A stretch of 64,000 nucleotides of DNA. Source: Rikenellaceae bacterium. GTDB lineage: Bacteria; Bacteroidota; Bacteroidia; Bacteroidales; Rikenellaceae. The translations under genes were made by a program, and so were the position numbers. The notes beneath the pieces were generated by a model. It was not told the DNA's origin and searched no databases. It saw only the letters and a list, made by a program, of their open reading frames with translations. The stretch is taken from the NCBI GenBank assembly GCA_015059925.1, contig SUZL01000002.1, positions 62,001-126,000 of the forward strand. The letters are read 5' to 3'. Shown one piece after another: positions 1 through 64,000 of the stretch (position 1 is the stretch's first letter; each line of letters starts with the position of its first letter).

Positions 1-1
1 C

Positions 2-385
2 GAGTTCCCCGTGTTCAAGGCTGCTAACGGCTGTGTCGTAATCCCCGTTTACGGTGCTGGTCTGTGGGGTCCCATCTGGGGCTACATCGCACTTGAGCCC
101 GATATGAGTACCGTTAAGGGTATCGTAATGGACCACTCGGGCGAGACTCCCGGTCTGGGTGCAGAGATCACCACCGACAAGGTGCAGTCATCGTTCGTAG
201 GCAAGACCATCTTCGAGGGTACGGAGTTCGTATCGGTATCGATGCGCAAGGGTGGTGCGACCAACAACCACGAGGTTGATGCAATCTCGGGTGGCACAAA
301 GACTTGCGACGGTGTGAACGAGATGCTCAAGAGTGGCATCGAGGGTTACCTTCCTTATTTGAACGCTAATAAGTCTAACAAATAA
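2..385 (+). CDS. nqrC: Na+-translocating NADH:quinone reductase subunit C, C-terminal part (5' end outside window)
   Basis: Open frame into the left edge; FMN-binding type motif SGGTKTCDGV near the C-terminus; followed directly by nqrD-E-F. Confidence 0.9.
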   Translation, partial: EFPVFKAANGCVVIPVYGAGLWGPIWGYIALEPDMSTVKGIVMDHSGETPGLGAEITTDKVQSSFVGKTIFEGTEFVSVSMRKGGATNNHEVDAISGGTKTCDGVNEMLKSGIEGYLPYLNANKSNK

Positions 386-399
386 AATCAAGCGGAACT

Positions 400-1023
400 A
401 TGAGTAATTTGAAAAATTTAACTGGACCGCTGAGTTCAAACAACCCTGTTATCGTTCAGATTCTGGGTATTTGTTCGGCTTTGGCGGTAACCGTAAAGAT
501 GGAGCCCGCATTCGTGATGGGCGTATCGGTTATGGTCGTTACGGCGTTCGCTAACTTGGTGATGTCGCTTTTGCGTAATGGTATCCCCTCGCGCATCCGA
601 ATCATCGTTCAGTTGGTTGTAATCGCTGCGTTGGTAATCATTGTGGATCAGGTCCTCAAGGCATTTGTTTACGATGTGTCGAAGCAGTTGTCGGTATATG
701 TGGGTCTGATCATCACCAACTGTATCATTATGGGTCGTGTGGAGGCCTATGCTTTGGGTAACAAACCTCTGGATTCGTTCCTCGATGGTATCGGCAACGG
801 TCTGGGTTATGCTGCAATCCTTCTGATCGTGGCATTCTTCCGCGAGTTGTTCGGTTCGGGTACCCTGTTCGGCATTCAGATTATCCCTCAGAGCTGGTAT
901 ATCGCCAACGGCGGTTTCTACTCTAACGTGGGTATTATGCTCTTCCCGCCTATGGCTCTTATTATTGTAGGTGTAATCATCTGGATTCACCGTTCGTTTA
1001 ACAAGGATTTGCAGGAAAAATAG
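400..1023 (+). CDS. nqrD: Na+-translocating NADH:quinone reductase subunit D
   Basis: Hydrophobic NqrD-like protein (LTGPLSSNNPVIVQILGICSALAVT); operon position. Confidence 0.95.
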   Translation: MSNLKNLTGPLSSNNPVIVQILGICSALAVTVKMEPAFVMGVSVMVVTAFANLVMSLLRNGIPSRIRIIVQLVVIAALVIIVDQVLKAFVYDVSKQLSVYVGLIITNCIIMGRVEAYALGNKPLDSFLDGIGNGLGYAAILLIVAFFRELFGSGTLFGIQIIPQSWYIANGGFYSNVGIMLFPPMALIIVGVIIWIHRSFNKDLQEK

Positions 1024-1033
1024 GAGGTAGAAT

Positions 1034-1642
1034 ATGGAAACTTTGAATCTTTTTATTCGTTCGATCTTTATCGACAATATGGTATTCGCCTTCTTCTTCG
1101 GTATGTGTTCTTACATTGCCGTGTCGAAGAGTGTGAAGACCGCTATGGGTTTGGGTGCTGCCGTTGTATTCGTTATGACGATGACCGTGCCCTTGAACTA
1201 CCTCTTGAATGAGTATGTACTTGCCCCCAACGCTCTGGTCGAGGGCGTTGATCTGAGCTTTTTGACCTTCATCGTCTTCATCGCCGTTATCGCATCGTTC
1301 GTGCAGTTGGTGGAGATGGTCGTTGAGAAGTTCTCGCCTTCGCTCTACAACCAGCTCGGTATCTTCCTGCCGCTGATTGCCGTTAACTGTGCAATTATGG
1401 GTGGTTCGCTCTTTATGCAGCAGAAGGTCGTATCGGGTGAGATCGATGGTCTGTGGCAGAGCATCGTCTATGGTCTGGGCTCGGGTATTGGCTGGTGGTT
1501 GGCAATCGTAATGATGGCTGCTATTCGCGAGCGTCTGCAGTACTCTCACATTCCCGCAGCCCTGAAAGGCCCGGGTATCGCATTCATCATCACCGGTTTG
1601 ATGGGTATCGCGTTTATGATCTTCTCAGGTATTAAGTTGTAA
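1034..1642 (+). CDS. nqrE: Na+-translocating NADH:quinone reductase subunit E
   Basis: METLNLFIRSIFIDNMVFAFFFGMCSYIAVSKSV is NqrE-like; operon position. Confidence 0.95.
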   Translation: METLNLFIRSIFIDNMVFAFFFGMCSYIAVSKSVKTAMGLGAAVVFVMTMTVPLNYLLNEYVLAPNALVEGVDLSFLTFIVFIAVIASFVQLVEMVVEKFSPSLYNQLGIFLPLIAVNCAIMGGSLFMQQKVVSGEIDGLWQSIVYGLGSGIGWWLAIVMMAAIRERLQYSHIPAALKGPGIAFIITGLMGIAFMIFSGIKL

Positions 1643-1662
1643 CCTTTAATAAGAGATAAGAA

Positions 1663-2925
1663 ATGGATATTTTAACAATTGTAGTTGCGATAGTTGCCTT
1701 TCTTGTGGTAACACTGCTTTTGGTAGCGTTGCTTCTCTTTGCGAAGGCTAAGCTGACATCATCAGGTGATGTTACTATCGACATTAACGACGGCAACAAG
1801 GTGTTGACCGTTTCGGCCGGCTCTACGCTTCTCAATACGCTCACCTCGCAGGGCATCTTCCTGCCTTCGGCGTGTGGTGGTAAGGGTGCTTGCGGTCAGT
1901 GCAAGTGCCAGGTATTGGAGGGCGGTGGCGAGATTCTTCCCACCGAGACCGGTTTCTTCAACCGCAAGCAGATTCAGCAGAAGTGGCGTCTGGGTTGCCA
2001 GGTGAAGGTTAAGGAGAATATGAAGATCGCCGTTCCCGCATCGGTTCTCTCGATCAAGAAGTGGGAGTGCGAGGTTGTATCGAACCACAATGTGGCTACC
2101 TTTATTAAGGAGTTCGTGGTGAAGTTGCCCGAGGGCGAGGATCTGAACTTCCGCAGTGGTGGTTACATCCAGATTGATGTACCTGCGATCACGGTAAATT
2201 ACAAGGATATCGACGTTGATCCCGAGTACCGCGAGGATTGGGAGAAGATGCACGTCTTCGACTTGCAGATGGTTAATCCCGAGCCTCAGGTGCGCGCTTA
2301 CTCTTGCGCAACCTATCCTGCCGAGGGTAACGTCATCAAGCTCAACGTTCGTATCGCTACTCCTCCGTTCGACCGCGCAACGGGTGGCTTTATGAAGGTT
2401 AATCCGGGTGTATGTTCATCGTACATCTACTCTCTCAAGCCCGGCGATAAGATCACTATCTCAGGCCCTTACGGAGAGTTCTTCCTGCCCGACAACCTGC
2501 CCGACACTCAGGAGTTGGTATTCATCGGCGGTGGTGCTGGTATGGCTCCTATGCGTAGCCACCTAATGCACCTGTTCAAGACCGAGAAGACCAAGCGTCC
2601 TGTTACCTTCTGGTATGGTGCTCGTTCATTGAAGGAGGCATTCTATTTGGAGGATTTCGCCGCTATCGAGAAGGAGTTCCCCAACTTCAAGTTCCACTTG
2701 GCTTTGGACCGTCCCGATCCGGCAGCCGATGCAGCTGGTGTTGAGTACAAGGTTGGTTTCGTTCACAACGTACTGTACGAGAACTACCTGAAGAACCACG
2801 ATGAGCCCGAGGCTTGCATCTATCTGATGTGTGGACCTCCGATGATGGCTTCGTCGGTAGTGAATATGCTCGACAATCTGGGTGTTCCCTCGGAGAATAT
2901 CCTGTTCGACAACTTTGGTGCATAA
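1663..2925 (+). CDS. nqrF: Na+-translocating NADH:quinone reductase subunit F
   Basis: 2Fe-2S motif CGGKGACGQCKC plus FAD/NAD reductase domain. Confidence 0.97.
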   Translation: MDILTIVVAIVAFLVVTLLLVALLLFAKAKLTSSGDVTIDINDGNKVLTVSAGSTLLNTLTSQGIFLPSACGGKGACGQCKCQVLEGGGEILPTETGFFNRKQIQQKWRLGCQVKVKENMKIAVPASVLSIKKWECEVVSNHNVATFIKEFVVKLPEGEDLNFRSGGYIQIDVPAITVNYKDIDVDPEYREDWEKMHVFDLQMVNPEPQVRAYSCATYPAEGNVIKLNVRIATPPFDRATGGFMKVNPGVCSSYIYSLKPGDKITISGPYGEFFLPDNLPDTQELVFIGGGAGMAPMRSHLMHLFKTEKTKRPVTFWYGARSLKEAFYLEDFAAIEKEFPNFKFHLALDRPDPAADAAGVEYKVGFVHNVLYENYLKNHDEPEACIYLMCGPPMMASSVVNMLDNLGVPSENILFDNFGA

Positions 2926-2944
2926 TCACACCTTATATAATAAG

Positions 2945-2980
2945 AAAGGCCCGTCTGCTGATTTGCAGGCGGGCTTTTTT
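2945..2980 (+). terminator. Intrinsic terminator after nqrF
   Basis: GCCCGTCTGC-TGATT-TGCAGGCGGGC type stem followed by a T run. Confidence 0.85.
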
Positions 2981-3103
2981 GTGCGCCAAATACTCACTTT
3001 TTCCTCCGAAACGGCCATTTTTTCGTTTTGGTGCAAGAAACAATATTTCGCATTAAGCAAAACGCTATTTTTGCATCCGAAAACGGGAAACAATATACAC
3101 AAT

Positions 3104-5710
3104 ATGAGAAGGATAAAAGGAACTATTTTATTGTTAATGTTGCTCATCGGAGCAGATTCTCTCCTTGCACAACAAGTGGGCGAGCGACTGCCGATGGAGC
3201 AGGTCTATAAGCGCAAGTACACCGCCACCAAGATTGAGAGCTTCGATCAATCGGTCGATGGCCGTATGGACGAGCCCGAGTGGCAGACGGTGGGCGAGTG
3301 GTCGGAGGTATTCGTGCAGTCGGAGCCCGTCGAGCGCGCAGTATCGAAGTACGAGACGCGAATGAAGATCTTCTACGACGACAAGAATATATATGTCGGT
3401 GTGATCTGCTACGACGACGAGCCGCACCGAATCCACCACCAGATAGGTAACCGCGACGACTGGACGGGCGACTACGTTACCGTCTCGTTCGACTCATACC
3501 ACGACTACCGCTCGGCATCGCAGTTTATGCTCAACGCGGGTGGCACACGCACCGATATGAACATAACCGACCAGCAGGAGATGAATTTCTCGTGGAATGC
3601 CGTTTGGGCAGGCAAGAGCCACATCTACGAGGAGGAGGGATTCTGGTTTGCCGAGTACGCTATTCCTTTCACGCAGTTGCGCTACCGCACCGTCGGAACG
3701 GATGGCGTGTGGGGACTGCACGTTCAGCGTATGGTGAGCCGCCACGACGAGACGCTGGAGTGGAGTATGGTGCCGCAGAACAACAACGGCTTCGTACACT
3801 CATTCGGCGAGATGCACGGTATGCAGGATGCCCCCCGCACGCGAAACATCGAGTTCACGCCCTACGTCTCGGGCCAGCACGTCAGCGAGCCCCGCATCGA
3901 CGGCAGCCCCTATCAGACAGGAAGCGATTGGCGCGCCAACGTAGGTCTGGATGCGAAGATGCGCGTGGGCGACTACACGATGAACCTCACGTTCAACCCC
4001 GACTTCGGTCAGGTGGAGCAGGATCCTTCGGTTATGAACCTCACCACAACAGAGACTTTCTACGAGGAGAAGCGCCCCTTCTTCTTGGAGGGTAGCGATG
4101 TCTTCAGCTTCGCCATCAACAGCGACAATATGTTCTACTCGCGCCGAATCGGTGCTATGCCGTCGTATTCGCCTGCGGTGGACAACTCGACGAGCTTCGT
4201 GGAGACTCCGAAGAATATCCCCATCATCGGTGCGCTGAAGTTAATCGGCACCAACAAAAACAACGTCTCGATAGGTATTATGGAGAGTGTAACGGCCCGC
4301 ACATCGGCTCATATGAACGTGGGAGGGCAGGAGTCGCGCATTGTTACCGAGCCACTTACCAATTACACCGTTGCTCGCCTTCAGAAGAGCTGGGACGGCA
4401 ATACGTTGCTCGGCGGTATGCTCACGTCGGTCAATCGCGCATTGGGCGAGGATCACCTCGAGCAGACGATGGTGGGCAATGCCTTTACGGGTGCAGTGGA
4501 TTTCAAGAAGTATTTCAAAGATCGCCTCTACTATATCGACGCAAAGTTTATGTTCAGCACGATGCACGGCTCCGAGGCCGCCATCGAGCGCAAGCAGCGC
4601 AACTCGGTTCACTACTACCAGCGCGAGTCGGCTGCCGACTTCCTCGGGGTTGATCCTACGCGCGCGTCGCTCAGCGGTACGGCTGCGTTTTTGGAGGTGG
4701 GCCGCAAGGGATTCTCGAAATTGCAGGTGTGGGATCAGCTGAGCTACTATTCGTCGGGATTCGACCTCAATGACGTAGGTTATCTGGCGCGCGCCGACCT
4801 CTTGCAGAACACGTTCGACATATCGTTCAACCAGAACTCGCCGTGGGCTATATGGCGCAATACGGCCGTAAAATTCACTATGCTCAACCAATGGGACACC
4901 GACGGCAACACCCAACTGCACAGCTTCCGCCTGCGCTGGGATGCGACGCTGAAGAATCGTTGGGGATGGTGGGTTACGCAGACCTTCCGCACCAATCGCC
5001 GCGAGGACAGACTGCTGCGTGGCGGCCCCGATATGCGACTGCCGTCGGCTTATTGGAACTCGTTCGGTTTCTTTACGGATATGGCTAAGAAGTGGTACGT
5101 TACCATCGACTACATCAGCAACCAGAATATGGACGGCTCGAAGTTCGAGTACAACATCAAGCCGAGCATCTACGCCCGCATCGGCAACCATCTGCTTCTG
5201 GAGGCTGCGGCGGAGCTCTACACCGACCGCAACGATCTGCAGTACGCCGGTACGATCGCACCCGAGAGCGATGGCGGCAAGAAGGAGTATGTTTTGGGAC
5301 GTATGTTCCAGCGAACGTATGGTTTGACGCTGCGTGCGCAGGTTAATGTTACGCCCGATGTGTCGTTGCAGTTCTACGGCGCACCCTACACCTCAAATGC
5401 CCGTTACTCGGATTTTCAGGCTGCGGCAAACACCCTCTCGGACAATAAATCGGAGCGTCTGCGTCCGCTTTCGACCGAGGAGCAGAGCCGAATGTACAAT
5501 CCCGACTTCAGCTTCAACGAGTTCCGCTCGAACTTCGTGGCACGCTGGGAGTATCGTCCCGGATCGACGCTCTACTTCGTGTGGGAGCACGCCCGCTCAA
5601 GTAGCGAGGGAGAGTATCTCGCGGGCTGGGGCTCGAACCTGAAGAAGATGTTTCGCACACCCGCGACAAACATCTTTATGATTAAGCTGAATTACTACTT
5701 CAATCTGTAA
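3104..5710 (+). CDS. DUF5916 / CBM9-like domain outer-membrane protein
   Basis: N-terminal signal peptide, CBM9-like region (DEPEWQTVGEWSEVF...FYDDKNIYVGVICYDDEP), beta-barrel-like C-terminus; ATG at 3104 follows -7 box TATTTTTGC. Confidence 0.8.
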   Translation: MRRIKGTILLLMLLIGADSLLAQQVGERLPMEQVYKRKYTATKIESFDQSVDGRMDEPEWQTVGEWSEVFVQSEPVERAVSKYETRMKIFYDDKNIYVGVICYDDEPHRIHHQIGNRDDWTGDYVTVSFDSYHDYRSASQFMLNAGGTRTDMNITDQQEMNFSWNAVWAGKSHIYEEEGFWFAEYAIPFTQLRYRTVGTDGVWGLHVQRMVSRHDETLEWSMVPQNNNGFVHSFGEMHGMQDAPRTRNIEFTPYVSGQHVSEPRIDGSPYQTGSDWRANVGLDAKMRVGDYTMNLTFNPDFGQVEQDPSVMNLTTTETFYEEKRPFFLEGSDVFSFAINSDNMFYSRRIGAMPSYSPAVDNSTSFVETPKNIPIIGALKLIGTNKNNVSIGIMESVTARTSAHMNVGGQESRIVTEPLTNYTVARLQKSWDGNTLLGGMLTSVNRALGEDHLEQTMVGNAFTGAVDFKKYFKDRLYYIDAKFMFSTMHGSEAAIERKQRNSVHYYQRESAADFLGVDPTRASLSGTAAFLEVGRKGFSKLQVWDQLSYYSSGFDLNDVGYLARADLLQNTFDISFNQNSPWAIWRNTAVKFTMLNQWDTDGNTQLHSFRLRWDATLKNRWGWWVTQTFRTNRREDRLLRGGPDMRLPSAYWNSFGFFTDMAKKWYVTIDYISNQNMDGSKFEYNIKPSIYARIGNHLLLEAAAELYTDRNDLQYAGTIAPESDGGKKEYVLGRMFQRTYGLTLRAQVNVTPDVSLQFYGAPYTSNARYSDFQAAANTLSDNKSERLRPLSTEEQSRMYNPDFSFNEFRSNFVARWEYRPGSTLYFVWEHARSSSEGEYLAGWGSNLKKMFRTPATNIFMIKLNYYFNL

Positions 5711-5714
5711 CAAC

Positions 5715-5752
5715 AAAAAAGCCTGTCTGCGTTTGCGGACAGGCTTTTTTGT
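5715..5752 (+). terminator. Intrinsic terminator
   Basis: AAAAAAGCCTGTCTGCGTTTGCGGACAGGCTTTTTT; usable on both strands between convergent genes. Confidence 0.85.
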
Positions 5753-5770
5753 TGGTTTTCAGTGCAGAGG

Positions 5771-6511
5771 CTACTGAGCAAAATCAAGTGTAAAGATGTG
5801 AGGCTCGTTAGAGTCGATGCCCTTAGAGATGATCTTCAAGCCCTTGTAGTCGGTCATCGTTACACCCAGCGAACGCTCGTCAATCTTGTAGCTTGCGTAC
5901 GCACCGCGCAGGAAGCTCTCCGAGTCGCCGCCATCGTGGTGATAGAGCTCCAGCCACAAGTAGCCATCATCCTTATACATCGCCTTATAGCCCTCGTTGC
6001 CGGCATTGTAAACCAGACGCATCGTATGCTGGAAGGTCTCGTTGTTGATGGGATAAACGATCAATAGCGTAATGTAACCCATCGCGGGAGAGTAGTAACC
6101 CTCATCCACCTTCACGTCGCCACGATAGGTGTTCAGACCCTTCTCGCCCTGAAAATCGGTCTCGCTAACGCGGCTCAACTTATCCGAGGTGATCATACGC
6201 GCCTGCGAGATATTGATCGTACGATCGAAACCGGCAGGGGCGGGCTTATCGAGGATGGTGTATGAAATCATAAAACGAAGCTCATTAACCTCATACTCCT
6301 TGAAAGGAGGAGTCCACAACGATGTATTATCGACAAAACCCTTCACGCCATCGTCAAACACGGCATAGTAGGGCGTGCCAACAGAGGCCGAGCCCTGAAC
6401 GAGGGTACCGATGGTGGTATAGACAATAGGATTCTCGCTATTGTCGTTACAAGCGGTCGAAACGGTAATTACGGCAAATAATGCCAATACAATCTTAAAC
6501 AATTTTCTCAT
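5771..6511 (-). CDS. NigD-like lipoprotein
   Basis: Lipobox (ITVSTAC) and NigD-like body; similar to the next gene. Confidence 0.75.
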   Translation of the reverse strand: MRKLFKIVLALFAVITVSTACNDNSENPIVYTTIGTLVQGSASVGTPYYAVFDDGVKGFVDNTSLWTPPFKEYEVNELRFMISYTILDKPAPAGFDRTINISQARMITSDKLSRVSETDFQGEKGLNTYRGDVKVDEGYYSPAMGYITLLIVYPINNETFQHTMRLVYNAGNEGYKAMYKDDGYLWLELYHHDGGDSESFLRGAYASYKIDERSLGVTMTDYKGLKIISKGIDSNEPHIFTLDFAQ

Positions 6512-6570
6512 ATCAATCTAATTAATTCATTTTCACAACGCAAATATAGATAAAATATTGCTACCGACAC

Positions 6571-6604
6571 AAAAAAAGCTGCCGAATAGAGATTCGGCAA
6601 CTTT
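6571..6604 (-). terminator. Intrinsic terminator of the upstream NigD-like gene
   Basis: - strand stem TTGCCGAATCTCTATTCGGCAGC followed by T run. Confidence 0.75.
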
Positions 6605-6624
6605 GTTATGTTCGATTCTGGAAA

Positions 6625-7362
6625 TTAATTCTCAGCGTGGAACGTGTGGGTGAATACCTCGGGCAGGTTGTTGTTGGGGCTGATCGAGATGATTTTAACA
6701 CCCTTGTAGTTGTTGATAATACCCTTCACATTGGAAGTCTTATAGCTTACGAAAGTTCCCAGCTCCATCGTTCCCTTGTTGTTGGTGTTATCGTAGTAGA
6801 GCTCCAAGTAGAGATAGCCGTCATTCTCGACATACAGATCCTTATAGGGGCTCGTCTCGGCCTGATTGCAAACCAATCGAAGGTTAGGCACCGTATAAGA
6901 GTTCTCGCCCTGATAGTAAACCATAAGCGTGATGTAATTGAGCGCATCCGAGAGCATCAACACATCTATCTTAGCGGGTGCTGTGTAGTTCTGCAAACCC
7001 TTGTCACCCGTAAAATCATCGGCGGTAACAAACTCCAGAAGGCGCGAGGTAACGTGGGTAGCCGACACGATTCGGATGTAATTATCGAAGCCCGTTACCT
7101 TTGTATCAAGAATCTCATAGCTGATAATATAGCGCAACTCGCTAACATTCTCGGGGAAAGTAGGATTCCACTTATTGTGATTCTCGACAGCAGCCGTCTT
7201 GCCATCGTCGAAAACAATGTAGTAGGGCGACGACGAATAGACAGACTCCACGACTGTCGCCATAGTGGTGTAAACATCTGAGTCCTCACCATTCACACCG
7301 CAACTTGTGCTGAGCATAACGCCCGCCAAGAGGGTCATTGCAATTTTAAGTAGGTTCTTCAT
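6625..7362 (-). CDS. NigD-like lipoprotein (paralog)
   Basis: Lipobox (MLSTSC); shares YTTxxT...PYYxVFDDG...YKGxKIIS pattern with 5771..6511. Confidence 0.75.
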   Translation of the reverse strand: MKNLLKIAMTLLAGVMLSTSCGVNGEDSDVYTTMATVVESVYSSSPYYIVFDDGKTAAVENHNKWNPTFPENVSELRYIISYEILDTKVTGFDNYIRIVSATHVTSRLLEFVTADDFTGDKGLQNYTAPAKIDVLMLSDALNYITLMVYYQGENSYTVPNLRLVCNQAETSPYKDLYVENDGYLYLELYYDNTNNKGTMELGTFVSYKTSNVKGIINNYKGVKIISISPNNNLPEVFTHTFHAEN

Positions 7363-7487
7363 ATTTGTATGTTTTTTTAATTTTTATTCTGAAACGCAAA
7401 GATAGGCAAAATATTGCATCGATAATCCAAAAAAAATTTTCGTCATCGACTTTTTTGCCTATAAAATGTGCTTTATGAGGCTTTGAA

Positions 7488-7871
7488 CTATAGCACTTCA
7501 TCGATTTTACGCTCATCGTAACTCTCAAGCAGCTCGCCGAGGCGCTTTTTAGCCTGTTGTTTGATTTGCGGCGTAATGTTCGTAGCCACCGAGTGCAGAG
7601 CCCACAACAGGGCAGCCATATCGTCCGAGTAGCCGAGCAGCGGGATAAAATCGAGTACCATATCGGTCGGCAGGATAAAATATCCGAGCGTACCCAGAAT
7701 CTTGCTCTTCTCCTTCAGGGGCACTTCGTCGCTACGCAGCACATAGTAGAGCAATAGCACCGCATAGACCACCTTCGCACCAGCCCAGCGGGCCGCCGAG
7801 GAGAGTTTGTGCAGGAGTTTGCTCTCCGAGTAGTTGTACTGATACTTCTCTACGTTCTTCGGTCTTCTCAT
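7488..7871 (-). CDS. YkvA family protein (DUF1232)
   Basis: LPLKEKSKILGTLGYFILPTDMVLDFIPLLGYSDDMAALLWAL is the DUF1232 signature. Confidence 0.85.
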   Translation of the reverse strand: MRRPKNVEKYQYNYSESKLLHKLSSAARWAGAKVVYAVLLLYYVLRSDEVPLKEKSKILGTLGYFILPTDMVLDFIPLLGYSDDMAALLWALHSVATNITPQIKQQAKKRLGELLESYDERKIDEVL

Positions 7872-8033
7872 CTCATCATTGCTTTAATATGCAATATTAC
7901 GGAAAATTTTCCACAATACAAAACCCATTTTCGACGTTACTTATCGGCAGCGGCCCGACAAGCGATTTGCTTTGGCGTACAGAAAATGGCAGGGAATGAT
8001 ATAAAGTAAAAAAATATAAGTATCTTTGCCATT

Positions 8034-8621
8034 ATGAAAAACATAGTATTCGATTTGGGCCGTGTTGTGTTTGCGCAAGACCCCCAAAAAAGCACCGACG
8101 AATTCAAGCAATTCTTCTCATACGTCTCGCAGACTCCCATCCCGCAATTCTGGATCGACTACGATCTGGGGCTTTCGTCATTCGACAAGGTAGCGGAGGA
8201 TCTGGCCGCCTACCGTAGTGTCGAGGTGGACTACGCCCGCGATATGATTAAATTGGCCATCAGCAAGCAGGAGACAATTGCCCCGACGGGCCGGCTCATC
8301 ACAGAGCTCAAGAAGGCAGGCTACCGACTCTACGTTCTGTCGAATATGTCGCGTGAGTTTATCGATTTTCTGCGACAGCAGGAGGTCTATGCCAACTTCG
8401 AAGGCGAGGTCATCTCGTGCGACGAGGGTGTTGCCAAGCCGATGCCTGAGATTTACGACCTGCTGCTCAGCCGTTTCTCGCTCAACGCCGCCGACACGCT
8501 CTTTATCGACGATCGCAAGGAGAATGTCGAGGCCGCCTCGCAGAAGGGTATTCAGACGTTTCACTTCGATCGCAACGACTACGAGGGTAGTTGCACACGC
8601 CTGCGAGAGATGTTGCTATAA
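8034..8621 (+). CDS. HAD family phosphatase
   Basis: HAD-type motifs (NIVFDLGRVVF, LSNM, FIDDRKENVEAA). Confidence 0.85.
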   Translation: MKNIVFDLGRVVFAQDPQKSTDEFKQFFSYVSQTPIPQFWIDYDLGLSSFDKVAEDLAAYRSVEVDYARDMIKLAISKQETIAPTGRLITELKKAGYRLYVLSNMSREFIDFLRQQEVYANFEGEVISCDEGVAKPMPEIYDLLLSRFSLNAADTLFIDDRKENVEAASQKGIQTFHFDRNDYEGSCTRLREMLL

Positions 8622-8663
8622 TACTGTATAACAATAATTTATTAACAATAACACAAAATAATT

Positions 8664-9101
8664 ATGGGATTTTTGGACGAATTTAAGGCTTTTGCCCTCA
8701 AGGGTAACGTAATGGATATGGCTGTCGGTGTTATCATCGGCGGCGCTTTCGGTAAGATCGTTACCTCGCTTGTGAACGATGTTATTATGCCTCCCATCGG
8801 TTTGATCGTTGGCGGCGTAGATTTCTCTGATCTGAAGCTCACGCTCAAGCAGCAGGTTCTCGATGCAGCTGGCGAGGTACTCACCCCCGCCGTGACGTGG
8901 AACTATGGTGCTTTCCTGCAGCAGGTTGTCGATTTCACGATCCTTGCCTTCTGTGTGTTTATGATGGTTAAGATGATGAACCGACTCACCACCAAGAAGA
9001 AGGAGGAGGAGCCCGCACCTGCACCCGCACCCGAGCCGGAGCCTACGAAGGAGGAGTTGCTGCTCGCAGAGATCCGCGATCTGCTGAAGGAGCGCAAGTA
9101 A
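8664..9101 (+). CDS. mscL: Large-conductance mechanosensitive channel
   Basis: [46 protein letters not shown]. Confidence 0.98.
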
Positions 9102-9134
9102 ATACCGACAATACCAAATTACTATTAAAAAAAG

Positions 9135-11108
9135 ATGAAAACAAGTATCAAAATAGCTGCTATTATGCTTGCTATCTCGACTCTTGCAGCCTGCTCATCG
9201 GCCGATACTACGGGCGACTGGCCCGTGCCCGAGCAGAGACTCTGCGAGATGGATTACGCCCCCTCAAAGACCACTTTCTCGCTCTGGGCACCCACTGCCG
9301 ACGAGGTTGAAGTACGTCTCTACGACAACGGCACGCTCGCCGAGACCATCGCAATGAAGCCCGCCGAGGCTTGTATGTGGACGGCCACGAAGGAGGGCGA
9401 CCAGATCGGCAAACAGTACACCTTCCGCGTAAAAATCGACGGCGAGTGGCTGAAGGAGACTCCGGGCATCTTCGCTCGCGCAGTTACGACCAATGGCGAG
9501 CGCGGTGCGATCATCGACCTCGATGCCACCGACCCCGAGGGTTGGGCCGAGGATAAGCGTCCTGCGCTCACTGCGGCAAACCAGATCTCGGTTTATGAGA
9601 TGCACTACCGCGATATGACGGCACACCTCTCGGCAGGCAGCTCATACCCGGGCAAGTATCTCGCTATGGCCGAGCACGGCACCCGCTCGAAGGAGGGTTT
9701 GGCTACGGGACTCGACCACTTGGTTGAGCTGGGCGTGAGCCACGTTCACCTCTTGCCGACGGCAGATTTCGGCTCGATTGACGAATCGGTGAAGGACAAC
9801 ACACAGTACAACTGGGGCTATGAGCCTCAGCACTTTAACACCCCCGAGGGCACCTATTCGACCGATCCTTCGGACCCCTCGGCCCGTATCCGCGAGCTGA
9901 AGACGCTGGTGCAGGCTATGCACAAGGCTGGCCTGAGAGTGGTTTTGGACGTGGTATATAACCACACCACCGACACGCAGCGTTGCGGCTTCGAGCTCAC
10001 CGTTCCCGGCTACTACTACCGTATGCGCGAGGATGGCTCGTTCGCCGACGGTTCGGGTTGCGGCAATGAGACCGCTTCGGAGAAGGCGATGATGCGTAAG
10101 TATATGATCGAGTCGCTGGAGTATTGGGTGGAGGAGTTCCACGTCGATGGTTTCCGCTTCGATTTGATGGCTATTCACGACATCGAGACGATGAACATCA
10201 TCCGTGAGCGCCTGTCGGCCATCGATCCCACCATCCTGATCTACGGCGAGGGTTGGGCAGCAAGCGCACCTCAGTACGACGAGCAGCAGCTTGCTTTCAA
10301 GCGCTATACACACCGTATGCCCGGCATTGCAGCCTTCAGCGACGACATCCGTAACGCATTGCGCGGTACGCTCGATATGAAGACGGGCGGTTTCATCCAC
10401 GGCGTGGAGGGCAACATCGAGGGCCTAAAGTTCGGTATCGCTGGTGGTGTTGAGCACGCTGGCGTAAACTACTCGGAGCAGGCGTGGTGTGCCGAGCCTA
10501 CGCAGCATATGAGCTACGTTACTTGCCACGACGACCACAACCTGCGCGACCGTCTGGAGATCCTCGCTCCCGAGGCCTCGGAGGCCGATCGCCTGAAGAT
10601 GGCCAAGCTGGCTCACACGGCGGTATTCACATCGCAGGGCCTTCCCTTCATCTTCTGCGGCGAGGAGATGTATCGCACCAAGCAACACGTCGGCAACTCA
10701 TACAACCAGCCCGACGAGATCAACGCCATCGACTGGGCGCTGAAGAGCAAGTACAACAACCTGTTCAACTACTGCAAGGGCTTGATCGCTCTGCGTAAGG
10801 CTCACCCCGCACTCTGCTTGGCCGATGCCGAGTTGGTTCGCAAGCACCTCTCGTTCATCGAGACCGACAAGGGTGCAGCCGTAGGTTTTGTGCTGGATAA
10901 CATCGCAGAGAAGGACTCTGCATCGAGGATTGTCGTTCTGTTCAATGGCGAGCGCGAGGCTACATCGTTCAACGTTCCGGCGGGCAACTACACCGTAGTA
11001 GCCAATGGCGAGAAGGTTGCTGTTGATGGCATCTCGAAGCTGAGTGTCAAGGAGGGTAGCCCCGTTAAGGTGGGCGCTATCGAGCCGCTGATTCTCATAG
11101 CCGAGTAA
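9135..11108 (+). CDS. Type I pullulanase-like GH13 lipoprotein
   Basis: Lipobox STLAAC; GH13 motifs DVVYNHT, GFRFDLM, YGEGW, VTCHDDHN. Confidence 0.9.
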   Translation: MKTSIKIAAIMLAISTLAACSSADTTGDWPVPEQRLCEMDYAPSKTTFSLWAPTADEVEVRLYDNGTLAETIAMKPAEACMWTATKEGDQIGKQYTFRVKIDGEWLKETPGIFARAVTTNGERGAIIDLDATDPEGWAEDKRPALTAANQISVYEMHYRDMTAHLSAGSSYPGKYLAMAEHGTRSKEGLATGLDHLVELGVSHVHLLPTADFGSIDESVKDNTQYNWGYEPQHFNTPEGTYSTDPSDPSARIRELKTLVQAMHKAGLRVVLDVVYNHTTDTQRCGFELTVPGYYYRMREDGSFADGSGCGNETASEKAMMRKYMIESLEYWVEEFHVDGFRFDLMAIHDIETMNIIRERLSAIDPTILIYGEGWAASAPQYDEQQLAFKRYTHRMPGIAAFSDDIRNALRGTLDMKTGGFIHGVEGNIEGLKFGIAGGVEHAGVNYSEQAWCAEPTQHMSYVTCHDDHNLRDRLEILAPEASEADRLKMAKLAHTAVFTSQGLPFIFCGEEMYRTKQHVGNSYNQPDEINAIDWALKSKYNNLFNYCKGLIALRKAHPALCLADAELVRKHLSFIETDKGAAVGFVLDNIAEKDSASRIVVLFNGEREATSFNVPAGNYTVVANGEKVAVDGISKLSVKEGSPVKVGAIEPLILIAE

Positions 11109-11127
11109 GCTACACGCATACAACAAG

Positions 11128-11164
11128 ACGGGGTGCTACCTTATCGGCGGCACCCTGTTTATTT
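11128..11164 (+). terminator. Intrinsic terminator after pullulanase gene
   Basis: GGGTGC...GCACCC stem followed by T-rich run. Confidence 0.65.
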
Positions 11165-11195
11165 TTCTCATTTTCTTTGCGTTACACGACCTTAA

Positions 11196-11789
11196 CTAAA
11201 GCGCCACATCCGCCTGATCGAGCAGGTTATTCAGCAACGCATAGACGGTCAAACCCGCCACCGACTTAATGCCCGTCTTGTGCGTTATGTTCTTACGATG
11301 CGACATCACGGTGTGGATCGAGATATTCAGTTCGTCGGCAATCTCCTTGTTGGCCTTGCCACGCGCCACCAAAATCAGCACATCGCGTTCGCGCTCCGAG
11401 AGATCGTGGCTGTCGCTATAAGGATTCGACGGCTCCTGCTCGAGCGCACTCTGCATCTTACGATGAATCTGCTGGTAGGAGTCGTAGATATTGATCACGC
11501 CGTCGAACTGACGCAAAAGCTCCTCATCGCACATCGTCGTCGAAAGCGCAACGAGCGCAACACCCTGCAACTCATCATAGAGGCTACGCAGAGGCTGTGC
11601 CGCCGCCACTACGGCCTGCGATCCCACAACGACCACATCCGAAGCCACCACCGCAAAGCGCTCGATAAGCGTGCGCATCGTCGCGCCGACATATACAACA
11701 TCGTACTCGCCACTCTGGGTCAGCAGCGAGGCCAAACCCTCGGCAATGATGGCCGACGGCTCAACTATTGCAACTTTCACTCTTCTCAT
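11196..11789 (-). CDS. LuxR/NarL-type regulator with degenerate receiver domain
   Basis: C-terminal HTH LSERERDVLILVARGKANKEIADELNISIHTVMSHRKNI; N-terminal receiver-like fold KVAIVEPSAIIAEGLASLL; start trimmed to the ATG at 11789. Confidence 0.85.
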   Translation of the reverse strand: MRRVKVAIVEPSAIIAEGLASLLTQSGEYDVVYVGATMRTLIERFAVVASDVVVVGSQAVVAAAQPLRSLYDELQGVALVALSTTMCDEELLRQFDGVINIYDSYQQIHRKMQSALEQEPSNPYSDSHDLSERERDVLILVARGKANKEIADELNISIHTVMSHRKNITHKTGIKSVAGLTVYALLNNLLDQADVAL

Positions 11790-12502
11790 AAGGCAAGTTT
11801 TCGCTCTTCGGCATAGACCAATGGTGCCAGAATCTTTGTTTCGATGAGTGTATGCTTGGCCAAATCGTCGCGCATACGATAGAGATCGAACAGCAGGTCG
11901 CAACGCTTCCACGTCGGACACGACTCGGGCAGATACTTGATAATAATACTCTTGACATCATCCACCTTGTCACAAATATCGGTGTGATTGGCCATATTCT
12001 CGGCCATCTGCACCTTTGAAACGCGACCTCCGATGAGCGACTCAACGTAGGGAAAAATCTGCGTCTCCTCGTAATTAAGGTGCGCACGCACCTCGTCGGC
12101 ATAGTCATCGTAGAACTTCCTGACGATTGCCCCCTGCTTATGGTCGCAATCCTCCAACACGCGCTCTACGCCGCTGCCGATCGCCGGCAGCACCGTATCA
12201 AGGTAGTAGCGATGCGATGCGCGCAGATAACGAATTATGCAGTGCAGATCCTCACCCGTAAGCTGATCGACCTGCGGCTCGAAATCCGCCACGGCATAGA
12301 TCTGGCAAATCATCAGAAACAGCTCTGGCGACATATCGTATCGACGGCACATCTGCTCGATCGAAATATCGCCGAACGGAAGCTGTACGTCCAATCGCAG
12401 AAGGATCGACAGCAGGTCGTAGTCGGTATCGATCAACTCGATAATTTTCATATCCTTCGAGAATAGCATACGACTATTTATATCAGTTTTATATCCTCTC
12501 AT
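11786..12502 (-). CDS. Hemerythrin domain-containing protein
   Basis: His/Glu-spaced helices (HRYYLDTVLPAIG, HLNYEETQIFPYVE, HTLIETKILAPLV); 4-bp overlap with the LuxR gene. Confidence 0.8.
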   Translation of the reverse strand: MRGYKTDINSRMLFSKDMKIIELIDTDYDLLSILLRLDVQLPFGDISIEQMCRRYDMSPELFLMICQIYAVADFEPQVDQLTGEDLHCIIRYLRASHRYYLDTVLPAIGSGVERVLEDCDHKQGAIVRKFYDDYADEVRAHLNYEETQIFPYVESLIGGRVSKVQMAENMANHTDICDKVDDVKSIIIKYLPESCPTWKRCDLLFDLYRMRDDLAKHTLIETKILAPLVYAEERKLAL

Positions 12503-12513
12503 AACTCTTTAAT

Positions 12514-14892
12514 TTACAATCCCATCAACGTCCCGACGTGGAAGGCCGCAAAGGCCACAACCCACGCCAACAGCGTGTTATACACTACCGAGAAGAGCGC
12601 CCAACGCCATCCTCCCGCCTCCTGCGCAATGGCTGCAACGGTAGCGATGCAGGGGAAGTAGAGCAGAACGAAAATCATCATCGCCAACGCCGCCGCACGC
12701 GAGTAGTTGCCCGAGGCAATCAAGTGGGCCGACAGTGATGCTCCGTCGCTCTCGGCATCATCTACCGAGTAGAGCACGCCCAACGTCGATACCACAATCT
12801 CCTTGGCCGCTGCGCCCGACAGCAGAGCCACGCTTGCGCGCCAATCGAGTCCCAAAGGCTTCATCACAGGCTCGCATACCTTACCGATGCGGCCCAGATA
12901 GGAGTTTTCCGACTGCGCCATTGTGGTTGCCTCGATATTTTCGGGCGTTACGGCACCTGTATCCACGCGAGGGTAGTAGCTTAAAAACCAAATAATTACC
13001 GCCGCCACAAGGATCAATCCTCCGATTTTCTTGAGATACTGTTCGCTACGATCCCACATATGGCGCAACGTAGCCTTGAGCGTCGGAATGCGATAGGGTG
13101 GCAGCTCCATAACGAAAGGCGTCTCATCCTCGCCAAACATAAATCGACGCAGGATGCGGGCCGTCAGCACCGCCATCACGCCACCGAAAATATATATTCC
13201 GAAGAGCGCCAAGCCCGCCCGCTCGGGGAAGAATGTTCCGGCCAGCAAGATAAATACGGGCAGTCGCGCACTGCACGACATAAAGGGGTTTATCAGTATG
13301 GTTATCAGGCGACTACTGCGGCTCTCGATCGTGCGTGTTGCCATAATTGCGGGCACATTGCAGCCGAAACCCATAACCAGCGGGATGAACGACTTTCCGT
13401 GCAGGCCCGCCAAGTGCATCAACTTATCCATAATAAACGCCGCGCGAGCCATATAGCCCGAGTCCTCCATCAACGAGATGAACAGATAGAGAATCAAGAT
13501 GTTAGGCAGAAAGACCGCAACCGATCCCACGCCTCCGATAATTCCATTGACTATCAAATCGCGCAGCGGGCCCTCCGACATCATCGCGCCCACGACCTCA
13601 CCCAACCACTCAAAGCCGAGCTCGATCCACTCCTGCGGATATGCGCCCAGCGTGAAGGTACTCCAGAACATAATGAACATCAGGAGCATAAAGATCGGAA
13701 TGCCAAAGTATTTGTGCGTAACGATGCGGTCGATGAGCGACGTTCGCTGATTGTAATCGACACTACTTATTTTATAGGTCTCGGCCAATGCACCCTCAAT
13801 GAAACCATACTTCTCGTTCGTCACGGCACTCTCGACATCCTCGCCCAAATCGGCCTTGATGCGTGCCGCAGCCTTCTCGCTTCTAAGCTGCCAATCGGCA
13901 TAATGCTCGGCATCTTTCAGCGACTTAACAACGCCACTATCGCCCTCCAACATCTTCAGCGCCCAATAGCGAGGCGGGAAACATTTTGGCAGCTCGTCCA
14001 CGTTCTGTTTCATCAGCTGCGCGAGCGAGTCAATCTCATTCTCGAGCGTCGATGAATAGCGGATATGGATGTGGCGAACTTTGGGATTTTCGTTCTCGTA
14101 AGTGAGGATCACCTCGTCAAGTAACTCATTGAGTCCCTTGCTTTCACGCGCCACCACCGGAACCATTGGTACACCTATCATCGCACCCAGCTGCTCGTAG
14201 TCCAACTTACTGCCACTGCGCGTCAGCTCGTCGTACATATTCAGCGCCACGACCATCTTCGGATTAAGGTCGATAAGCTCCGTGGTGAGGAACAGATTAC
14301 GCTCCAGATTCGAGGCCACAACGGCATTGATCACCACGTCGGGCATCTTCTCCATCAGGTGCTGACGCACATACATCTCCTCGGGCGTATAAGCCGACAG
14401 AGCGTACGTTCCCGGCAGGTCGGTGATATTGATCTTGTAACCCTTATATTGACACGAGCCCTGCTTGGCATCGACCGTCACGCCGCTGTAATTTCCGACG
14501 TGCTCGCGGCCTCCCGAGAGGGCATTGAAGATCGAGGTCTTGCCGCTATTGGGATTACCCACCAGAGCGACATTTATCTCGCGGAACTTGGCATTGATAA
14601 GCTGCTCTATATCATCATCATTGGGAGACACTTCGACTCCTGAATCGATACGCTGTGCGCGAGCCTCCTCGATGGTGATAACCTCCACCATCGCAGCCTC
14701 GCTACGGCGCAACGACACCTCGTAACCCATAATACGATACTTGATCGGATCGCGCAACGGAGCATTGAGCACCGACTCAACCTGCTGCCCTCGAACAAAT
14801 CCCATCTCGAGTATTCTACGACGGAAGCCGCCGTGTCCCAAAACCTTAACGACAACGGCCGATTCTCCCGTATTCAAATCCGACAAATACAT
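12514..14892 (-). CDS. feoAB: Ferrous iron transporter FeoB with N-terminal FeoA domain fusion
   Basis: FeoA-like N-terminus followed by G-protein motifs GNPNSGKTS and DLPGTY, then FeoB membrane domain. Confidence 0.95.
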   Translation of the reverse strand: MYLSDLNTGESAVVVKVLGHGGFRRRILEMGFVRGQQVESVLNAPLRDPIKYRIMGYEVSLRRSEAAMVEVITIEEARAQRIDSGVEVSPNDDDIEQLINAKFREINVALVGNPNSGKTSIFNALSGGREHVGNYSGVTVDAKQGSCQYKGYKINITDLPGTYALSAYTPEEMYVRQHLMEKMPDVVINAVVASNLERNLFLTTELIDLNPKMVVALNMYDELTRSGSKLDYEQLGAMIGVPMVPVVARESKGLNELLDEVILTYENENPKVRHIHIRYSSTLENEIDSLAQLMKQNVDELPKCFPPRYWALKMLEGDSGVVKSLKDAEHYADWQLRSEKAAARIKADLGEDVESAVTNEKYGFIEGALAETYKISSVDYNQRTSLIDRIVTHKYFGIPIFMLLMFIMFWSTFTLGAYPQEWIELGFEWLGEVVGAMMSEGPLRDLIVNGIIGGVGSVAVFLPNILILYLFISLMEDSGYMARAAFIMDKLMHLAGLHGKSFIPLVMGFGCNVPAIMATRTIESRSSRLITILINPFMSCSARLPVFILLAGTFFPERAGLALFGIYIFGGVMAVLTARILRRFMFGEDETPFVMELPPYRIPTLKATLRHMWDRSEQYLKKIGGLILVAAVIIWFLSYYPRVDTGAVTPENIEATTMAQSENSYLGRIGKVCEPVMKPLGLDWRASVALLSGAAAKEIVVSTLGVLYSVDDAESDGASLSAHLIASGNYSRAAALAMMIFVLLYFPCIATVAAIAQEAGGWRWALFSVVYNTLLAWVVAFAAFHVGTLMGL

Positions 14893-15024
14893 TCTGTTCT
14901 ATTTTTGCTCGCAAAAATACACATTTTTATGTTATATCGCAATCACTACTTTTAGGTAATTAACAATTTGTAAATCACTTTTTATCGGTATTGACCGTTC
15001 GTGCTAAAATATCGACCTTTGCAG

Positions 15025-15190
15025 TAGATCTTTCGAAGATAGAGTTTATTTTGTTTGTTTTATGAATATAGTTTGGGTGCTACGCCCGCGAGGACGCGGC
15101 ACCGCACAAAGCCGAATGGATGTGAAAGCCATAAGAATAGAGTCTGTTTTTCGGCCGAGTGAAAAGGGGAGGGGAGACCCTCCTTTTTTA
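15025..15190 (+). ncRNA. Candidate structured small RNA
   Basis: No convincing ORF; partial -7 box (GACCTTTGC, 15013-15021); hairpins at 15028-15040, 15076-15103 and 15111-15155; terminator GGAGGG-GAGA-CCCTCC-T6 at 15168-15189. Confidence 0.5.
15168..15189 (+). terminator. Intrinsic terminator with GAGA tetraloop
   Basis: GGAGGGGAGACCCTCCTTTTTT. Confidence 0.85.
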
Positions 15191-15317
15191 TTGCCGTCGA
15201 ATCAAAATCGCAACCCCCGATCGTAACCCCACAAGCAGGCTCGGCAAAAGGGCCAAAAACTGGAAAAATTGTTAATATTTTCGCCTTCAAAAACTTTTAC
15301 ATTACAATAAATTAATG

Positions 15318-15327
15318 TATCTTTGCC
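15318..15327 (+). promoter_or_regulatory. Bacteroidetes -7 promoter element for the purE leader
   Basis: TATCTTTGC matches TAnnTTTGC. Confidence 0.6.
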
Positions 15328-15340
15328 GATAGTTATAAAA

Positions 15341-15508
15341 ATGCCCTCGAAATGGCTAAAAAACCAACCGCTACTAATCGACTCCACATTGCAGGATCTG
15401 TTGCCAAGCATCGGAGCGTTGCGGTGTGTGTTGATGCAAAAGCGAGAAATAGTTGATTTTAAGTATAATAGTGGCCGTTGCACGCAGTTGCAGCGGCTGC
15501 GTTTTTAA
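15341..15508 (+). CDS. Candidate leader peptide ORF (55 codons) upstream of purE
   Basis: First ATG after the -7 box; [55 protein letters not shown]; reads through the terminator and stops in its T-run. Confidence 0.4.
15474..15506 (+). promoter_or_regulatory. Candidate attenuator: overlapping alternative hairpins upstream of purE
   Basis: GCCGTTGC(15474-15481)/GCAGCGGC(15490-15497) versus ACGCAG(15482-15487)/CTGCGT(15497-15502) plus TTTTT. Confidence 0.5.
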
Positions 15509-15525
15509 CATTACACATTGATAAT

Positions 15526-15993
15526 ATGAAAGTTGCAGTTATTATGGGCTCTACGAGCGACTGGGGCGTAATGTCGGCCGCTTGCGAGACTTTGGAGGAG
15601 TTGGGAATCGAGTACGAGAAACGAGTTATCAGCGCACACCGCACACCCCACCTGATGGTGGAGTATGCCGAGTCGGCTAAGGAGCGTGGCATCGGCGCTA
15701 TCATCGCAGGTGCTGGCGGAGCAGCTCACGTTGCTGGCGTAACGGCCGCCCTGACTACCGTGCCCGTGATTGGCGTACCTATCAAGACCTCGGCTCTCGG
15801 CGGTCTGGACTCACTGCTCTCAATCGTGCAGATGCCCGGCGGAATCCCCGTATCAACCACCGCAATCAACGGCGCAAAGAATGCTGCCCTGATCGCAGCT
15901 TCGATCTTCGCCCTGACGGACAAGGAGCTTGAGGCCCGTCTTGTGGCTTTCCGCAAGGCACAGACCGAGAAGGTTCTCGAGGCTGAGTTGTAA
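15526..15993 (+). CDS. purE: N5-carboxyaminoimidazole ribonucleotide mutase
   Basis: [16 protein letters not shown]...SAHRTP...[13 protein letters not shown]. Confidence 0.97.
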
Positions 15994-16040
15994 CAAAACC
16001 CAAGCAAACACTTACAACCGAAAATAACGAAACTTAAGAT

Positions 16041-19000
16041 ATGAAGAATTACCGCATCTATGTAGAGAAATACCCTCGATTTCAGGTCGAGGCCGAGACT
16101 CTACGCAAGGAGCTGAACAACAACTTAGGTCTCAATCTGGCCTCGTTGCGTCTGCTCAATGTCTATGACCTGTTCGGCTTCTCGGAGGAGCTTTTGGAGA
16201 AGAGCCGCTATGCCGTATTCGGTGAGATCGTTACCGACTGCGTGAGCGACGAGTGCCCGCTCGAGGGCAAGAAGTATTTGGCTGTCGAGTACCTGCCCGG
16301 TCAGTTCGACCAGCGCGCCTCGTCGGCTGTCGATTGTGTTCGACTGATTGAGCCTACGGCCAACGTACACATCAAGTCATCAAAACTGATCATCTACGAC
16401 GACGCTATCACCGAGGAGGAGATGGCTCGCGTGGAGCACTACTATATCAACGCCGTCGAGTCGCGTCGTAAGGATTTGAGCGTACTGAGCGATATGGAGG
16501 ATGCCGAGGTTAAACCCGTACCCATCCTGCACGGCCTGACGGCTCTGAAGGACGAGGAGCTGGCCGACTTCTGCAAGCAGTACGGCTTGGCAATGAACGC
16601 CGACGATCTGCGCGAGGTGGTGAAATACTACACCGAGGAGGGCCGCGATCCTTCGGAGACGGAGCTTCGCATCCTCGACACCTATTGGAGCGACCACTGC
16701 CGCCACACCACCTTCACCACCGAGATCGAGCAGATAACCATCGACGAGTCGTTCCTCAAGGAGGAGCTGGGCGAGGCCGTTGCTACACTGCATAAGATCC
16801 GCGAGGAGCTGGGCCGCAAGGAGAAGAGCCTCTGCCTTATGGAGCTTGCAACAATCGGCGCACGCTATCTGAAGAAGACGGGCGTGCTGGATAATATGGA
16901 GCAGTCGGAGGAGAACAACGCCTGCTCGATCTACGTCAATGTCGATGTGGATGGCGTGGAGGAGAAGTGGCTCCTGCAGTTCAAGAACGAGACACACAAC
17001 CACCCCACAGAGATCGAGCCCTTCGGTGGTGCATCGACCTGTCTGGGTGGCGCTATCCGCGACCCGCTGTCGGGCCGTAGCTACGTTTATCAGGCTATGC
17101 GCGTAACGGGTGCGGGCGATATCTACAAGCCCGTTGCCGAGACTATGCCGGGCAAGCTGCCCCAGCGCATCATCTCCACGAAGGCTGCTGCGGGTTATTC
17201 GAGCTATGGTAACCAGATCGGTCTGGCCACTACGCACGTTCGCGAGATCTACCACCCCGACTACGTTGCCAAGCGTCTGGAGGTAGGTGCCGTTGTAGGT
17301 GCTGTGAAGGCCGAGAATGTACGCCGCGAGTCTCCCGCTGCGGGCGACGTTATCCTGATGCTGGGTGGCCGTACGGGCCGCGACGGTATCGGCGGTGCTA
17401 CGGGTTCATCGAAGGAGCACAATGTGAAATCGATCGAGGAGTGCTCATCGGAGGTGCAGAAGGGTAATGCTCCCGAGGAGCGCAAGCTGGAGCGTCTGTT
17501 CCGCCGCGCCGAGGTTACGAAGCTCATTAAGAAGTCAAACGACTTTGGTGCTGGTGGCGTGTCGGTTGCTATTGGCGAGTTGGCCGCAGGCTTGGATATC
17601 TATCTGGATCGCGTCAAGACCAAGTATAGCGGACTGAACTCTACGGAGCTTGCAATCAGCGAGTCGCAGGAGCGTATGGCCGTTGTAATCGAGGCTAAGG
17701 ATAAAGAGCAGTTCATCGAGTACTGCCACTCGGAGAGTATCGAGGTAACGCACGTTGCCGACGTTACCGACACCAACCGCCTGAAGATGTTCTACGGCGG
17801 CGAGATGATCGTAAACCTCAAGCGCGAGTTCATCGACTCGGCCGGTGCTAAGCACTACACTAAGATCCGCGTCGAGGCTGTCGAGGATAAGAACCCCTTC
17901 TCACGCGAGGTTGCAGGAGCAACCCTGAAGGAGAAGGTTGAGAATAACTTGCAGGACGACAATGTTGTATCGCAGCGCGGTATGATCGAGATGTTCGACT
18001 CGACGATCGGTGCTTCGACCGTGCTTATGCCCTTCGGTGGTCGCACGCAGAATACCGAGACGCAGGTGTCTGTCCAGAAGCTGCCCGTAGGCACTGGCCA
18101 CACCAATACGGCCAGCATTATGGCCTTCGGTTATAACCCCTTCATCACATCGTGGAGCCCCTATCACGGTGCTGCTTACGCCGTAGTGGAGTCGGCCGCG
18201 AAGGTTGTTGCCGCAGGTGCGCGCTACGACAAGATGCGCTACTCGTATCAGGAGTACTTCGAGCGTATGAACAGCGAGACCTCGTGGGGTAAGCCCCTGA
18301 CGGCTCTGCTCGGTGCGCTGAAGATGCAGTTGGCTCTGGGCCTGCCCTCAATCGGTGGTAAGGATTCGATGAGCGGTACGTTCCAAGACATCAACGTACC
18401 TCCTATGCTGATGGCATTTGGTATCACGACCGTCGATGCACGCACCGTCATCAGTCCCGAGCTTAAGGCTGCCGGCCACAAGCTCTACCTTGTCAAGCAC
18501 ACCCCGCTGAAGAACTATATGCCCGACACGGATCAGCTGAAGGCTAACTTCGACTTCGTTTCGTCGGCTATTGAGCAGGGTAAGATTGTATCGGCCTACG
18601 CCGTAGGTTTCGGTGGCGTTGTGGAGGCCGTTGCAAAGATGTCGTTCGGTAACAAGGTAGGTGCCGAGGTTACGATGGACGAGCAGGCGTTGTTCGACTA
18701 CGCTTACGGATCGTTCGTTGTCGAGGCTACGGAGGAGTTGCAGTTTGCAGCCACCCAGCTTATTGGCCAGACCGTCGAGGAGGCATCGGTAAGCTTCAAC
18801 GGCGAGAAGTTCTGCATCGACCACTTGCAGAAGGTTAATTCGCAGAAGTTCTGCCAGATATATCCCGATCGCGGTATCGAGGGCGGTGCCACCCGCAAGA
18901 GCGAACCCGCGAAGCGCACGATCAAGTACGAGGGCGAGGCCGTTGAGCAGCCCATCGTCTATCTGCCCGCATTTGTCGGCACCAACTGCGACTACGACAC

Positions 19001-19748
19001 GGCTAAGGCCTTCGAGCGCGCAGGTGCAAAGACCACGACAAGCGTATTCTGCGACCTCACGCCCGAGGACATCACAGCTTCGATCGAGAAGATGAAGCAG
19101 ATGATCGACGGCTGCCACATCCTCGCGCTGAGCGGCGGATTCTCGGCTGGTGATGAGCCCGATGGATCGGGCAAGTTCATCGTCAATGTGCTGAACAACA
19201 AGGTTATCACCGACGCTATCCACGCTCTACTCGATCGCGGTGGTCTGATTTTGGGTATCTGCAACGGATTCCAGGCATTGGTTAAGTCGGGCTTGTTGCC
19301 CTACGGCCGTCTTGGTCAGGTTGTCAAAGAGTCGCCCACGCTGTTCCGCAACGACATCAACCGCCACATCTCACAGATCGTATCGACACGCGTCGGCACG
19401 ACCAATTCACCTTGGCTCTCGTCGTTCGAGCTGGGTGAGTTGCACTCAATCGCTGTGAGCCACGGTGAGGGTAAGTTTGTCGTAAGCGACCAGATGGCCG
19501 AGCAGCTCTTCGCCGCAGGTCAGGTTGCCTTCCAGTATGTTGATCCCGCAGGCGAGGCTACGCTTTGCGCACCCTACAACCCCAACGGTTCGAGCTACGG
19601 CATCGAGGGTATCATCAGCGCAAACGGTCAGATTCTGGGTAAGATGGGACACACGGAGCGTTACGACGAGGATCTGTTCAAGAACATCCACGGCAACAAG
19701 CAGCAGAGCATCTTTGCCAACGCTGTAAACTATTTCCGCAAACAATAA
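16041..19748 (+). CDS. purL: Phosphoribosylformylglycinamidine synthase, large form with glutaminase domain
   Basis: 1235 aa; LDTYWSDHCRHTTF, NETHNHPTEIEPFGGAST, C-terminal GATase with GICNGFQALVKSGLLP. Confidence 0.97.
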   Translation: MKNYRIYVEKYPRFQVEAETLRKELNNNLGLNLASLRLLNVYDLFGFSEELLEKSRYAVFGEIVTDCVSDECPLEGKKYLAVEYLPGQFDQRASSAVDCVRLIEPTANVHIKSSKLIIYDDAITEEEMARVEHYYINAVESRRKDLSVLSDMEDAEVKPVPILHGLTALKDEELADFCKQYGLAMNADDLREVVKYYTEEGRDPSETELRILDTYWSDHCRHTTFTTEIEQITIDESFLKEELGEAVATLHKIREELGRKEKSLCLMELATIGARYLKKTGVLDNMEQSEENNACSIYVNVDVDGVEEKWLLQFKNETHNHPTEIEPFGGASTCLGGAIRDPLSGRSYVYQAMRVTGAGDIYKPVAETMPGKLPQRIISTKAAAGYSSYGNQIGLATTHVREIYHPDYVAKRLEVGAVVGAVKAENVRRESPAAGDVILMLGGRTGRDGIGGATGSSKEHNVKSIEECSSEVQKGNAPEERKLERLFRRAEVTKLIKKSNDFGAGGVSVAIGELAAGLDIYLDRVKTKYSGLNSTELAISESQERMAVVIEAKDKEQFIEYCHSESIEVTHVADVTDTNRLKMFYGGEMIVNLKREFIDSAGAKHYTKIRVEAVEDKNPFSREVAGATLKEKVENNLQDDNVVSQRGMIEMFDSTIGASTVLMPFGGRTQNTETQVSVQKLPVGTGHTNTASIMAFGYNPFITSWSPYHGAAYAVVESAAKVVAAGARYDKMRYSYQEYFERMNSETSWGKPLTALLGALKMQLALGLPSIGGKDSMSGTFQDINVPPMLMAFGITTVDARTVISPELKAAGHKLYLVKHTPLKNYMPDTDQLKANFDFVSSAIEQGKIVSAYAVGFGGVVEAVAKMSFGNKVGAEVTMDEQALFDYAYGSFVVEATEELQFAATQLIGQTVEEASVSFNGEKFCIDHLQKVNSQKFCQIYPDRGIEGGATRKSEPAKRTIKYEGEAVEQPIVYLPAFVGTNCDYDTAKAFERAGAKTTTSVFCDLTPEDITASIEKMKQMIDGCHILALSGGFSAGDEPDGSGKFIVNVLNNKVITDAIHALLDRGGLILGICNGFQALVKSGLLPYGRLGQVVKESPTLFRNDINRHISQIVSTRVGTTNSPWLSSFELGELHSIAVSHGEGKFVVSDQMAEQLFAAGQVAFQYVDPAGEATLCAPYNPNGSSYGIEGIISANGQILGKMGHTERYDEDLFKNIHGNKQQSIFANAVNYFRKQ

Positions 19749-19768
19749 ATAAAAGTATATAAATAAGT

Positions 19769-20794
19769 ATGGCTAAAAGTTATGAAAATGCCGGTGTAAA
19801 CCTCGAAGCCGGATATGAAGTAGTGCGCCGCATCAAGTCGCACGTTAAATCAACCTCACGCCCGGGCGTGATGGGTAACATCGGAGCCTTTGGCGGTATG
19901 TTCGATCTGGCCTCACTCGGCTACAAGGAGCCTATTCTGGTGAGCGGTACCGACGGCGTGGGCACCAAGCTCAAGCTGGCTTTCGAGATGGACAAGCACG
20001 ACACGATCGGTATCGATGCCGTAGCGATGTGCGTGAACGACGTTCTGGCACAGGGTGCCGAGCCTCTGTTCTTCCTCGACTACGTTGCCGTAGGCCACAA
20101 CGAGCCCGCCAAGATTGAGGCTATCGTCGCATCGGTTGCCGAGGGTTGCCGTCAGGCAGGTTGCGCCCTGATCGGTGGCGAGACTGCCGAGATGCCGGGT
20201 ATGTACGGCGGTGGCGAGTACGACATTGCGGGCTTCACCTGCGGTGTTGTTGAGCGTGCGAAGCTCATCGACGGCACGAAGGTTAAGGTCGGCGATGTAC
20301 TCGTAGGTATCGCTTCGAGCGGTGTTCACTCAAACGGTTTCTCACTCGTTCGTAAGATCGTATCGGACAACGCATTCAACCTGCACGAGCCTCACGCCGA
20401 CTTGGGCGAGAAGCCTCTGGGCGAGGTGCTTCTGACTCCTACACGCATCTACGTTAAGCAGGTGCTGGAGGTTATCCGCGAGTGCGACGTTCACGGCATC
20501 AGCCACATCACGGGTGGCGGTTTCGACGAGAACATCCCCCGCATCCTCTCTGAGGGTCAGGGTGTAGAGGTTACCGAGGGTTCGTGGGAGATTCTTCCCG
20601 TGTTCCGTTTCCTCGAGAAGTGGGGTGGTGTCGCACACCGCGAGATGTTCAACATCTTCAATATGGGTATCGGTATGGTCATCGCACTCGATCCGGCCGA
20701 GGCCGACAAGGCTATCGAGATCCTCTCGGCAGCTGGCGAGAAAGCATCTGTTATCGGTCGCATCGTCGAGGGCGAGGGCGTAACTATCAAATAA
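19769..20794 (+). CDS. purM: Phosphoribosylformylglycinamidine cyclo-ligase
   Basis: [37 protein letters not shown]. Confidence 0.97.
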
Positions 20795-20797
20795 GCA

Positions 20798-21367
20798 GTG
20801 GCAGCACGTCATAAGATAGCTATCTTTGCGAGCGGTTACGGCTCCAACTTCGAGGCCATAGCCAAAGCTGCCTCGGCGGGTGAGATTCCTGCCGAGGTCG
20901 CTCTGCTTGTGTGCGACAAGCCTGCGGCGCGTGCCGTAGAGGTTGCACAGCGTATGGGCGTCGAGAGCTTTGTATTCTCGGCTAAGGATTTCTTGTCGAA
21001 AGAGGAGTATGAGACGCAGATTGTCGAGCGGTGCCGTCAAGCCGAGGTGGAGCTGATCTGCCTCGCAGGATATATGCGTATCGTTGGGCCAACGCTGCTT
21101 GAGGCTTACGCAGGCCACATCATCAATCTGCACCCGTCGCTGCTGCCCGCCTTCAAGGGCGCTCACGCCATCGAGCAGGCGGTGGAGTATGGCGTAAAGG
21201 TCTTCGGTGCGACGATTCACTATGTGGACGAGTCGCTCGATGGCGGCCGCATCATTGCACAGCGAGCCATCGACTACGATGGCAACGATGTGGAGGAGAT
21301 TACACAACTGATCCACTCGATTGAACACAAATTGTATATAGAAACAATAAATAAAATATTAAAATAG
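20798..21367 (+). CDS. purN: Phosphoribosylglycinamide formyltransferase 1
   Basis: IAIFASGYGSNFEAI, LAGYMRI, INLHPSLLPAFKGAHAIEQA; GTG start. Confidence 0.95.
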   Translation: MAARHKIAIFASGYGSNFEAIAKAASAGEIPAEVALLVCDKPAARAVEVAQRMGVESFVFSAKDFLSKEEYETQIVERCRQAEVELICLAGYMRIVGPTLLEAYAGHIINLHPSLLPAFKGAHAIEQAVEYGVKVFGATIHYVDESLDGGRIIAQRAIDYDGNDVEEITQLIHSIEHKLYIETINKILK

Positions 21368-21373
21368 TTAAGA

Positions 21374-22903
21374 ATGAGAGCATTAGTTAGCGTCAGCGAC
21401 AAGACGGGCGTTGTGGAGTTTGCACAGCAGCTTCGTTCATTGGGCTGGGAGATTATCGCCACGGGCGGTACTATGAAGCTTCTGCGCGATAGCGGCGTAG
21501 AGGTAATCAACATCAGCGACGTTACGGGTTTCCCCGAGATTTGCGACGGTCGCGTTAAGACTCTGCACCCCAAGGTGCACGGCGGTTTGTTGGCACGTCG
21601 TGATGACGAGAGCCACCTCAAGGCTCTGAAGGACAACCAGATCGAGTTCATCGATATGGTTTGCGTCAATCTCTACCCCTTCCGCCAGACCATCGCTAAG
21701 CCCGACGTGAAGATGGAGGATGCCATCGAGAATATCGACATCGGCGGTCCCTCGATGTTGCGCTCGGCAGCGAAGAACTACAAGGATGTAACTGTTGTTT
21801 GCGATCCGTCGGACTACGCACAGATCATCGACGAGATCAAGGCTCAGGGCAACACCACCGTTGAAACTCGCTTGCAGCTCTCGGCAAAGGCTTACACCCA
21901 CACGGCCGAGTACGACTCTATGATTGCTACCTATATGCGTAAGGCTGCTGGTCTTAACGAGAAGCTCTTCCTCGAGTTTGACCTTGTGCAGGGCTTGCGC
22001 TACGGCGAGAATCCCCACCAGCAGGCTAAGTTCTACGGCGCAGCAGAGGCTGGCTCGTACTCTCTTGCCAACGCTAAGCAGCTGAACGGCAAGGAGCTCT
22101 CATACAACAACATTCAGGATGCCAACGCAGCTCTCTCGATCGTACGTGAGTTCGACGAGCCTTTCTGCGTAGGTCTGAAGCATATGAATCCCTGCGGTGC
22201 AGCCATCGGCAAGAACGTTGTTGATGCTTGGACGAAGGCTTACGAGGCCGACAAGGTGAGCATCTTCGGCGGTATCGTAGCCGTAAACCGCGAGGTTACA
22301 CGCGAGGCAGCCGAGCTGATGAAGCCCATCTTCTTGGAGATCATTATGGCTCCTTCGTTCTCGGAGGGCGCTTTGGAGGTTCTCTCGACGAAGAAGAACC
22401 TGCGTCTGTTGCAGGTAGATATGACCAAGGACGAGAGCGTTGTAAATCAGTACGTCAGCGTCAATGGCGGCCTTTTGGTTCAGGACTTGGACAAGACTAC
22501 GGCTACCGTTACGGCCGATATGTGCGTAACCGACGCAAAGCCCACCGAGGAGCAGGTTACCGATCTTAACTTCGGCTGGCGAATCGTTAAGCACGTTAAG
22601 TCAAACGCTATCGTAGTTGTGAAGGATGGCCACACGGTAGGTGTTGGCGCAGGCCAGATGAACCGCGTAGGCTCGGCCGAGATCGCTCTGAAACAGGCTC
22701 AGGCAGCAGGCTTCACCGAGGGCTTGGTTTTGGCTTCGGATGGTTTCTTCCCCTTCGACGATACGGTAACTCTGGCTTCGCAGTACGGTGTTACAGCTAT
22801 CGTTCAGCCGGGCGGCAGCGTGCGCGACGAGGATTCGGTAAAGAAGGCCAACGAGTGCGGCATCACGATGCTCTGCACGGGTATGCGTCACTTTAAGCAC
22901 TAA
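21374..22903 (+). CDS. purH: Bifunctional AICAR formyltransferase / IMP cyclohydrolase
   Basis: [42 protein letters not shown]. Confidence 0.97.
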
Positions 22904-22908
22904 TCGAT

Positions 22909-24156
22909 ATGAAGGTATTAGTAGTTGGATCGGGCGGCCGTTGCCACGCTATCGTGGAGCGCCTGAGCAAGTCGCCCCAAGTTGATAAGATTTTTTGCGC
23001 TCCGGGCAATGCGGGTATCGCCGCATTAGCCGAGTGCGTTGCAATAAAGGAGACTGCTGTTGAGCAGCTGAAGGATTTTGCTATCCAGAACGAGATTGCT
23101 CTGACGGTCGTAGGCCCCGAGGTTGCTCTTGAGGCCGGCATTGCCGATCTGTTCAAGCAGAACGGCCTGCGCATCTTCGGCCCTACGAAGTCTGCTGCAC
23201 GCATCGAGACGAGCAAGCAGTTCGCCAAAGACTTGATGCAGAAGTATGCCGTTCCTACCGCTGCATACGCTACGTTCGAGGACTTCGATGCCGCGATGGA
23301 GTATGTTAAGGCAGGAACGCTACCTACGGTTTTGAAGTACGACGGTCTGGCCGCAGGCAAGGGCGTTGTGATCGCTGAGACAATGGAGGAGGCAGAGGCT
23401 GCGCTGCGCGATATGCTGCTCGACGAGAAATTCGGTCAGGGCAAGGTGGTTATCGAGGAGTACCTCGAGGGCCCCGAGTTCTCGCTTCTGTGCTTCGTAA
23501 ATGGCAAGGAGGTGTATCCTATGCCCGTTGCGCAGGATCACAAGCGCGCCTTCGATGGCGACAAGGGCCCCAATACGGGCGGTATGGGTGCATACACCGA
23601 GCTGCCGTTCATCACCGACGAAGATATCGCCTATGCAATGGATAAGATTATGCGCCCCACAGCAGCCGCTATGGTCGATGAGGGTTGCTCGTTCTGTGGC
23701 GTATTGTACGGCGGATTGATGAAGACCAAGTCAGGCATCAAGGTCATCGAGTTCAACGCTCGTTTTGGCGATCCCGAGACGGAGGTTATCCTGCCCCGTA
23801 TGATGAGCGACATCTGTCAGGTATTCTGCGACGTTGCCGACGGCAAAGAGCCCACCATCGAGTGGAACGACAAGGCCACGCTCGGTATCGTACTCGCATC
23901 GAAGGGTTACCCCGGCTCATACGAGAAGGGCTACGCAATTGAGGGCACTGACGAGGTTGATGGCTCGATCTACCATATGGGCACCGCGCTGAAGGATGGC
24001 AAGTACATCACTTCGGGCGGTCGCGTGATGATTGTTGTTTGCGAGGCTCCGACGCTGCGCGAGGCACAGCAGAAGGCCGCCGCAGAGGTTGCCAAGATCA
24101 AGTGCGACAACCTGTTCCACCGCTCCGATATTGGCGACAAGGCGTTTAAGTATTAA
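22909..24156 (+). CDS. purD: Phosphoribosylamine-glycine ligase
   Basis: [18 protein letters not shown]-grasp motifs; [10 protein letters not shown]. Confidence 0.97.
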
Positions 24157-24167
24157 AATCAAGAGTT

Positions 24168-25025
24168 ATGAGTTATATTATTAATGGTAAAGAGTTAGCG
24201 CTCTCGCTCAAGCAGGAGATGGCCGCCGACGTTGCCACCTTCACCGAGAAGTATGGCCGCGTGCCTCACTTGGTCGTGATCCTCGTAGGCGAGGATCCGG
24301 GTAGCGTTTCATACGTTACAGGCAAGGCAAAGGCCTCTGCCGAGGTGGGTATCAAGAACACCACAATCCGCCGCGAGGCAACAATCACAGAGGAGGAGCT
24401 GCTCGGAATCATCGAAGAGCTGAACGCTGACGACGAGGTAGATGGCATTCTGGTACAGCTGCCCCTGCCAAAGCACATTGATTCTGATAAGGTTATCGCT
24501 GCTATCCGCGCCGAGAAGGATGTCGATGGCTTCCACCCGATGAATGTTGCGAACCTCTGGCTCAAGCAGCCCTGCACGCTGCCTTGCACACCGAAGGGTA
24601 TCATCAAGCTGCTCAAGCGTGCCAACGTTGAGATCGCAGGCAAGGAGGTTGTGGTCATTGGCCGCAGCAATATCGTTGGTCTGCCCGTATCGAAGCTGCT
24701 CCTTAACGAGAACGCAACCGTTACGATCGCCCACAGCCGCACGAAGGATCTGAAGGAGGTTACACGTCGTGCCGACATTCTGGTTGTGGCCATCGGTCGT
24801 CCGAAGTTCGTAACGGCCGATATGGTTAAGCCCGGTGCCGTGGTTATCGACGTGGGTGTAAACCGCGATCCCGAGACCAAGAAGCTCTGCGGCGATGTTG
24901 ATTTCGCTGCTATCGAGCCCATCGCATCGGCCATCACGCCCGTACCGGGTGGCGTAGGCCCGATGACGATCACCTGCCTTATGGAGAACACGATCGAGTG
25001 TTTCCTTAAGAAGATGCAAAAGTAG
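24168..25025 (+). CDS. folD: Bifunctional methylene-THF dehydrogenase/cyclohydrolase
   Basis: [49 protein letters not shown]. Confidence 0.97.
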
Positions 25026-25050
25026 GGTAGCAAGCTCTATATCATACATT

Positions 25051-25085
25051 TAAGAGCCATCGGCAGAGCGATGGCTCTTTTTGTT
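25051..25085 (+). terminator. Intrinsic terminator of the purine operon
   Basis: AAGAGCCATCGGCAGAGCGATGGCTCTTTTTG. Confidence 0.9.
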
Positions 25086-25166
25086 TTCGTAAAAATTCCC
25101 ACAAAAAATCACTTCTGTGTAATTTTCCCACCACGATTTGCGACTAATAGAGCAAACAAGATCAAA

Positions 25167-25643
25167 ATGAAAACGCAAACCAAAGAGGAGATATTTACCG
25201 AGGCGGTCATTGCCCACCGCAACATCATCTACAAGGTGTGCTATATGTATGCGCCGCAGGGGATGATAGAGGATTATTATCAGGAGGTGCTGTGCAATCT
25301 CTGGCAGAATTTCGATCAGTTCGACGGCCGCAGCAAACGCTCGACGTGGATCTATCGCGTGGCGCTCTACACCTGCATTTCGTTCATACGGCGCAAGCGG
25401 CCCGCCTCGATTTCGCTCGCGTTCGACCTCTCGTCGGAGGAGGATGCCGAGCTCCGAGAACAGATCGAGGAGCTGCACTCGGTAATCAGCCGTCTGGGCC
25501 ATATCGACCGCGCACTCATTATGCTTTGGCTGGAGGGCTACCCTTACGAGGAGATGGCCGAGGTTACGGGCCTCACGCTATCGAATGTATCGGTGAAACT
25601 TATGCGCGCAAAGAATAAAATCAAAGAGATGTTTAACGCTTAA
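25167..25643 (+). CDS. RNA polymerase sigma factor, sigma-70/ECF type
   Basis: Region 2 (YYQEVLCNLWQNFDQFDGRSKRSTWIYRVALYTCI) and region 4 HTH; start trimmed to MKTQTKEE. Confidence 0.9.
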   Translation: MKTQTKEEIFTEAVIAHRNIIYKVCYMYAPQGMIEDYYQEVLCNLWQNFDQFDGRSKRSTWIYRVALYTCISFIRRKRPASISLAFDLSSEEDAELREQIEELHSVISRLGHIDRALIMLWLEGYPYEEMAEVTGLTLSNVSVKLMRAKNKIKEMFNA

Positions 25644-25656
25644 AACTATTACAATT

Positions 25657-26235
25657 ATGAATCTTGATGAGTTGAAACAGTCGTGGGACAAACTCTCCGA
25701 GCGTTTGGAGCGTGAGGAGTTACTTCGCCGCGAGGAGTTGCGGATGATCGTAGAAAGCAAGGTAACGTCGTACAACAACCGCATCAAACTGAACCAATAC
25801 TTGGGATGGCTGGTGTTGGTCTGCGCCGTGGGAATACTCTTTGTGCAGGGTATTCAGGATGATCCGTTCGGGTGGATTGTTATCGGCACGGTTCTGCTGA
25901 TGGATGCGTTCCTTTTTGCACCGATGTATCGCATATTGCAGCGTCTGGCCAAGTTTGAGGATACGATCGTAGAGCAGGAGCAGATGATTATCCGATTTGA
26001 GCAGATGTTCGTTCGCCGAAGTATCGTCGTGGGGTGTTTCTTTGCCTGCGTGTTTGCCTATGTTATAATTGAGGCTATGGCACGCCACGCAGCATTGACA
26101 CCCTCGTGGTGGCTGTGGATGATTCTGACCATCATCGCTTCGGCCATCGCAGGCGGTTGGCGATATATGATTGAGCGCGAACGCATCGTGGAGATCAGAC
26201 AACGTATCACAGCCTTAAAACAATTCGAGGAGTAA
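25657..26235 (+). CDS. Membrane protein, putative anti-sigma partner
   Basis: 14 nt after the sigma gene; several TM segments; N-terminus MNLDELKQSWDKLSERLE. Confidence 0.55.
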   Translation: MNLDELKQSWDKLSERLEREELLRREELRMIVESKVTSYNNRIKLNQYLGWLVLVCAVGILFVQGIQDDPFGWIVIGTVLLMDAFLFAPMYRILQRLAKFEDTIVEQEQMIIRFEQMFVRRSIVVGCFFACVFAYVIIEAMARHAALTPSWWLWMILTIIASAIAGGWRYMIERERIVEIRQRITALKQFEE

Positions 26236-26237
26236 AA

Positions 26238-26274
26238 CAAAGAGGGTGTCCGTGTGGACACCCTCCATTTTACC
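26238..26274 (+). terminator. Intrinsic terminator
   Basis: GAGGGTGTCCGTGTGGACACCCTC followed by CATTTT. Confidence 0.8.
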
Positions 26275-26287
26275 TCCTGGAGAAATT

Positions 26288-26397
26288 GTATAACAAGAGC
26301 TATTTTGAGGCAGGTCGCAGACCGAGAAACCGCAGTTTACTTAAGCGTAAATGAGGATTTCGAGGGCAAGCCAGACGCCAAAAGAGCCTTGTTAGAC
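26288..26397. repeat. Palindromic intergenic element with multibranch fold potential
   Basis: Arms GTATAACAAGAGCTATTTTGAGGC and GCCAAAAGAGCCTTGTTAGAC pair over about 20 bp and enclose GGTCGCAGACC, GAAACC...GGATTTC and GGCAAGCC. Confidence 0.6.
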
Positions 26398-26422
26398 TAT
26401 TTCTTATTGTTTTTATATCACA

Positions 26423-27613
26423 CTATCGGGGCAAAGCCTCTACCTTCAGCGTAGCGTATGCCTTCTCGGCCTTAGCCAACGCCTCCTCGACATTCTCGCC
26501 ACGAGCCAAAATCACACCCATACGGCGGTGTCCCTTAACCTCAGGCTTACCGAAGATACGCACCTGCACGTTAGGCTCGGCCAATACCTCCTCCAGATTC
26601 GAGAATACGACCTTGTCGCTATCGCCCTCCACAACAACAGCCTTCGATGCACTCGGGCCGTAGAAGTTAATCGACGGTATGGGCAGGCCCAACACCGCGC
26701 GAGCGTGCAGCGCAAACTCCGAGAGATCCTGCGAGATCATAGTAACCATACCCGTATCGTGCGGACGGGGCGACACCTCGCTGAAGAGCACATCATCGCC
26801 ACATACGAACAACTCCACGCCGAAGATGCCATATCCGCCCAGCGCATCAGTAACCTTCTTCGCAATATCGCGCGCCTGCGCCAGAGCCTTCTCGCTCATC
26901 GGCTGCGGCTGCCACGACTCGCGGTAGTCGCCATCGACCTGATGATGGCCGATAGGATTGAGGAACGACGTTCCACCCGAGTGGCGAACCGTAAGAAGCG
27001 TGATCTCATAGTCGAACTTAACAAATCCCTCGACAATCACCTCGCCACCACCGGCGCGACCGCCCTCCTGAGCAATCTTCCACGAGTTATCAGCTCCCTC
27101 GGGCGTCTTGCAGACACTCTGGCCGTGGCCCGACGACGACATAATGGGCTTAACGACGCAAGGCGTACCGATCGCCTCTATTGCAGCGTCAAACTCCTCG
27201 CGCGTAGCAGCAAAGCGATAGGGCGAAGTCTTGATACCCAGCGTCTCGGCTGCCAGCTGGCGGATGCCCTTGCGATTCATCGTCAGCAGGGTAGCATTGG
27301 CCGTAGGAATCACGTTGTAACCCTCCTTCTCAAGCTCGACCAACGTGGGCGTTGCAATAGCCTCCACCTCGGGAATGATGTAATCGGGTTTCTCCTTCTC
27401 GATAATCTCCCTGAGGCGTGCGCCATCCAACATCGACAGGACGTATGAACGGTGTGCCACCTGCATAGCGGGTGCATTTTCGTATTTGTCGAGCGCAATA
27501 ACCTCGACACCATAACGCTGCAACTCGATTGCAACCTCTTTACCCAACTCGCCCGAGCCGCACAAGATAGCCTTCTTGCCGACCGAAGTCATCGGGGTAC
27601 CAATTTTTACCAT
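26423..27613 (-). CDS. purT: Formate-dependent phosphoribosylglycinamide formyltransferase 2
   Basis: ATP-grasp enzyme; [40 protein letters not shown]. Confidence 0.95.
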
Positions 27614-27628
27614 AGTTTATTTTCGTTA

Positions 27629-28717
27629 TTAATTATTCTTAACTCTTGCCTCGCAGTATGCACAGCGATAGCCATCCTCGGTCTGGTGGAACAGATGATC
27701 GACATCCTCCGTCGCCGACACGCACTGGCGGTTGCTACAACGCCAATCGTTGCGTACCAACTCATCACCCAAGCGCGGTGTAAGGCCCTCGGCGGGGCTC
27801 TCCTGCGCCCACTGCAGCAACGTGTAAATCAGCGCCATACGCACAAACTTACCATTCTCCACCTGACGGAAATAGGCAGCACGGGGATCGTTATCCACCG
27901 CGCGCGTGATCTCATTCACGCGGGGCAGCGGGTGCAGCACGATCATATCCTTCTTCGCTAGCTGCATACGCTCGGGATTTAGAATAAAGCTATCCTTCAG
28001 ACGCTCAAACTCCTCCTCGTCCAGAAAACGCTCCTTCTGCACGCGCGTCATATAGAGAATATCCAACTCGGGCAAAACCTCCTCCATAGTCGAAACCTCG
28101 CGCGTGGGAACATTGTTCTTGTCGCACACTTCACGACGTATGTATGAGGGCAGGCGCAACTCCTCGGGAGCGATCAGCACCACGTTGATATTCTCGTAGC
28201 GCGACATCGCCTTGATGAGCGAGTGTACCGTACGACCAAACTTCAAATCACCGCAGAAGCCGATGGTAAGATTATCCAGACGGCCCTTCTCGCGACGGAT
28301 CGTCAGCAGGTCGGTCAGCGTCTGCGTGGGGTGGGCGTGGCTGCCATCACCAGCGTTGATGATGGGCACATCGGCATAGTGCGATGCCACCAGCGGCGCA
28401 CCCTCCTTGCTGTGGCGCATAGCAATAATATCGGCAAAGCAACCGATCACTCGCACCGTATCGGCCACCGTCTCGCCCTTGGTTACAGACGACGACGCGG
28501 CATCCGAGAAACCCAACACATTGCCGCCCAGCTCCATCATTGCCGACGTAAAGCTCAGGCGCGTACGCGTACTCGGCTCGTAGAAGAGCGTTGCGAGTTT
28601 CTTGCCCTTACATACAGAGCTGTACTTCTCGCGATTCTCGATAATATCGAGTGCTGTGTTGATAATACGATCAACCTCGGCAACCGAGATATCCGTTGTA
28701 TCGATTAAGTGTCGCAT
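27629..28717 (-). CDS. pyrB: Aspartate carbamoyltransferase catalytic chain with C-terminal PyrI-type zinc domain
   Basis: [32 protein letters not shown]-terminus CSNRQC...CAYCE resembles the E. coli PyrI zinc domain CPNSNC...CKYCE. Confidence 0.93.
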
Positions 28718-28729
28718 AAGCGTTATTTT

Positions 28730-29362
28730 TTATTTGTTGATCCAGCTCTCGTCCGAAGGATTGTTTCTGAAGGCGATGATACGAGCGCAATCCTCACTCT
28801 TAATGTAACCCTCCTCGACAGCAGCCTCCACCAGCGCGTCGAGATTCGAGAGCGAGTGGTTCTTCACATCGGCCTCGGCCATACGATCCAAACCCTTCTT
28901 CATACCGTATGTGAAGATGCTAACCACACCCAACACATCGGCACCTGCCTCACGCAATACTTTAACTACCTCGATGCAACTACCTGCCGTTGAGATCAAA
29001 TCCTCCACAACAACAACCTTCTGGCCCTTCTCCAGCTTACCCTCGATCTGGTTGGTGCGACCGTGATCCTTCGCTCCGCTACGAACATATCCCATCGGGA
29101 GATTCATAATCGTCGCAACGATAGCTGCGTGGGCGATACCTGCCGTGCTGGTGCCCATCAGCACCTCGCACTCGGGGTAGTGCTTCTTAACCAACTCGGC
29201 CAAACCCTTCTCCACGTTGTCGCGAACGGCGGGAGCTGTCAGCGTCAGGCGGTTATCGCAATAGATAGGGCTCTTGATTCCGCTGGCCCAAGTGAACGGC
29301 TGCTCGGGACGCAAAAATACTGCGCCGATTGAGAGCAGGTCTTTGGCAATACTCTTTTCCAT
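28730..29362 (-). CDS. pyrE: Orotate phosphoribosyltransferase
   Basis: PRPP motif [29 protein letters not shown]. Confidence 0.95.
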
Positions 29363-29378
29363 ATTTCATTGTGTTAAA

Positions 29379-30086
29379 TTATCCTACAAACTCCTCTACG
29401 CAACGCTTGTAAGCCGCCACGGGGTCTGCGGCCTGCGTGATGGGACGACCAACCACGATGTAGTCGGTACCGATCTCCTTTGCACGCGCGGGCGTGGTTA
29501 CACGCACTTGATCGCCAACCTCGCCATCGGCGAATCGCACGCCGGGTGTAACGGTAACGAAACCTGCACCGCACGCCTCCTTAACCATTCCGGCCTCCAG
29601 CGGTGAACACACAACGCCATCCAGACCTGCCACCTGCGCATTCTTGGCGTAGTGAACGATGGTCTCGTTGATGGTTGCGTTAATCAGAAGATCCTTCTGC
29701 ATACGCTCCTCGCTGGTCGAGGTGAGCTGCGTAACGGCGATAAGCAGAGGACGAGTTCCATCGGGGCGGGTGAGGCCCTCCAATGCGGCCTTCATCATCT
29801 CGATGGTACCTGCGGCGTGCAGATTACACATATCAACGTCCATCTTCGAGAGAACGGCCATCGACTTCTTCACCGTATTGGGAATGTCGTGCAACTTCAG
29901 ATCGAGGAAAATCTTATGTCCGCGCGCCTTGATCTCGCGAACGATAGCAGGGCCTGCGGCATAATAGAGTTCCATACCGATCTTCACGAAAGGCTTACAA
30001 TCGGTAAATTTATCAAGGAATGCGAGCGTGGTCTCGGCACTGTCGAAATCGCACGCGATGATTACATCTCTCTGGCTCATTGTCAT
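29379..30086 (-). CDS. pyrF: Orotidine 5'-phosphate decarboxylase
   Basis: [53 protein letters not shown]. Confidence 0.95.
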
Positions 30087-30154
30087 TTTATTTAATAGTT
30101 ACTTTTCAAAGTGCTAATTTACAAAATTCCGATGAGAAAACAAAAGAGATAAAT

Positions 30155-30196
30155 AAAAAAAGCCTGCCCGACTTTTAATTGTCGGACAGGCTTCGA
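30155..30196 (-). terminator. Intrinsic terminator of the M28 peptidase gene
   Basis: - strand AGCCTGTCCGACAATTAAAAGTCGGGCAGGCTTTTTTTA. Confidence 0.8.
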
Positions 30197-30236
30197 TATT
30201 ATTTAATTTTCTCGCGCAATTACTGCGCATTGCGCC

Positions 30237-31787
30237 CTATCGTCTTGCTGTAGCTGCGGGTGCCATAGGATAGCCGGGCTTCACGGGGATACGAGCATCA
30301 TCCATAGCTGCATTCAACGCGATCCAAGCTGCGATAACAGCATCCACCTTCAGATCCTCCAGCGACAGACGCTCGTAGGTATCCATCACGGTGTGGTAGG
30401 TACGGCCATACTCCAACTCATCCTGAATGAACTGGTAAGCGGGAAGGCCCAAACCGTTGAATACAACGTGGTCGGTGCTACCCGTGCGACGCAGTGAGAG
30501 CGTATTGAAACCGAGCGACTCCAAAGGCTTCTTCCAAGCCTCGAAGAAGGGCACAGCCTGATCGTTCTCCTCGAGGTAGATACCGCGGAAACGGCCCGAA
30601 CCGTTGTCCATATTCAAATAGAGTGCGAAGTCATCGTAACCATCAAGCTTCTTACCCTTTGCCGAGTCGTAGAGGTTGATGTTGGCGTAACCGCGTGAGC
30701 CATAGAGGCCCTGCTCCTCGCCGCCCCACAACGCCAGACGGATCGTACGCTTGGGCTGAATACCGAGCGCCTTGATGATACGCATAGCCTCCATCATAAC
30801 GATGCAACCCGATGCGTTGTCGGCACCACCCGTACCACCGTGCCAAGAGTCGAAGTGAGCACCGATCAATACAATCTCGTCCTTGAGCTTGGGATCGGTT
30901 CCGGGAATCTCGGCGATTACGTTATTGATGCGCTGGTTGTCGGTAAATACATTCTTGATATTGAGCTCCATCTCAACCTTCTCGCCGCCAGCGATCATAC
31001 GAGCCATACGGCCGTGATCCTCGATGGGAAGCATAACCTCGCAAATAGGCTCGGGATCGCCCACCTTATACTGCACACCGCGCGAGGGAGCTACGTTGAA
31101 CGTACCGCCACCACTGATGATAGCCACAGGCTTCTCCTCCTTGAGCATATTGGTGATTGCGGTCTGCAACTCGCGTGAAGCCATCGATGCAGCACGGCTG
31201 ATCGAAGGAATACGGCTGTTTGAAGTGGGGCGGGGGTCCTGTGCAAGCACCTCCAACTCCTCCTCGGTAAAGCGTGTTGCCAGAGGATCGAATCGCATCT
31301 GGTAGGTCTGCGTCACGGGCATCAAAACGATCTTGCCTGCGAGCTTGCCCTTATACTTATCCAAGTCGGCCACGCTCTGCGCCTCGATGAGCACAACCTC
31401 ACCCTTTACCAGACCGTTGGTGCTACCTGACCACGCCTTGGGATTACCAGCAAAACTTGTATAGTAGGGAGCGGTCATTGCCACATAGTTCATCTCGTTG
31501 TCCCAACCGCCCTTCGCAAAATCAAATGCGTACTCGGCTCGGGGGTTCGACAAACCCATCTCCTTCAAATACTCGATAACCATCTTCTCGGCACGCAACT
31601 TGAGCTGCGATGCAGCCAAACGGGGGCCCATATTGTCGGTCATAAACTGCGCCATCGACTCAATCTGCGACTTTGCAAAACCCTCATTCTTCACCTTGTA
31701 AGCCAAATCGGCCGGCAGGCACGTCTGTGCGTTAATTGCCGTATTTGCCAGCAATACAGCAAATAACAAAGAAACCACTCTCTTCAT
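30237..31787 (-). CDS. M28 family metallopeptidase with PA-like insert, secreted
   Basis: Signal peptide; LIGAHFDSWHGGTGGADNASGC, LWGGEEQGLYGSRGY. Confidence 0.9.
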   Translation of the reverse strand: MKRVVSLLFAVLLANTAINAQTCLPADLAYKVKNEGFAKSQIESMAQFMTDNMGPRLAASQLKLRAEKMVIEYLKEMGLSNPRAEYAFDFAKGGWDNEMNYVAMTAPYYTSFAGNPKAWSGSTNGLVKGEVVLIEAQSVADLDKYKGKLAGKIVLMPVTQTYQMRFDPLATRFTEEELEVLAQDPRPTSNSRIPSISRAASMASRELQTAITNMLKEEKPVAIISGGGTFNVAPSRGVQYKVGDPEPICEVMLPIEDHGRMARMIAGGEKVEMELNIKNVFTDNQRINNVIAEIPGTDPKLKDEIVLIGAHFDSWHGGTGGADNASGCIVMMEAMRIIKALGIQPKRTIRLALWGGEEQGLYGSRGYANINLYDSAKGKKLDGYDDFALYLNMDNGSGRFRGIYLEENDQAVPFFEAWKKPLESLGFNTLSLRRTGSTDHVVFNGLGLPAYQFIQDELEYGRTYHTVMDTYERLSLEDLKVDAVIAAWIALNAAMDDARIPVKPGYPMAPAATARR

Positions 31788-31989
31788 TTTCTTTCATTTT
31801 AGATTAGTTAATACTCGCAACGACTATCGGCCAACTTTCGCGCAGCACTCTGTTTCTGCTCCAATGCAACCTAACGGCAAACACCTAACACCAACATCGA
31901 AAATCTGCTTTCCTTGCAACTGCCGCTCGGAAACTGGCCCAAAAGTACACCATTGCATAACGCAAAGTTAATAAAATATTTATATAAAC

Positions 31990-32035
31990 AAAAAAAATAA
32001 ATGCAGCATCTCGCTTTGAGACACTGCATTTATAT
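31990..32035 (-). terminator. Intrinsic terminator after fabG
   Basis: - strand ATAAATGCAG...CTGCATTTAT followed by T run. Confidence 0.75.
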
Positions 32036-32054
32036 CTTTACCTGCTTTGCAGGA

Positions 32055-32801
32055 TTAGCAATTCATCGCACCGCAGCAGTGGATAACCTGACCGCTGACA
32101 TACGACGAGAGATCGCTCGCCAAGAAGAGCGCCACGTTAGCCACATCCTCGGGCGTACCGCCACGACGCAGAGGAATCTGCTGATTCCACGCATCGCGAA
32201 CCTCCTGCGGAAGCTGATTGGTCATCTCGGTGATGATAAATCCCGGAGCGATGCAGTTAGCACGGATTCCGCGAGGGCCCATCTCCTTTGCGATCGACTT
32301 CGCCAGACCGATCATACCGGCCTTCGATGCCGAGTAGTTGCACTGGCCGGCATTACCCGAAACGCCCACAACCGACGACATATTGATAATCGAGCCACCA
32401 CGCTGACGCGCCATTACGGGCGTTACGGCGTGGATAAAGTTGAACGCCGACTTCAGGTTTACACCAATCACGGCATCCCACTGAGCCTCCGACATACGCA
32501 TCATCAGACCATCCTTCGTAATACCTGCGTTATTAACCAGAACGTCCAGATGGCCAAACTCCTCGACAACCTGCTTCACCACCTCGTGAGCCTCGTCAAA
32601 CGACGCGGCATTCGACGCATAAGCCTTAGCCTTAACGCCATAGGACTCCAACTCTGCGAGAGTCTGCTCGGCAGCCTCATTAATCACCAAATCGGTGAAA
32701 GCCACATCGGCACCCTCGGCAGCAAAACGCAGTGCGATAGCCTTGCCGATACCTCTGGCAGCACCTGTAACCAGAGCCACCTTTCCTTCCAAAAGTTTCA
32801 T
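32055..32801 (-). CDS. fabG: 3-oxoacyl-ACP reductase
   Basis: SDR motifs TGAARGIGKAIA, YSASKAGMIGLAKS. Confidence 0.93.
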   Translation of the reverse strand: MKLLEGKVALVTGAARGIGKAIALRFAAEGADVAFTDLVINEAAEQTLAELESYGVKAKAYASNAASFDEAHEVVKQVVEEFGHLDVLVNNAGITKDGLMMRMSEAQWDAVIGVNLKSAFNFIHAVTPVMARQRGGSIINMSSVVGVSGNAGQCNYSASKAGMIGLAKSIAKEMGPRGIRANCIAPGFIITEMTNQLPQEVRDAWNQQIPLRRGGTPEDVANVALFLASDLSSYVSGQVIHCCGAMNC

Positions 32802-32848
32802 ATTTTAGCTTTTAATATTTTTTCTTACGGCAAATATACAAAAAATTT

Positions 32849-34099
32849 CTATCCGTTCCACTTGCGCAGCGCAACACAGCTGTTATGACCGCCAAAACCC
32901 AGCGAATTTGAGATAGCAATCGTTACGTCAGCCCTGCGTGCCACGTTGGGAACATAGTCCAAATCGCACTCGGGATCGGGCTCGTTGAGTCCGATAGTGG
33001 GAGGAACTACGCCATTCTCCAGCGTAAGGACACACGCAATAAGCTCCACAGCACCCGTTGCACCCAACATATGGCCTGTCATCGACTTCGTCGAGCTGAT
33101 CATAGCCTTGTGAGCCGCCTCCTCGCCCATAGCGAGTTTGATGGCTGCCGTCTCCGACTTGTCGTTAAGCGGCGTACTCGTACCGTGAGCGTTGATGTAG
33201 AGCAGATCCTTCTCGGCATCGAAGCCCGCCTCGGCGAGCGACTGCTTGATTGCACGCGATGCAGGAACGCCATCGGGCGAGGGAGCCGTAACGTGGTGAG
33301 CATCACAGCTATTACCATAGCCCACAACCTCGGCATAGATCTTCGCGCCACGCTTCTGCGCATTCTCCAGCGACTCGAACACCAGCACACCTGCGCCTTC
33401 GCCCATCACAAAACCGTTACGGTTGGCGCTGAAGGGAATAGAGGCGTTCTTGGGATCGGTCGAGCGAGTTAGAGCCTTGCTGTTGGCAAAACCACCGATA
33501 GCGAGGGGGTGAATCGAGGCCTCGGCACCTCCTGCGATGATTGCATCGGCATAGCCGTGCTTGATGGCACGATAGGCCTCACCAGCGGCGTGCGTACCTG
33601 TTGCACAAGCCGTTACAACGGGCAGACACACACCCTGAGCATTATACTTGATAGCCACATTTCCTGCCGCAATGTTACCAATCATCATCGGCACGAACAA
33701 CGGCGAGATGCGATTTACGCCCTCGTTCAACAGCTTCGTGGTCTCGTTCACAAACGTATTCATACCGCCAATACCCGAGCCGATATATACGCCCAGACGG
33801 TCAGCCGCTACATTCTCGCCGCTCTTCAAGCCACTCTGCTGCATCGCCTGATAAGCCGCCGCCAAAGCAAATTGGCAATAGAGATCGTTGCGACGAATGT
33901 CGTTACGCTCCAGACCATTCTCCTCGGGCGCGAAATCCTTCACCTGACCGGCCACGCTGATCGGGAGATCATACTCCTCGAAGCCCTTGATGTGGTCGAT
34001 ACCGCATCGGCCCTCGGCGAGCGACGTCCAGAAGTCATTTATATTGTTTCCTACGGGCGAAATCACACCCATACCGGTGATAACTACTCTTTGTTCCAT
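32849..34099 (-). CDS. fabF: Beta-ketoacyl-ACP synthase II
   Basis: RVVITGMGVISPVG, TACATGTHA, NAHGTSTPLND, LGFGGHN. Confidence 0.96.
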   Translation of the reverse strand: MEQRVVITGMGVISPVGNNINDFWTSLAEGRCGIDHIKGFEEYDLPISVAGQVKDFAPEENGLERNDIRRNDLYCQFALAAAYQAMQQSGLKSGENVAADRLGVYIGSGIGGMNTFVNETTKLLNEGVNRISPLFVPMMIGNIAAGNVAIKYNAQGVCLPVVTACATGTHAAGEAYRAIKHGYADAIIAGGAEASIHPLAIGGFANSKALTRSTDPKNASIPFSANRNGFVMGEGAGVLVFESLENAQKRGAKIYAEVVGYGNSCDAHHVTAPSPDGVPASRAIKQSLAEAGFDAEKDLLYINAHGTSTPLNDKSETAAIKLAMGEEAAHKAMISSTKSMTGHMLGATGAVELIACVLTLENGVVPPTIGLNEPDPECDLDYVPNVARRADVTIAISNSLGFGGHNSCVALRKWNG

Positions 34100-34114
34100 C
34101 TATCTGATTTTAAT

Positions 34115-35068
34115 TTATTTATTCCATTCAATAATACAAGCACCGGTAGTAAATCCCGCACCGAATGCGCTCAACAACAACTTATCGCCACGCTGCAACT
34201 TACCCTCGCGCGCGAGTTCGTCGAGCAACATCGGCACGCTGGCCGACGAGGTGTTTCCGCAACGCTCCACGTTGGTCGGGAAGTGCGACATATCGAGCTT
34301 GAGCCAATTGGCAATAGCGTCGATGATTCGCAGGTTAGCCTGATGCAGAACATAGTATTTAATATCCGACGGCTGCAGGCCTGCATTATCCAGCAACGTC
34401 TTAATATCACGCGATGACGAGAGTACGGCTGTTTTGAAAACCTCCTTACCATTCATATACATCGGGCCCGAGGGCTCATCCTTGGTAATATATGGGGTAG
34501 GCTCCAGTCGGCGTACATAGTGCAGACAATCGGTCTTGCTCACAGTGGTCAGACGCGAGTCGATTAATCCATCACCCTCGGTTACAACAACCGCGCCTGC
34601 GCCATCGCCAAACAACACGCACAGCGAGCGATCCTCCCAATCGACCATTCGCGTGGGCTCCTCAGCGGCCATCACCAGAATATTTTTTGCCTTGCCGCTC
34701 TTGAGTCGGTCGTCGGCCATATCCAACGCATAGATAAATCCCGAGCAGGCTGCATTCACATCAACAGTCGCACAACGTGCGCCGATGGCTCCCTGCACGA
34801 TGCAACTCAGGCTGGGTGTGATATACTCATTAACTACATTCGAGCAGATTATATAATCGATGTCGGCGGGTGTCAATCCTGCATCCTCAATCGCCTTCAT
34901 TGCCGCTTCGGTTGCCAGATCCTCCAAGCGCTCCGATGAGATGAGGCGGCGCTCGGTAATTCCCGTGCGTGTGCGAATCCACTCATCGCTCGTGTCGAGG
35001 AATGTTTCGAGCATCGCATTTGTAACAACTTTGGCAGGGTGGGCCCTGCCCGTTCCGATAATCTTCAT
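34115..35068 (-). CDS. fabH: Beta-ketoacyl-ACP synthase III
   Basis: DEWIRTRTGITERR, VNAACSGFIYAL, HQANLRIIDA. Confidence 0.96.
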   Translation of the reverse strand: MKIIGTGRAHPAKVVTNAMLETFLDTSDEWIRTRTGITERRLISSERLEDLATEAAMKAIEDAGLTPADIDYIICSNVVNEYITPSLSCIVQGAIGARCATVDVNAACSGFIYALDMADDRLKSGKAKNILVMAAEEPTRMVDWEDRSLCVLFGDGAGAVVVTEGDGLIDSRLTTVSKTDCLHYVRRLEPTPYITKDEPSGPMYMNGKEVFKTAVLSSSRDIKTLLDNAGLQPSDIKYYVLHQANLRIIDAIANWLKLDMSHFPTNVERCGNTSSASVPMLLDELAREGKLQRGDKLLLSAFGAGFTTGACIIEWNK

Positions 35069-35285
35069 TAATTAAATTTTGATTTCTAAAACACGTTTCT
35101 TTTAACCAATCGATAGACCCGACAAAATCGTCGGATCGGTCGCAAAATTATCGAAAACACACTGCAATGCCATAAAAGTGCGGTCGAAAGTACTGTTTTG
35201 TGGCTAAATTCTCATTTTTGGGGGTAAAACATAGTGTTTTTTGGAGTAAAATTCCGATATTTGCAGCAATCATTAACCGAAAAAT

Positions 35286-36212
35286 ATGTCAAAAATGCAT
35301 AAAAATAGGGAGCTGCCGAAGTTTCTTTTGAATAGAAAATACCTGCTCGGATCGGTCATTTTCATCCTGACTTTTTCGGCATTTTTCCTTGCTATATACA
35401 CCCCCTTTTCATCCACATCGTGGATCAGTTTACGCGATGCACAGAGCTTCGGAATGACCGCTTCGTTCTACATCGTCGCTCTGGCCATACTTCTGGTCAG
35501 TAAGCTCATTATGCACAGCGTACAGTCCAAAATCGACTTCACACCGCTGAAATACATCCTCTGGATTATAGCCGAAGTGGTGATAATTTCACTCTTCTAC
35601 ACCCACTTTACATATATATTTATAGCCCCTCTCGAGGAGTCAATTTTCAATATTATGTTCAAGGCGTTCGGGTGTATCATCCTCATCATCGCCATACCTT
35701 ATACCATAATGACTCTCTTCGCAGCCTACAAAGCCAAGACCGAGGAGCTGCAGATGCTGCAATACGAACTCTCACTCGTGAGTGGGGAGTCGGTCGTATA
35801 TCCGTCGCTGATCAATCTCTACGACTACAACGGCGCTCTCAAATTCACCATCAACTCCGACTCGCTCTACTATATGGAGTCGCAGGATAACTACGTCAAG
35901 ATTTTCTACGAGAATAACGGCAAGATTCTCTCATATATGTTGCGCAGCCGCACCAAGACCATCGAGGAGAACCTCTCCGACACGAGCGTGGTGCGATGCC
36001 ATCGTTCGTATATGGTCAATGTAATGAAGATCAACCACATCAAGAAGGGTGGCAAGGCCCGTTACATCGTTCTCTCGAGCGATGACATCAAGCCCATCCC
36101 CGTATCGAAGAGCTATTTCAAGAATCTGATTACCAAGATCGACAAGTACAACACCTCTCAGGCAGCAACTCTCGCGGCCGAGGGCGAGGAGAGCGACAAG
36201 GCCGAGGCATAA
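35286..36212 (+). CDS. Membrane-anchored LytTR-family transcriptional regulator
   Basis: About four N-terminal TM helices; C-terminal LytTR domain (LYYMESQDNYVKIFYENNGKILSYMLRSRTKTIEENL...RCHRSYMVNVMKI). Confidence 0.88.
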   Translation: MSKMHKNRELPKFLLNRKYLLGSVIFILTFSAFFLAIYTPFSSTSWISLRDAQSFGMTASFYIVALAILLVSKLIMHSVQSKIDFTPLKYILWIIAEVVIISLFYTHFTYIFIAPLEESIFNIMFKAFGCIILIIAIPYTIMTLFAAYKAKTEELQMLQYELSLVSGESVVYPSLINLYDYNGALKFTINSDSLYYMESQDNYVKIFYENNGKILSYMLRSRTKTIEENLSDTSVVRCHRSYMVNVMKINHIKKGGKARYIVLSSDDIKPIPVSKSYFKNLITKIDKYNTSQAATLAAEGEESDKAEA

Positions 36213-36228
36213 CCTTCGGGCAGAGCGA

Positions 36229-36308
36229 AACAGAGCAGGGTAGGACAGGACAGGGTAGAACAGGATAGGACAAAATAGGGTAGAACAAGACAGTATAGGC
36301 AGGGCAGG
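36229..36308 (+). repeat. Degenerate pentanucleotide repeat tract (consensus RRYAG)
   Basis: In-register pentamers aacag agcag ggtag gacag gacag ggtag aacag gatag gacaa aatag ggtag aacaa gacag tatag gcagg gcagg. Confidence 0.8.
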
Positions 36309-36315
36309 CGCATTG

Positions 36316-36885
36316 TCATAGCAACCCCGCCTGATAATAGACGATGATCTGCTCCAGAACGCGATCCTCCTCCGCTTCGCCATATTGCGTCTTGAGGTTG
36401 TGGCCAAACAGACGACCTATTCCCTGCCAGAAACTCGCCACAAATCCGCCTCGAAATTCACGAATCACCTCAAAGGCTGTCTGGTCGGTTTCGCGGTCGA
36501 TGAGTTTTATAAAGACGCGCCCCTGCGTGCGAGTCATACGCGACGCAACGGGGGTATATTCATCCACTATCTGCTTGTAGCACTGCTTGATATATTGTCG
36601 CCGATCCTTCTTATCAAGCATCAGCAACGTATCCTCCATCTCGTACATCGTCTGCTTTGCCAGCTGCGCCATCGGATAGACAATCTTCACTGCATTGACC
36701 AATCGCTGGTAACGTCTTAAATCGATGGGACGGCTGAAAGCCATCACGGGCGCTATATCCACCTGCAAAATAGAATCCCCGCCATCGGGCACCATACGCT
36801 GACGCACAATGCCTCGCGAGCGCTGCGCCATCGCATCGGGCACAACGCACGCCAAAAGCAGCAGTATGAGAATCCAGCGTCGCAT
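36316..36885 (-). CDS. DUF4294 domain-containing secreted protein
   Basis: Signal peptide; FSRPIDLRRYQRLVNAVKIVYPMAQLAKQ...YIKQCYKQIVDEYTP. Confidence 0.8.
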   Translation of the reverse strand: MRRWILILLLLACVVPDAMAQRSRGIVRQRMVPDGGDSILQVDIAPVMAFSRPIDLRRYQRLVNAVKIVYPMAQLAKQTMYEMEDTLLMLDKKDRRQYIKQCYKQIVDEYTPVASRMTRTQGRVFIKLIDRETDQTAFEVIREFRGGFVASFWQGIGRLFGHNLKTQYGEAEEDRVLEQIIVYYQAGLL

Positions 36886-36968
36886 CGTTTCTTTTCACAA
36901 ATATAACTCTTTAACGGCTATTTACGAAAAATTAGTATGACGATAGGGTAGCCGCCACCCCTAAAAAA

Positions 36969-37005
36969 CAAAAAAATCCGCCAACCCATCGGGCCGGCGG
37001 ACTCT
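36969..37005 (-). terminator. Intrinsic terminator of the pyr operon
   Basis: - strand GTCCGCCGGCCCGATGGGTTGGCGGATTTTTTTG. Confidence 0.8.
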
Positions 37006-37022
37006 ATCCAAAGTGCATTGCT

Positions 37023-37949
37023 TTACTTCACAATGCCAATAATATCGCTCAGACGCTCAATACCCAGACGCTCCATCTCTGCGGGCAAATCCTCGATGAT
37101 TCGCTTGCAGGCGTAGGGATCCTTCAGATTGGCAGCACCCACCTGCACCGTCGTAGCACCCGCCATCATCATCTCGATAACGTCCGATGCACTCTCCACG
37201 CCACCGCATCCCATCACGGGAATCGAGCAGGCGTTAGCCACCTGATATACCATACGCACCGCTACGGGGAAGATCGCAGGGCCCGAGAAACCACCCATCT
37301 TATTGGCGATAACGGGACGGCGACGCTTAGTGTCGATACGCATACCCAGCAACGTGTTAATCAAGCAGATACCATCAGCTCCCGCCTCCTCGCAAGCCTT
37401 CGCAATTGCTACGATATCGGTTACATTGGGGCTGAGCTTGATGAATATGGGCTTGGTCGTTACGGCTTTCACGGCGCGCGTAACCTCGGCCGCCATCTCG
37501 GGCTGCGTACCGAAACTCATACCGCCATTATGCACATTGGGGCACGATACGTTCACCTCGATGATTGCCACCTGCTCCTCCTTATCGACCTTCGCGCAAC
37601 ACTCGGCATACTCCTCGATCGAGAAGCCGCTGATGTTGGCCACGATAGGCTTATGGAAAATCTCGCGCAACGCGGGCAACTCCTTCGCCACAACAGCATC
37701 CACACCCGGATTCTGCAAACCCACCGAGTTTATCAGTCCCGAACGGCACTCGGCAATACGGGGCGTGGGGTTACCGAAACGCGCCTCGCGCGTCGTTCCC
37801 TTGATAGATATCGAGCCGAGGATGTTGATATCGTAGAACTCATTATGCTCACGACCGAAACCAAACGTTCCACTCGCAGGAATAACGGGGTTGTCCAGCT
37901 TCACGCCGCACAACTCAACCGACAAATCAAATTTCTTATCCATATCCAT
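37023..37949 (-). CDS. pyrD: Dihydroorotate dehydrogenase catalytic subunit (class 1B)
   Basis: NPVIPASGTFGFG, NVSCPNVHNGG, IPVMGCGGVESASDVIEMMMAGA. Confidence 0.95.
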   Translation of the reverse strand: MDMDKKFDLSVELCGVKLDNPVIPASGTFGFGREHNEFYDINILGSISIKGTTREARFGNPTPRIAECRSGLINSVGLQNPGVDAVVAKELPALREIFHKPIVANISGFSIEEYAECCAKVDKEEQVAIIEVNVSCPNVHNGGMSFGTQPEMAAEVTRAVKAVTTKPIFIKLSPNVTDIVAIAKACEEAGADGICLINTLLGMRIDTKRRRPVIANKMGGFSGPAIFPVAVRMVYQVANACSIPVMGCGGVESASDVIEMMMAGATTVQVGAANLKDPYACKRIIEDLPAEMERLGIERLSDIIGIVK

Positions 37950-37954
37950 CCTCC

Positions 37955-38695
37955 TTACCAGATTATCTCTTCACGTTTCATTACGGGGCCCTCCTTGCAG
38001 ATGCGTTTGTTGCCCGTCAGCGTCTTGCAGCTGCAACCCATACAAGCGCCGAAGCCGCAACCCATACGCTCCTCGAACGAGAGCTCACCGCTCACCGTCG
38101 TATTGTCGCACAGCGCCTTAAGCATCGGCAGCGGACCGCACGAGTAGAAGTAGTCGAACTCTACCTCACCCTCACGAATTGCATCCGTCACAAAGCCCTT
38201 CGTACCAACCGAGCCATCGGCCGTCGAGATATATACCTCTGCACCCAACGCACGGAACTCGTCGGCATAGAAGATCTCTTTAGCGGTGTTGAAGCCCAGC
38301 ACTACGCTCACCTTCTTGCCGCGAGCCAGCAGCTCCTTGGCCAGACGATAGAGTGGTGGAACACCCACACCGCCGCCCACCAGCAGCGGACGCTCGCACT
38401 CGACATCGACATCGAAGCCATTGCCGAGTCCCGTCAGCACATCCAGCTCCTCGCCAGACGTCATACGGCTCATCTGCTCCGTACCACGACCTACGACCTT
38501 GTAGATGATGGTGATGGTATTCTCCGTCCAATCGTTGATCGAGATGGGACGACGCAGATACAACCCCTCGAGCTCGATATTCACGAACTGTCCCGGACGG
38601 CTGATCCACTGCGTATCACCCTCGAGCACCATACGCCAGACATCTGACGTAAGGGGCTCGTTGGCAACGATTTTATAGATTCCTTTCTTATACAT
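37955..38695 (-). CDS. pyrK: Dihydroorotate dehydrogenase electron transfer subunit
   Basis: FAD/2Fe-2S protein; MGCGFGACMGCSCKT cysteine motif; start set at MYKKGIYK. Confidence 0.93.
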   Translation of the reverse strand: MYKKGIYKIVANEPLTSDVWRMVLEGDTQWISRPGQFVNIELEGLYLRRPISINDWTENTITIIYKVVGRGTEQMSRMTSGEELDVLTGLGNGFDVDVECERPLLVGGGVGVPPLYRLAKELLARGKKVSVVLGFNTAKEIFYADEFRALGAEVYISTADGSVGTKGFVTDAIREGEVEFDYFYSCGPLPMLKALCDNTTVSGELSFEERMGCGFGACMGCSCKTLTGNKRICKEGPVMKREEIIW

Positions 38696-38696
38696 A

Positions 38697-41600
38697 TTAC
38701 TTACCATCGATGGTTGATACTCCAAGCGTAATCTCCTCCAGCACGTCGAGCAACACGCTCACGGTCTCCAGCGCCGTAAAGAGCGTTACGTTGTTCTCGG
38801 CCGCAGCACGACGGATCTCATAACCGTCGCGGCGGGTGCTGTGCTGATTCACATCGATAGTATTGATAACGTAGGTAACGTGGCCCTTGCGCAACTCGTC
38901 GTAGATCTCGGTGCTACCCTCGCTGATCTTTCTCAGGTGGCGGGTACGCACACCGTGGTTACGCAGGAACTCGCACGTTCCTCCCGTAGCCTCGATATTG
39001 AAACCGAGGTCGTAGAAGCGGCGGATGAGCGGCAGAGCGCGCTCCTTATCCACGTCGGCAATCGTAACGAAGATCGTACCGTAGTTAGCTACGGCCACGC
39101 CCGACGACTGCAGCGACTTGTAGAGCGCCCGCGTCAGACTCTTGTCGTATCCGATAGCCTCACCCGTCGATTTCATCTCGGGCGAGAGGTATGAATCCAC
39201 ACCGCGAATCTTGGCAAACGAGAAGGCTGGCGACTTAACGAACCAACGCGTGCTCTCCTTGCCATAAACCTCCGTGATACCCTGCTCGCGCAGCGAGTGG
39301 CCGAGGATGACCATCGTAGCGATCTTCGCCATAGGCACACCCGTCGATTTAGAGAGGAAGGGAACGGTACGCGACGAACGGGGGTTCACCTCGATCACGA
39401 ATACCTTATCCTGCTCATCCACAATGAACTGTATATTGAACAGACCAACGATTCCGATTGCCAATCCCAGACGCTGCGTGTACTCGATGATGGTATCCTT
39501 CACCTGCTGGCTTACGCTGAAGGTAGGATAAACGCTGATTGAGTCTCCAGAGTGGATACCCGTACGCTCGACGTGCTCCATAATGCCGGGGATGAATACA
39601 TCCTTGCCATCGCAGATTGCATCAACCTCCAACTCCTTACCCTGAATATACTTATCGACCAGCACGGGCGACTTCTCATTAATCTCAACGGCCGAGCGCA
39701 GGTAGTGGCGCAGAGTCTCCTCATTACCCACGATCTGCATCGCACGACCACCCAGCACGAAGCTCGGACGCACCAATACGGGGTAGCCGATACGAGCTGC
39801 AGCCTCGACACCTGCCTCGATGTCCGTAACGGCCTTAGCCTGAGGCTGCGGGATGCCCACCTCGTTCATAATGCGCTCGAAGCACTTGCGATCCTCGGCG
39901 TTGTTGATGGCGTCGATACCCGTACCGATAATCTTAACGCCCAGCTCAGCCAAAGGCTCCGCGAGATTGATTGCGGTCTGACCACCGAGCGATACAACGA
40001 TACCCTCGGGCTGCTCCAGCTCCACAACATTCATCACATCCTCCACGGTCAGCGGCTCGAAGTAGAGCTTGTCGCTGATGGTGTAGTCCGTCGAAACGGT
40101 CTCGGGGTTATTGTTGATGATGATAGCCTCGTAGCCGGCCTCCTTGATGGTCCAGATGGCGTGTACGGTCGAGTAGTCGAACTCCACACCTTGACCGATA
40201 CGAATCGGGCCCGAACCCAGCACCAGAATCTTCTTGCGGTCGCTTCTTATAGACTCGTTCTCAGCCTCATAAGTCGAGTAGAAGTAGGGTACATAGGTAT
40301 CGATCTCACCGGCACACGAGTCGATAATCTTATAAACGGGGAATACATTCTCCTTCTTACGCAGCAGATATACCTCCGCCTCGGTCATTCCCCACAGCTG
40401 GCCGATGAACTTATCGCTGAAGCCCATACGCTTGGCCTCCTTGAGCGTTGCAACGCAACCCACATTGGCCGCCACAACCTTCTCCATCTCGACGATGTTC
40501 TTGAACTTCTCGAGGAACAACATATCGATCTTGGTGTGGTTGTAGATAATCAGCAGATCCACACCCTTGCGAATGAGCTGTGCGATGGCGTGCATACGAT
40601 CGTCCGTACCCTTGCGGATGTACTCCAGCAGCGAGTCGGTGCTCCAGTCGTCAAATTTCTTATTGTGGATGTGGCAAACACCCGTCTCGAGCGAGCGCAC
40701 AGCCTTGAGGATACCCTCCTCGATTGTGCGACCGATGCTCATCACCTCACCCGTAGCCTTCATCTGCGTACCCAGCTCGTTCGATGCGTCGCTGAACTTA
40801 TCGAACGGGAAACGTGCAACCTTCAGCACAACGTAATCCAACGCGGGCTCGAAGCAGGCAGGACGATCCGAGATCATAATCTCGTCGAGGGTCAAACCTA
40901 CGGCAATTTTCGCCGTAACGCGAGCGATCGGAAAACCGCTGGCCTTCGATGCCAGAGCCGACGAACGCGACACGCGGGGATTCACCTCGATGATATAATA
41001 CTTGAACGAGAGGGGATCCAGCGCAAACTGCACGTTGCAACCACCCTCGATCTTGAGCTCGCGGATAATCTTCAGAGCGCTATCACGCAGCAGCTGATAC
41101 TCCGTGTCGGTCAGCGTCTGCGCGGGAGCGATAACCATCGAGTCGCCCGTGTGAATACCTACGGGGTCGATGTTCTCCATACTACAAATTGCGATGGCCG
41201 TATCGTTCTTATCGCGCATCACCTCGAACTCAATCTCCTTGTAGCCCTTGATACTCTTCTCGACCAAAACCTGATGTACGGGCGAGAGAATCAGAGCGTT
41301 ACGCATAATCTCGCGCAGCTCCTCCTCGTTGTCGGCAAAACCGCCACCCGTACCACCCAGCGTAAATGCGGGACGCAACACTACGGGATAACCGATCTGC
41401 TCGGCAGCCTTCACACCATCCTCCATCGAATTCACCACCAGCGAGGGCAGCACGGGCTCGCCGATTCTTACGCACAACTCCTTGAAGAGCTCGCGGTCCT
41501 CAGCCTCCTCGATACTCTTGAACGAGGTACCCAGAATCTCAACGTGACACTCATCCAAAACGCCCTTCTTGGCCAACTGCACAGCCAGATTCAGACCTGT

Positions 41601-41879
41601 CTGACCACCCAAACCCGGCACGATAGCGTCGGGACGCTCGAAGCGCACGATCTTGGCAACATACTCCAGCGTCAAAGGCTCCATATATACCTTATCGGCG
41701 ATGTTCGTATCGGTCATAATTGTTGCGGGGTTCGAGTTGGCGAGGATAACCTCATAACCCTCCTCCTTAAGTGCGAGGCACGCCTGCGTTCCTGCATAGT
41801 CGAACTCTGCGGCCTGACCGATGACAATCGGACCTGAGCCGATCACCATCACTTTCTTGATATCTGTTCTCTTAGGCAT
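38697..41879 (-). CDS. carB: Carbamoyl-phosphate synthase large subunit
   Basis: 1060 aa; VMVIGSGPIVIGQAAEFDYAGTQAC; duplicated ATP-grasp domains. Confidence 0.98.
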   Translation of the reverse strand: MPKRTDIKKVMVIGSGPIVIGQAAEFDYAGTQACLALKEEGYEVILANSNPATIMTDTNIADKVYMEPLTLEYVAKIVRFERPDAIVPGLGGQTGLNLAVQLAKKGVLDECHVEILGTSFKSIEEAEDRELFKELCVRIGEPVLPSLVVNSMEDGVKAAEQIGYPVVLRPAFTLGGTGGGFADNEEELREIMRNALILSPVHQVLVEKSIKGYKEIEFEVMRDKNDTAIAICSMENIDPVGIHTGDSMVIAPAQTLTDTEYQLLRDSALKIIRELKIEGGCNVQFALDPLSFKYYIIEVNPRVSRSSALASKASGFPIARVTAKIAVGLTLDEIMISDRPACFEPALDYVVLKVARFPFDKFSDASNELGTQMKATGEVMSIGRTIEEGILKAVRSLETGVCHIHNKKFDDWSTDSLLEYIRKGTDDRMHAIAQLIRKGVDLLIIYNHTKIDMLFLEKFKNIVEMEKVVAANVGCVATLKEAKRMGFSDKFIGQLWGMTEAEVYLLRKKENVFPVYKIIDSCAGEIDTYVPYFYSTYEAENESIRSDRKKILVLGSGPIRIGQGVEFDYSTVHAIWTIKEAGYEAIIINNNPETVSTDYTISDKLYFEPLTVEDVMNVVELEQPEGIVVSLGGQTAINLAEPLAELGVKIIGTGIDAINNAEDRKCFERIMNEVGIPQPQAKAVTDIEAGVEAAARIGYPVLVRPSFVLGGRAMQIVGNEETLRHYLRSAVEINEKSPVLVDKYIQGKELEVDAICDGKDVFIPGIMEHVERTGIHSGDSISVYPTFSVSQQVKDTIIEYTQRLGLAIGIVGLFNIQFIVDEQDKVFVIEVNPRSSRTVPFLSKSTGVPMAKIATMVILGHSLREQGITEVYGKESTRWFVKSPAFSFAKIRGVDSYLSPEMKSTGEAIGYDKSLTRALYKSLQSSGVAVANYGTIFVTIADVDKERALPLIRRFYDLGFNIEATGGTCEFLRNHGVRTRHLRKISEGSTEIYDELRKGHVTYVINTIDVNQHSTRRDGYEIRRAAAENNVTLFTALETVSVLLDVLEEITLGVSTIDGK

Positions 41880-42960
41880 TTTGTTTCTCCTCCATCAGTT
41901 TAATGAATTTATCGAAAAGATATGCGCAATCGTGCGGACCCGGAGCGCTCTCGGGGTGGAACTGCAGTGCATAAACCTTGTCCTCGGCGCACTCCACACC
42001 CTCGATAGTCTTATCGAGAACATTCTCGTGCGTAACCTGAAGGCGCGTAGCGGCAATCGACTCTGCATCCACAACGTAGCCGTGATTCTGCGAAGCCATA
42101 TCGATGCGGCCCGTTTGAAGATCGCGCACAGCCGCAGAGCCGTGGTGGCCACACTTCATCTTATACACCTTGGCGCCATACGCCAGCGAGATAAGCTGCA
42201 TACCGAGCGACACACCGAACAGAGGAATCTTTCCCTCCACAGCCTTGATCAGCTCCACAACCTCGGGCAGAGCCTCGGGCGAGCCCGGACCGTTTGAGAT
42301 GAAGATACCGTCGGGATTGAATGCCATAATCTCCTCGAGCGTGGTGTTGTAGGGCACAACCGTTACGTTGCAGCCGCGATTGTTGAACTGGCGGATCATA
42401 CTATACTTGATACCGCAATCAACAGCCACGATGTCGTACTTATGGTTGGGCGTACGCGAGAACCAGCGCTTGGTGCTGCTCACCTTAGCCACCTGATTCT
42501 GGGGCAGGGGAGTGTTCTTAATCATCTCGAGTGCCTGCTCCGTCGTAGTATCGATATTTACGATTGCTGCGCGCTGCACACCCTCGTCGCGGATGATGCG
42601 CACGATCATACGCGTATCTACACCAGCGATGCAGGGGATACCCGCCTCGTCCAAAGTCTCCGAGAAGGTCTTTGTGTAGCGGAAGTTGCTGGGGTTCTCG
42701 TTGCACTCGCGCACAACCATACCTCCCACCTGAGGAGTCTTCGACTCGAAGTCCTCGTCCGTAATACCATAGTTACCGATCAGCGGGTAAGCCATCACCA
42801 CGATCTGATCGATGCACGAGGGATCGGAGAGAATCTCCTGATAACCCACCACCGAGGTGTTGAAAATGATCTCGCACACACGCTCCACCGAGGCACCATA
42901 GCCATAACCGAGGAACTCGCGACCATTCTCAAGAACTAACTTTTTTGTAAATGGTTTCAT
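41872..42960 (-). CDS. carA: Carbamoyl-phosphate synthase small subunit
   Basis: CPSase small-chain N-domain plus GATase-like domain; overlaps carB by 8 bp. Confidence 0.95.
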   Translation of the reverse strand: MKPFTKKLVLENGREFLGYGYGASVERVCEIIFNTSVVGYQEILSDPSCIDQIVVMAYPLIGNYGITDEDFESKTPQVGGMVVRECNENPSNFRYTKTFSETLDEAGIPCIAGVDTRMIVRIIRDEGVQRAAIVNIDTTTEQALEMIKNTPLPQNQVAKVSSTKRWFSRTPNHKYDIVAVDCGIKYSMIRQFNNRGCNVTVVPYNTTLEEIMAFNPDGIFISNGPGSPEALPEVVELIKAVEGKIPLFGVSLGMQLISLAYGAKVYKMKCGHHGSAAVRDLQTGRIDMASQNHGYVVDAESIAATRLQVTHENVLDKTIEGVECAEDKVYALQFHPESAPGPHDCAYLFDKFIKLMEEKQNA

Positions 42961-42987
42961 CGTTTTGTTTTGATTTATATTATTCGT

Positions 42988-44265
42988 TTATCTCTTTTCA
43001 TACGCTACGCGGCCATCGACCAGCGTCAGGCAGCACTCGCCCTGCAACTCCCAACCCTCGAACGGGGTACTGCGTCCCTTCGAGAGGAAGGTCTCGGGAT
43101 CGACCGTAAATCTACTCTCCAGATCGAACACCGCAATGTCGGCAGCCTCACCCACGCGCAAGCCACCGCCCATATTGAATATTCGGCGCGGAGCCTCGGC
43201 CATCACCTCGACAGCCTTCTCGAGCGAGATCACACCCTGCATAACGAGCTTCGTATAGATCACCGCAAACGAGGTCTCAAGGCCTACAACACCCATTGCA
43301 CTGAACTCCAATCCGCGCGACTTCTCCTCGGCCGTATGGGGCGCGTGATCCGTCGCCACAACGTCGATCGTACCATCCTGCAATCCTGCGACAAGCGCCT
43401 CGCGATCCTCGGCCGAACGAATCGGGGGATTCATCTTAAAGCGTCCCTCCTCCTTCAGATCCATATCGCACATCGTCAGATAGTGGGGACCCGTCTCGCA
43501 GGTGATCTTCACACCTCGGGCTTTGGCCTGACGAATCAGCTCAACGCTCTCCTTTGTCGAGATGTGGCATACGTGATAACGGCAATCGGCCTTTGCAGCC
43601 AGCTCAATATCGCGCTCGATCTGTCGCCACTCGCTCTCCGAGCAGATTCCTCTATGGCCATTGAGTCGTGCATACTCGCCATCGTGAATATATCCTTTAC
43701 GCAGAAGCTCATTCACCTCGCAGTGTGCTGCAATGATAGCTCCCGTGCGTGCCGCCTCGGCCATAGCCGCCTGCATCACCTCGTCGCTCTGCACGCCGCT
43801 GCCGTCATCCGAGAAGCCTGCAACATAGGGCTTGAGCTGCTCGAAATCTACCAACTCACGGCCGTAACGCTTACGCGTGATGGTGGCGTAGGGCAGCACC
43901 TTAACCACAGCGTCGCGCTCGATCAACTGCAACTGCTGCTGCAGCGTCTCCACCGCATCGGGCGCAGGCTCAAGGTTGGGCATCGAACACACCATCGTAA
44001 AACCGCCGTGCGCCGCAGCCGCCGTGCCCGTTGCTATGGTCTCCTTTGCCGAGAATCCCGGCTCACGCAGATGGACGTGCAGATCGACCAATCCGCTCAT
44101 TACGACCTTGCCCTCGCAGTCATAGACGCGATCGCCCTCAGCTGGCTCGATGTTGGCCTCGATACGCTCAATTCGACCATCAACGACAGCCACATCGGCC
44201 ATCTCGGCCACGCCGTCGTGAATGATTTTTCCACCTTTAAGTATAATCTTTTCGCTCATATCCAT
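42988..44265 (-). CDS. pyrC: Dihydroorotase
   Basis: GLVDLHVHLREPGFSAKETIATGTAAAAHGGFT; VVATDHAPHTAEEK. Confidence 0.95.
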   Translation of the reverse strand: MDMSEKIILKGGKIIHDGVAEMADVAVVDGRIERIEANIEPAEGDRVYDCEGKVVMSGLVDLHVHLREPGFSAKETIATGTAAAAHGGFTMVCSMPNLEPAPDAVETLQQQLQLIERDAVVKVLPYATITRKRYGRELVDFEQLKPYVAGFSDDGSGVQSDEVMQAAMAEAARTGAIIAAHCEVNELLRKGYIHDGEYARLNGHRGICSESEWRQIERDIELAAKADCRYHVCHISTKESVELIRQAKARGVKITCETGPHYLTMCDMDLKEEGRFKMNPPIRSAEDREALVAGLQDGTIDVVATDHAPHTAEEKSRGLEFSAMGVVGLETSFAVIYTKLVMQGVISLEKAVEVMAEAPRRIFNMGGGLRVGEAADIAVFDLESRFTVDPETFLSKGRSTPFEGWELQGECCLTLVDGRVAYEKR

Positions 44266-44269
44266 TTAC

Positions 44270-44294
44270 AAAAAGGGCGACCAAACAGTCGCCC
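44270..44294 (-). terminator. Intrinsic terminator in the pyrC leader (candidate attenuator)
   Basis: - strand GGGCGAC-TGTTTG-GTCGCCC-TTTTT ending 4 nt before the pyrC ATG. Confidence 0.85.
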
Positions 44295-44300
44295 AATATA

Positions 44301-44426
44301 TCAACAATAAAAAACAGTAGTAACGTCGTTCTGAAATTCAACCGTAGATGCCGAGAAACAATAACCCACTTGCTTAACCTCAGATGGTTGCGCCCACGAT
44401 GGAGATATGTTTCGACTCTGTTTCAT
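44301..44426 (-). CDS. Candidate 41-aa leader peptide of the pyrC-carAB-pyrKD operon
   Basis: MKQSRNISPSWAQPSEVKQVGYCFSASTVEFQNDVTTVFYC*; first ATG after the predicted TSS; TGA lies 6 nt before the terminator stem. Confidence 0.6.
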   Translation of the reverse strand: MKQSRNISPSWAQPSEVKQVGYCFSASTVEFQNDVTTVFYC

Positions 44427-44446
44427 TTCGACCTTATTTATTTCGT

Positions 44447-44455
44447 GCAAAGATA
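44447..44455 (-). promoter_or_regulatory. -7 promoter element of the pyrC operon
   Basis: - strand TATCTTTGC matches TAnnTTTGC. Confidence 0.65.
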
Positions 44456-44542
44456 GTAAAAATTTCCAATCCACACAATCGCCGAGCGCACTTTTTCGAT
44501 TATTTTTCGTCCCTTGCCGAGCGTGCGCTCAATCTATACGAT

Positions 44543-47500
44543 TTAGAACACAATGCGCGCTCCGATCTGCATATGCCAGCGCGAGAGCAGATCCGAGGGT
44601 GAAATCTTCGCATCGGTGTACCTATACACGGGTGCGCCATTCTCAACAGCCGCAATCGTTACGGGCTGCATACGCCACCCCGAGACGTTGTAGTAGGCTC
44701 CCCAATGGCGGCAGAGGAGGTTTCCGAAGTTCATCACATCGAGCGAGAGCTCCAACTTTCGACCGCTCTCACGACCAAAGTAGAATCCGTGAGCCAAATG
44801 CAGATCAATACGATGCTCCGCAGGTGTCTGCATTGCGTTTCGCTCGGCAAACGATCCTCTGTGCGAGCGCAGGTAGTCATCACCCTCAATCATCGCATTC
44901 CACTTCTGCTGCGACGTGGCGTCGGTAAACTGCATACGCTCCATCTCCGCCTCCGTAGGAATATACATCAGCGTCGATCCGTAAGCGCCATCGCCATTGA
45001 AATCCACCGACTCGCCAAAGCATAACGAGTAGCGCTGTCCCGACATCGCCTGATATACCACACCGGCACTCACCTCCAGCAGAGGCGCATAACGCTTGCG
45101 ATAAGAGGCTGCAAAGGTAAACTTATGCGGCACATCGTAGGCCGAAATCGAGAGCGCAGGATTATTCAGATCGAGCGCATAACTACGATTCCAATTCGTC
45201 GATGATGAGGTCGAAGGCACATCACACACAGCAAATGCGCGGCCATAGATGTACGACGCCGAGAGCGACAACCCCCACCCAAACTCCTTGGCCACGCTAC
45301 CCGAGAGCGAGTAGGTATATCCGCGCGAGGTGTTGTCGAGGTAATACACAGCCGAATAATCGGTCGTAGCCGTACGATAGAGCGGCAATGCCGACGATGG
45401 GCTATCAGGCGCAGCATAGATCACCTCGCCTTCGTTCTCGACCGCCAGATTACGGAATACGGCATTATGCAAAGTCTTGGTATACAGAGCCTCCGCACGC
45501 AGCGACCAGCCGTCATCGGTCGCATATCCCACCGCCACGTTAGCCTTCAGGTTTTGCGGATAGCGGAACTTCTCGTTCATCGCATTGAGCATAAATCGCG
45601 TATTGGAGTGCGACGTGGGCGAGGGCGTAGTCGAAAACTTCGCCGCAGGCTCCACCACCTGCCCGCCTTCGCTCTTGGCCGTCAGACGCAGACCCTTCTG
45701 CTCGACACCCGTATTGGAGTAGTTGTTCACAATCCAAACGAAAGGCACCTGCCCCGTAAATACACCCACACCACCATCGACCGAGAGTCGTCCGTGCTCG
45801 TAATCGCGCGCCCACGAGATACCCACACGCGGCGAGAGCAACAGTTGCGCACGCGGCACATCGCCTATGCGAACGCCACTCTTCTGCGCAATCGCACCCG
45901 CATTGAACGCCTCATTCTCGGTTGGCGAGTTGAAGATCAGCGGCAGGGTAGCACGTACTCCATATGTCAGCTGCACACCGCCACCCATCGACCAGCGATC
46001 CTGCGCATAGAGGCTCAGCTCCGCCGCACGAAAACGCGGGCCCCACGTCGTCGAGCCCGTAACCTCGGGATCGGTGTAGTTGTACTCGTATATCGAGGCC
46101 AGATCGCGTTCAAAATCCTCCACCGTATTGTATGTGTAGGTTCCGTAGGCGTTGGCCAGATACTTGTTGTGAATGTTGTAGAATTCGTGGTGCATTCCCA
46201 CCGTCAGCGAGTGAGCGCCACGCTCGATGATTAGATCATCGGTCAGCGTCAATACATTCTGCTTCAGGTCGTTAATTCCCGCATAACGATTGTTTCCGAT
46301 ATTTATCGACACGCCGCCCGTCTGCCCCGCATTACGGATTATCACACTCGGCAGATCGCCCCCCACATCGGGTTTTCGACCATCACCCACGCGCGAAAAT
46401 CCCACACGCAACGTATTGTGCAGATGATCCGACAGGCGCGACTCGAGCGACAAGGCCAGATAGTGCGCCGTGCTGTAATTGGCATATCCCGAGCCGTTGA
46501 AGGTGAACGATGTGAGCGAGTTACCATACTCCTCGGCTCGCGCATCCAAATATGAGTAGCTTGCCGAGAGGCGATTATTGCTATTTATCTGCCAATCGAG
46601 CGAGGCCAGCAGCGATCCCGAGCGCCTCTCCACATCGCGGCTACCCGTGCCACCGCCATCGTATCCCGTCAGCGCCTTATAGCGATTCGATATTCGTGCA
46701 AGCTCCTCTGTATCAAGCACTACACCATCATACCCAAGATAGTATGACGATGGCGACGACTCAAGATTATACTCGCCGCTAAGGAAGAAAAAGAGCTTAT
46801 TCTTCACAATCGGGCCACCCAGCGTTACACCATAAATCTGTGTCGCCTGCTGCGGCAGCTTCTCGCGTTTGGCAACATCCCTTCCGGCCGTTGAGCCATA
46901 GAAATCCTGATTATTATAATAGGTATAGGCCGAGCCCTTCAGCTCGTTCGTTCCCGACTTCGTGATCGCATTTATCGCACCGCCGCCGAAGCCGCTCATT
47001 CTCACGTCGTATGAGGTTACCGCCACCTCGATCTGCTCGATGGCATCGAGCGCTATGGGATTGGCGTTCGACAGACCGCCGTTGGTTCCCGACGACGAAA
47101 GGCCATACATATCGTTATTAGCCATTCCGTTGATCATAAAGGCGTTATAACGATTTGCCACACCTCCGTACGACATACCGCCACTCTTGTTCGCCACCGC
47201 CTGCGGCATCAATCGCACCACATCATATAGCGAACGCGACACGGTGGGCATCTGCGAAATAGCCTTCTCGTCAAATCGGCCCGACATCTCGCCCGATGAG
47301 AGCTTCTGCACACTCACCACAACGGCATCCAAGGTCGTCGCCTCCTCCAGCACAACATCCCTTTCGGCCTGTTCACCCACACGCAGCACCAGCCCCTGCG
47401 AACGCGCAGTCTGATAGCCGACGTAGCTCACCTCCAGAGAATACCCTTCAGAAGGACGCACTCCGTGTAGCGAGTATCTACCATCGCGATCCGTCGCAAC

Positions 47501-47665
47501 GGCATACTCCCGTCCCGTCTGGGGATGCGACAACACGACGGTTGCCCCGACTAAAATTTCGTTGGATTGATTCTTAACAACACCGCGCAGAGAGGCGGTT
47601 GTGATTTGCGCCGATGCGTACAATACGCACGACAATGCCATTATCAGGCATACAAGTCTCTTCAT
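44543..47665 (-). CDS. Oar-like TonB-dependent receptor with carboxypeptidase-regulatory-like N-domain
   Basis: Signal peptide, CarboxypepD-reg domain (GVVKNQSNEILVGATVVL), plug and long barrel. Confidence 0.85.
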   Translation of the reverse strand: MKRLVCLIMALSCVLYASAQITTASLRGVVKNQSNEILVGATVVLSHPQTGREYAVATDRDGRYSLHGVRPSEGYSLEVSYVGYQTARSQGLVLRVGEQAERDVVLEEATTLDAVVVSVQKLSSGEMSGRFDEKAISQMPTVSRSLYDVVRLMPQAVANKSGGMSYGGVANRYNAFMINGMANNDMYGLSSSGTNGGLSNANPIALDAIEQIEVAVTSYDVRMSGFGGGAINAITKSGTNELKGSAYTYYNNQDFYGSTAGRDVAKREKLPQQATQIYGVTLGGPIVKNKLFFFLSGEYNLESSPSSYYLGYDGVVLDTEELARISNRYKALTGYDGGGTGSRDVERRSGSLLASLDWQINSNNRLSASYSYLDARAEEYGNSLTSFTFNGSGYANYSTAHYLALSLESRLSDHLHNTLRVGFSRVGDGRKPDVGGDLPSVIIRNAGQTGGVSINIGNNRYAGINDLKQNVLTLTDDLIIERGAHSLTVGMHHEFYNIHNKYLANAYGTYTYNTVEDFERDLASIYEYNYTDPEVTGSTTWGPRFRAAELSLYAQDRWSMGGGVQLTYGVRATLPLIFNSPTENEAFNAGAIAQKSGVRIGDVPRAQLLLSPRVGISWARDYEHGRLSVDGGVGVFTGQVPFVWIVNNYSNTGVEQKGLRLTAKSEGGQVVEPAAKFSTTPSPTSHSNTRFMLNAMNEKFRYPQNLKANVAVGYATDDGWSLRAEALYTKTLHNAVFRNLAVENEGEVIYAAPDSPSSALPLYRTATTDYSAVYYLDNTSRGYTYSLSGSVAKEFGWGLSLSASYIYGRAFAVCDVPSTSSSTNWNRSYALDLNNPALSISAYDVPHKFTFAASYRKRYAPLLEVSAGVVYQAMSGQRYSLCFGESVDFNGDGAYGSTLMYIPTEAEMERMQFTDATSQQKWNAMIEGDDYLRSHRGSFAERNAMQTPAEHRIDLHLAHGFYFGRESGRKLELSLDVMNFGNLLCRHWGAYYNVSGWRMQPVTIAAVENGAPVYRYTDAKISPSDLLSRWHMQIGARIVF

Positions 47666-47746
47666 TACATCTCGTTTAAGGGCATCTATTTACGATGCAA
47701 GTTCAACACACGTTACCCATCGCACACTATACAATAGGCTCATCGT

Positions 47747-47778
47747 TACAAAAATATAAAAAATTCACTATTTTTGTA
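47747..47778. promoter_or_regulatory. Symmetric divergent promoter pair
   Basis: TACAAAAATA(47747-47756)/TATTTTTGTA(47769-47778): perfect 10-bp inverted repeat made of two outward-facing -7 boxes. Confidence 0.5.
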
Positions 47779-47795
47779 TCATCGAAACAAAAAAA

Positions 47796-48257
47796 ATGGA
47801 CTCAATAGTAGAATTCTTCATCGAATGGGGCTACATCGGGCTCTTTCTGTCGGCTCTGCTGGCGGGCAGCATCGTGCCCTTCAGTTCGGAGCTGGTGCTG
47901 ACCGTGCTCGTGCAGATGGGTGCCGATCCTACCGTCTGCCTTATCTCGGCCTCGGTGGGCAACACCGTCGGGGGATTGGTCTGCTACTATCTTGGCTATC
48001 TTGGTAATATGCAGTGGATCGAGCGCTGGCTCAAGATCGACCACCAGAAGATGGAGCGCGTCGATGGCTTCGTGCGCAAATACGGAGCGTGGATGGGTGT
48101 CTTCGGCGTTCTGCCGTGGGTGGGCGAGGTGATCATCGTGCTGCTAGGATTGATGCGCGCCAACGTCTATATCACCACCGCCACGATGTTCGTCGGCAAG
48201 TTCGTCCGCTACCTGCTTATGCTGCTGGCCCTGCAGGGTGTGAATTCGCTGTTTTAA
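47796..48257 (+). CDS. DedA/YqaA-like (SNARE-associated) membrane protein
   Basis: EWGYIGLFLSALLAGSIVPFSSELVLTVLVQMGA...GNTVGGLVCYYLGYLG. Confidence 0.8.
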   Translation: MDSIVEFFIEWGYIGLFLSALLAGSIVPFSSELVLTVLVQMGADPTVCLISASVGNTVGGLVCYYLGYLGNMQWIERWLKIDHQKMERVDGFVRKYGAWMGVFGVLPWVGEVIIVLLGLMRANVYITTATMFVGKFVRYLLMLLALQGVNSLF

Positions 48258-48280
48258 TCCTAATTATATATAAAAGGTAA

Positions 48281-48314
48281 TGGCCCTTGATCTTTGTCAA
48301 GGGCTATTTTTATT
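48281..48314 (+). terminator. Intrinsic terminator
   Basis: GGCCCTTGATCTTTGTCAAGGGCTATTTTT. Confidence 0.8.
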
Positions 48315-48381
48315 TGTGCGAAGTGATGTTTGGTGCAAAGTTTGAATATCTACGGTGTGAATAATTGGCAAACATCAAACT

Positions 48382-48954
48382 ATGAGAAAATTTCTACTTC
48401 TAATGCTGGCTACGGCCGCATTCTTCACCAAGAGCGACGCTCAAGTGGTTGGCATCAAGACCAACTTCGCACATTGGGCCACCGCATCGCCCAACTTGGG
48501 CGTAGAGATCGGTTTGGGCAAACAGTTTACACTCGATGTCTCAGCCGGATTCAACCCCTTCACCTTCTCCCACAACCGCCAATGGAAGCACTGGGTCGTA
48601 CAGCCCGAACTTCGCTGGTGGACCTGCGAACGCTTCAACGGCCACTTTTTGGCTGTTCACGCCTTGGGTGGCGGCTTCAACGTGGGCAACCTATCATTCT
48701 TTCCCTTCTCCATTTGGGATGGTCTGGAGGATAATCGCTACAAGGGACACGCCTTAGGCGGAGGACTCTCCTATGGCTATGCGTGGATGCTTGGCAAACA
48801 TTGGAATCTCGAGGCCGAGGTGGGCGTAGGCTATGCTCACGCGTGGTACGACCAATACGCCGGCTCGGAGTATAGCGAGCTTGTCCGCTCCGACGCCAAC
48901 AAAAACTATTGGGGCATAACGAAACTTGCCATCTCTCTGGTCTATCTATTCTAA
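48382..48954 (+). CDS. DUF3575 domain-containing protein
   Basis: VVGIKTNFAHWATASPNLGVEIGLGKQFTLDVSAGFNPFTFSHNRQWKHWVVQPELRWW. Confidence 0.85.
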   Translation: MRKFLLLMLATAAFFTKSDAQVVGIKTNFAHWATASPNLGVEIGLGKQFTLDVSAGFNPFTFSHNRQWKHWVVQPELRWWTCERFNGHFLAVHALGGGFNVGNLSFFPFSIWDGLEDNRYKGHALGGGLSYGYAWMLGKHWNLEAEVGVGYAHAWYDQYAGSEYSELVRSDANKNYWGITKLAISLVYLF

Positions 48955-48966
48955 ACACACTTGACT

Positions 48967-50418
48967 ATGAAACAGATTTACAAATACTTACTCGCGCTTT
49001 CGGTAGCCGCACTGACTGCCGCCTCATCAAGCGCGCAGCAGGCCACCACTCCGAGTGGCGTGGAACTCCAGAACATCGAGATGCGCCAGTCGGGTGATCG
49101 TCTGGTTGTGGATATGATAATGGATATGAGCCAGTTGCGCGTTCGTTCCAACCGCTCGTTACGCCTTACTCCAATCGTTACCAACGGCAATGAGATGGTG
49201 CAGTTGCCAGCCGTAATTATCGACGGTCGCCGCCGCCATATCGTACACGAGCGCCAGAAGAGCAACCTATATGAAAGCATCGACACCTACATCCGCCGCT
49301 ACAACCGCAAGGAGCAGATCGAGCAGTATGAGGTCAATCTCCCCTTCGAGAGTTGGATGGCCAACTCGGAGCTTGTGCTTCAGGAGGAGTGGTGCAGTTG
49401 CCACGATATGCCGCTGAGCGGAGATATGATGGCCATCGCGGCGCTCGAGAAGCCCGCACCCACACGTCCCGATCTCACGCAACAGAAGCCGCAGGCGACC
49501 TATATTATGCCCGAGCCAAAGTCCTCGGAGGCAACGTCGCAGTTGCAGGAGTTCGACATCTTCTTCCCGCTCAACAAGAGCCAGATCAGCGACACGTTTA
49601 TGGACAACAGCGCGCAGATAAAGAATCTCCACGCGGCACTCGCCGAGGGCGACATCAAGGCTATCCACATTATGGGTTACGCCTCACCCGATGGCCCCTA
49701 CAACTTCAATCGTTCGCTCGCAGCCAAACGTGCCGACGCGGTTCAGAAGTATCTCACGTCGGCTAATCTTCCGTCGGATATAAACATCGTAACAAACTCT
49801 GACGCAACCGATTGGAACGAGCTTAAGAAGATGCTCAGCGACAACAAGATCACCAATTGGCAGCAGATCGTATCGGTGATCGACGACAGCTCGATCCCCG
49901 CCGCCGAGAAGAACAACGCCATCCGCACGCGCTTCCCCGAGCAGTATGCGCTGATGCTCAAGAATTGGTATCCGCAGCTGCGCGTAACCGACATCAAGGT
50001 TGAGCACAAGCCGCAACAGCAGCTCACCGTCGCCGATGCAAAACGCATCGTGAAGGAGAATCCGCAGCAGCTCACGCTCGACGACATCTACCTGATCGCC
50101 ATCCGCTACGGTAAGGGTAGCAAGGAGTGGGACGAGTTGATTCTGCTGGCCGTCGAGAGCTATCCCCAGTCGGTCGAGGCACGCATCAATGCCGCCAACG
50201 TAGCTATGGCCAACGGCAACTACTCGCAGGCAGCCACTTACCTTCAGGGGCTCTCCGACAACATCCCCGAGGCGGCCAACTCGAAGGGTATTCTGGCTAT
50301 GGCCGAGGGCCGTTACGATCAGGCAATGGCACTCTTCCAGAAGGCACAGAGTGGGGGAGTGAGCGAGGCCACATACAACATCTCGCTGCTTAAACAATTA
50401 ATGAATTCACAGCAATAA
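48967..50418 (+). CDS. DUF3868 / OmpA-like domain protein
   Basis: Signal peptide, DUF3868-like N-half, OmpA-like FFPLNKSQI...IHIMGYASPDGPYNFNRSLAAKRADAVQKYL; ATG at 48967. Confidence 0.8.
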   Translation: MKQIYKYLLALSVAALTAASSSAQQATTPSGVELQNIEMRQSGDRLVVDMIMDMSQLRVRSNRSLRLTPIVTNGNEMVQLPAVIIDGRRRHIVHERQKSNLYESIDTYIRRYNRKEQIEQYEVNLPFESWMANSELVLQEEWCSCHDMPLSGDMMAIAALEKPAPTRPDLTQQKPQATYIMPEPKSSEATSQLQEFDIFFPLNKSQISDTFMDNSAQIKNLHAALAEGDIKAIHIMGYASPDGPYNFNRSLAAKRADAVQKYLTSANLPSDINIVTNSDATDWNELKKMLSDNKITNWQQIVSVIDDSSIPAAEKNNAIRTRFPEQYALMLKNWYPQLRVTDIKVEHKPQQQLTVADAKRIVKENPQQLTLDDIYLIAIRYGKGSKEWDELILLAVESYPQSVEARINAANVAMANGNYSQAATYLQGLSDNIPEAANSKGILAMAEGRYDQAMALFQKAQSGGVSEATYNISLLKQLMNSQQ

Positions 50419-50430
50419 AAAACCGCAAGG

Positions 50431-50462
50431 GTGCCAACACAGAAGTCGGCACCCTTAATTTT
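50431..50462 (+). terminator. Intrinsic terminator
   Basis: GGGTGCC...GGCACCC followed by TTAATTTTG. Confidence 0.65.
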
Positions 50463-50475
50463 GCGCAATCACACT

Positions 50476-50625
50476 ATGAAAAAATTTCTCTTCTACCTCC
50501 TTCGACAGCGCGTTATCTTCCTATTGCTTACGCTGTTACTGCTCGGCTCGTGCCACAAAGAGTACGACTCCACACCCGATAGGCGCGACTACTCCGACCT
50601 TCAGCGCAACCCCAGCACTCCCTAA
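50476..50625 (+). CDS. Small lipoprotein (49 aa)
   Basis: MKKFLFYLLRQRVIFLLLTLLLLGSCHKEYDSTPDRRDYSDLQRNPSTP; lipobox LLGSC. Confidence 0.5.
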   Translation: MKKFLFYLLRQRVIFLLLTLLLLGSCHKEYDSTPDRRDYSDLQRNPSTP

Positions 50626-50679
50626 CAAAAAAACGGCAGACCCCGCAATGGATCTGCCGTTATTCGTCTTTGCCATCAG

Positions 50680-52170
50680 TTACTCCCTTACGCAACGCAC
50701 CTGCATACCGTTGGCGCGATACATCTGCTTCGTGGGCTCATAGCGGTTGTTCACCGCACGCGTGGTGTTCAAATCAAAGAAGAGCGACGTTGCCGACTCC
50801 GAGCCGGCGCCCGCAGTCCAATAATATCCCGTCCACGGCATCGGATTATGCTCATAGCCGTAATTATTCACGTTGGTCAGCACACCATTCTCGAAGCTAC
50901 GACGGCCCGCGCCGGGCAGGAACATCCTAACACCCGTAGCCTTATCCACGATGTGCCAGCCATTCATATCCCTCACATCCACCATTGCGGCAAGATCCTC
51001 TTCCTCAGCAATATCAAACGCCTCAAACACACCGCCATCGGGCACACGCCAACCCTTCGGGCAGGGGTCGTTCACGCTCTTCTTCGACGACGACCACAAC
51101 GAGTTATCGTGCGACGAATAGATCCAATCGTAACCATTATCGGCCGAGCCGAGAACATAGCTCATCGGGTGTGCCACCGCATATTCGTATGTTCCAATGC
51201 CCGCCTCATCGCTATCGGCACCTACATAATCAAATACGATATTCGCACCTCTTGCCGAATATACCAGCTGATCGGAGTTGCTCGAGAACTTATAGTCATA
51301 GGGGCGTACAAACGGATCCTTACGTCCCCACTGATAGTAAAGTCCTATCGAACGATAGATATCTGTCATCTTCTTCGAGCCATCGCCATTGTGATATGCG
51401 CCGAGATTGCGATTCATAAACGTACCTTCCGACGTAGTGATAGCGTTCTGCGCAGGATCCGAACCCGTGAGCCACAAGTGCCAGCTCCAGATCACATTGC
51501 CGCTCTCATCGTAAGCCGCCACAACAGCATTTCCGTCTGCGATGCGGGCACCTACAACCTCACCATCCTCATCCGTAACATCCTCGTGTCCAACGTAGAA
51601 GGTGAATTTACCCGTCTCTGAGTCGTAGCTGCTGAAATTAACCAAACCCACGCCACTCTGCCACATCACCGATGCCGATGCGGGCTTGATTCGCGTGTCG
51701 CTCTCGCCGACGTGCGTCAGGTCGATGACATAGCGCGTATCCTCCTGCGTGAGGATGTAGCTGTTCGAGTACTGATCCGAGAGATCGATCTGACGGTTAA
51801 GCAATGACAGATACGACGAAGCCGTAACCGACGTACCAGCAGCCGTATAACCAATCAGCACCAGCTCTCCATTCTCGGCGATATGCTTACCCTCGCTCGC
51901 AAACGACGCGGGCGAAGTGATGGTGATAATCTTATTCATAATATCCACATTATCGACCTTCCAACCCAACGGGCTCGACGAGACGGAGATACTCGTGATA
52001 TTGCTCGACGTGAATGGCACCTCGATTGTCTTACCAAACTCTGTTACGATCTGTCCGGGCATATTGAACTCGAGAAGATACTTCTCATCCTTCGTACACG
52101 ACCAGAAACCCATAACACAAACAGCGACAACCGCGGCCATCGTGAAAATTGCTCGAAAGAGATTTTTCAT
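50680..52170 (-). CDS. FISUMP/fimbrillin-associated-like lipoprotein
   Basis: Lipobox GFWSC; GTFMNRNLGAYHN...GLYYQWGRKDPF...CPKGWRVPDG typical of FISUMP-type C-domains. Confidence 0.65.
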   Translation of the reverse strand: MKNLFRAIFTMAAVVAVCVMGFWSCTKDEKYLLEFNMPGQIVTEFGKTIEVPFTSSNITSISVSSSPLGWKVDNVDIMNKIITITSPASFASEGKHIAENGELVLIGYTAAGTSVTASSYLSLLNRQIDLSDQYSNSYILTQEDTRYVIDLTHVGESDTRIKPASASVMWQSGVGLVNFSSYDSETGKFTFYVGHEDVTDEDGEVVGARIADGNAVVAAYDESGNVIWSWHLWLTGSDPAQNAITTSEGTFMNRNLGAYHNGDGSKKMTDIYRSIGLYYQWGRKDPFVRPYDYKFSSNSDQLVYSARGANIVFDYVGADSDEAGIGTYEYAVAHPMSYVLGSADNGYDWIYSSHDNSLWSSSKKSVNDPCPKGWRVPDGGVFEAFDIAEEEDLAAMVDVRDMNGWHIVDKATGVRMFLPGAGRRSFENGVLTNVNNYGYEHNPMPWTGYYWTAGAGSESATSLFFDLNTTRAVNNRYEPTKQMYRANGMQVRCVRE

Positions 52171-52344
52171 ATAATGAACTTTTCTAAATTCGTTTCCAAA
52201 ATATCTGCAAATATACCAAAAACCTGCGATTTTCGTGCAACTAATCCTTAATTATTTCATCCGCAGGGATAATTCACACCAATTAGTAAACGTATCAGTC
52301 CATTTTTTATTATTCCTGCGGCGTTTTTCTCCGCATTTTACACA

Positions 52345-52380
52345 AAAAAAAGGGTTGCTCCGCAGAACAACCCCCATTTT
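52345..52380 (-). terminator. Intrinsic terminator
   Basis: - strand GGGGGTTGTTCTGCGGAGCAACCCTTTTTTTT. Confidence 0.8.
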
Positions 52381-52394
52381 CATATTAGCCTAAA

Positions 52395-54227
52395 CTACTT
52401 ATACATATCAAGCACAAGAACCTCCTTCGCGGCCATCGTGAGCTTGTCGCCCAGCTGCACTGTGCGCTGCGTGGTTACATCCACACCTCGCGTCTGGCCC
52501 TTGATTGACTCCGCGTAGCGCGCCAAATCGATCGTAACCTCCTTGTTAGCGCCGTTGATGAAGACCATCACGTTCCTATCTCCCAGATAGCGCTCATATA
52601 CATAGACACCCTCCTGCGGAACGTAGTGTTTCATCTCGCCATCCGAAATCACACGATTACCCTGACGCCACTTCAGCAGCTTGCTCATATACGTCCACGC
52701 CTCATTCTGCATTGCCGAGCGTCCCTCGGGCGTAAACCAGCTGGTCTTATCACCGGGCCAACCGCCGGGGACATCCAGACGCACGTTACCATCACCACCC
52801 GGGCTGCTTGTCGAGCCATTCATCAGCATCTCATATCCGTAATATACCTGCGGCGTACCCGTGATGGTCAGCAGGAACGCAGTACCCTGCTTGAAGGCAT
52901 CCAGATTCTCGGGCGCTGTGCGCAGGAATCGGCTGGTGTCGTGATTCTCAAGGAAGCGCAGCAGATTCTTCACATCGGCATAGACAAAGTCGTAGGCCAA
53001 GTGGTCGTAAAGTCGGTTCATACTACCCATCTCCGACTTATCGTTGAACACATCGCTGGCCATACCCATCAGCGCGAAGTCCATAACCGACTTCAGATAG
53101 GTATTACGCTTGTTGAGCGGGCTATCCTTCTGCCACCACGAAGTACCGATGGCGTGCTCGGTCCACACCTCACCCACAATATTGAACTGCGGATACTCCG
53201 CCATAACGTCCAGGTTCCACTGACGCATCATCTCGTAATCGGCATAAGGGTAGGTATCCTGACGAATCGCATCGATGCGCGCATACTCAATCCACCAGAT
53301 CGTGTTCTGAATAAGGTAGCGCGCGATATGGGGATTTGCCTGATTGATATCGACGTGGAAACCCGAATACTTCATCACATCCGTATCATAATCAGACGCA
53401 TATGGATCGTAGAATACTGACTTCTGATGATTACCACGCGGCGAGGGGCTCTCGTTGATCCAATCCTTTGCCGGCGGATCCAGCACCCAAGGATGGAGAG
53501 GGCCAATGTGGTTGAAGATGATATCCATCACCACGCGCAAACCCTTCTCGTGCGCCTTCTCGATCAGACGGCAGTAATCCTCATTGCCACCCAGACGGCG
53601 ATCGACGTGATACATATCGGTCGAGAAGTAGCCGTGATACGATCCACCACGGGCATCGTTCTCCAGCACGGGGTTGAGCCAAATTGCCGTAACACCCAGA
53701 TCCACAAGGTAATCCAAGTGATCCTCAATACCCTTCAAATCGCCACCGTGACGTGCCAAGAACTTCGAGCGGTCGATCTGATACTCGGCGCTCATCGGCA
53801 CCTGATCATTCGAGGGATCGCCATTGGCAAAGCGGTCGGGCATCACCAGATAGAGCACATCCGAAGAGTCATAACCCTGAATATCATCGGTCGAAGGACG
53901 GCGCTGCTTGAGCTCATACGAATATACCATCTGCTTCTTGCCGTCGCGGAATGTAATGTCGAACGTGCCGGGCTTGGCGTTCTCTACGTCGAGATAGAGA
54001 ATCATATAATTAGGGCTCTCAAACGTATTGATGCTCTTGATTTTAACATTTTCATCAGCAATCGAGGGGCGGTACGATGCAATATCCTTTCCATAGACCA
54101 TCAACTGCAACTCGGGATTCTTCATTCCCGCCCACCAGAACAACGGCTCCACGCGGTCGATGGTCTGCGCGAAGGCCGTAGAGAGTGTCAGCACCGCAAG
54201 TGCCAACAACAAAGTGAATTTTTTCAT
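52395..54227 (-). CDS. GH13 cyclomaltodextrinase/neopullulanase-like enzyme (SusA-like), secreted
   Basis: Signal peptide; VMDIIFNHIG, RIDAIRQDTYP, VGEVWTE, FLENHDTSRF. Confidence 0.9.
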   Translation of the reverse strand: MKKFTLLLALAVLTLSTAFAQTIDRVEPLFWWAGMKNPELQLMVYGKDIASYRPSIADENVKIKSINTFESPNYMILYLDVENAKPGTFDITFRDGKKQMVYSYELKQRRPSTDDIQGYDSSDVLYLVMPDRFANGDPSNDQVPMSAEYQIDRSKFLARHGGDLKGIEDHLDYLVDLGVTAIWLNPVLENDARGGSYHGYFSTDMYHVDRRLGGNEDYCRLIEKAHEKGLRVVMDIIFNHIGPLHPWVLDPPAKDWINESPSPRGNHQKSVFYDPYASDYDTDVMKYSGFHVDINQANPHIARYLIQNTIWWIEYARIDAIRQDTYPYADYEMMRQWNLDVMAEYPQFNIVGEVWTEHAIGTSWWQKDSPLNKRNTYLKSVMDFALMGMASDVFNDKSEMGSMNRLYDHLAYDFVYADVKNLLRFLENHDTSRFLRTAPENLDAFKQGTAFLLTITGTPQVYYGYEMLMNGSTSSPGGDGNVRLDVPGGWPGDKTSWFTPEGRSAMQNEAWTYMSKLLKWRQGNRVISDGEMKHYVPQEGVYVYERYLGDRNVMVFINGANKEVTIDLARYAESIKGQTRGVDVTTQRTVQLGDKLTMAAKEVLVLDMYK

Positions 54228-54282
54228 CTTAAAAAATAGTAATAGGTATTCTTATTAAAACTTGTCGATACTATAACGCAAA

Positions 54283-55257
54283 TTATTTCTTATCATTGCG
54301 TGCAATGGTGTCGCGCATCTGCGTATCGGCCATAATATTCTTCATCTTGTAGTAATCCATCACACCCAAATTACCATTACGGAACGCCTCAGCCATCGCC
54401 AACGGTACCTCGGCCTCGGCCAGAATCACCTTCGCGCGCGCATCCTGCGCCTTAGCACGATTCTCCTGCTCCAAAGCCACAGCCATAGCGCGACGCTCCT
54501 CGGCCTTAGCCTGTGCGATATTCTTGTCGGCATCTGCCTGATCCATCTGCAGTTGCGCACCGATATTCTTTCCTACGTCAATATCGGCAATATCGATCGA
54601 AAGAATCTCGAACGCCGTACCTGCATCCAAACCCTTCTCCAGCACCACGCGCGAGATTGAGTCGGGATTTTCCAGCACAATCTTATGCGAATCTGCCGAT
54701 CCGATTGACGACACGATACCCTCACCCACACGCGCCAGCACGGTCTCCTCGCCCGCACCGCCGACCAACTGCTTGATGTTGGCACGAACGGTAACGCGCG
54801 CCTTAGCGATAAGTTGAATACCATCCTTGGCCACAGCCGCTACGGGAGGCGTATTGATAACCTTCGGATTTACAGACATCTGCACCGCCTCGAACACATC
54901 ACGACCAGCCAGATCGATCGCCGTCGCCATCTTGAAATCGAGGTTTATGTTAGCCTTCTGTGCCGACACCAGAGCGTGTACCACATTGGTAACATTACCG
55001 CCTGCCAGATAGTGCGCCTCAAGCTCGTTAGCGTCAAGACTCAGGCCCGCCTTCGTACCCTCGATCATCGACGATACGATCACTCCGGGCGGCACTCTAC
55101 GCCAACGCATCAGAAAGAGCTGCAAAAGATTGATCTTGACACCCGACACCAAAGCCGAGAACCACAATCCCACGGGGATAAAATAGAATATAATCCAAAT
55201 GGCAATAAACGCCAAAACAACCACTATTGCCGAAAATCCAATCTGATACTCCTCCAT
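54283..55257 (-). CDS. floA: Flotillin-like protein FloA
   Basis: [46 protein letters not shown]; long C-terminal coiled region. Confidence 0.93.
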
Positions 55258-55300
55258 AATTGTATGTTTTATAATTATTTATTTTATTTTATCTCAAGCA

Positions 55301-55765
55301 TTACTTCTCTACACGCTTCACCCTCACGGTAAAGTTCTCGAAGCCTACGACCTCAACCTCCGATCGCTGATCGACGTACGCATCCACCGACTTTGCCTCG
55401 TAGATCTTACCCTCAATCTCCACCTTACCCATCGGCGAGAGACGCGAGAGAGCCACACCCTTTTGGCCGACCTTCAGTTCCACCTCAGGCGAATCCATAC
55501 TCTGCCCCACAACCTTGTCCTTCAGCGCAAATCGCTGCCACGTCTTGGCACGAAGCGAGATGATGGTAGCCACGAGCGAGAGAATCAATATCACACCGAT
55601 CGTGATAGCTCCACCCACGATTCCGTAGCGCACAAAAGCCATATACGCCGCCGCGCCATAGCTCGACAGAGCCAACAACACGCCTAACGTCACGCCCGGC
55701 AGAAAAACCAGCTCGGCGACCAAGAAAAACACGCCCAACAATACCAAAAGAATAATAACTCCCAT
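55301..55765 (-). CDS. NfeD family protein
   Basis: TM segments plus OB-fold KVGQKGVALSRLSPMGKVEIEGKIYEAKSVDAYVDQRSEVEVVG; adjacent to floA. Confidence 0.9.
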   Translation of the reverse strand: MGVIILLVLLGVFFLVAELVFLPGVTLGVLLALSSYGAAAYMAFVRYGIVGGAITIGVILILSLVATIISLRAKTWQRFALKDKVVGQSMDSPEVELKVGQKGVALSRLSPMGKVEIEGKIYEAKSVDAYVDQRSEVEVVGFENFTVRVKRVEK

Positions 55766-55793
55766 AACGGTTACATTATTGTTTTACAACTCT

Positions 55794-57332
55794 TTACTCC
55801 TCTTCTTCCTCCTCGGCCTGCAACTCCTCCACATCCACCGAGAGGCTCTCATTGCTCTTCACAATGGCCTGCGCCACACGCTCGGCCATAGCGCGGCTGG
55901 CGAACATTCCCACCGCGAAGCTATCCTCCGCCAGACGCGAAAGCTGGCAGTCAGGCGCCATCGTCTCAATCACATCGCGCACACTATCATCCAACGTGCC
56001 ACCGCTGATCATCAGTCGGAACGAAACCGAGCCCGCCTCCGACAGATTGGTCTTATATCCGTCGCACCACTCAACAATCTGCGGGTTGCGGAATCCCTTC
56101 TTCTTCATCACCTCAACAGCCTTCTCTGCCTCCGAACGGGTGCGGAAACCTCCCGCATAGTAGCTGAATCGTCCATCCTCCAGAGTCTCCACGCACAACG
56201 GCGCCGCCCCTCGGAAAATCGACACAGCCTGCTTATACTTGTACGTTCCCATCAAGATGCGGTAGATCGTACCATACTCATACACAATGCAATCGGGCAC
56301 AGGATTTGAGTTCGTATAGGGACTACGCTGATGGAACTCGATGGCCTGATAATCAACAAACGAGCGTCGCTCAACATCGATCTTTGCCAGACGGTAATCA
56401 ATCTGTCGCACATCGCGCGAAGCGGCCGACAACGAGTCGATCGACGAAGTAAGGTTCAGCAGCTTAGCCACATAGGTCTCGTAATTAAGGATAATCGGCT
56501 TCTGCAAACGATAGTCGGCCAGCGGCTCCGACACGCAGTTATCCACCGACAGCAACTTCTCCTGCTGCGCCTCTGAGAGCATCGCCTCGGTCAGCTCGAG
56601 AATATCCTCGCGTCCCTCCTTCTCGAGGAAGTAGGCATAAACGTAACTCTTCTGATCGTAAATCTCACTCCACGCCTCCGACAGATCGCGCTCGAGCGTC
56701 GTATTCTCGTCTATAACAACCGCCAACTCGCCATACACAGCCTCGGCATCTGCCTCCGTTCGCGCCTGCACATAACGGTTATACATCTCCTTGATCTTGG
56801 CGTAGTTAGCCACATAACTCTTCGCCTTCTCGTTGGCACTCTGCTCCTTGGCCTGCACAGCCATCAGTGCATCGTAATCCTCCTTAACCAGGCTCTTGCG
56901 GAAATATTCGTTCGTAAATATCGACCCCGACACCTGTGCCGCCGCACCTCCGATGTTACCCATCGACGCGAGGACGTGCTCCTGCTCGATGGCATTGATC
57001 TGATCGACGAGCTTAATCATCTGCGTTCGCATCGACAGCACCTCGCCCTCGGCATCGGTCAGCACCATCAGCAACGAATCACCCTTCACCTGCGCAAGCG
57101 AATCGCGCAACTCGGCATTGCGGCTGATCTCGCCGCGCAGATCACGGATCGCACCCATCAGCGAGTCGCTCTTCTGACGCAACTGCGCATCGCTACGCAA
57201 CAGCGACATATAGTTACTATTATTCTCCAGCGCCTGCACTCTCACCACCACATCCTGTTGGGCCTGTGCCGCCACAACACTCACAACGGCCAGAAACAGA
57301 CCTGCGACAATATTTTTTCCTTGTTTTATCAT
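55794..57332 (-). CDS. SPOR-like domain secreted protein
   Basis: Signal peptide; repeated SPOR-like FRTRSEAEKAVEVMKKKGFRNPQIVEW and FASRAMAERVAQAIVKS; poly-Glu end. Confidence 0.65.
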   Translation of the reverse strand: MIKQGKNIVAGLFLAVVSVVAAQAQQDVVVRVQALENNSNYMSLLRSDAQLRQKSDSLMGAIRDLRGEISRNAELRDSLAQVKGDSLLMVLTDAEGEVLSMRTQMIKLVDQINAIEQEHVLASMGNIGGAAAQVSGSIFTNEYFRKSLVKEDYDALMAVQAKEQSANEKAKSYVANYAKIKEMYNRYVQARTEADAEAVYGELAVVIDENTTLERDLSEAWSEIYDQKSYVYAYFLEKEGREDILELTEAMLSEAQQEKLLSVDNCVSEPLADYRLQKPIILNYETYVAKLLNLTSSIDSLSAASRDVRQIDYRLAKIDVERRSFVDYQAIEFHQRSPYTNSNPVPDCIVYEYGTIYRILMGTYKYKQAVSIFRGAAPLCVETLEDGRFSYYAGGFRTRSEAEKAVEVMKKKGFRNPQIVEWCDGYKTNLSEAGSVSFRLMISGGTLDDSVRDVIETMAPDCQLSRLAEDSFAVGMFASRAMAERVAQAIVKSNESLSVDVEELQAEEEEEE

Positions 57333-58783
57333 CTCCACCAACGAATAAAGAAAAGTTGAATCAATCCAAATATCTCAAGACGGCCGAACATCATCAGCAA
57401 CGTCTGGTTCATCTTCAATATTGCGGGCATCGACGAATAGTTATCCATCGTACCCACCTCGCCAAAGCCCGGACCTACGTTACTCGCGCACGCCACCGAA
57501 GCCGAAAATCCCGTCAGCAGATCGCATCCGAACATCGTATTTACGAACGCACCCACCAGAATCAGCAACATATAGGCAACGATATAGACCATCACCGAAT
57601 TGAGCAGATTCTTATCCTGCGGCACGCCATCGACCTTGGTACGAATCACCGCATTGGGGTGCTGCTGCGAGTTGAGTCTATTGCGCAACATCTTAAGTGC
57701 CAGCAACAGACGATCCATCTTCATACCTCCCGACGTCGATCCCGCACAAGCGCAGACCACCGAGCAGAAGATCAGTATCATTATAGCAAACGAGGTCCAA
57801 GTGTTACAATCGGCCGTTGCAAATCCCGTCGTTGTGATGAGCGACACGGTGTGGAACAGCGCACTGCGCATCGACGCAAAGATGTTGGGATATATATCTG
57901 CCATCCAAAGACTTATACCAATCAGCAGAGCCGACACTCCAATCACCGCAAAGTACGTTCGCGCGATCTCCGAGCGGAATATATTATTTCGCTGGCGACG
58001 CAACGTAGCGAATATCAATCCGAAATGAAGTCCTGCCATTATCATAGCAAATATCAGCACCAGCTCCACACTTAGCGAGTCATACCATCCGATACTGAGG
58101 TTTTTCGTAGAAAATCCGCACGTTCCGCAAGCCGACATCGCGTGGCACACCGAGTCGAACCACGTCATTCCGCACAACTTGAGCAGCAGGGTAGTAACCA
58201 CCGTCAATCCCACATACACCGAAAGCACGATACGCACAACGGTCGGCGTGCGGTAGAGATTGAAATTATCCTTCGCCAGCGACGAGAGCTCGAAATTTGA
58301 GAGCATCATCTTACTCTTTCCGATCGCGGGCAGAATCACAAGGGCAAACATCACAACGCCGATACCTCCAATCCAGCAAGTAGCCATACGCCAGAAGAGC
58401 AATCCGCGCGGCAGTGCCTCGATATCGTTCAGGATAGAGGCTCCCGTAGTGGTAAATCCCGACACGCTCTCAAACCACGCATTCACTAATGTAAACTCGC
58501 CTCCCCACATCAGGTAGGGGAACATACCCACAACGCTGGCCACCACCCAAGCGCCCACCACGATGCAGTATGCCTCCTTCTGCGAGATACGATCCGTTCG
58601 CGGTACGAAGATCAGCGGGAAACAACCCATCAGCAGCGTCAGCAGCGACGACATAATGAGTGGGGTATAGGCCGAATCGACATTGCTAACGTACGAGATA
58701 CCGGCCGACGCGAGCATAAATGCCGCCAATACCAGCAGCACCATACCAATGTATCTTATAACCACGCTATACCTCATACTCAA
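57329..58783 (-). CDS. trkH: TrkH family potassium uptake protein
   Basis: Membrane protein with selectivity-type segments ESVSGFTTTGAS, SACGTCGFSTKN, LITTTGFATADC. Confidence 0.92.
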   Translation of the reverse strand: MSMRYSVVIRYIGMVLLVLAAFMLASAGISYVSNVDSAYTPLIMSSLLTLLMGCFPLIFVPRTDRISQKEAYCIVVGAWVVASVVGMFPYLMWGGEFTLVNAWFESVSGFTTTGASILNDIEALPRGLLFWRMATCWIGGIGVVMFALVILPAIGKSKMMLSNFELSSLAKDNFNLYRTPTVVRIVLSVYVGLTVVTTLLLKLCGMTWFDSVCHAMSACGTCGFSTKNLSIGWYDSLSVELVLIFAMIMAGLHFGLIFATLRRQRNNIFRSEIARTYFAVIGVSALLIGISLWMADIYPNIFASMRSALFHTVSLITTTGFATADCNTWTSFAIMILIFCSVVCACAGSTSGGMKMDRLLLALKMLRNRLNSQQHPNAVIRTKVDGVPQDKNLLNSVMVYIVAYMLLILVGAFVNTMFGCDLLTGFSASVACASNVGPGFGEVGTMDNYSSMPAILKMNQTLLMMFGRLEIFGLIQLFFIRWWR

Positions 58784-58792
58784 CCACTTACG

Positions 58793-59587
58793 TTATTTTG
58801 TCATCTTGACATTGTTGGTTACCGATTCGATCTTATCCCTCAGCTCGGCCATCTCATCGCGACACTCCGACTTCACGGAGAAGGGTAGTTTATAGCGCAT
58901 CCAATCGCCCAGACTGCGATTCATCTCGACGATCGGCTTCACGGCATAAATCATTATGAAGTAGTAGAACATCAGCAGAATGACGATCATCACCACGAGC
59001 GAAATAAAGACGGGCGTTACGGCGCGATAGGCATTTCGGCTGAGTCGCTCGGCACGAGGCGAGAGCGAGTTTTGTGCGTGTGTCAGCACATCCAAGATCT
59101 GGTTGCTGGTCGTATTATAGACCGGAAGATACTCATTATCATACCATTGGCGGCCATCAAACTCCACCGCGCGCAACGTATCAGCCATAATGCCCTGCTC
59201 CACGCTACCACTCTCAAAGAGCTGTTCCACGATGCTATCCAACCTTGTGGCCGACGCGTCAAGCTCGTCAAACAACCCATCTGCCGAAGCTGATGTCTCG
59301 GCTCGGGCCTGCGAGATTTTGTCGGCAAAACTCTTGTAACGCACACGGCACGAATCGGCGTACGACGTATCGTGCAGAACGGCATAACGAATCACGGCGC
59401 GATCGTGCGAACGAATTGCGTCGAGCATACCTTCCGTTAGTTCAATACCTTTGCGGTTGCTGCTCAGGATGGCGTCAATATCGACACTCATATGGTTGAG
59501 CTCGAACAGCGACACCAAACCCGAGAAAAAGAGGAGCACTACGATGCTCAAAAAACCTATCGAGATTCTCTTGCGAATACCGGTCAT
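58793..59587 (-). CDS. Four-helix-bundle/HAMP sensor module without output domain
   Basis: TM-4HB-TM-HAMP architecture, 264 aa, no kinase, GGDEF or MCP signalling domain. Confidence 0.75.
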   Translation of the reverse strand: MTGIRKRISIGFLSIVVLLFFSGLVSLFELNHMSVDIDAILSSNRKGIELTEGMLDAIRSHDRAVIRYAVLHDTSYADSCRVRYKSFADKISQARAETSASADGLFDELDASATRLDSIVEQLFESGSVEQGIMADTLRAVEFDGRQWYDNEYLPVYNTTSNQILDVLTHAQNSLSPRAERLSRNAYRAVTPVFISLVVMIVILLMFYYFIMIYAVKPIVEMNRSLGDWMRYKLPFSVKSECRDEMAELRDKIESVTNNVKMTK

Positions 59588-59592
59588 AATAA

Positions 59593-59639
59593 AATTATTG
59601 CTATATAGTAAGCCTAATCACGCAAATATAGCAATAATT
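59593..59639. repeat. Perfect 14-bp inverted repeat around the sensor-trkH promoter
   Basis: AATTATTGCTATAT(59593-59606) and ATATAGCAATAATT(59626-59639), 19-bp spacer; - strand -7 box TATATTTGC lies at the right arm/spacer. Confidence 0.75.
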
Positions 59640-59679
59640 ATTTTATCCGAACGATATTTTCCCTATGAAATACCTATAA

Positions 59680-60975
59680 TTACTCTAAAAATTGAGCTTG
59701 AAGATCACAATTCTCGTCAATTTCACCCAATCTCACTCGGCAGATGCGACCAATCATCTCCTTGCGATAGGGTGCCTTCACGCGACGATAGTTGCCCGTA
59801 TAGCCAAACATCATTCCTCCGCGAACGGTACTCTCGAACAGCACATCATCCTCTGTTCCAACACCTTGAGCGCAGAACTCATAGTGCAACTCTCGGCACA
59901 ACTCCTCCAGTCGCGCCACGCGCTGCGTCGAGATGTACGAAGGCACCTTGTCGGGCATATCGACGGCTGGCGTACCGGGGCGCTCCGAGAACGGAAAAAT
60001 ATGCAAAAATGCGGGACGCAGGCGCGCCAGCAGGTCGTACGTCTGCTGAAAATCCTCCTCCGTCTCACCCGGGAAACCCGTTATAACGTCGATGCCGATA
60101 AATGCGTCGGGCATCAGCGAACGAATCTTCTCGATGCGGTCGGCAAACTTGGCCGAAGTGTAGCGGCGGCGCATCAATCCAAGGATATGATCCGAGCCGC
60201 TCTGGAGCGGAATATGGAAGTGATGTTGAAATTTAGGTGATGTGGCGCAAAACTCTATTATCTCGTCAGTTATCAAGTTTGGCTCGATCGACGAAATGCG
60301 GTATCGCTCGATCCCCTCAACCTCGTTGAGCGCACGCAGCAGATCGATCATCTTCTCTCCCGTCGTGCGACCAAAATCACCCGTATTCACACCCGTGATT
60401 ACGATCTCCTTCAGCCCCGATGTAGCCACCTGCCGAGCCTGCTCAACGATCTCCGAAATCGGGATGTTTCGGCTCGATCCGCGAGCGTAGTGAATCGTGC
60501 AATACGCGCACTTATAATCGCAACCATCCTGCACCTTCAGGAACGAGCGTGTTCGATCGCCCGACGAGAAGGCTGCAAAGAAGCGCGTAATCTCGTCGCA
60601 ATGGCAGCTATACACCTCCGTAGCACCACGCTTCGACAGCTCAACCACTCGTTTACATAAATCTGCTTTATCGTTGTTTCCCAACACTATATCCACACCC
60701 TCAATCTCGGCAATCTCCTGTGGCTTGAGCTGCGCATAACACCCCGTAACGGCGATAATCGCCTCGGGATTTCGGCGGTGCAATTTGCGGATAATGTTAC
60801 GACATTTCTTGTCGGCGTGCTCCGTCACCGAGCAGCTGTTTATCACGCAAATATCGGCCGCATCATTCACACCGACGCGCTCGAAACCGCCCTCCTCAAA
60901 GAGGCGGGCGAGGGTAGAACTCTCCGAAAAATTGAGCTTGCAGCCCAACGTATGGAAACTTACACGACGTTTCAT
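59680..60975 (-). CDS. mtaB: tRNA ms2t6A methylthiotransferase MtaB
   Basis: FHTLGCKLNFSES, radical-SAM CDYKCAYCTI, start trimmed to MKRRVSF. Confidence 0.93.
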   Translation of the reverse strand: MKRRVSFHTLGCKLNFSESSTLARLFEEGGFERVGVNDAADICVINSCSVTEHADKKCRNIIRKLHRRNPEAIIAVTGCYAQLKPQEIAEIEGVDIVLGNNDKADLCKRVVELSKRGATEVYSCHCDEITRFFAAFSSGDRTRSFLKVQDGCDYKCAYCTIHYARGSSRNIPISEIVEQARQVATSGLKEIVITGVNTGDFGRTTGEKMIDLLRALNEVEGIERYRISSIEPNLITDEIIEFCATSPKFQHHFHIPLQSGSDHILGLMRRRYTSAKFADRIEKIRSLMPDAFIGIDVITGFPGETEEDFQQTYDLLARLRPAFLHIFPFSERPGTPAVDMPDKVPSYISTQRVARLEELCRELHYEFCAQGVGTEDDVLFESTVRGGMMFGYTGNYRRVKAPYRKEMIGRICRVRLGEIDENCDLQAQFLE

Positions 60976-61090
60976 AGTAGTGTTTTTGATCAAATTTATC
61001 GTGCGAAGTTATAAAAACTTGGCGGAAACGAAAAAAAGTTTTGACACAATCCGATAATTAAAGTAAATTTGTGCGCGTTTTAAGAGTGCA

Positions 61091-61936
61091 ATGGAGCTTT
61101 TTACCGACATATTCGAGTATCAATACCTGATGAACGCCTTTCTGGCCGCAATCTTTGCGGGCATCGTGTGCGGCATCGTCGGCACCTACGTCGTAGCGCG
61201 ACGTATGGTCTTTCTGTGCGGCGGTATCACCCACGCCTCATTCGGCGGATTGGGCATAGCTCTGTGGGCGGGCTTTAACCCCATCGGCGGAGCAATGATC
61301 TTTGCCATCCTCTCGGCTATGGGCATCGAGTGGGCCTCAGACAAGGGCCACATCCGCGAAGACTCTGCCATCGGCATCATCTGGTCGATCGGAATGGCCA
61401 TCGGCGCACTCTTTATGAGCCTCACGCCGGGCTACACCTCGGGCGATCTGGCAAGCTATATGTTCGGCAGCATCGTAACCGTCACCAACGAGGACATTAT
61501 CCTGCTCGGCATCTTCACCGCATTGTGCGTCATCGGAGCGGTACTGTGGTGGCGACCTGTGATGTACCTCGCCTTCGACCGCGATTTTGCTATGAGTCAG
61601 GGCATTGCCACGCGCACAGCGTCGTACTTTCTCACCGCGATTGTTGCCATCACCATCGTGCTGGCCATCCGCATTATGGGTATCGTGCTGCTGCTCTCGC
61701 TCTTCACAATCCCTGCCGTTGCGGCCAACTCGCTCACCAAATCCTATCCCCGCATAACCCTCTGGGCGGCCATCATCGCCACCGTAGGTGCTGTTGCCGG
61801 ACTCGTTGCGAGCTACAACTGGGAAGTTCCCCCCGGAACTTGCATAATATTTATACTTACCTTGGTGCTTATTGCGGCAAAACTGCTATCTTTGCACCTG
61901 AAAACACGTTTGAATGCGTCTGAAAACCATACATAA
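61091..61936 (+). CDS. Metal ABC transporter permease (ZnuB/MntB family)
   Basis: AIFAGIVCGIVGTYVVARRMVFLCGGITHASFGGLGIAL. Confidence 0.92.
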   Translation: MELFTDIFEYQYLMNAFLAAIFAGIVCGIVGTYVVARRMVFLCGGITHASFGGLGIALWAGFNPIGGAMIFAILSAMGIEWASDKGHIREDSAIGIIWSIGMAIGALFMSLTPGYTSGDLASYMFGSIVTVTNEDIILLGIFTALCVIGAVLWWRPVMYLAFDRDFAMSQGIATRTASYFLTAIVAITIVLAIRIMGIVLLLSLFTIPAVAANSLTKSYPRITLWAAIIATVGAVAGLVASYNWEVPPGTCIIFILTLVLIAAKLLSLHLKTRLNASENHT

Positions 61937-63464
61937 ATTAGTCCTCAAGTCCTATTTGGGCCCGCTCGTGCTGACCTTCTTCATCATCACCTTCGTACTG
62001 ATGATGAACTTCCTTTGGCGCTATATCGACGAACTCACGGGCAAGGGACTCGGTTTCGGCGTCATTATCGAGTTGTTGCTCTACGCCACCATCAACCTCA
62101 TCCCGTTGGGCCTGCCTCTTGCTATGCTTTTGGCCGCCATTATGACGATGGGTAACTTGGGCGAAAACTTCGAGCTTCAAGCTATGAAGTCGTCGGGAAT
62201 GTCGCTTATGCGCATTATGAAGCCGCTGATATGGGTTACACTCTTTATGTCGATCGCCAGCTTCTTCTTGGTCAATAACCTCGTGCCGTACGCCAACCGC
62301 AAGATGACCAGCATCCTGATCGACATCCGCCGCCAGAAGCAGGTTCTCGAGTTGCAGGATGGCCTCTTCTTCAACGGCATCGACGATATGAGCATCCGCG
62401 TCGAGCATCAGGACCCCGTCACGGGCAAGCTCGACAACGTGCTTATCTACGACAACCGCTCGGCGGGCGGCAATATGACTACGACCATCGCCGAGAGCGG
62501 CTACATCCGTCTCTCGGACGACAAACGCTACCTGCTGGTTACGCTCTACAATGGCGACAACTACCAGCACACGCGCAACAATCAGTGGTACTCGAAAAAT
62601 TCGCTGCGCCACGACAAGTTCGAGGTGCAGGACATCACCATTCCGATGGAGGGATTCGACTTCCAGCGCACCGACAACAACGAGATGATCAACGGCTCGC
62701 AGACCAAGAATATCAAGCAGTTACAGCAATCTATCGACTCGCTCGACATCGTCGTTACGGAGTCTATGGATCGCTCCTACGGCCCACTCCTGCGCGAACA
62801 TCTCTTCGTGGAGGATATTCAGGTTACGCACGTTCCCGACTCGCTCTACAAGGACAAAACGGGCTTCCACGACGCCGAGATTCTCGACTCCATCGCCCGC
62901 CTTCCCCTGCGTGAGCAGCGCGACGTCTGGAACTCGGCTCACAGCAAGGCACTCGAGTCGCGTAACGCTTTCTCGTTTGACGAGACTCTCACAAAAGACT
63001 CTCTGACACAGCTCTATAAGAGCAAGAACGACTGGCACCGCAAGCTCTCGCTGCCTATCTCCGTTATCATCTTCTTCCTTATCGGAGCGCCGCTCGGAGC
63101 CATCATCCGCAAGGGTGGATTGGGTACGCCGATCGTGATTTCGGTCTTCTTCTTCGTCGTCTATTACATCATCACGCTGATGGGCGAGAAGGCCTCGACC
63201 GAGGGAGTCTGGAGTGCCGTTATGGGTATGTGGCTCTCCTCCATCGTCCTAATGCCCGTAGCTATCTACCTGATGATCAAGGCTACGAACGACTCGTCGC
63301 TGCTCGACACCGATTGGTACTACGGCAAGTATATGGCCCTGCGCGAGCGCCTCGCGCCACACCTCAATCCCATCATCAGCCGCATCACCGGCTCGGCCGT
63401 TTGGCGCGCTTGCGCAAAGGTCGTGGGATTACTCAAACGCATTAGAAAACCCAAACAAGCATAA
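61914..63464 (+). CDS. LptF/LptG family permease (YjgP/YjgQ)
   Basis: N-terminal LKSYLGPLVLTFFIITFVLMMNFLWRYIDEL; C-terminal PISVIIFFLIGAPLGAIIRKGGLGTPIVIS. Confidence 0.93.
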   Translation: MRLKTIHKLVLKSYLGPLVLTFFIITFVLMMNFLWRYIDELTGKGLGFGVIIELLLYATINLIPLGLPLAMLLAAIMTMGNLGENFELQAMKSSGMSLMRIMKPLIWVTLFMSIASFFLVNNLVPYANRKMTSILIDIRRQKQVLELQDGLFFNGIDDMSIRVEHQDPVTGKLDNVLIYDNRSAGGNMTTTIAESGYIRLSDDKRYLLVTLYNGDNYQHTRNNQWYSKNSLRHDKFEVQDITIPMEGFDFQRTDNNEMINGSQTKNIKQLQQSIDSLDIVVTESMDRSYGPLLREHLFVEDIQVTHVPDSLYKDKTGFHDAEILDSIARLPLREQRDVWNSAHSKALESRNAFSFDETLTKDSLTQLYKSKNDWHRKLSLPISVIIFFLIGAPLGAIIRKGGLGTPIVISVFFFVVYYIITLMGEKASTEGVWSAVMGMWLSSIVLMPVAIYLMIKATNDSSLLDTDWYYGKYMALRERLAPHLNPIISRITGSAVWRACAKVVGLLKRIRKPKQA

Positions 63465-63466
63465 AA

Positions 63467-64000
63467 ATGACAGGCAAGGATCTTCGTATTGTATTTATGG
63501 GCACGCCCGAATTTGCCGTAGCGTCGCTGCGTCGTCTTGTGGCCGATGGCTATAACATCGTGGCCGTCGTAACCACCCCCGACAAGCCCGCTGGCCGAGG
63601 GCAGAAACTCCACCAGAGCGACGTGAAGATCGCCGCCCAAGAGTTGGGGCTTCCAATCCTTCAGCCTGAGAAGCTGCGCGACGAGGCCTTCGTCAAGGCT
63701 ATGCGGGATCTCAAGCCCGATCTGGGTATCGTCATTGCCTTCCGTATGTTGCCCGAGATCATCTGGGCTATGCCGAAGTTGGGCACGTTCAACCTCCACG
63801 CCTCGCTTCTGCCGCAATATCGCGGTGCTGCGCCCATCAATTGGGCCATCATCAACGGCGAGAAGCAGACAGGTATCACCACATTCCTGCTCAACCACGA
63901 GATTGATAAAGGTGCAATCATCGGCCAAGCCGTTGAGCCTATTCTCCCCGAGGACAACATCGGCACGCTGTACGACAAGCTGATGACACGCGGCTGTGAC
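63467..64000 (+). CDS. fmt: Methionyl-tRNA formyltransferase, N-terminal part (runs off window)
   Basis: Not in ORF track because no stop is present; MTGKDLRIVFMGTPEFAVASLRRLV...FNLHASLLPQYRGAAPINWAI. Confidence 0.95.
   Translation, partial: MTGKDLRIVFMGTPEFAVASLRRLVADGYNIVAVVTTPDKPAGRGQKLHQSDVKIAAQELGLPILQPEKLRDEAFVKAMRDLKPDLGIVIAFRMLPEIIWAMPKLGTFNLHASLLPQYRGAAPINWAIINGEKQTGITTFLLNHEIDKGAIIGQAVEPILPEDNIGTLYDKLMTRGCD

Follow-up and report, generated by a model that had tools for sequence, protein, structure and literature searches.

Five genes of pyrimidine synthesis lie in a row on the minus strand of the window (the whole 64,000-nt stretch of DNA analysed here, from a gut bacterium of the genus Alistipes), and the short region ahead of the first of them, pyrC, holds a promoter box, a small leader ORF, a U-rich tract and a terminator-like hairpin. 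Operon genes were identified with NCBIfam profiles, while the elements ahead of pyrC were read directly from the DNA:

44447 to 44455, minus strand: -7 promoter box TATCTTTGC, Bacteroidetes type; predicted transcription start at about 44443
44301 to 44426, minus strand: leader ORF of 41 codons, MKQSRNISPSWAQPSEVKQVGYCFSASTVEFQNDVTTVFYC and stop (ATG at 44426, TGA at 44303-44301)
44295 to 44318, minus strand: U-rich tract ACTGTTTTTTATTGTTGATATATT, overlapping the final codons of the leader as well as the 6-nt spacer
44275 to 44294, minus strand: putative attenuator terminator hairpin GGGCGACTGTTTGGTCGCCC, stem GGGCGAC/GTCGCCC
44270 to 44274, minus strand: T-run of the putative attenuator
42988 to 44265, minus strand: pyrC, dihydroorotase (TIGR00857, 413.6 bits, cut-off 279)
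41872 to 42960, minus strand: carA, carbamoyl-phosphate synthase small subunit (TIGR01368)
38697 to 41879, minus strand: carB, carbamoyl-phosphate synthase large subunit (TIGR01369)
37955 to 38725, minus strand: pyrK-like dihydroorotate dehydrogenase electron-transfer subunit (NF000799, 249 bits, below the cut-off of 314)
37023 to 37949, minus strand: pyrD, class 1 dihydroorotate dehydrogenase (NF005574 and TIGR01037, above cut-off)
36973 to 37005, minus strand: likely operon-end terminator after pyrD (15-pair stem and T-run)

The box, leader ORF, U-rich stretch, terminator and pyrC ATG (44265) are all found on the minus strand where the initial annotation had placed them. The stem, of 8 pairs if T-G is counted, starts 6 nt past the leader stop, exactly the spacing claimed, and the T-run ends 4 nt upstream of the pyrC ATG. 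The leader ATG, said to follow the start of transcription by about 15 nt, is present and on re-measurement lies 17 nt past it, with the predicted start set 12 nt from the start of the box; in Flavobacterium psychrophilum the -7 box occupies positions -12 to -5 (PMC9723704). The arrangement is rare in this genome: in a scan of 364 kb, only two of 69 strong hairpins, those before pyrC and purE, have a box together with a short ORF that ends at the hairpin, and the pyrC hairpin, with 18 T among the 30 nt that precede the stem, is joint highest among the 69.

In the second pyrimidine operon of the window, pyrF-pyrE-pyrB (30086-27629), the 5' UTR is short and neither leader nor hairpin is found there. 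The PyrB of this operon (27629-28717, minus strand) carries a C-terminal zinc domain of the PyrI type (PF02748, 32.3 bits) while the PyrI allosteric domain is absent, and the operon is followed by a purT/purK-like ATP-grasp gene.

Conservation of the layout in Alistipes and its relatives

A search with the pyrC protein gave matches in 147 of 151 genomes of the same genus, and the upstream regions compared comprise 31 from loci and 60 newly fetched by coordinate; loci of the close group are labelled Alistipes sp. or Rikenellaceae bacterium. In every locus compared, pyrC, carA and carB follow one another in this order. At a fixed score, a terminator-like hairpin is present upstream of pyrC in 58 of the 60 newly fetched regions, as against 1.2% of dinucleotide shuffles, and the two misses are a region cut by the contig end (L099) and one with a hairpin that has one mismatch by eye (L091). 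Among 88 related hairpin-bearing loci, 87 have a TAnnTTTG box 85-185 nt upstream of the stem, and every one of these 87 has a leader ORF, which is found in 17% of shuffled leaders (an ORF was counted if it starts 17-50 nt from the start of the box and its stop ends between -11 and +37 nt from the start of the stem). The start codon is ATG in 80 cases and GTG in 7. The stem itself varies, with 43 distinct paired versions among relatives, and yet it is the sole conserved helix of the leader in the RNAalifold consensus fold of 24 relatives, which contains no antiterminator or pause hairpin; the z-score of the leader fold is -0.9.

The alignment of pyrC upstream regions proposed in the initial annotation thus finds leader ORF, U-tract and terminator kept together in the genus and in a sister genus, where five loci have the box, the ORF, the U-rich tract and hairpins of different stem sequence. 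Judged from these sequences, the attenuator layout before pyrC is a genus-wide feature, found in nearly all sampled relatives. At L041 the region upstream of pyrC holds repeated stretches in place of hairpin and leader, which is likely a local loss of the device or an insertion.

Further afield, the pyrC genes of 14 Rikenellaceae genomes from other genera have no such device, two of them having a hairpin in another setting; these proteins are about 30-37% identical and the genes stand in a different context. In other families of the order, where carA is about 40% identical, a strong hairpin lies within 420 nt upstream of carA in 8 of 29 cases. At three of these Bacteroidales loci (L135, L139 and L158) it is 47-109 nt upstream of carA, and two of the three have a promoter box some 100 nt ahead of the hairpin; these may possibly be further attenuators.

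Reading frame of the leader and base choice in the U-rich tract

In the window's clade the frame of the leader is never broken, with 42,708 positions in phase and 0 out of phase over all pairwise alignments, and substitutions fall evenly over the codon positions. The even spread argues that the peptide is not conserved in this clade and, since the frame is always kept, suggests that being translated matters more than the sequence of the peptide. Alistipes proper has an excess of third-position changes and a conserved AQxFWQQDYWSG motif (L044, L048, L060, L062, L069 and relatives), within which synonymous changes are seen. Between clades the peptides are wholly different, and none of the amino acids or codons in the leader's final eight positions is universal, the best being V at 78% and F at 64%. 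One-base differences near the end of the leader, which make the difference between VLLG-stop and FY-stop, leave both the U-tract and the position of the stop unchanged. That position is just upstream of the stem in the window's clade and others, at or inside the 5' arm in Alistipes proper, and in other relatives in the loop or beyond the entire hairpin (as in L039, L042, L049 and a few others). At every position observed, a ribosome close to the stop would be able to mask some of the hairpin.

The tract ahead of the stem is rich in T, which reaches 50-58% in the final 20 nt upstream of the stem in pyrC leaders. Over the 30 nt preceding the stem T makes up 49% in 45 non-redundant relatives and 27% before ordinary terminators (p 1e-15), the latter being strong ones from the source organism's genome only. 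This is also seen at synonymous sites. Over the final eight codons of the same 45 leaders the NNU:NNC ratio is 113:18, compared with 186:140 for the leader body (p 7e-10), and the pyrC genes themselves have 1005:945; at four-fold sites T is found in 91 of 157 cases in the leader tail and in 180 of 535 in the body (p 9e-8). Such synonymous choice indicates that it is the base, and not the amino acid, that is kept in the U-rich tract. The p-values are to be read as indicative, since the species are related to one another and a single genome supplied the ordinary terminators.

What does the leader sense, then? Leader-peptide attenuation could respond to a signal other than UTP, such as the rate of translation, an amino acid, or some metabolite with an effect on the nascent peptide, and both the motif conserved in Alistipes proper and the fact that carbamoyl phosphate, the product of carAB, also feeds arginine synthesis would fit with this. 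We consider it rather unlikely, as the last eight codons share no universal amino acid, peptides differ entirely between clades, U is selected at synonymous sites, and the VLLG-stop and FY-stop leaders retain the same tract and stop position. Amino-acid attenuation of the trp type was rejected as unlikely, since the tail has no run of regulatory codons and no universal codon, there is no conserved competing antiterminator, and in the window's clade the peptide is not conserved. A likeness of the Alistipes leader peptide to a fungal arginine attenuator peptide was dropped as coincidence.

A terminator-like structure alone can lower expression, and the hairpin might be simply a constitutive partial terminator that trims expression, with ORF and U-rich stretch having no role in sensing. 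This appears improbable, given that ORF, stop position and U-tract are jointly kept over dozens of divergent species although the stem itself changes (43 versions), and that the leader ORF is present at all 87 loci compared with 17% of shuffles. Control by a protein, either PyrR or another RNA-binding protein, or by a riboswitch is very improbable. PyrR attenuates the pyr operons of Bacillus, and the element resembles that system in the control of pyrimidine genes by a terminator, but there PyrR and a binding loop are needed and neither was found here. The six proteins of the phosphoribosyltransferase family found in this genome, which is 92% complete, are HGPRTase, PRPP synthetase, PyrE, Upp, ComF and XPRTase, so that PyrR is unlikely to act here. 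Nothing in the window reaches the gathering score in Rfam; at gathering score or E<=5 the leader region has no match, the PyrR element included, apart from weak sub-threshold ones to unrelated sRNAs and leaders that we judged to be chance, and the terminator is the only conserved helix. Promoter, ORF and terminator would also make a complete gene for a small functional protein, with pyrC served by another promoter, but this is just as improbable, for the window's clade shows no conservation of the peptide, the T-run 4 nt from the pyrC ATG leaves no space for a promoter downstream of the hairpin, and in several relatives the ORF crosses the hairpin.

A probable mechanism and its counterparts in other bacteria

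In enterobacterial pyrBI a leader ORF, a U-rich stretch and a terminator set expression through transcription-translation coupling that depends on UTP (PMC3641672), and experiments in E. coli show that the ribosome almost completely represses a terminator placed a few bp beyond a stop codon (PMC4824070). The match in layout to the former, taken with the repression seen in the latter, makes UTP-sensitive coupling the most likely explanation, and in our opinion the pyrC-carA-carB-pyrK-pyrD operon is probably attenuated in this way, by coupling of ribosome and RNA polymerase as in pyrBI or pyrE. The pyrBI-like reading of the initial annotation is therefore supported by the joint conservation of ORF, U-tract and terminator and by the preference for synonymous U, and antiterminator folding, a regulatory amino acid and PyrR, as alternatives, find no support. 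Translation of the leader, UTP-dependent pausing, coupling and the regulatory output are steps that we infer, as follows. RNA polymerase would start at about 44443 and a ribosome would begin the 41-codon leader. With ample UTP, the polymerase would cross the U-rich tract fast and outrun the ribosome, the GGGCGAC/GTCGCCC hairpin would form and transcription would stop before pyrC. With scarce UTP, the polymerase would slow in the tract, letting the ribosome catch up and, near the stop codon, cover the 5' arm of the stem; no hairpin would then form, and pyrC-carA-carB-pyrK-pyrD would be transcribed.

To our knowledge, tight coupling of transcription and translation is not established for Bacteroidota. 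Among 42 sampled ordinary genes of the source genome (stretches L160-L174 and the window), a strong terminator lies at most 9 nt past the stop in 13, several of these being convergent gene pairs with one common hairpin, and the main mode of the stop-to-terminator distance is 19-27 nt. Since ordinary terminators do occur within 9 nt of stops, proximity of the ribosome alone may not block termination, and the pausing step would be essential. The conservation of AQxFWQQDYWSG in Alistipes proper would not be required by a pyrBI-like model and appears to be unexplained by it.

Among the closest counterparts is pyrBI of E. coli and Salmonella (leader pyrL), where a short leader ORF likewise overlaps a U-rich stretch and the first pyrimidine gene is preceded by a terminator. 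In enterobacteria, however, pyrB-pyrI is controlled, whereas here it is pyrC-carAB-pyrKD from a promoter of the Bacteroidota type, and the ORF mostly ends within the stem or a short way ahead of it, while that of pyrBI runs through it, as do the ORFs of some relatives. In E. coli pyrE, the upstream ORF (rph/orfE) stops a few nt before the stem, with a U-rich tract ahead of the stem. The 6 nt in the window is similar, but the upstream ORF of pyrE is a full gene, rph, in contrast to the dedicated 41-codon leader here. Salmonella mgtM has an ATP-sensing leader with alternative stem-loops (PMC3641672); the level of a nucleotide is similarly read via the spacing of ribosome and polymerase, which in idea is nearer to the purE leader described below, but the alternative stem-loops and the gene set are different. 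The same layout on apparently unrelated sequence looks convergent with the enterobacterial element and, given the different first gene and phylum, convergence is the probable explanation, the pyrC leader and pyrL having been compared by layout.

The hints of leader peptides in Bacteroidota found in open-access papers are general ones and concern amino-acid operons in Flavobacterium psychrophilum and unassigned cases in B. thetaiotaomicron. We know of no earlier pyrBI-like UTP sensor in this phylum. The remark in the initial annotation that no description was known there agrees with our finding none in the open-access literature, most subscription literature being outside the search. If the proposed mechanism is true, this would be the first such sensor known to us in Bacteroidota and would imply a functional coupling between RNA polymerase and the leading ribosome in these bacteria; the pyrC attenuator would offer a natural reporter for testing this coupling.

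A leader-ORF attenuator candidate before purE

A second leader ORF with a terminator, separate from the pyr operon, precedes purE-purL (window 15318-15526, plus strand):

15341 to 15508, plus strand: purE leader ORF, running through the hairpin at 15471-15500
15526 to 15993, plus strand: purE (TIGR01162)

The arrangement is kept in much of the genus (L175-L177, L184, L185, L188-L210 and others) and is lost in L178-L180 and L186. All 32 purE loci of relatives that possess both box and hairpin also have a leader ORF that ends close to the stem, as against 25% of shuffles. The tract before the stem is not U-rich here, with 25% T compared with 49% at pyrC attenuators (p 3e-14), so U-richness is no general trait of leader attenuators in these bacteria and goes with the pyrimidine operon. 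Purines make up 65% before the purE stem and 38% before that of pyrC (p 2e-14). Against ordinary terminators (0.65 versus 0.57, p 1e-4) the excess is modest and mostly due to G, so the purE tract appears to be mildly purine-rich. We tentatively raise the possibility, itself doubtful, that Alistipes has paired nucleotide-sensing leader attenuators, a U-rich one for pyr (UTP) and a purine-rich one for purE (ATP or GTP), that arose independently of those in enterobacteria. In most cases the purE leader ORF begins 12-13 nt from the start of the box, which is the predicted first transcribed base, and would thus be leaderless.
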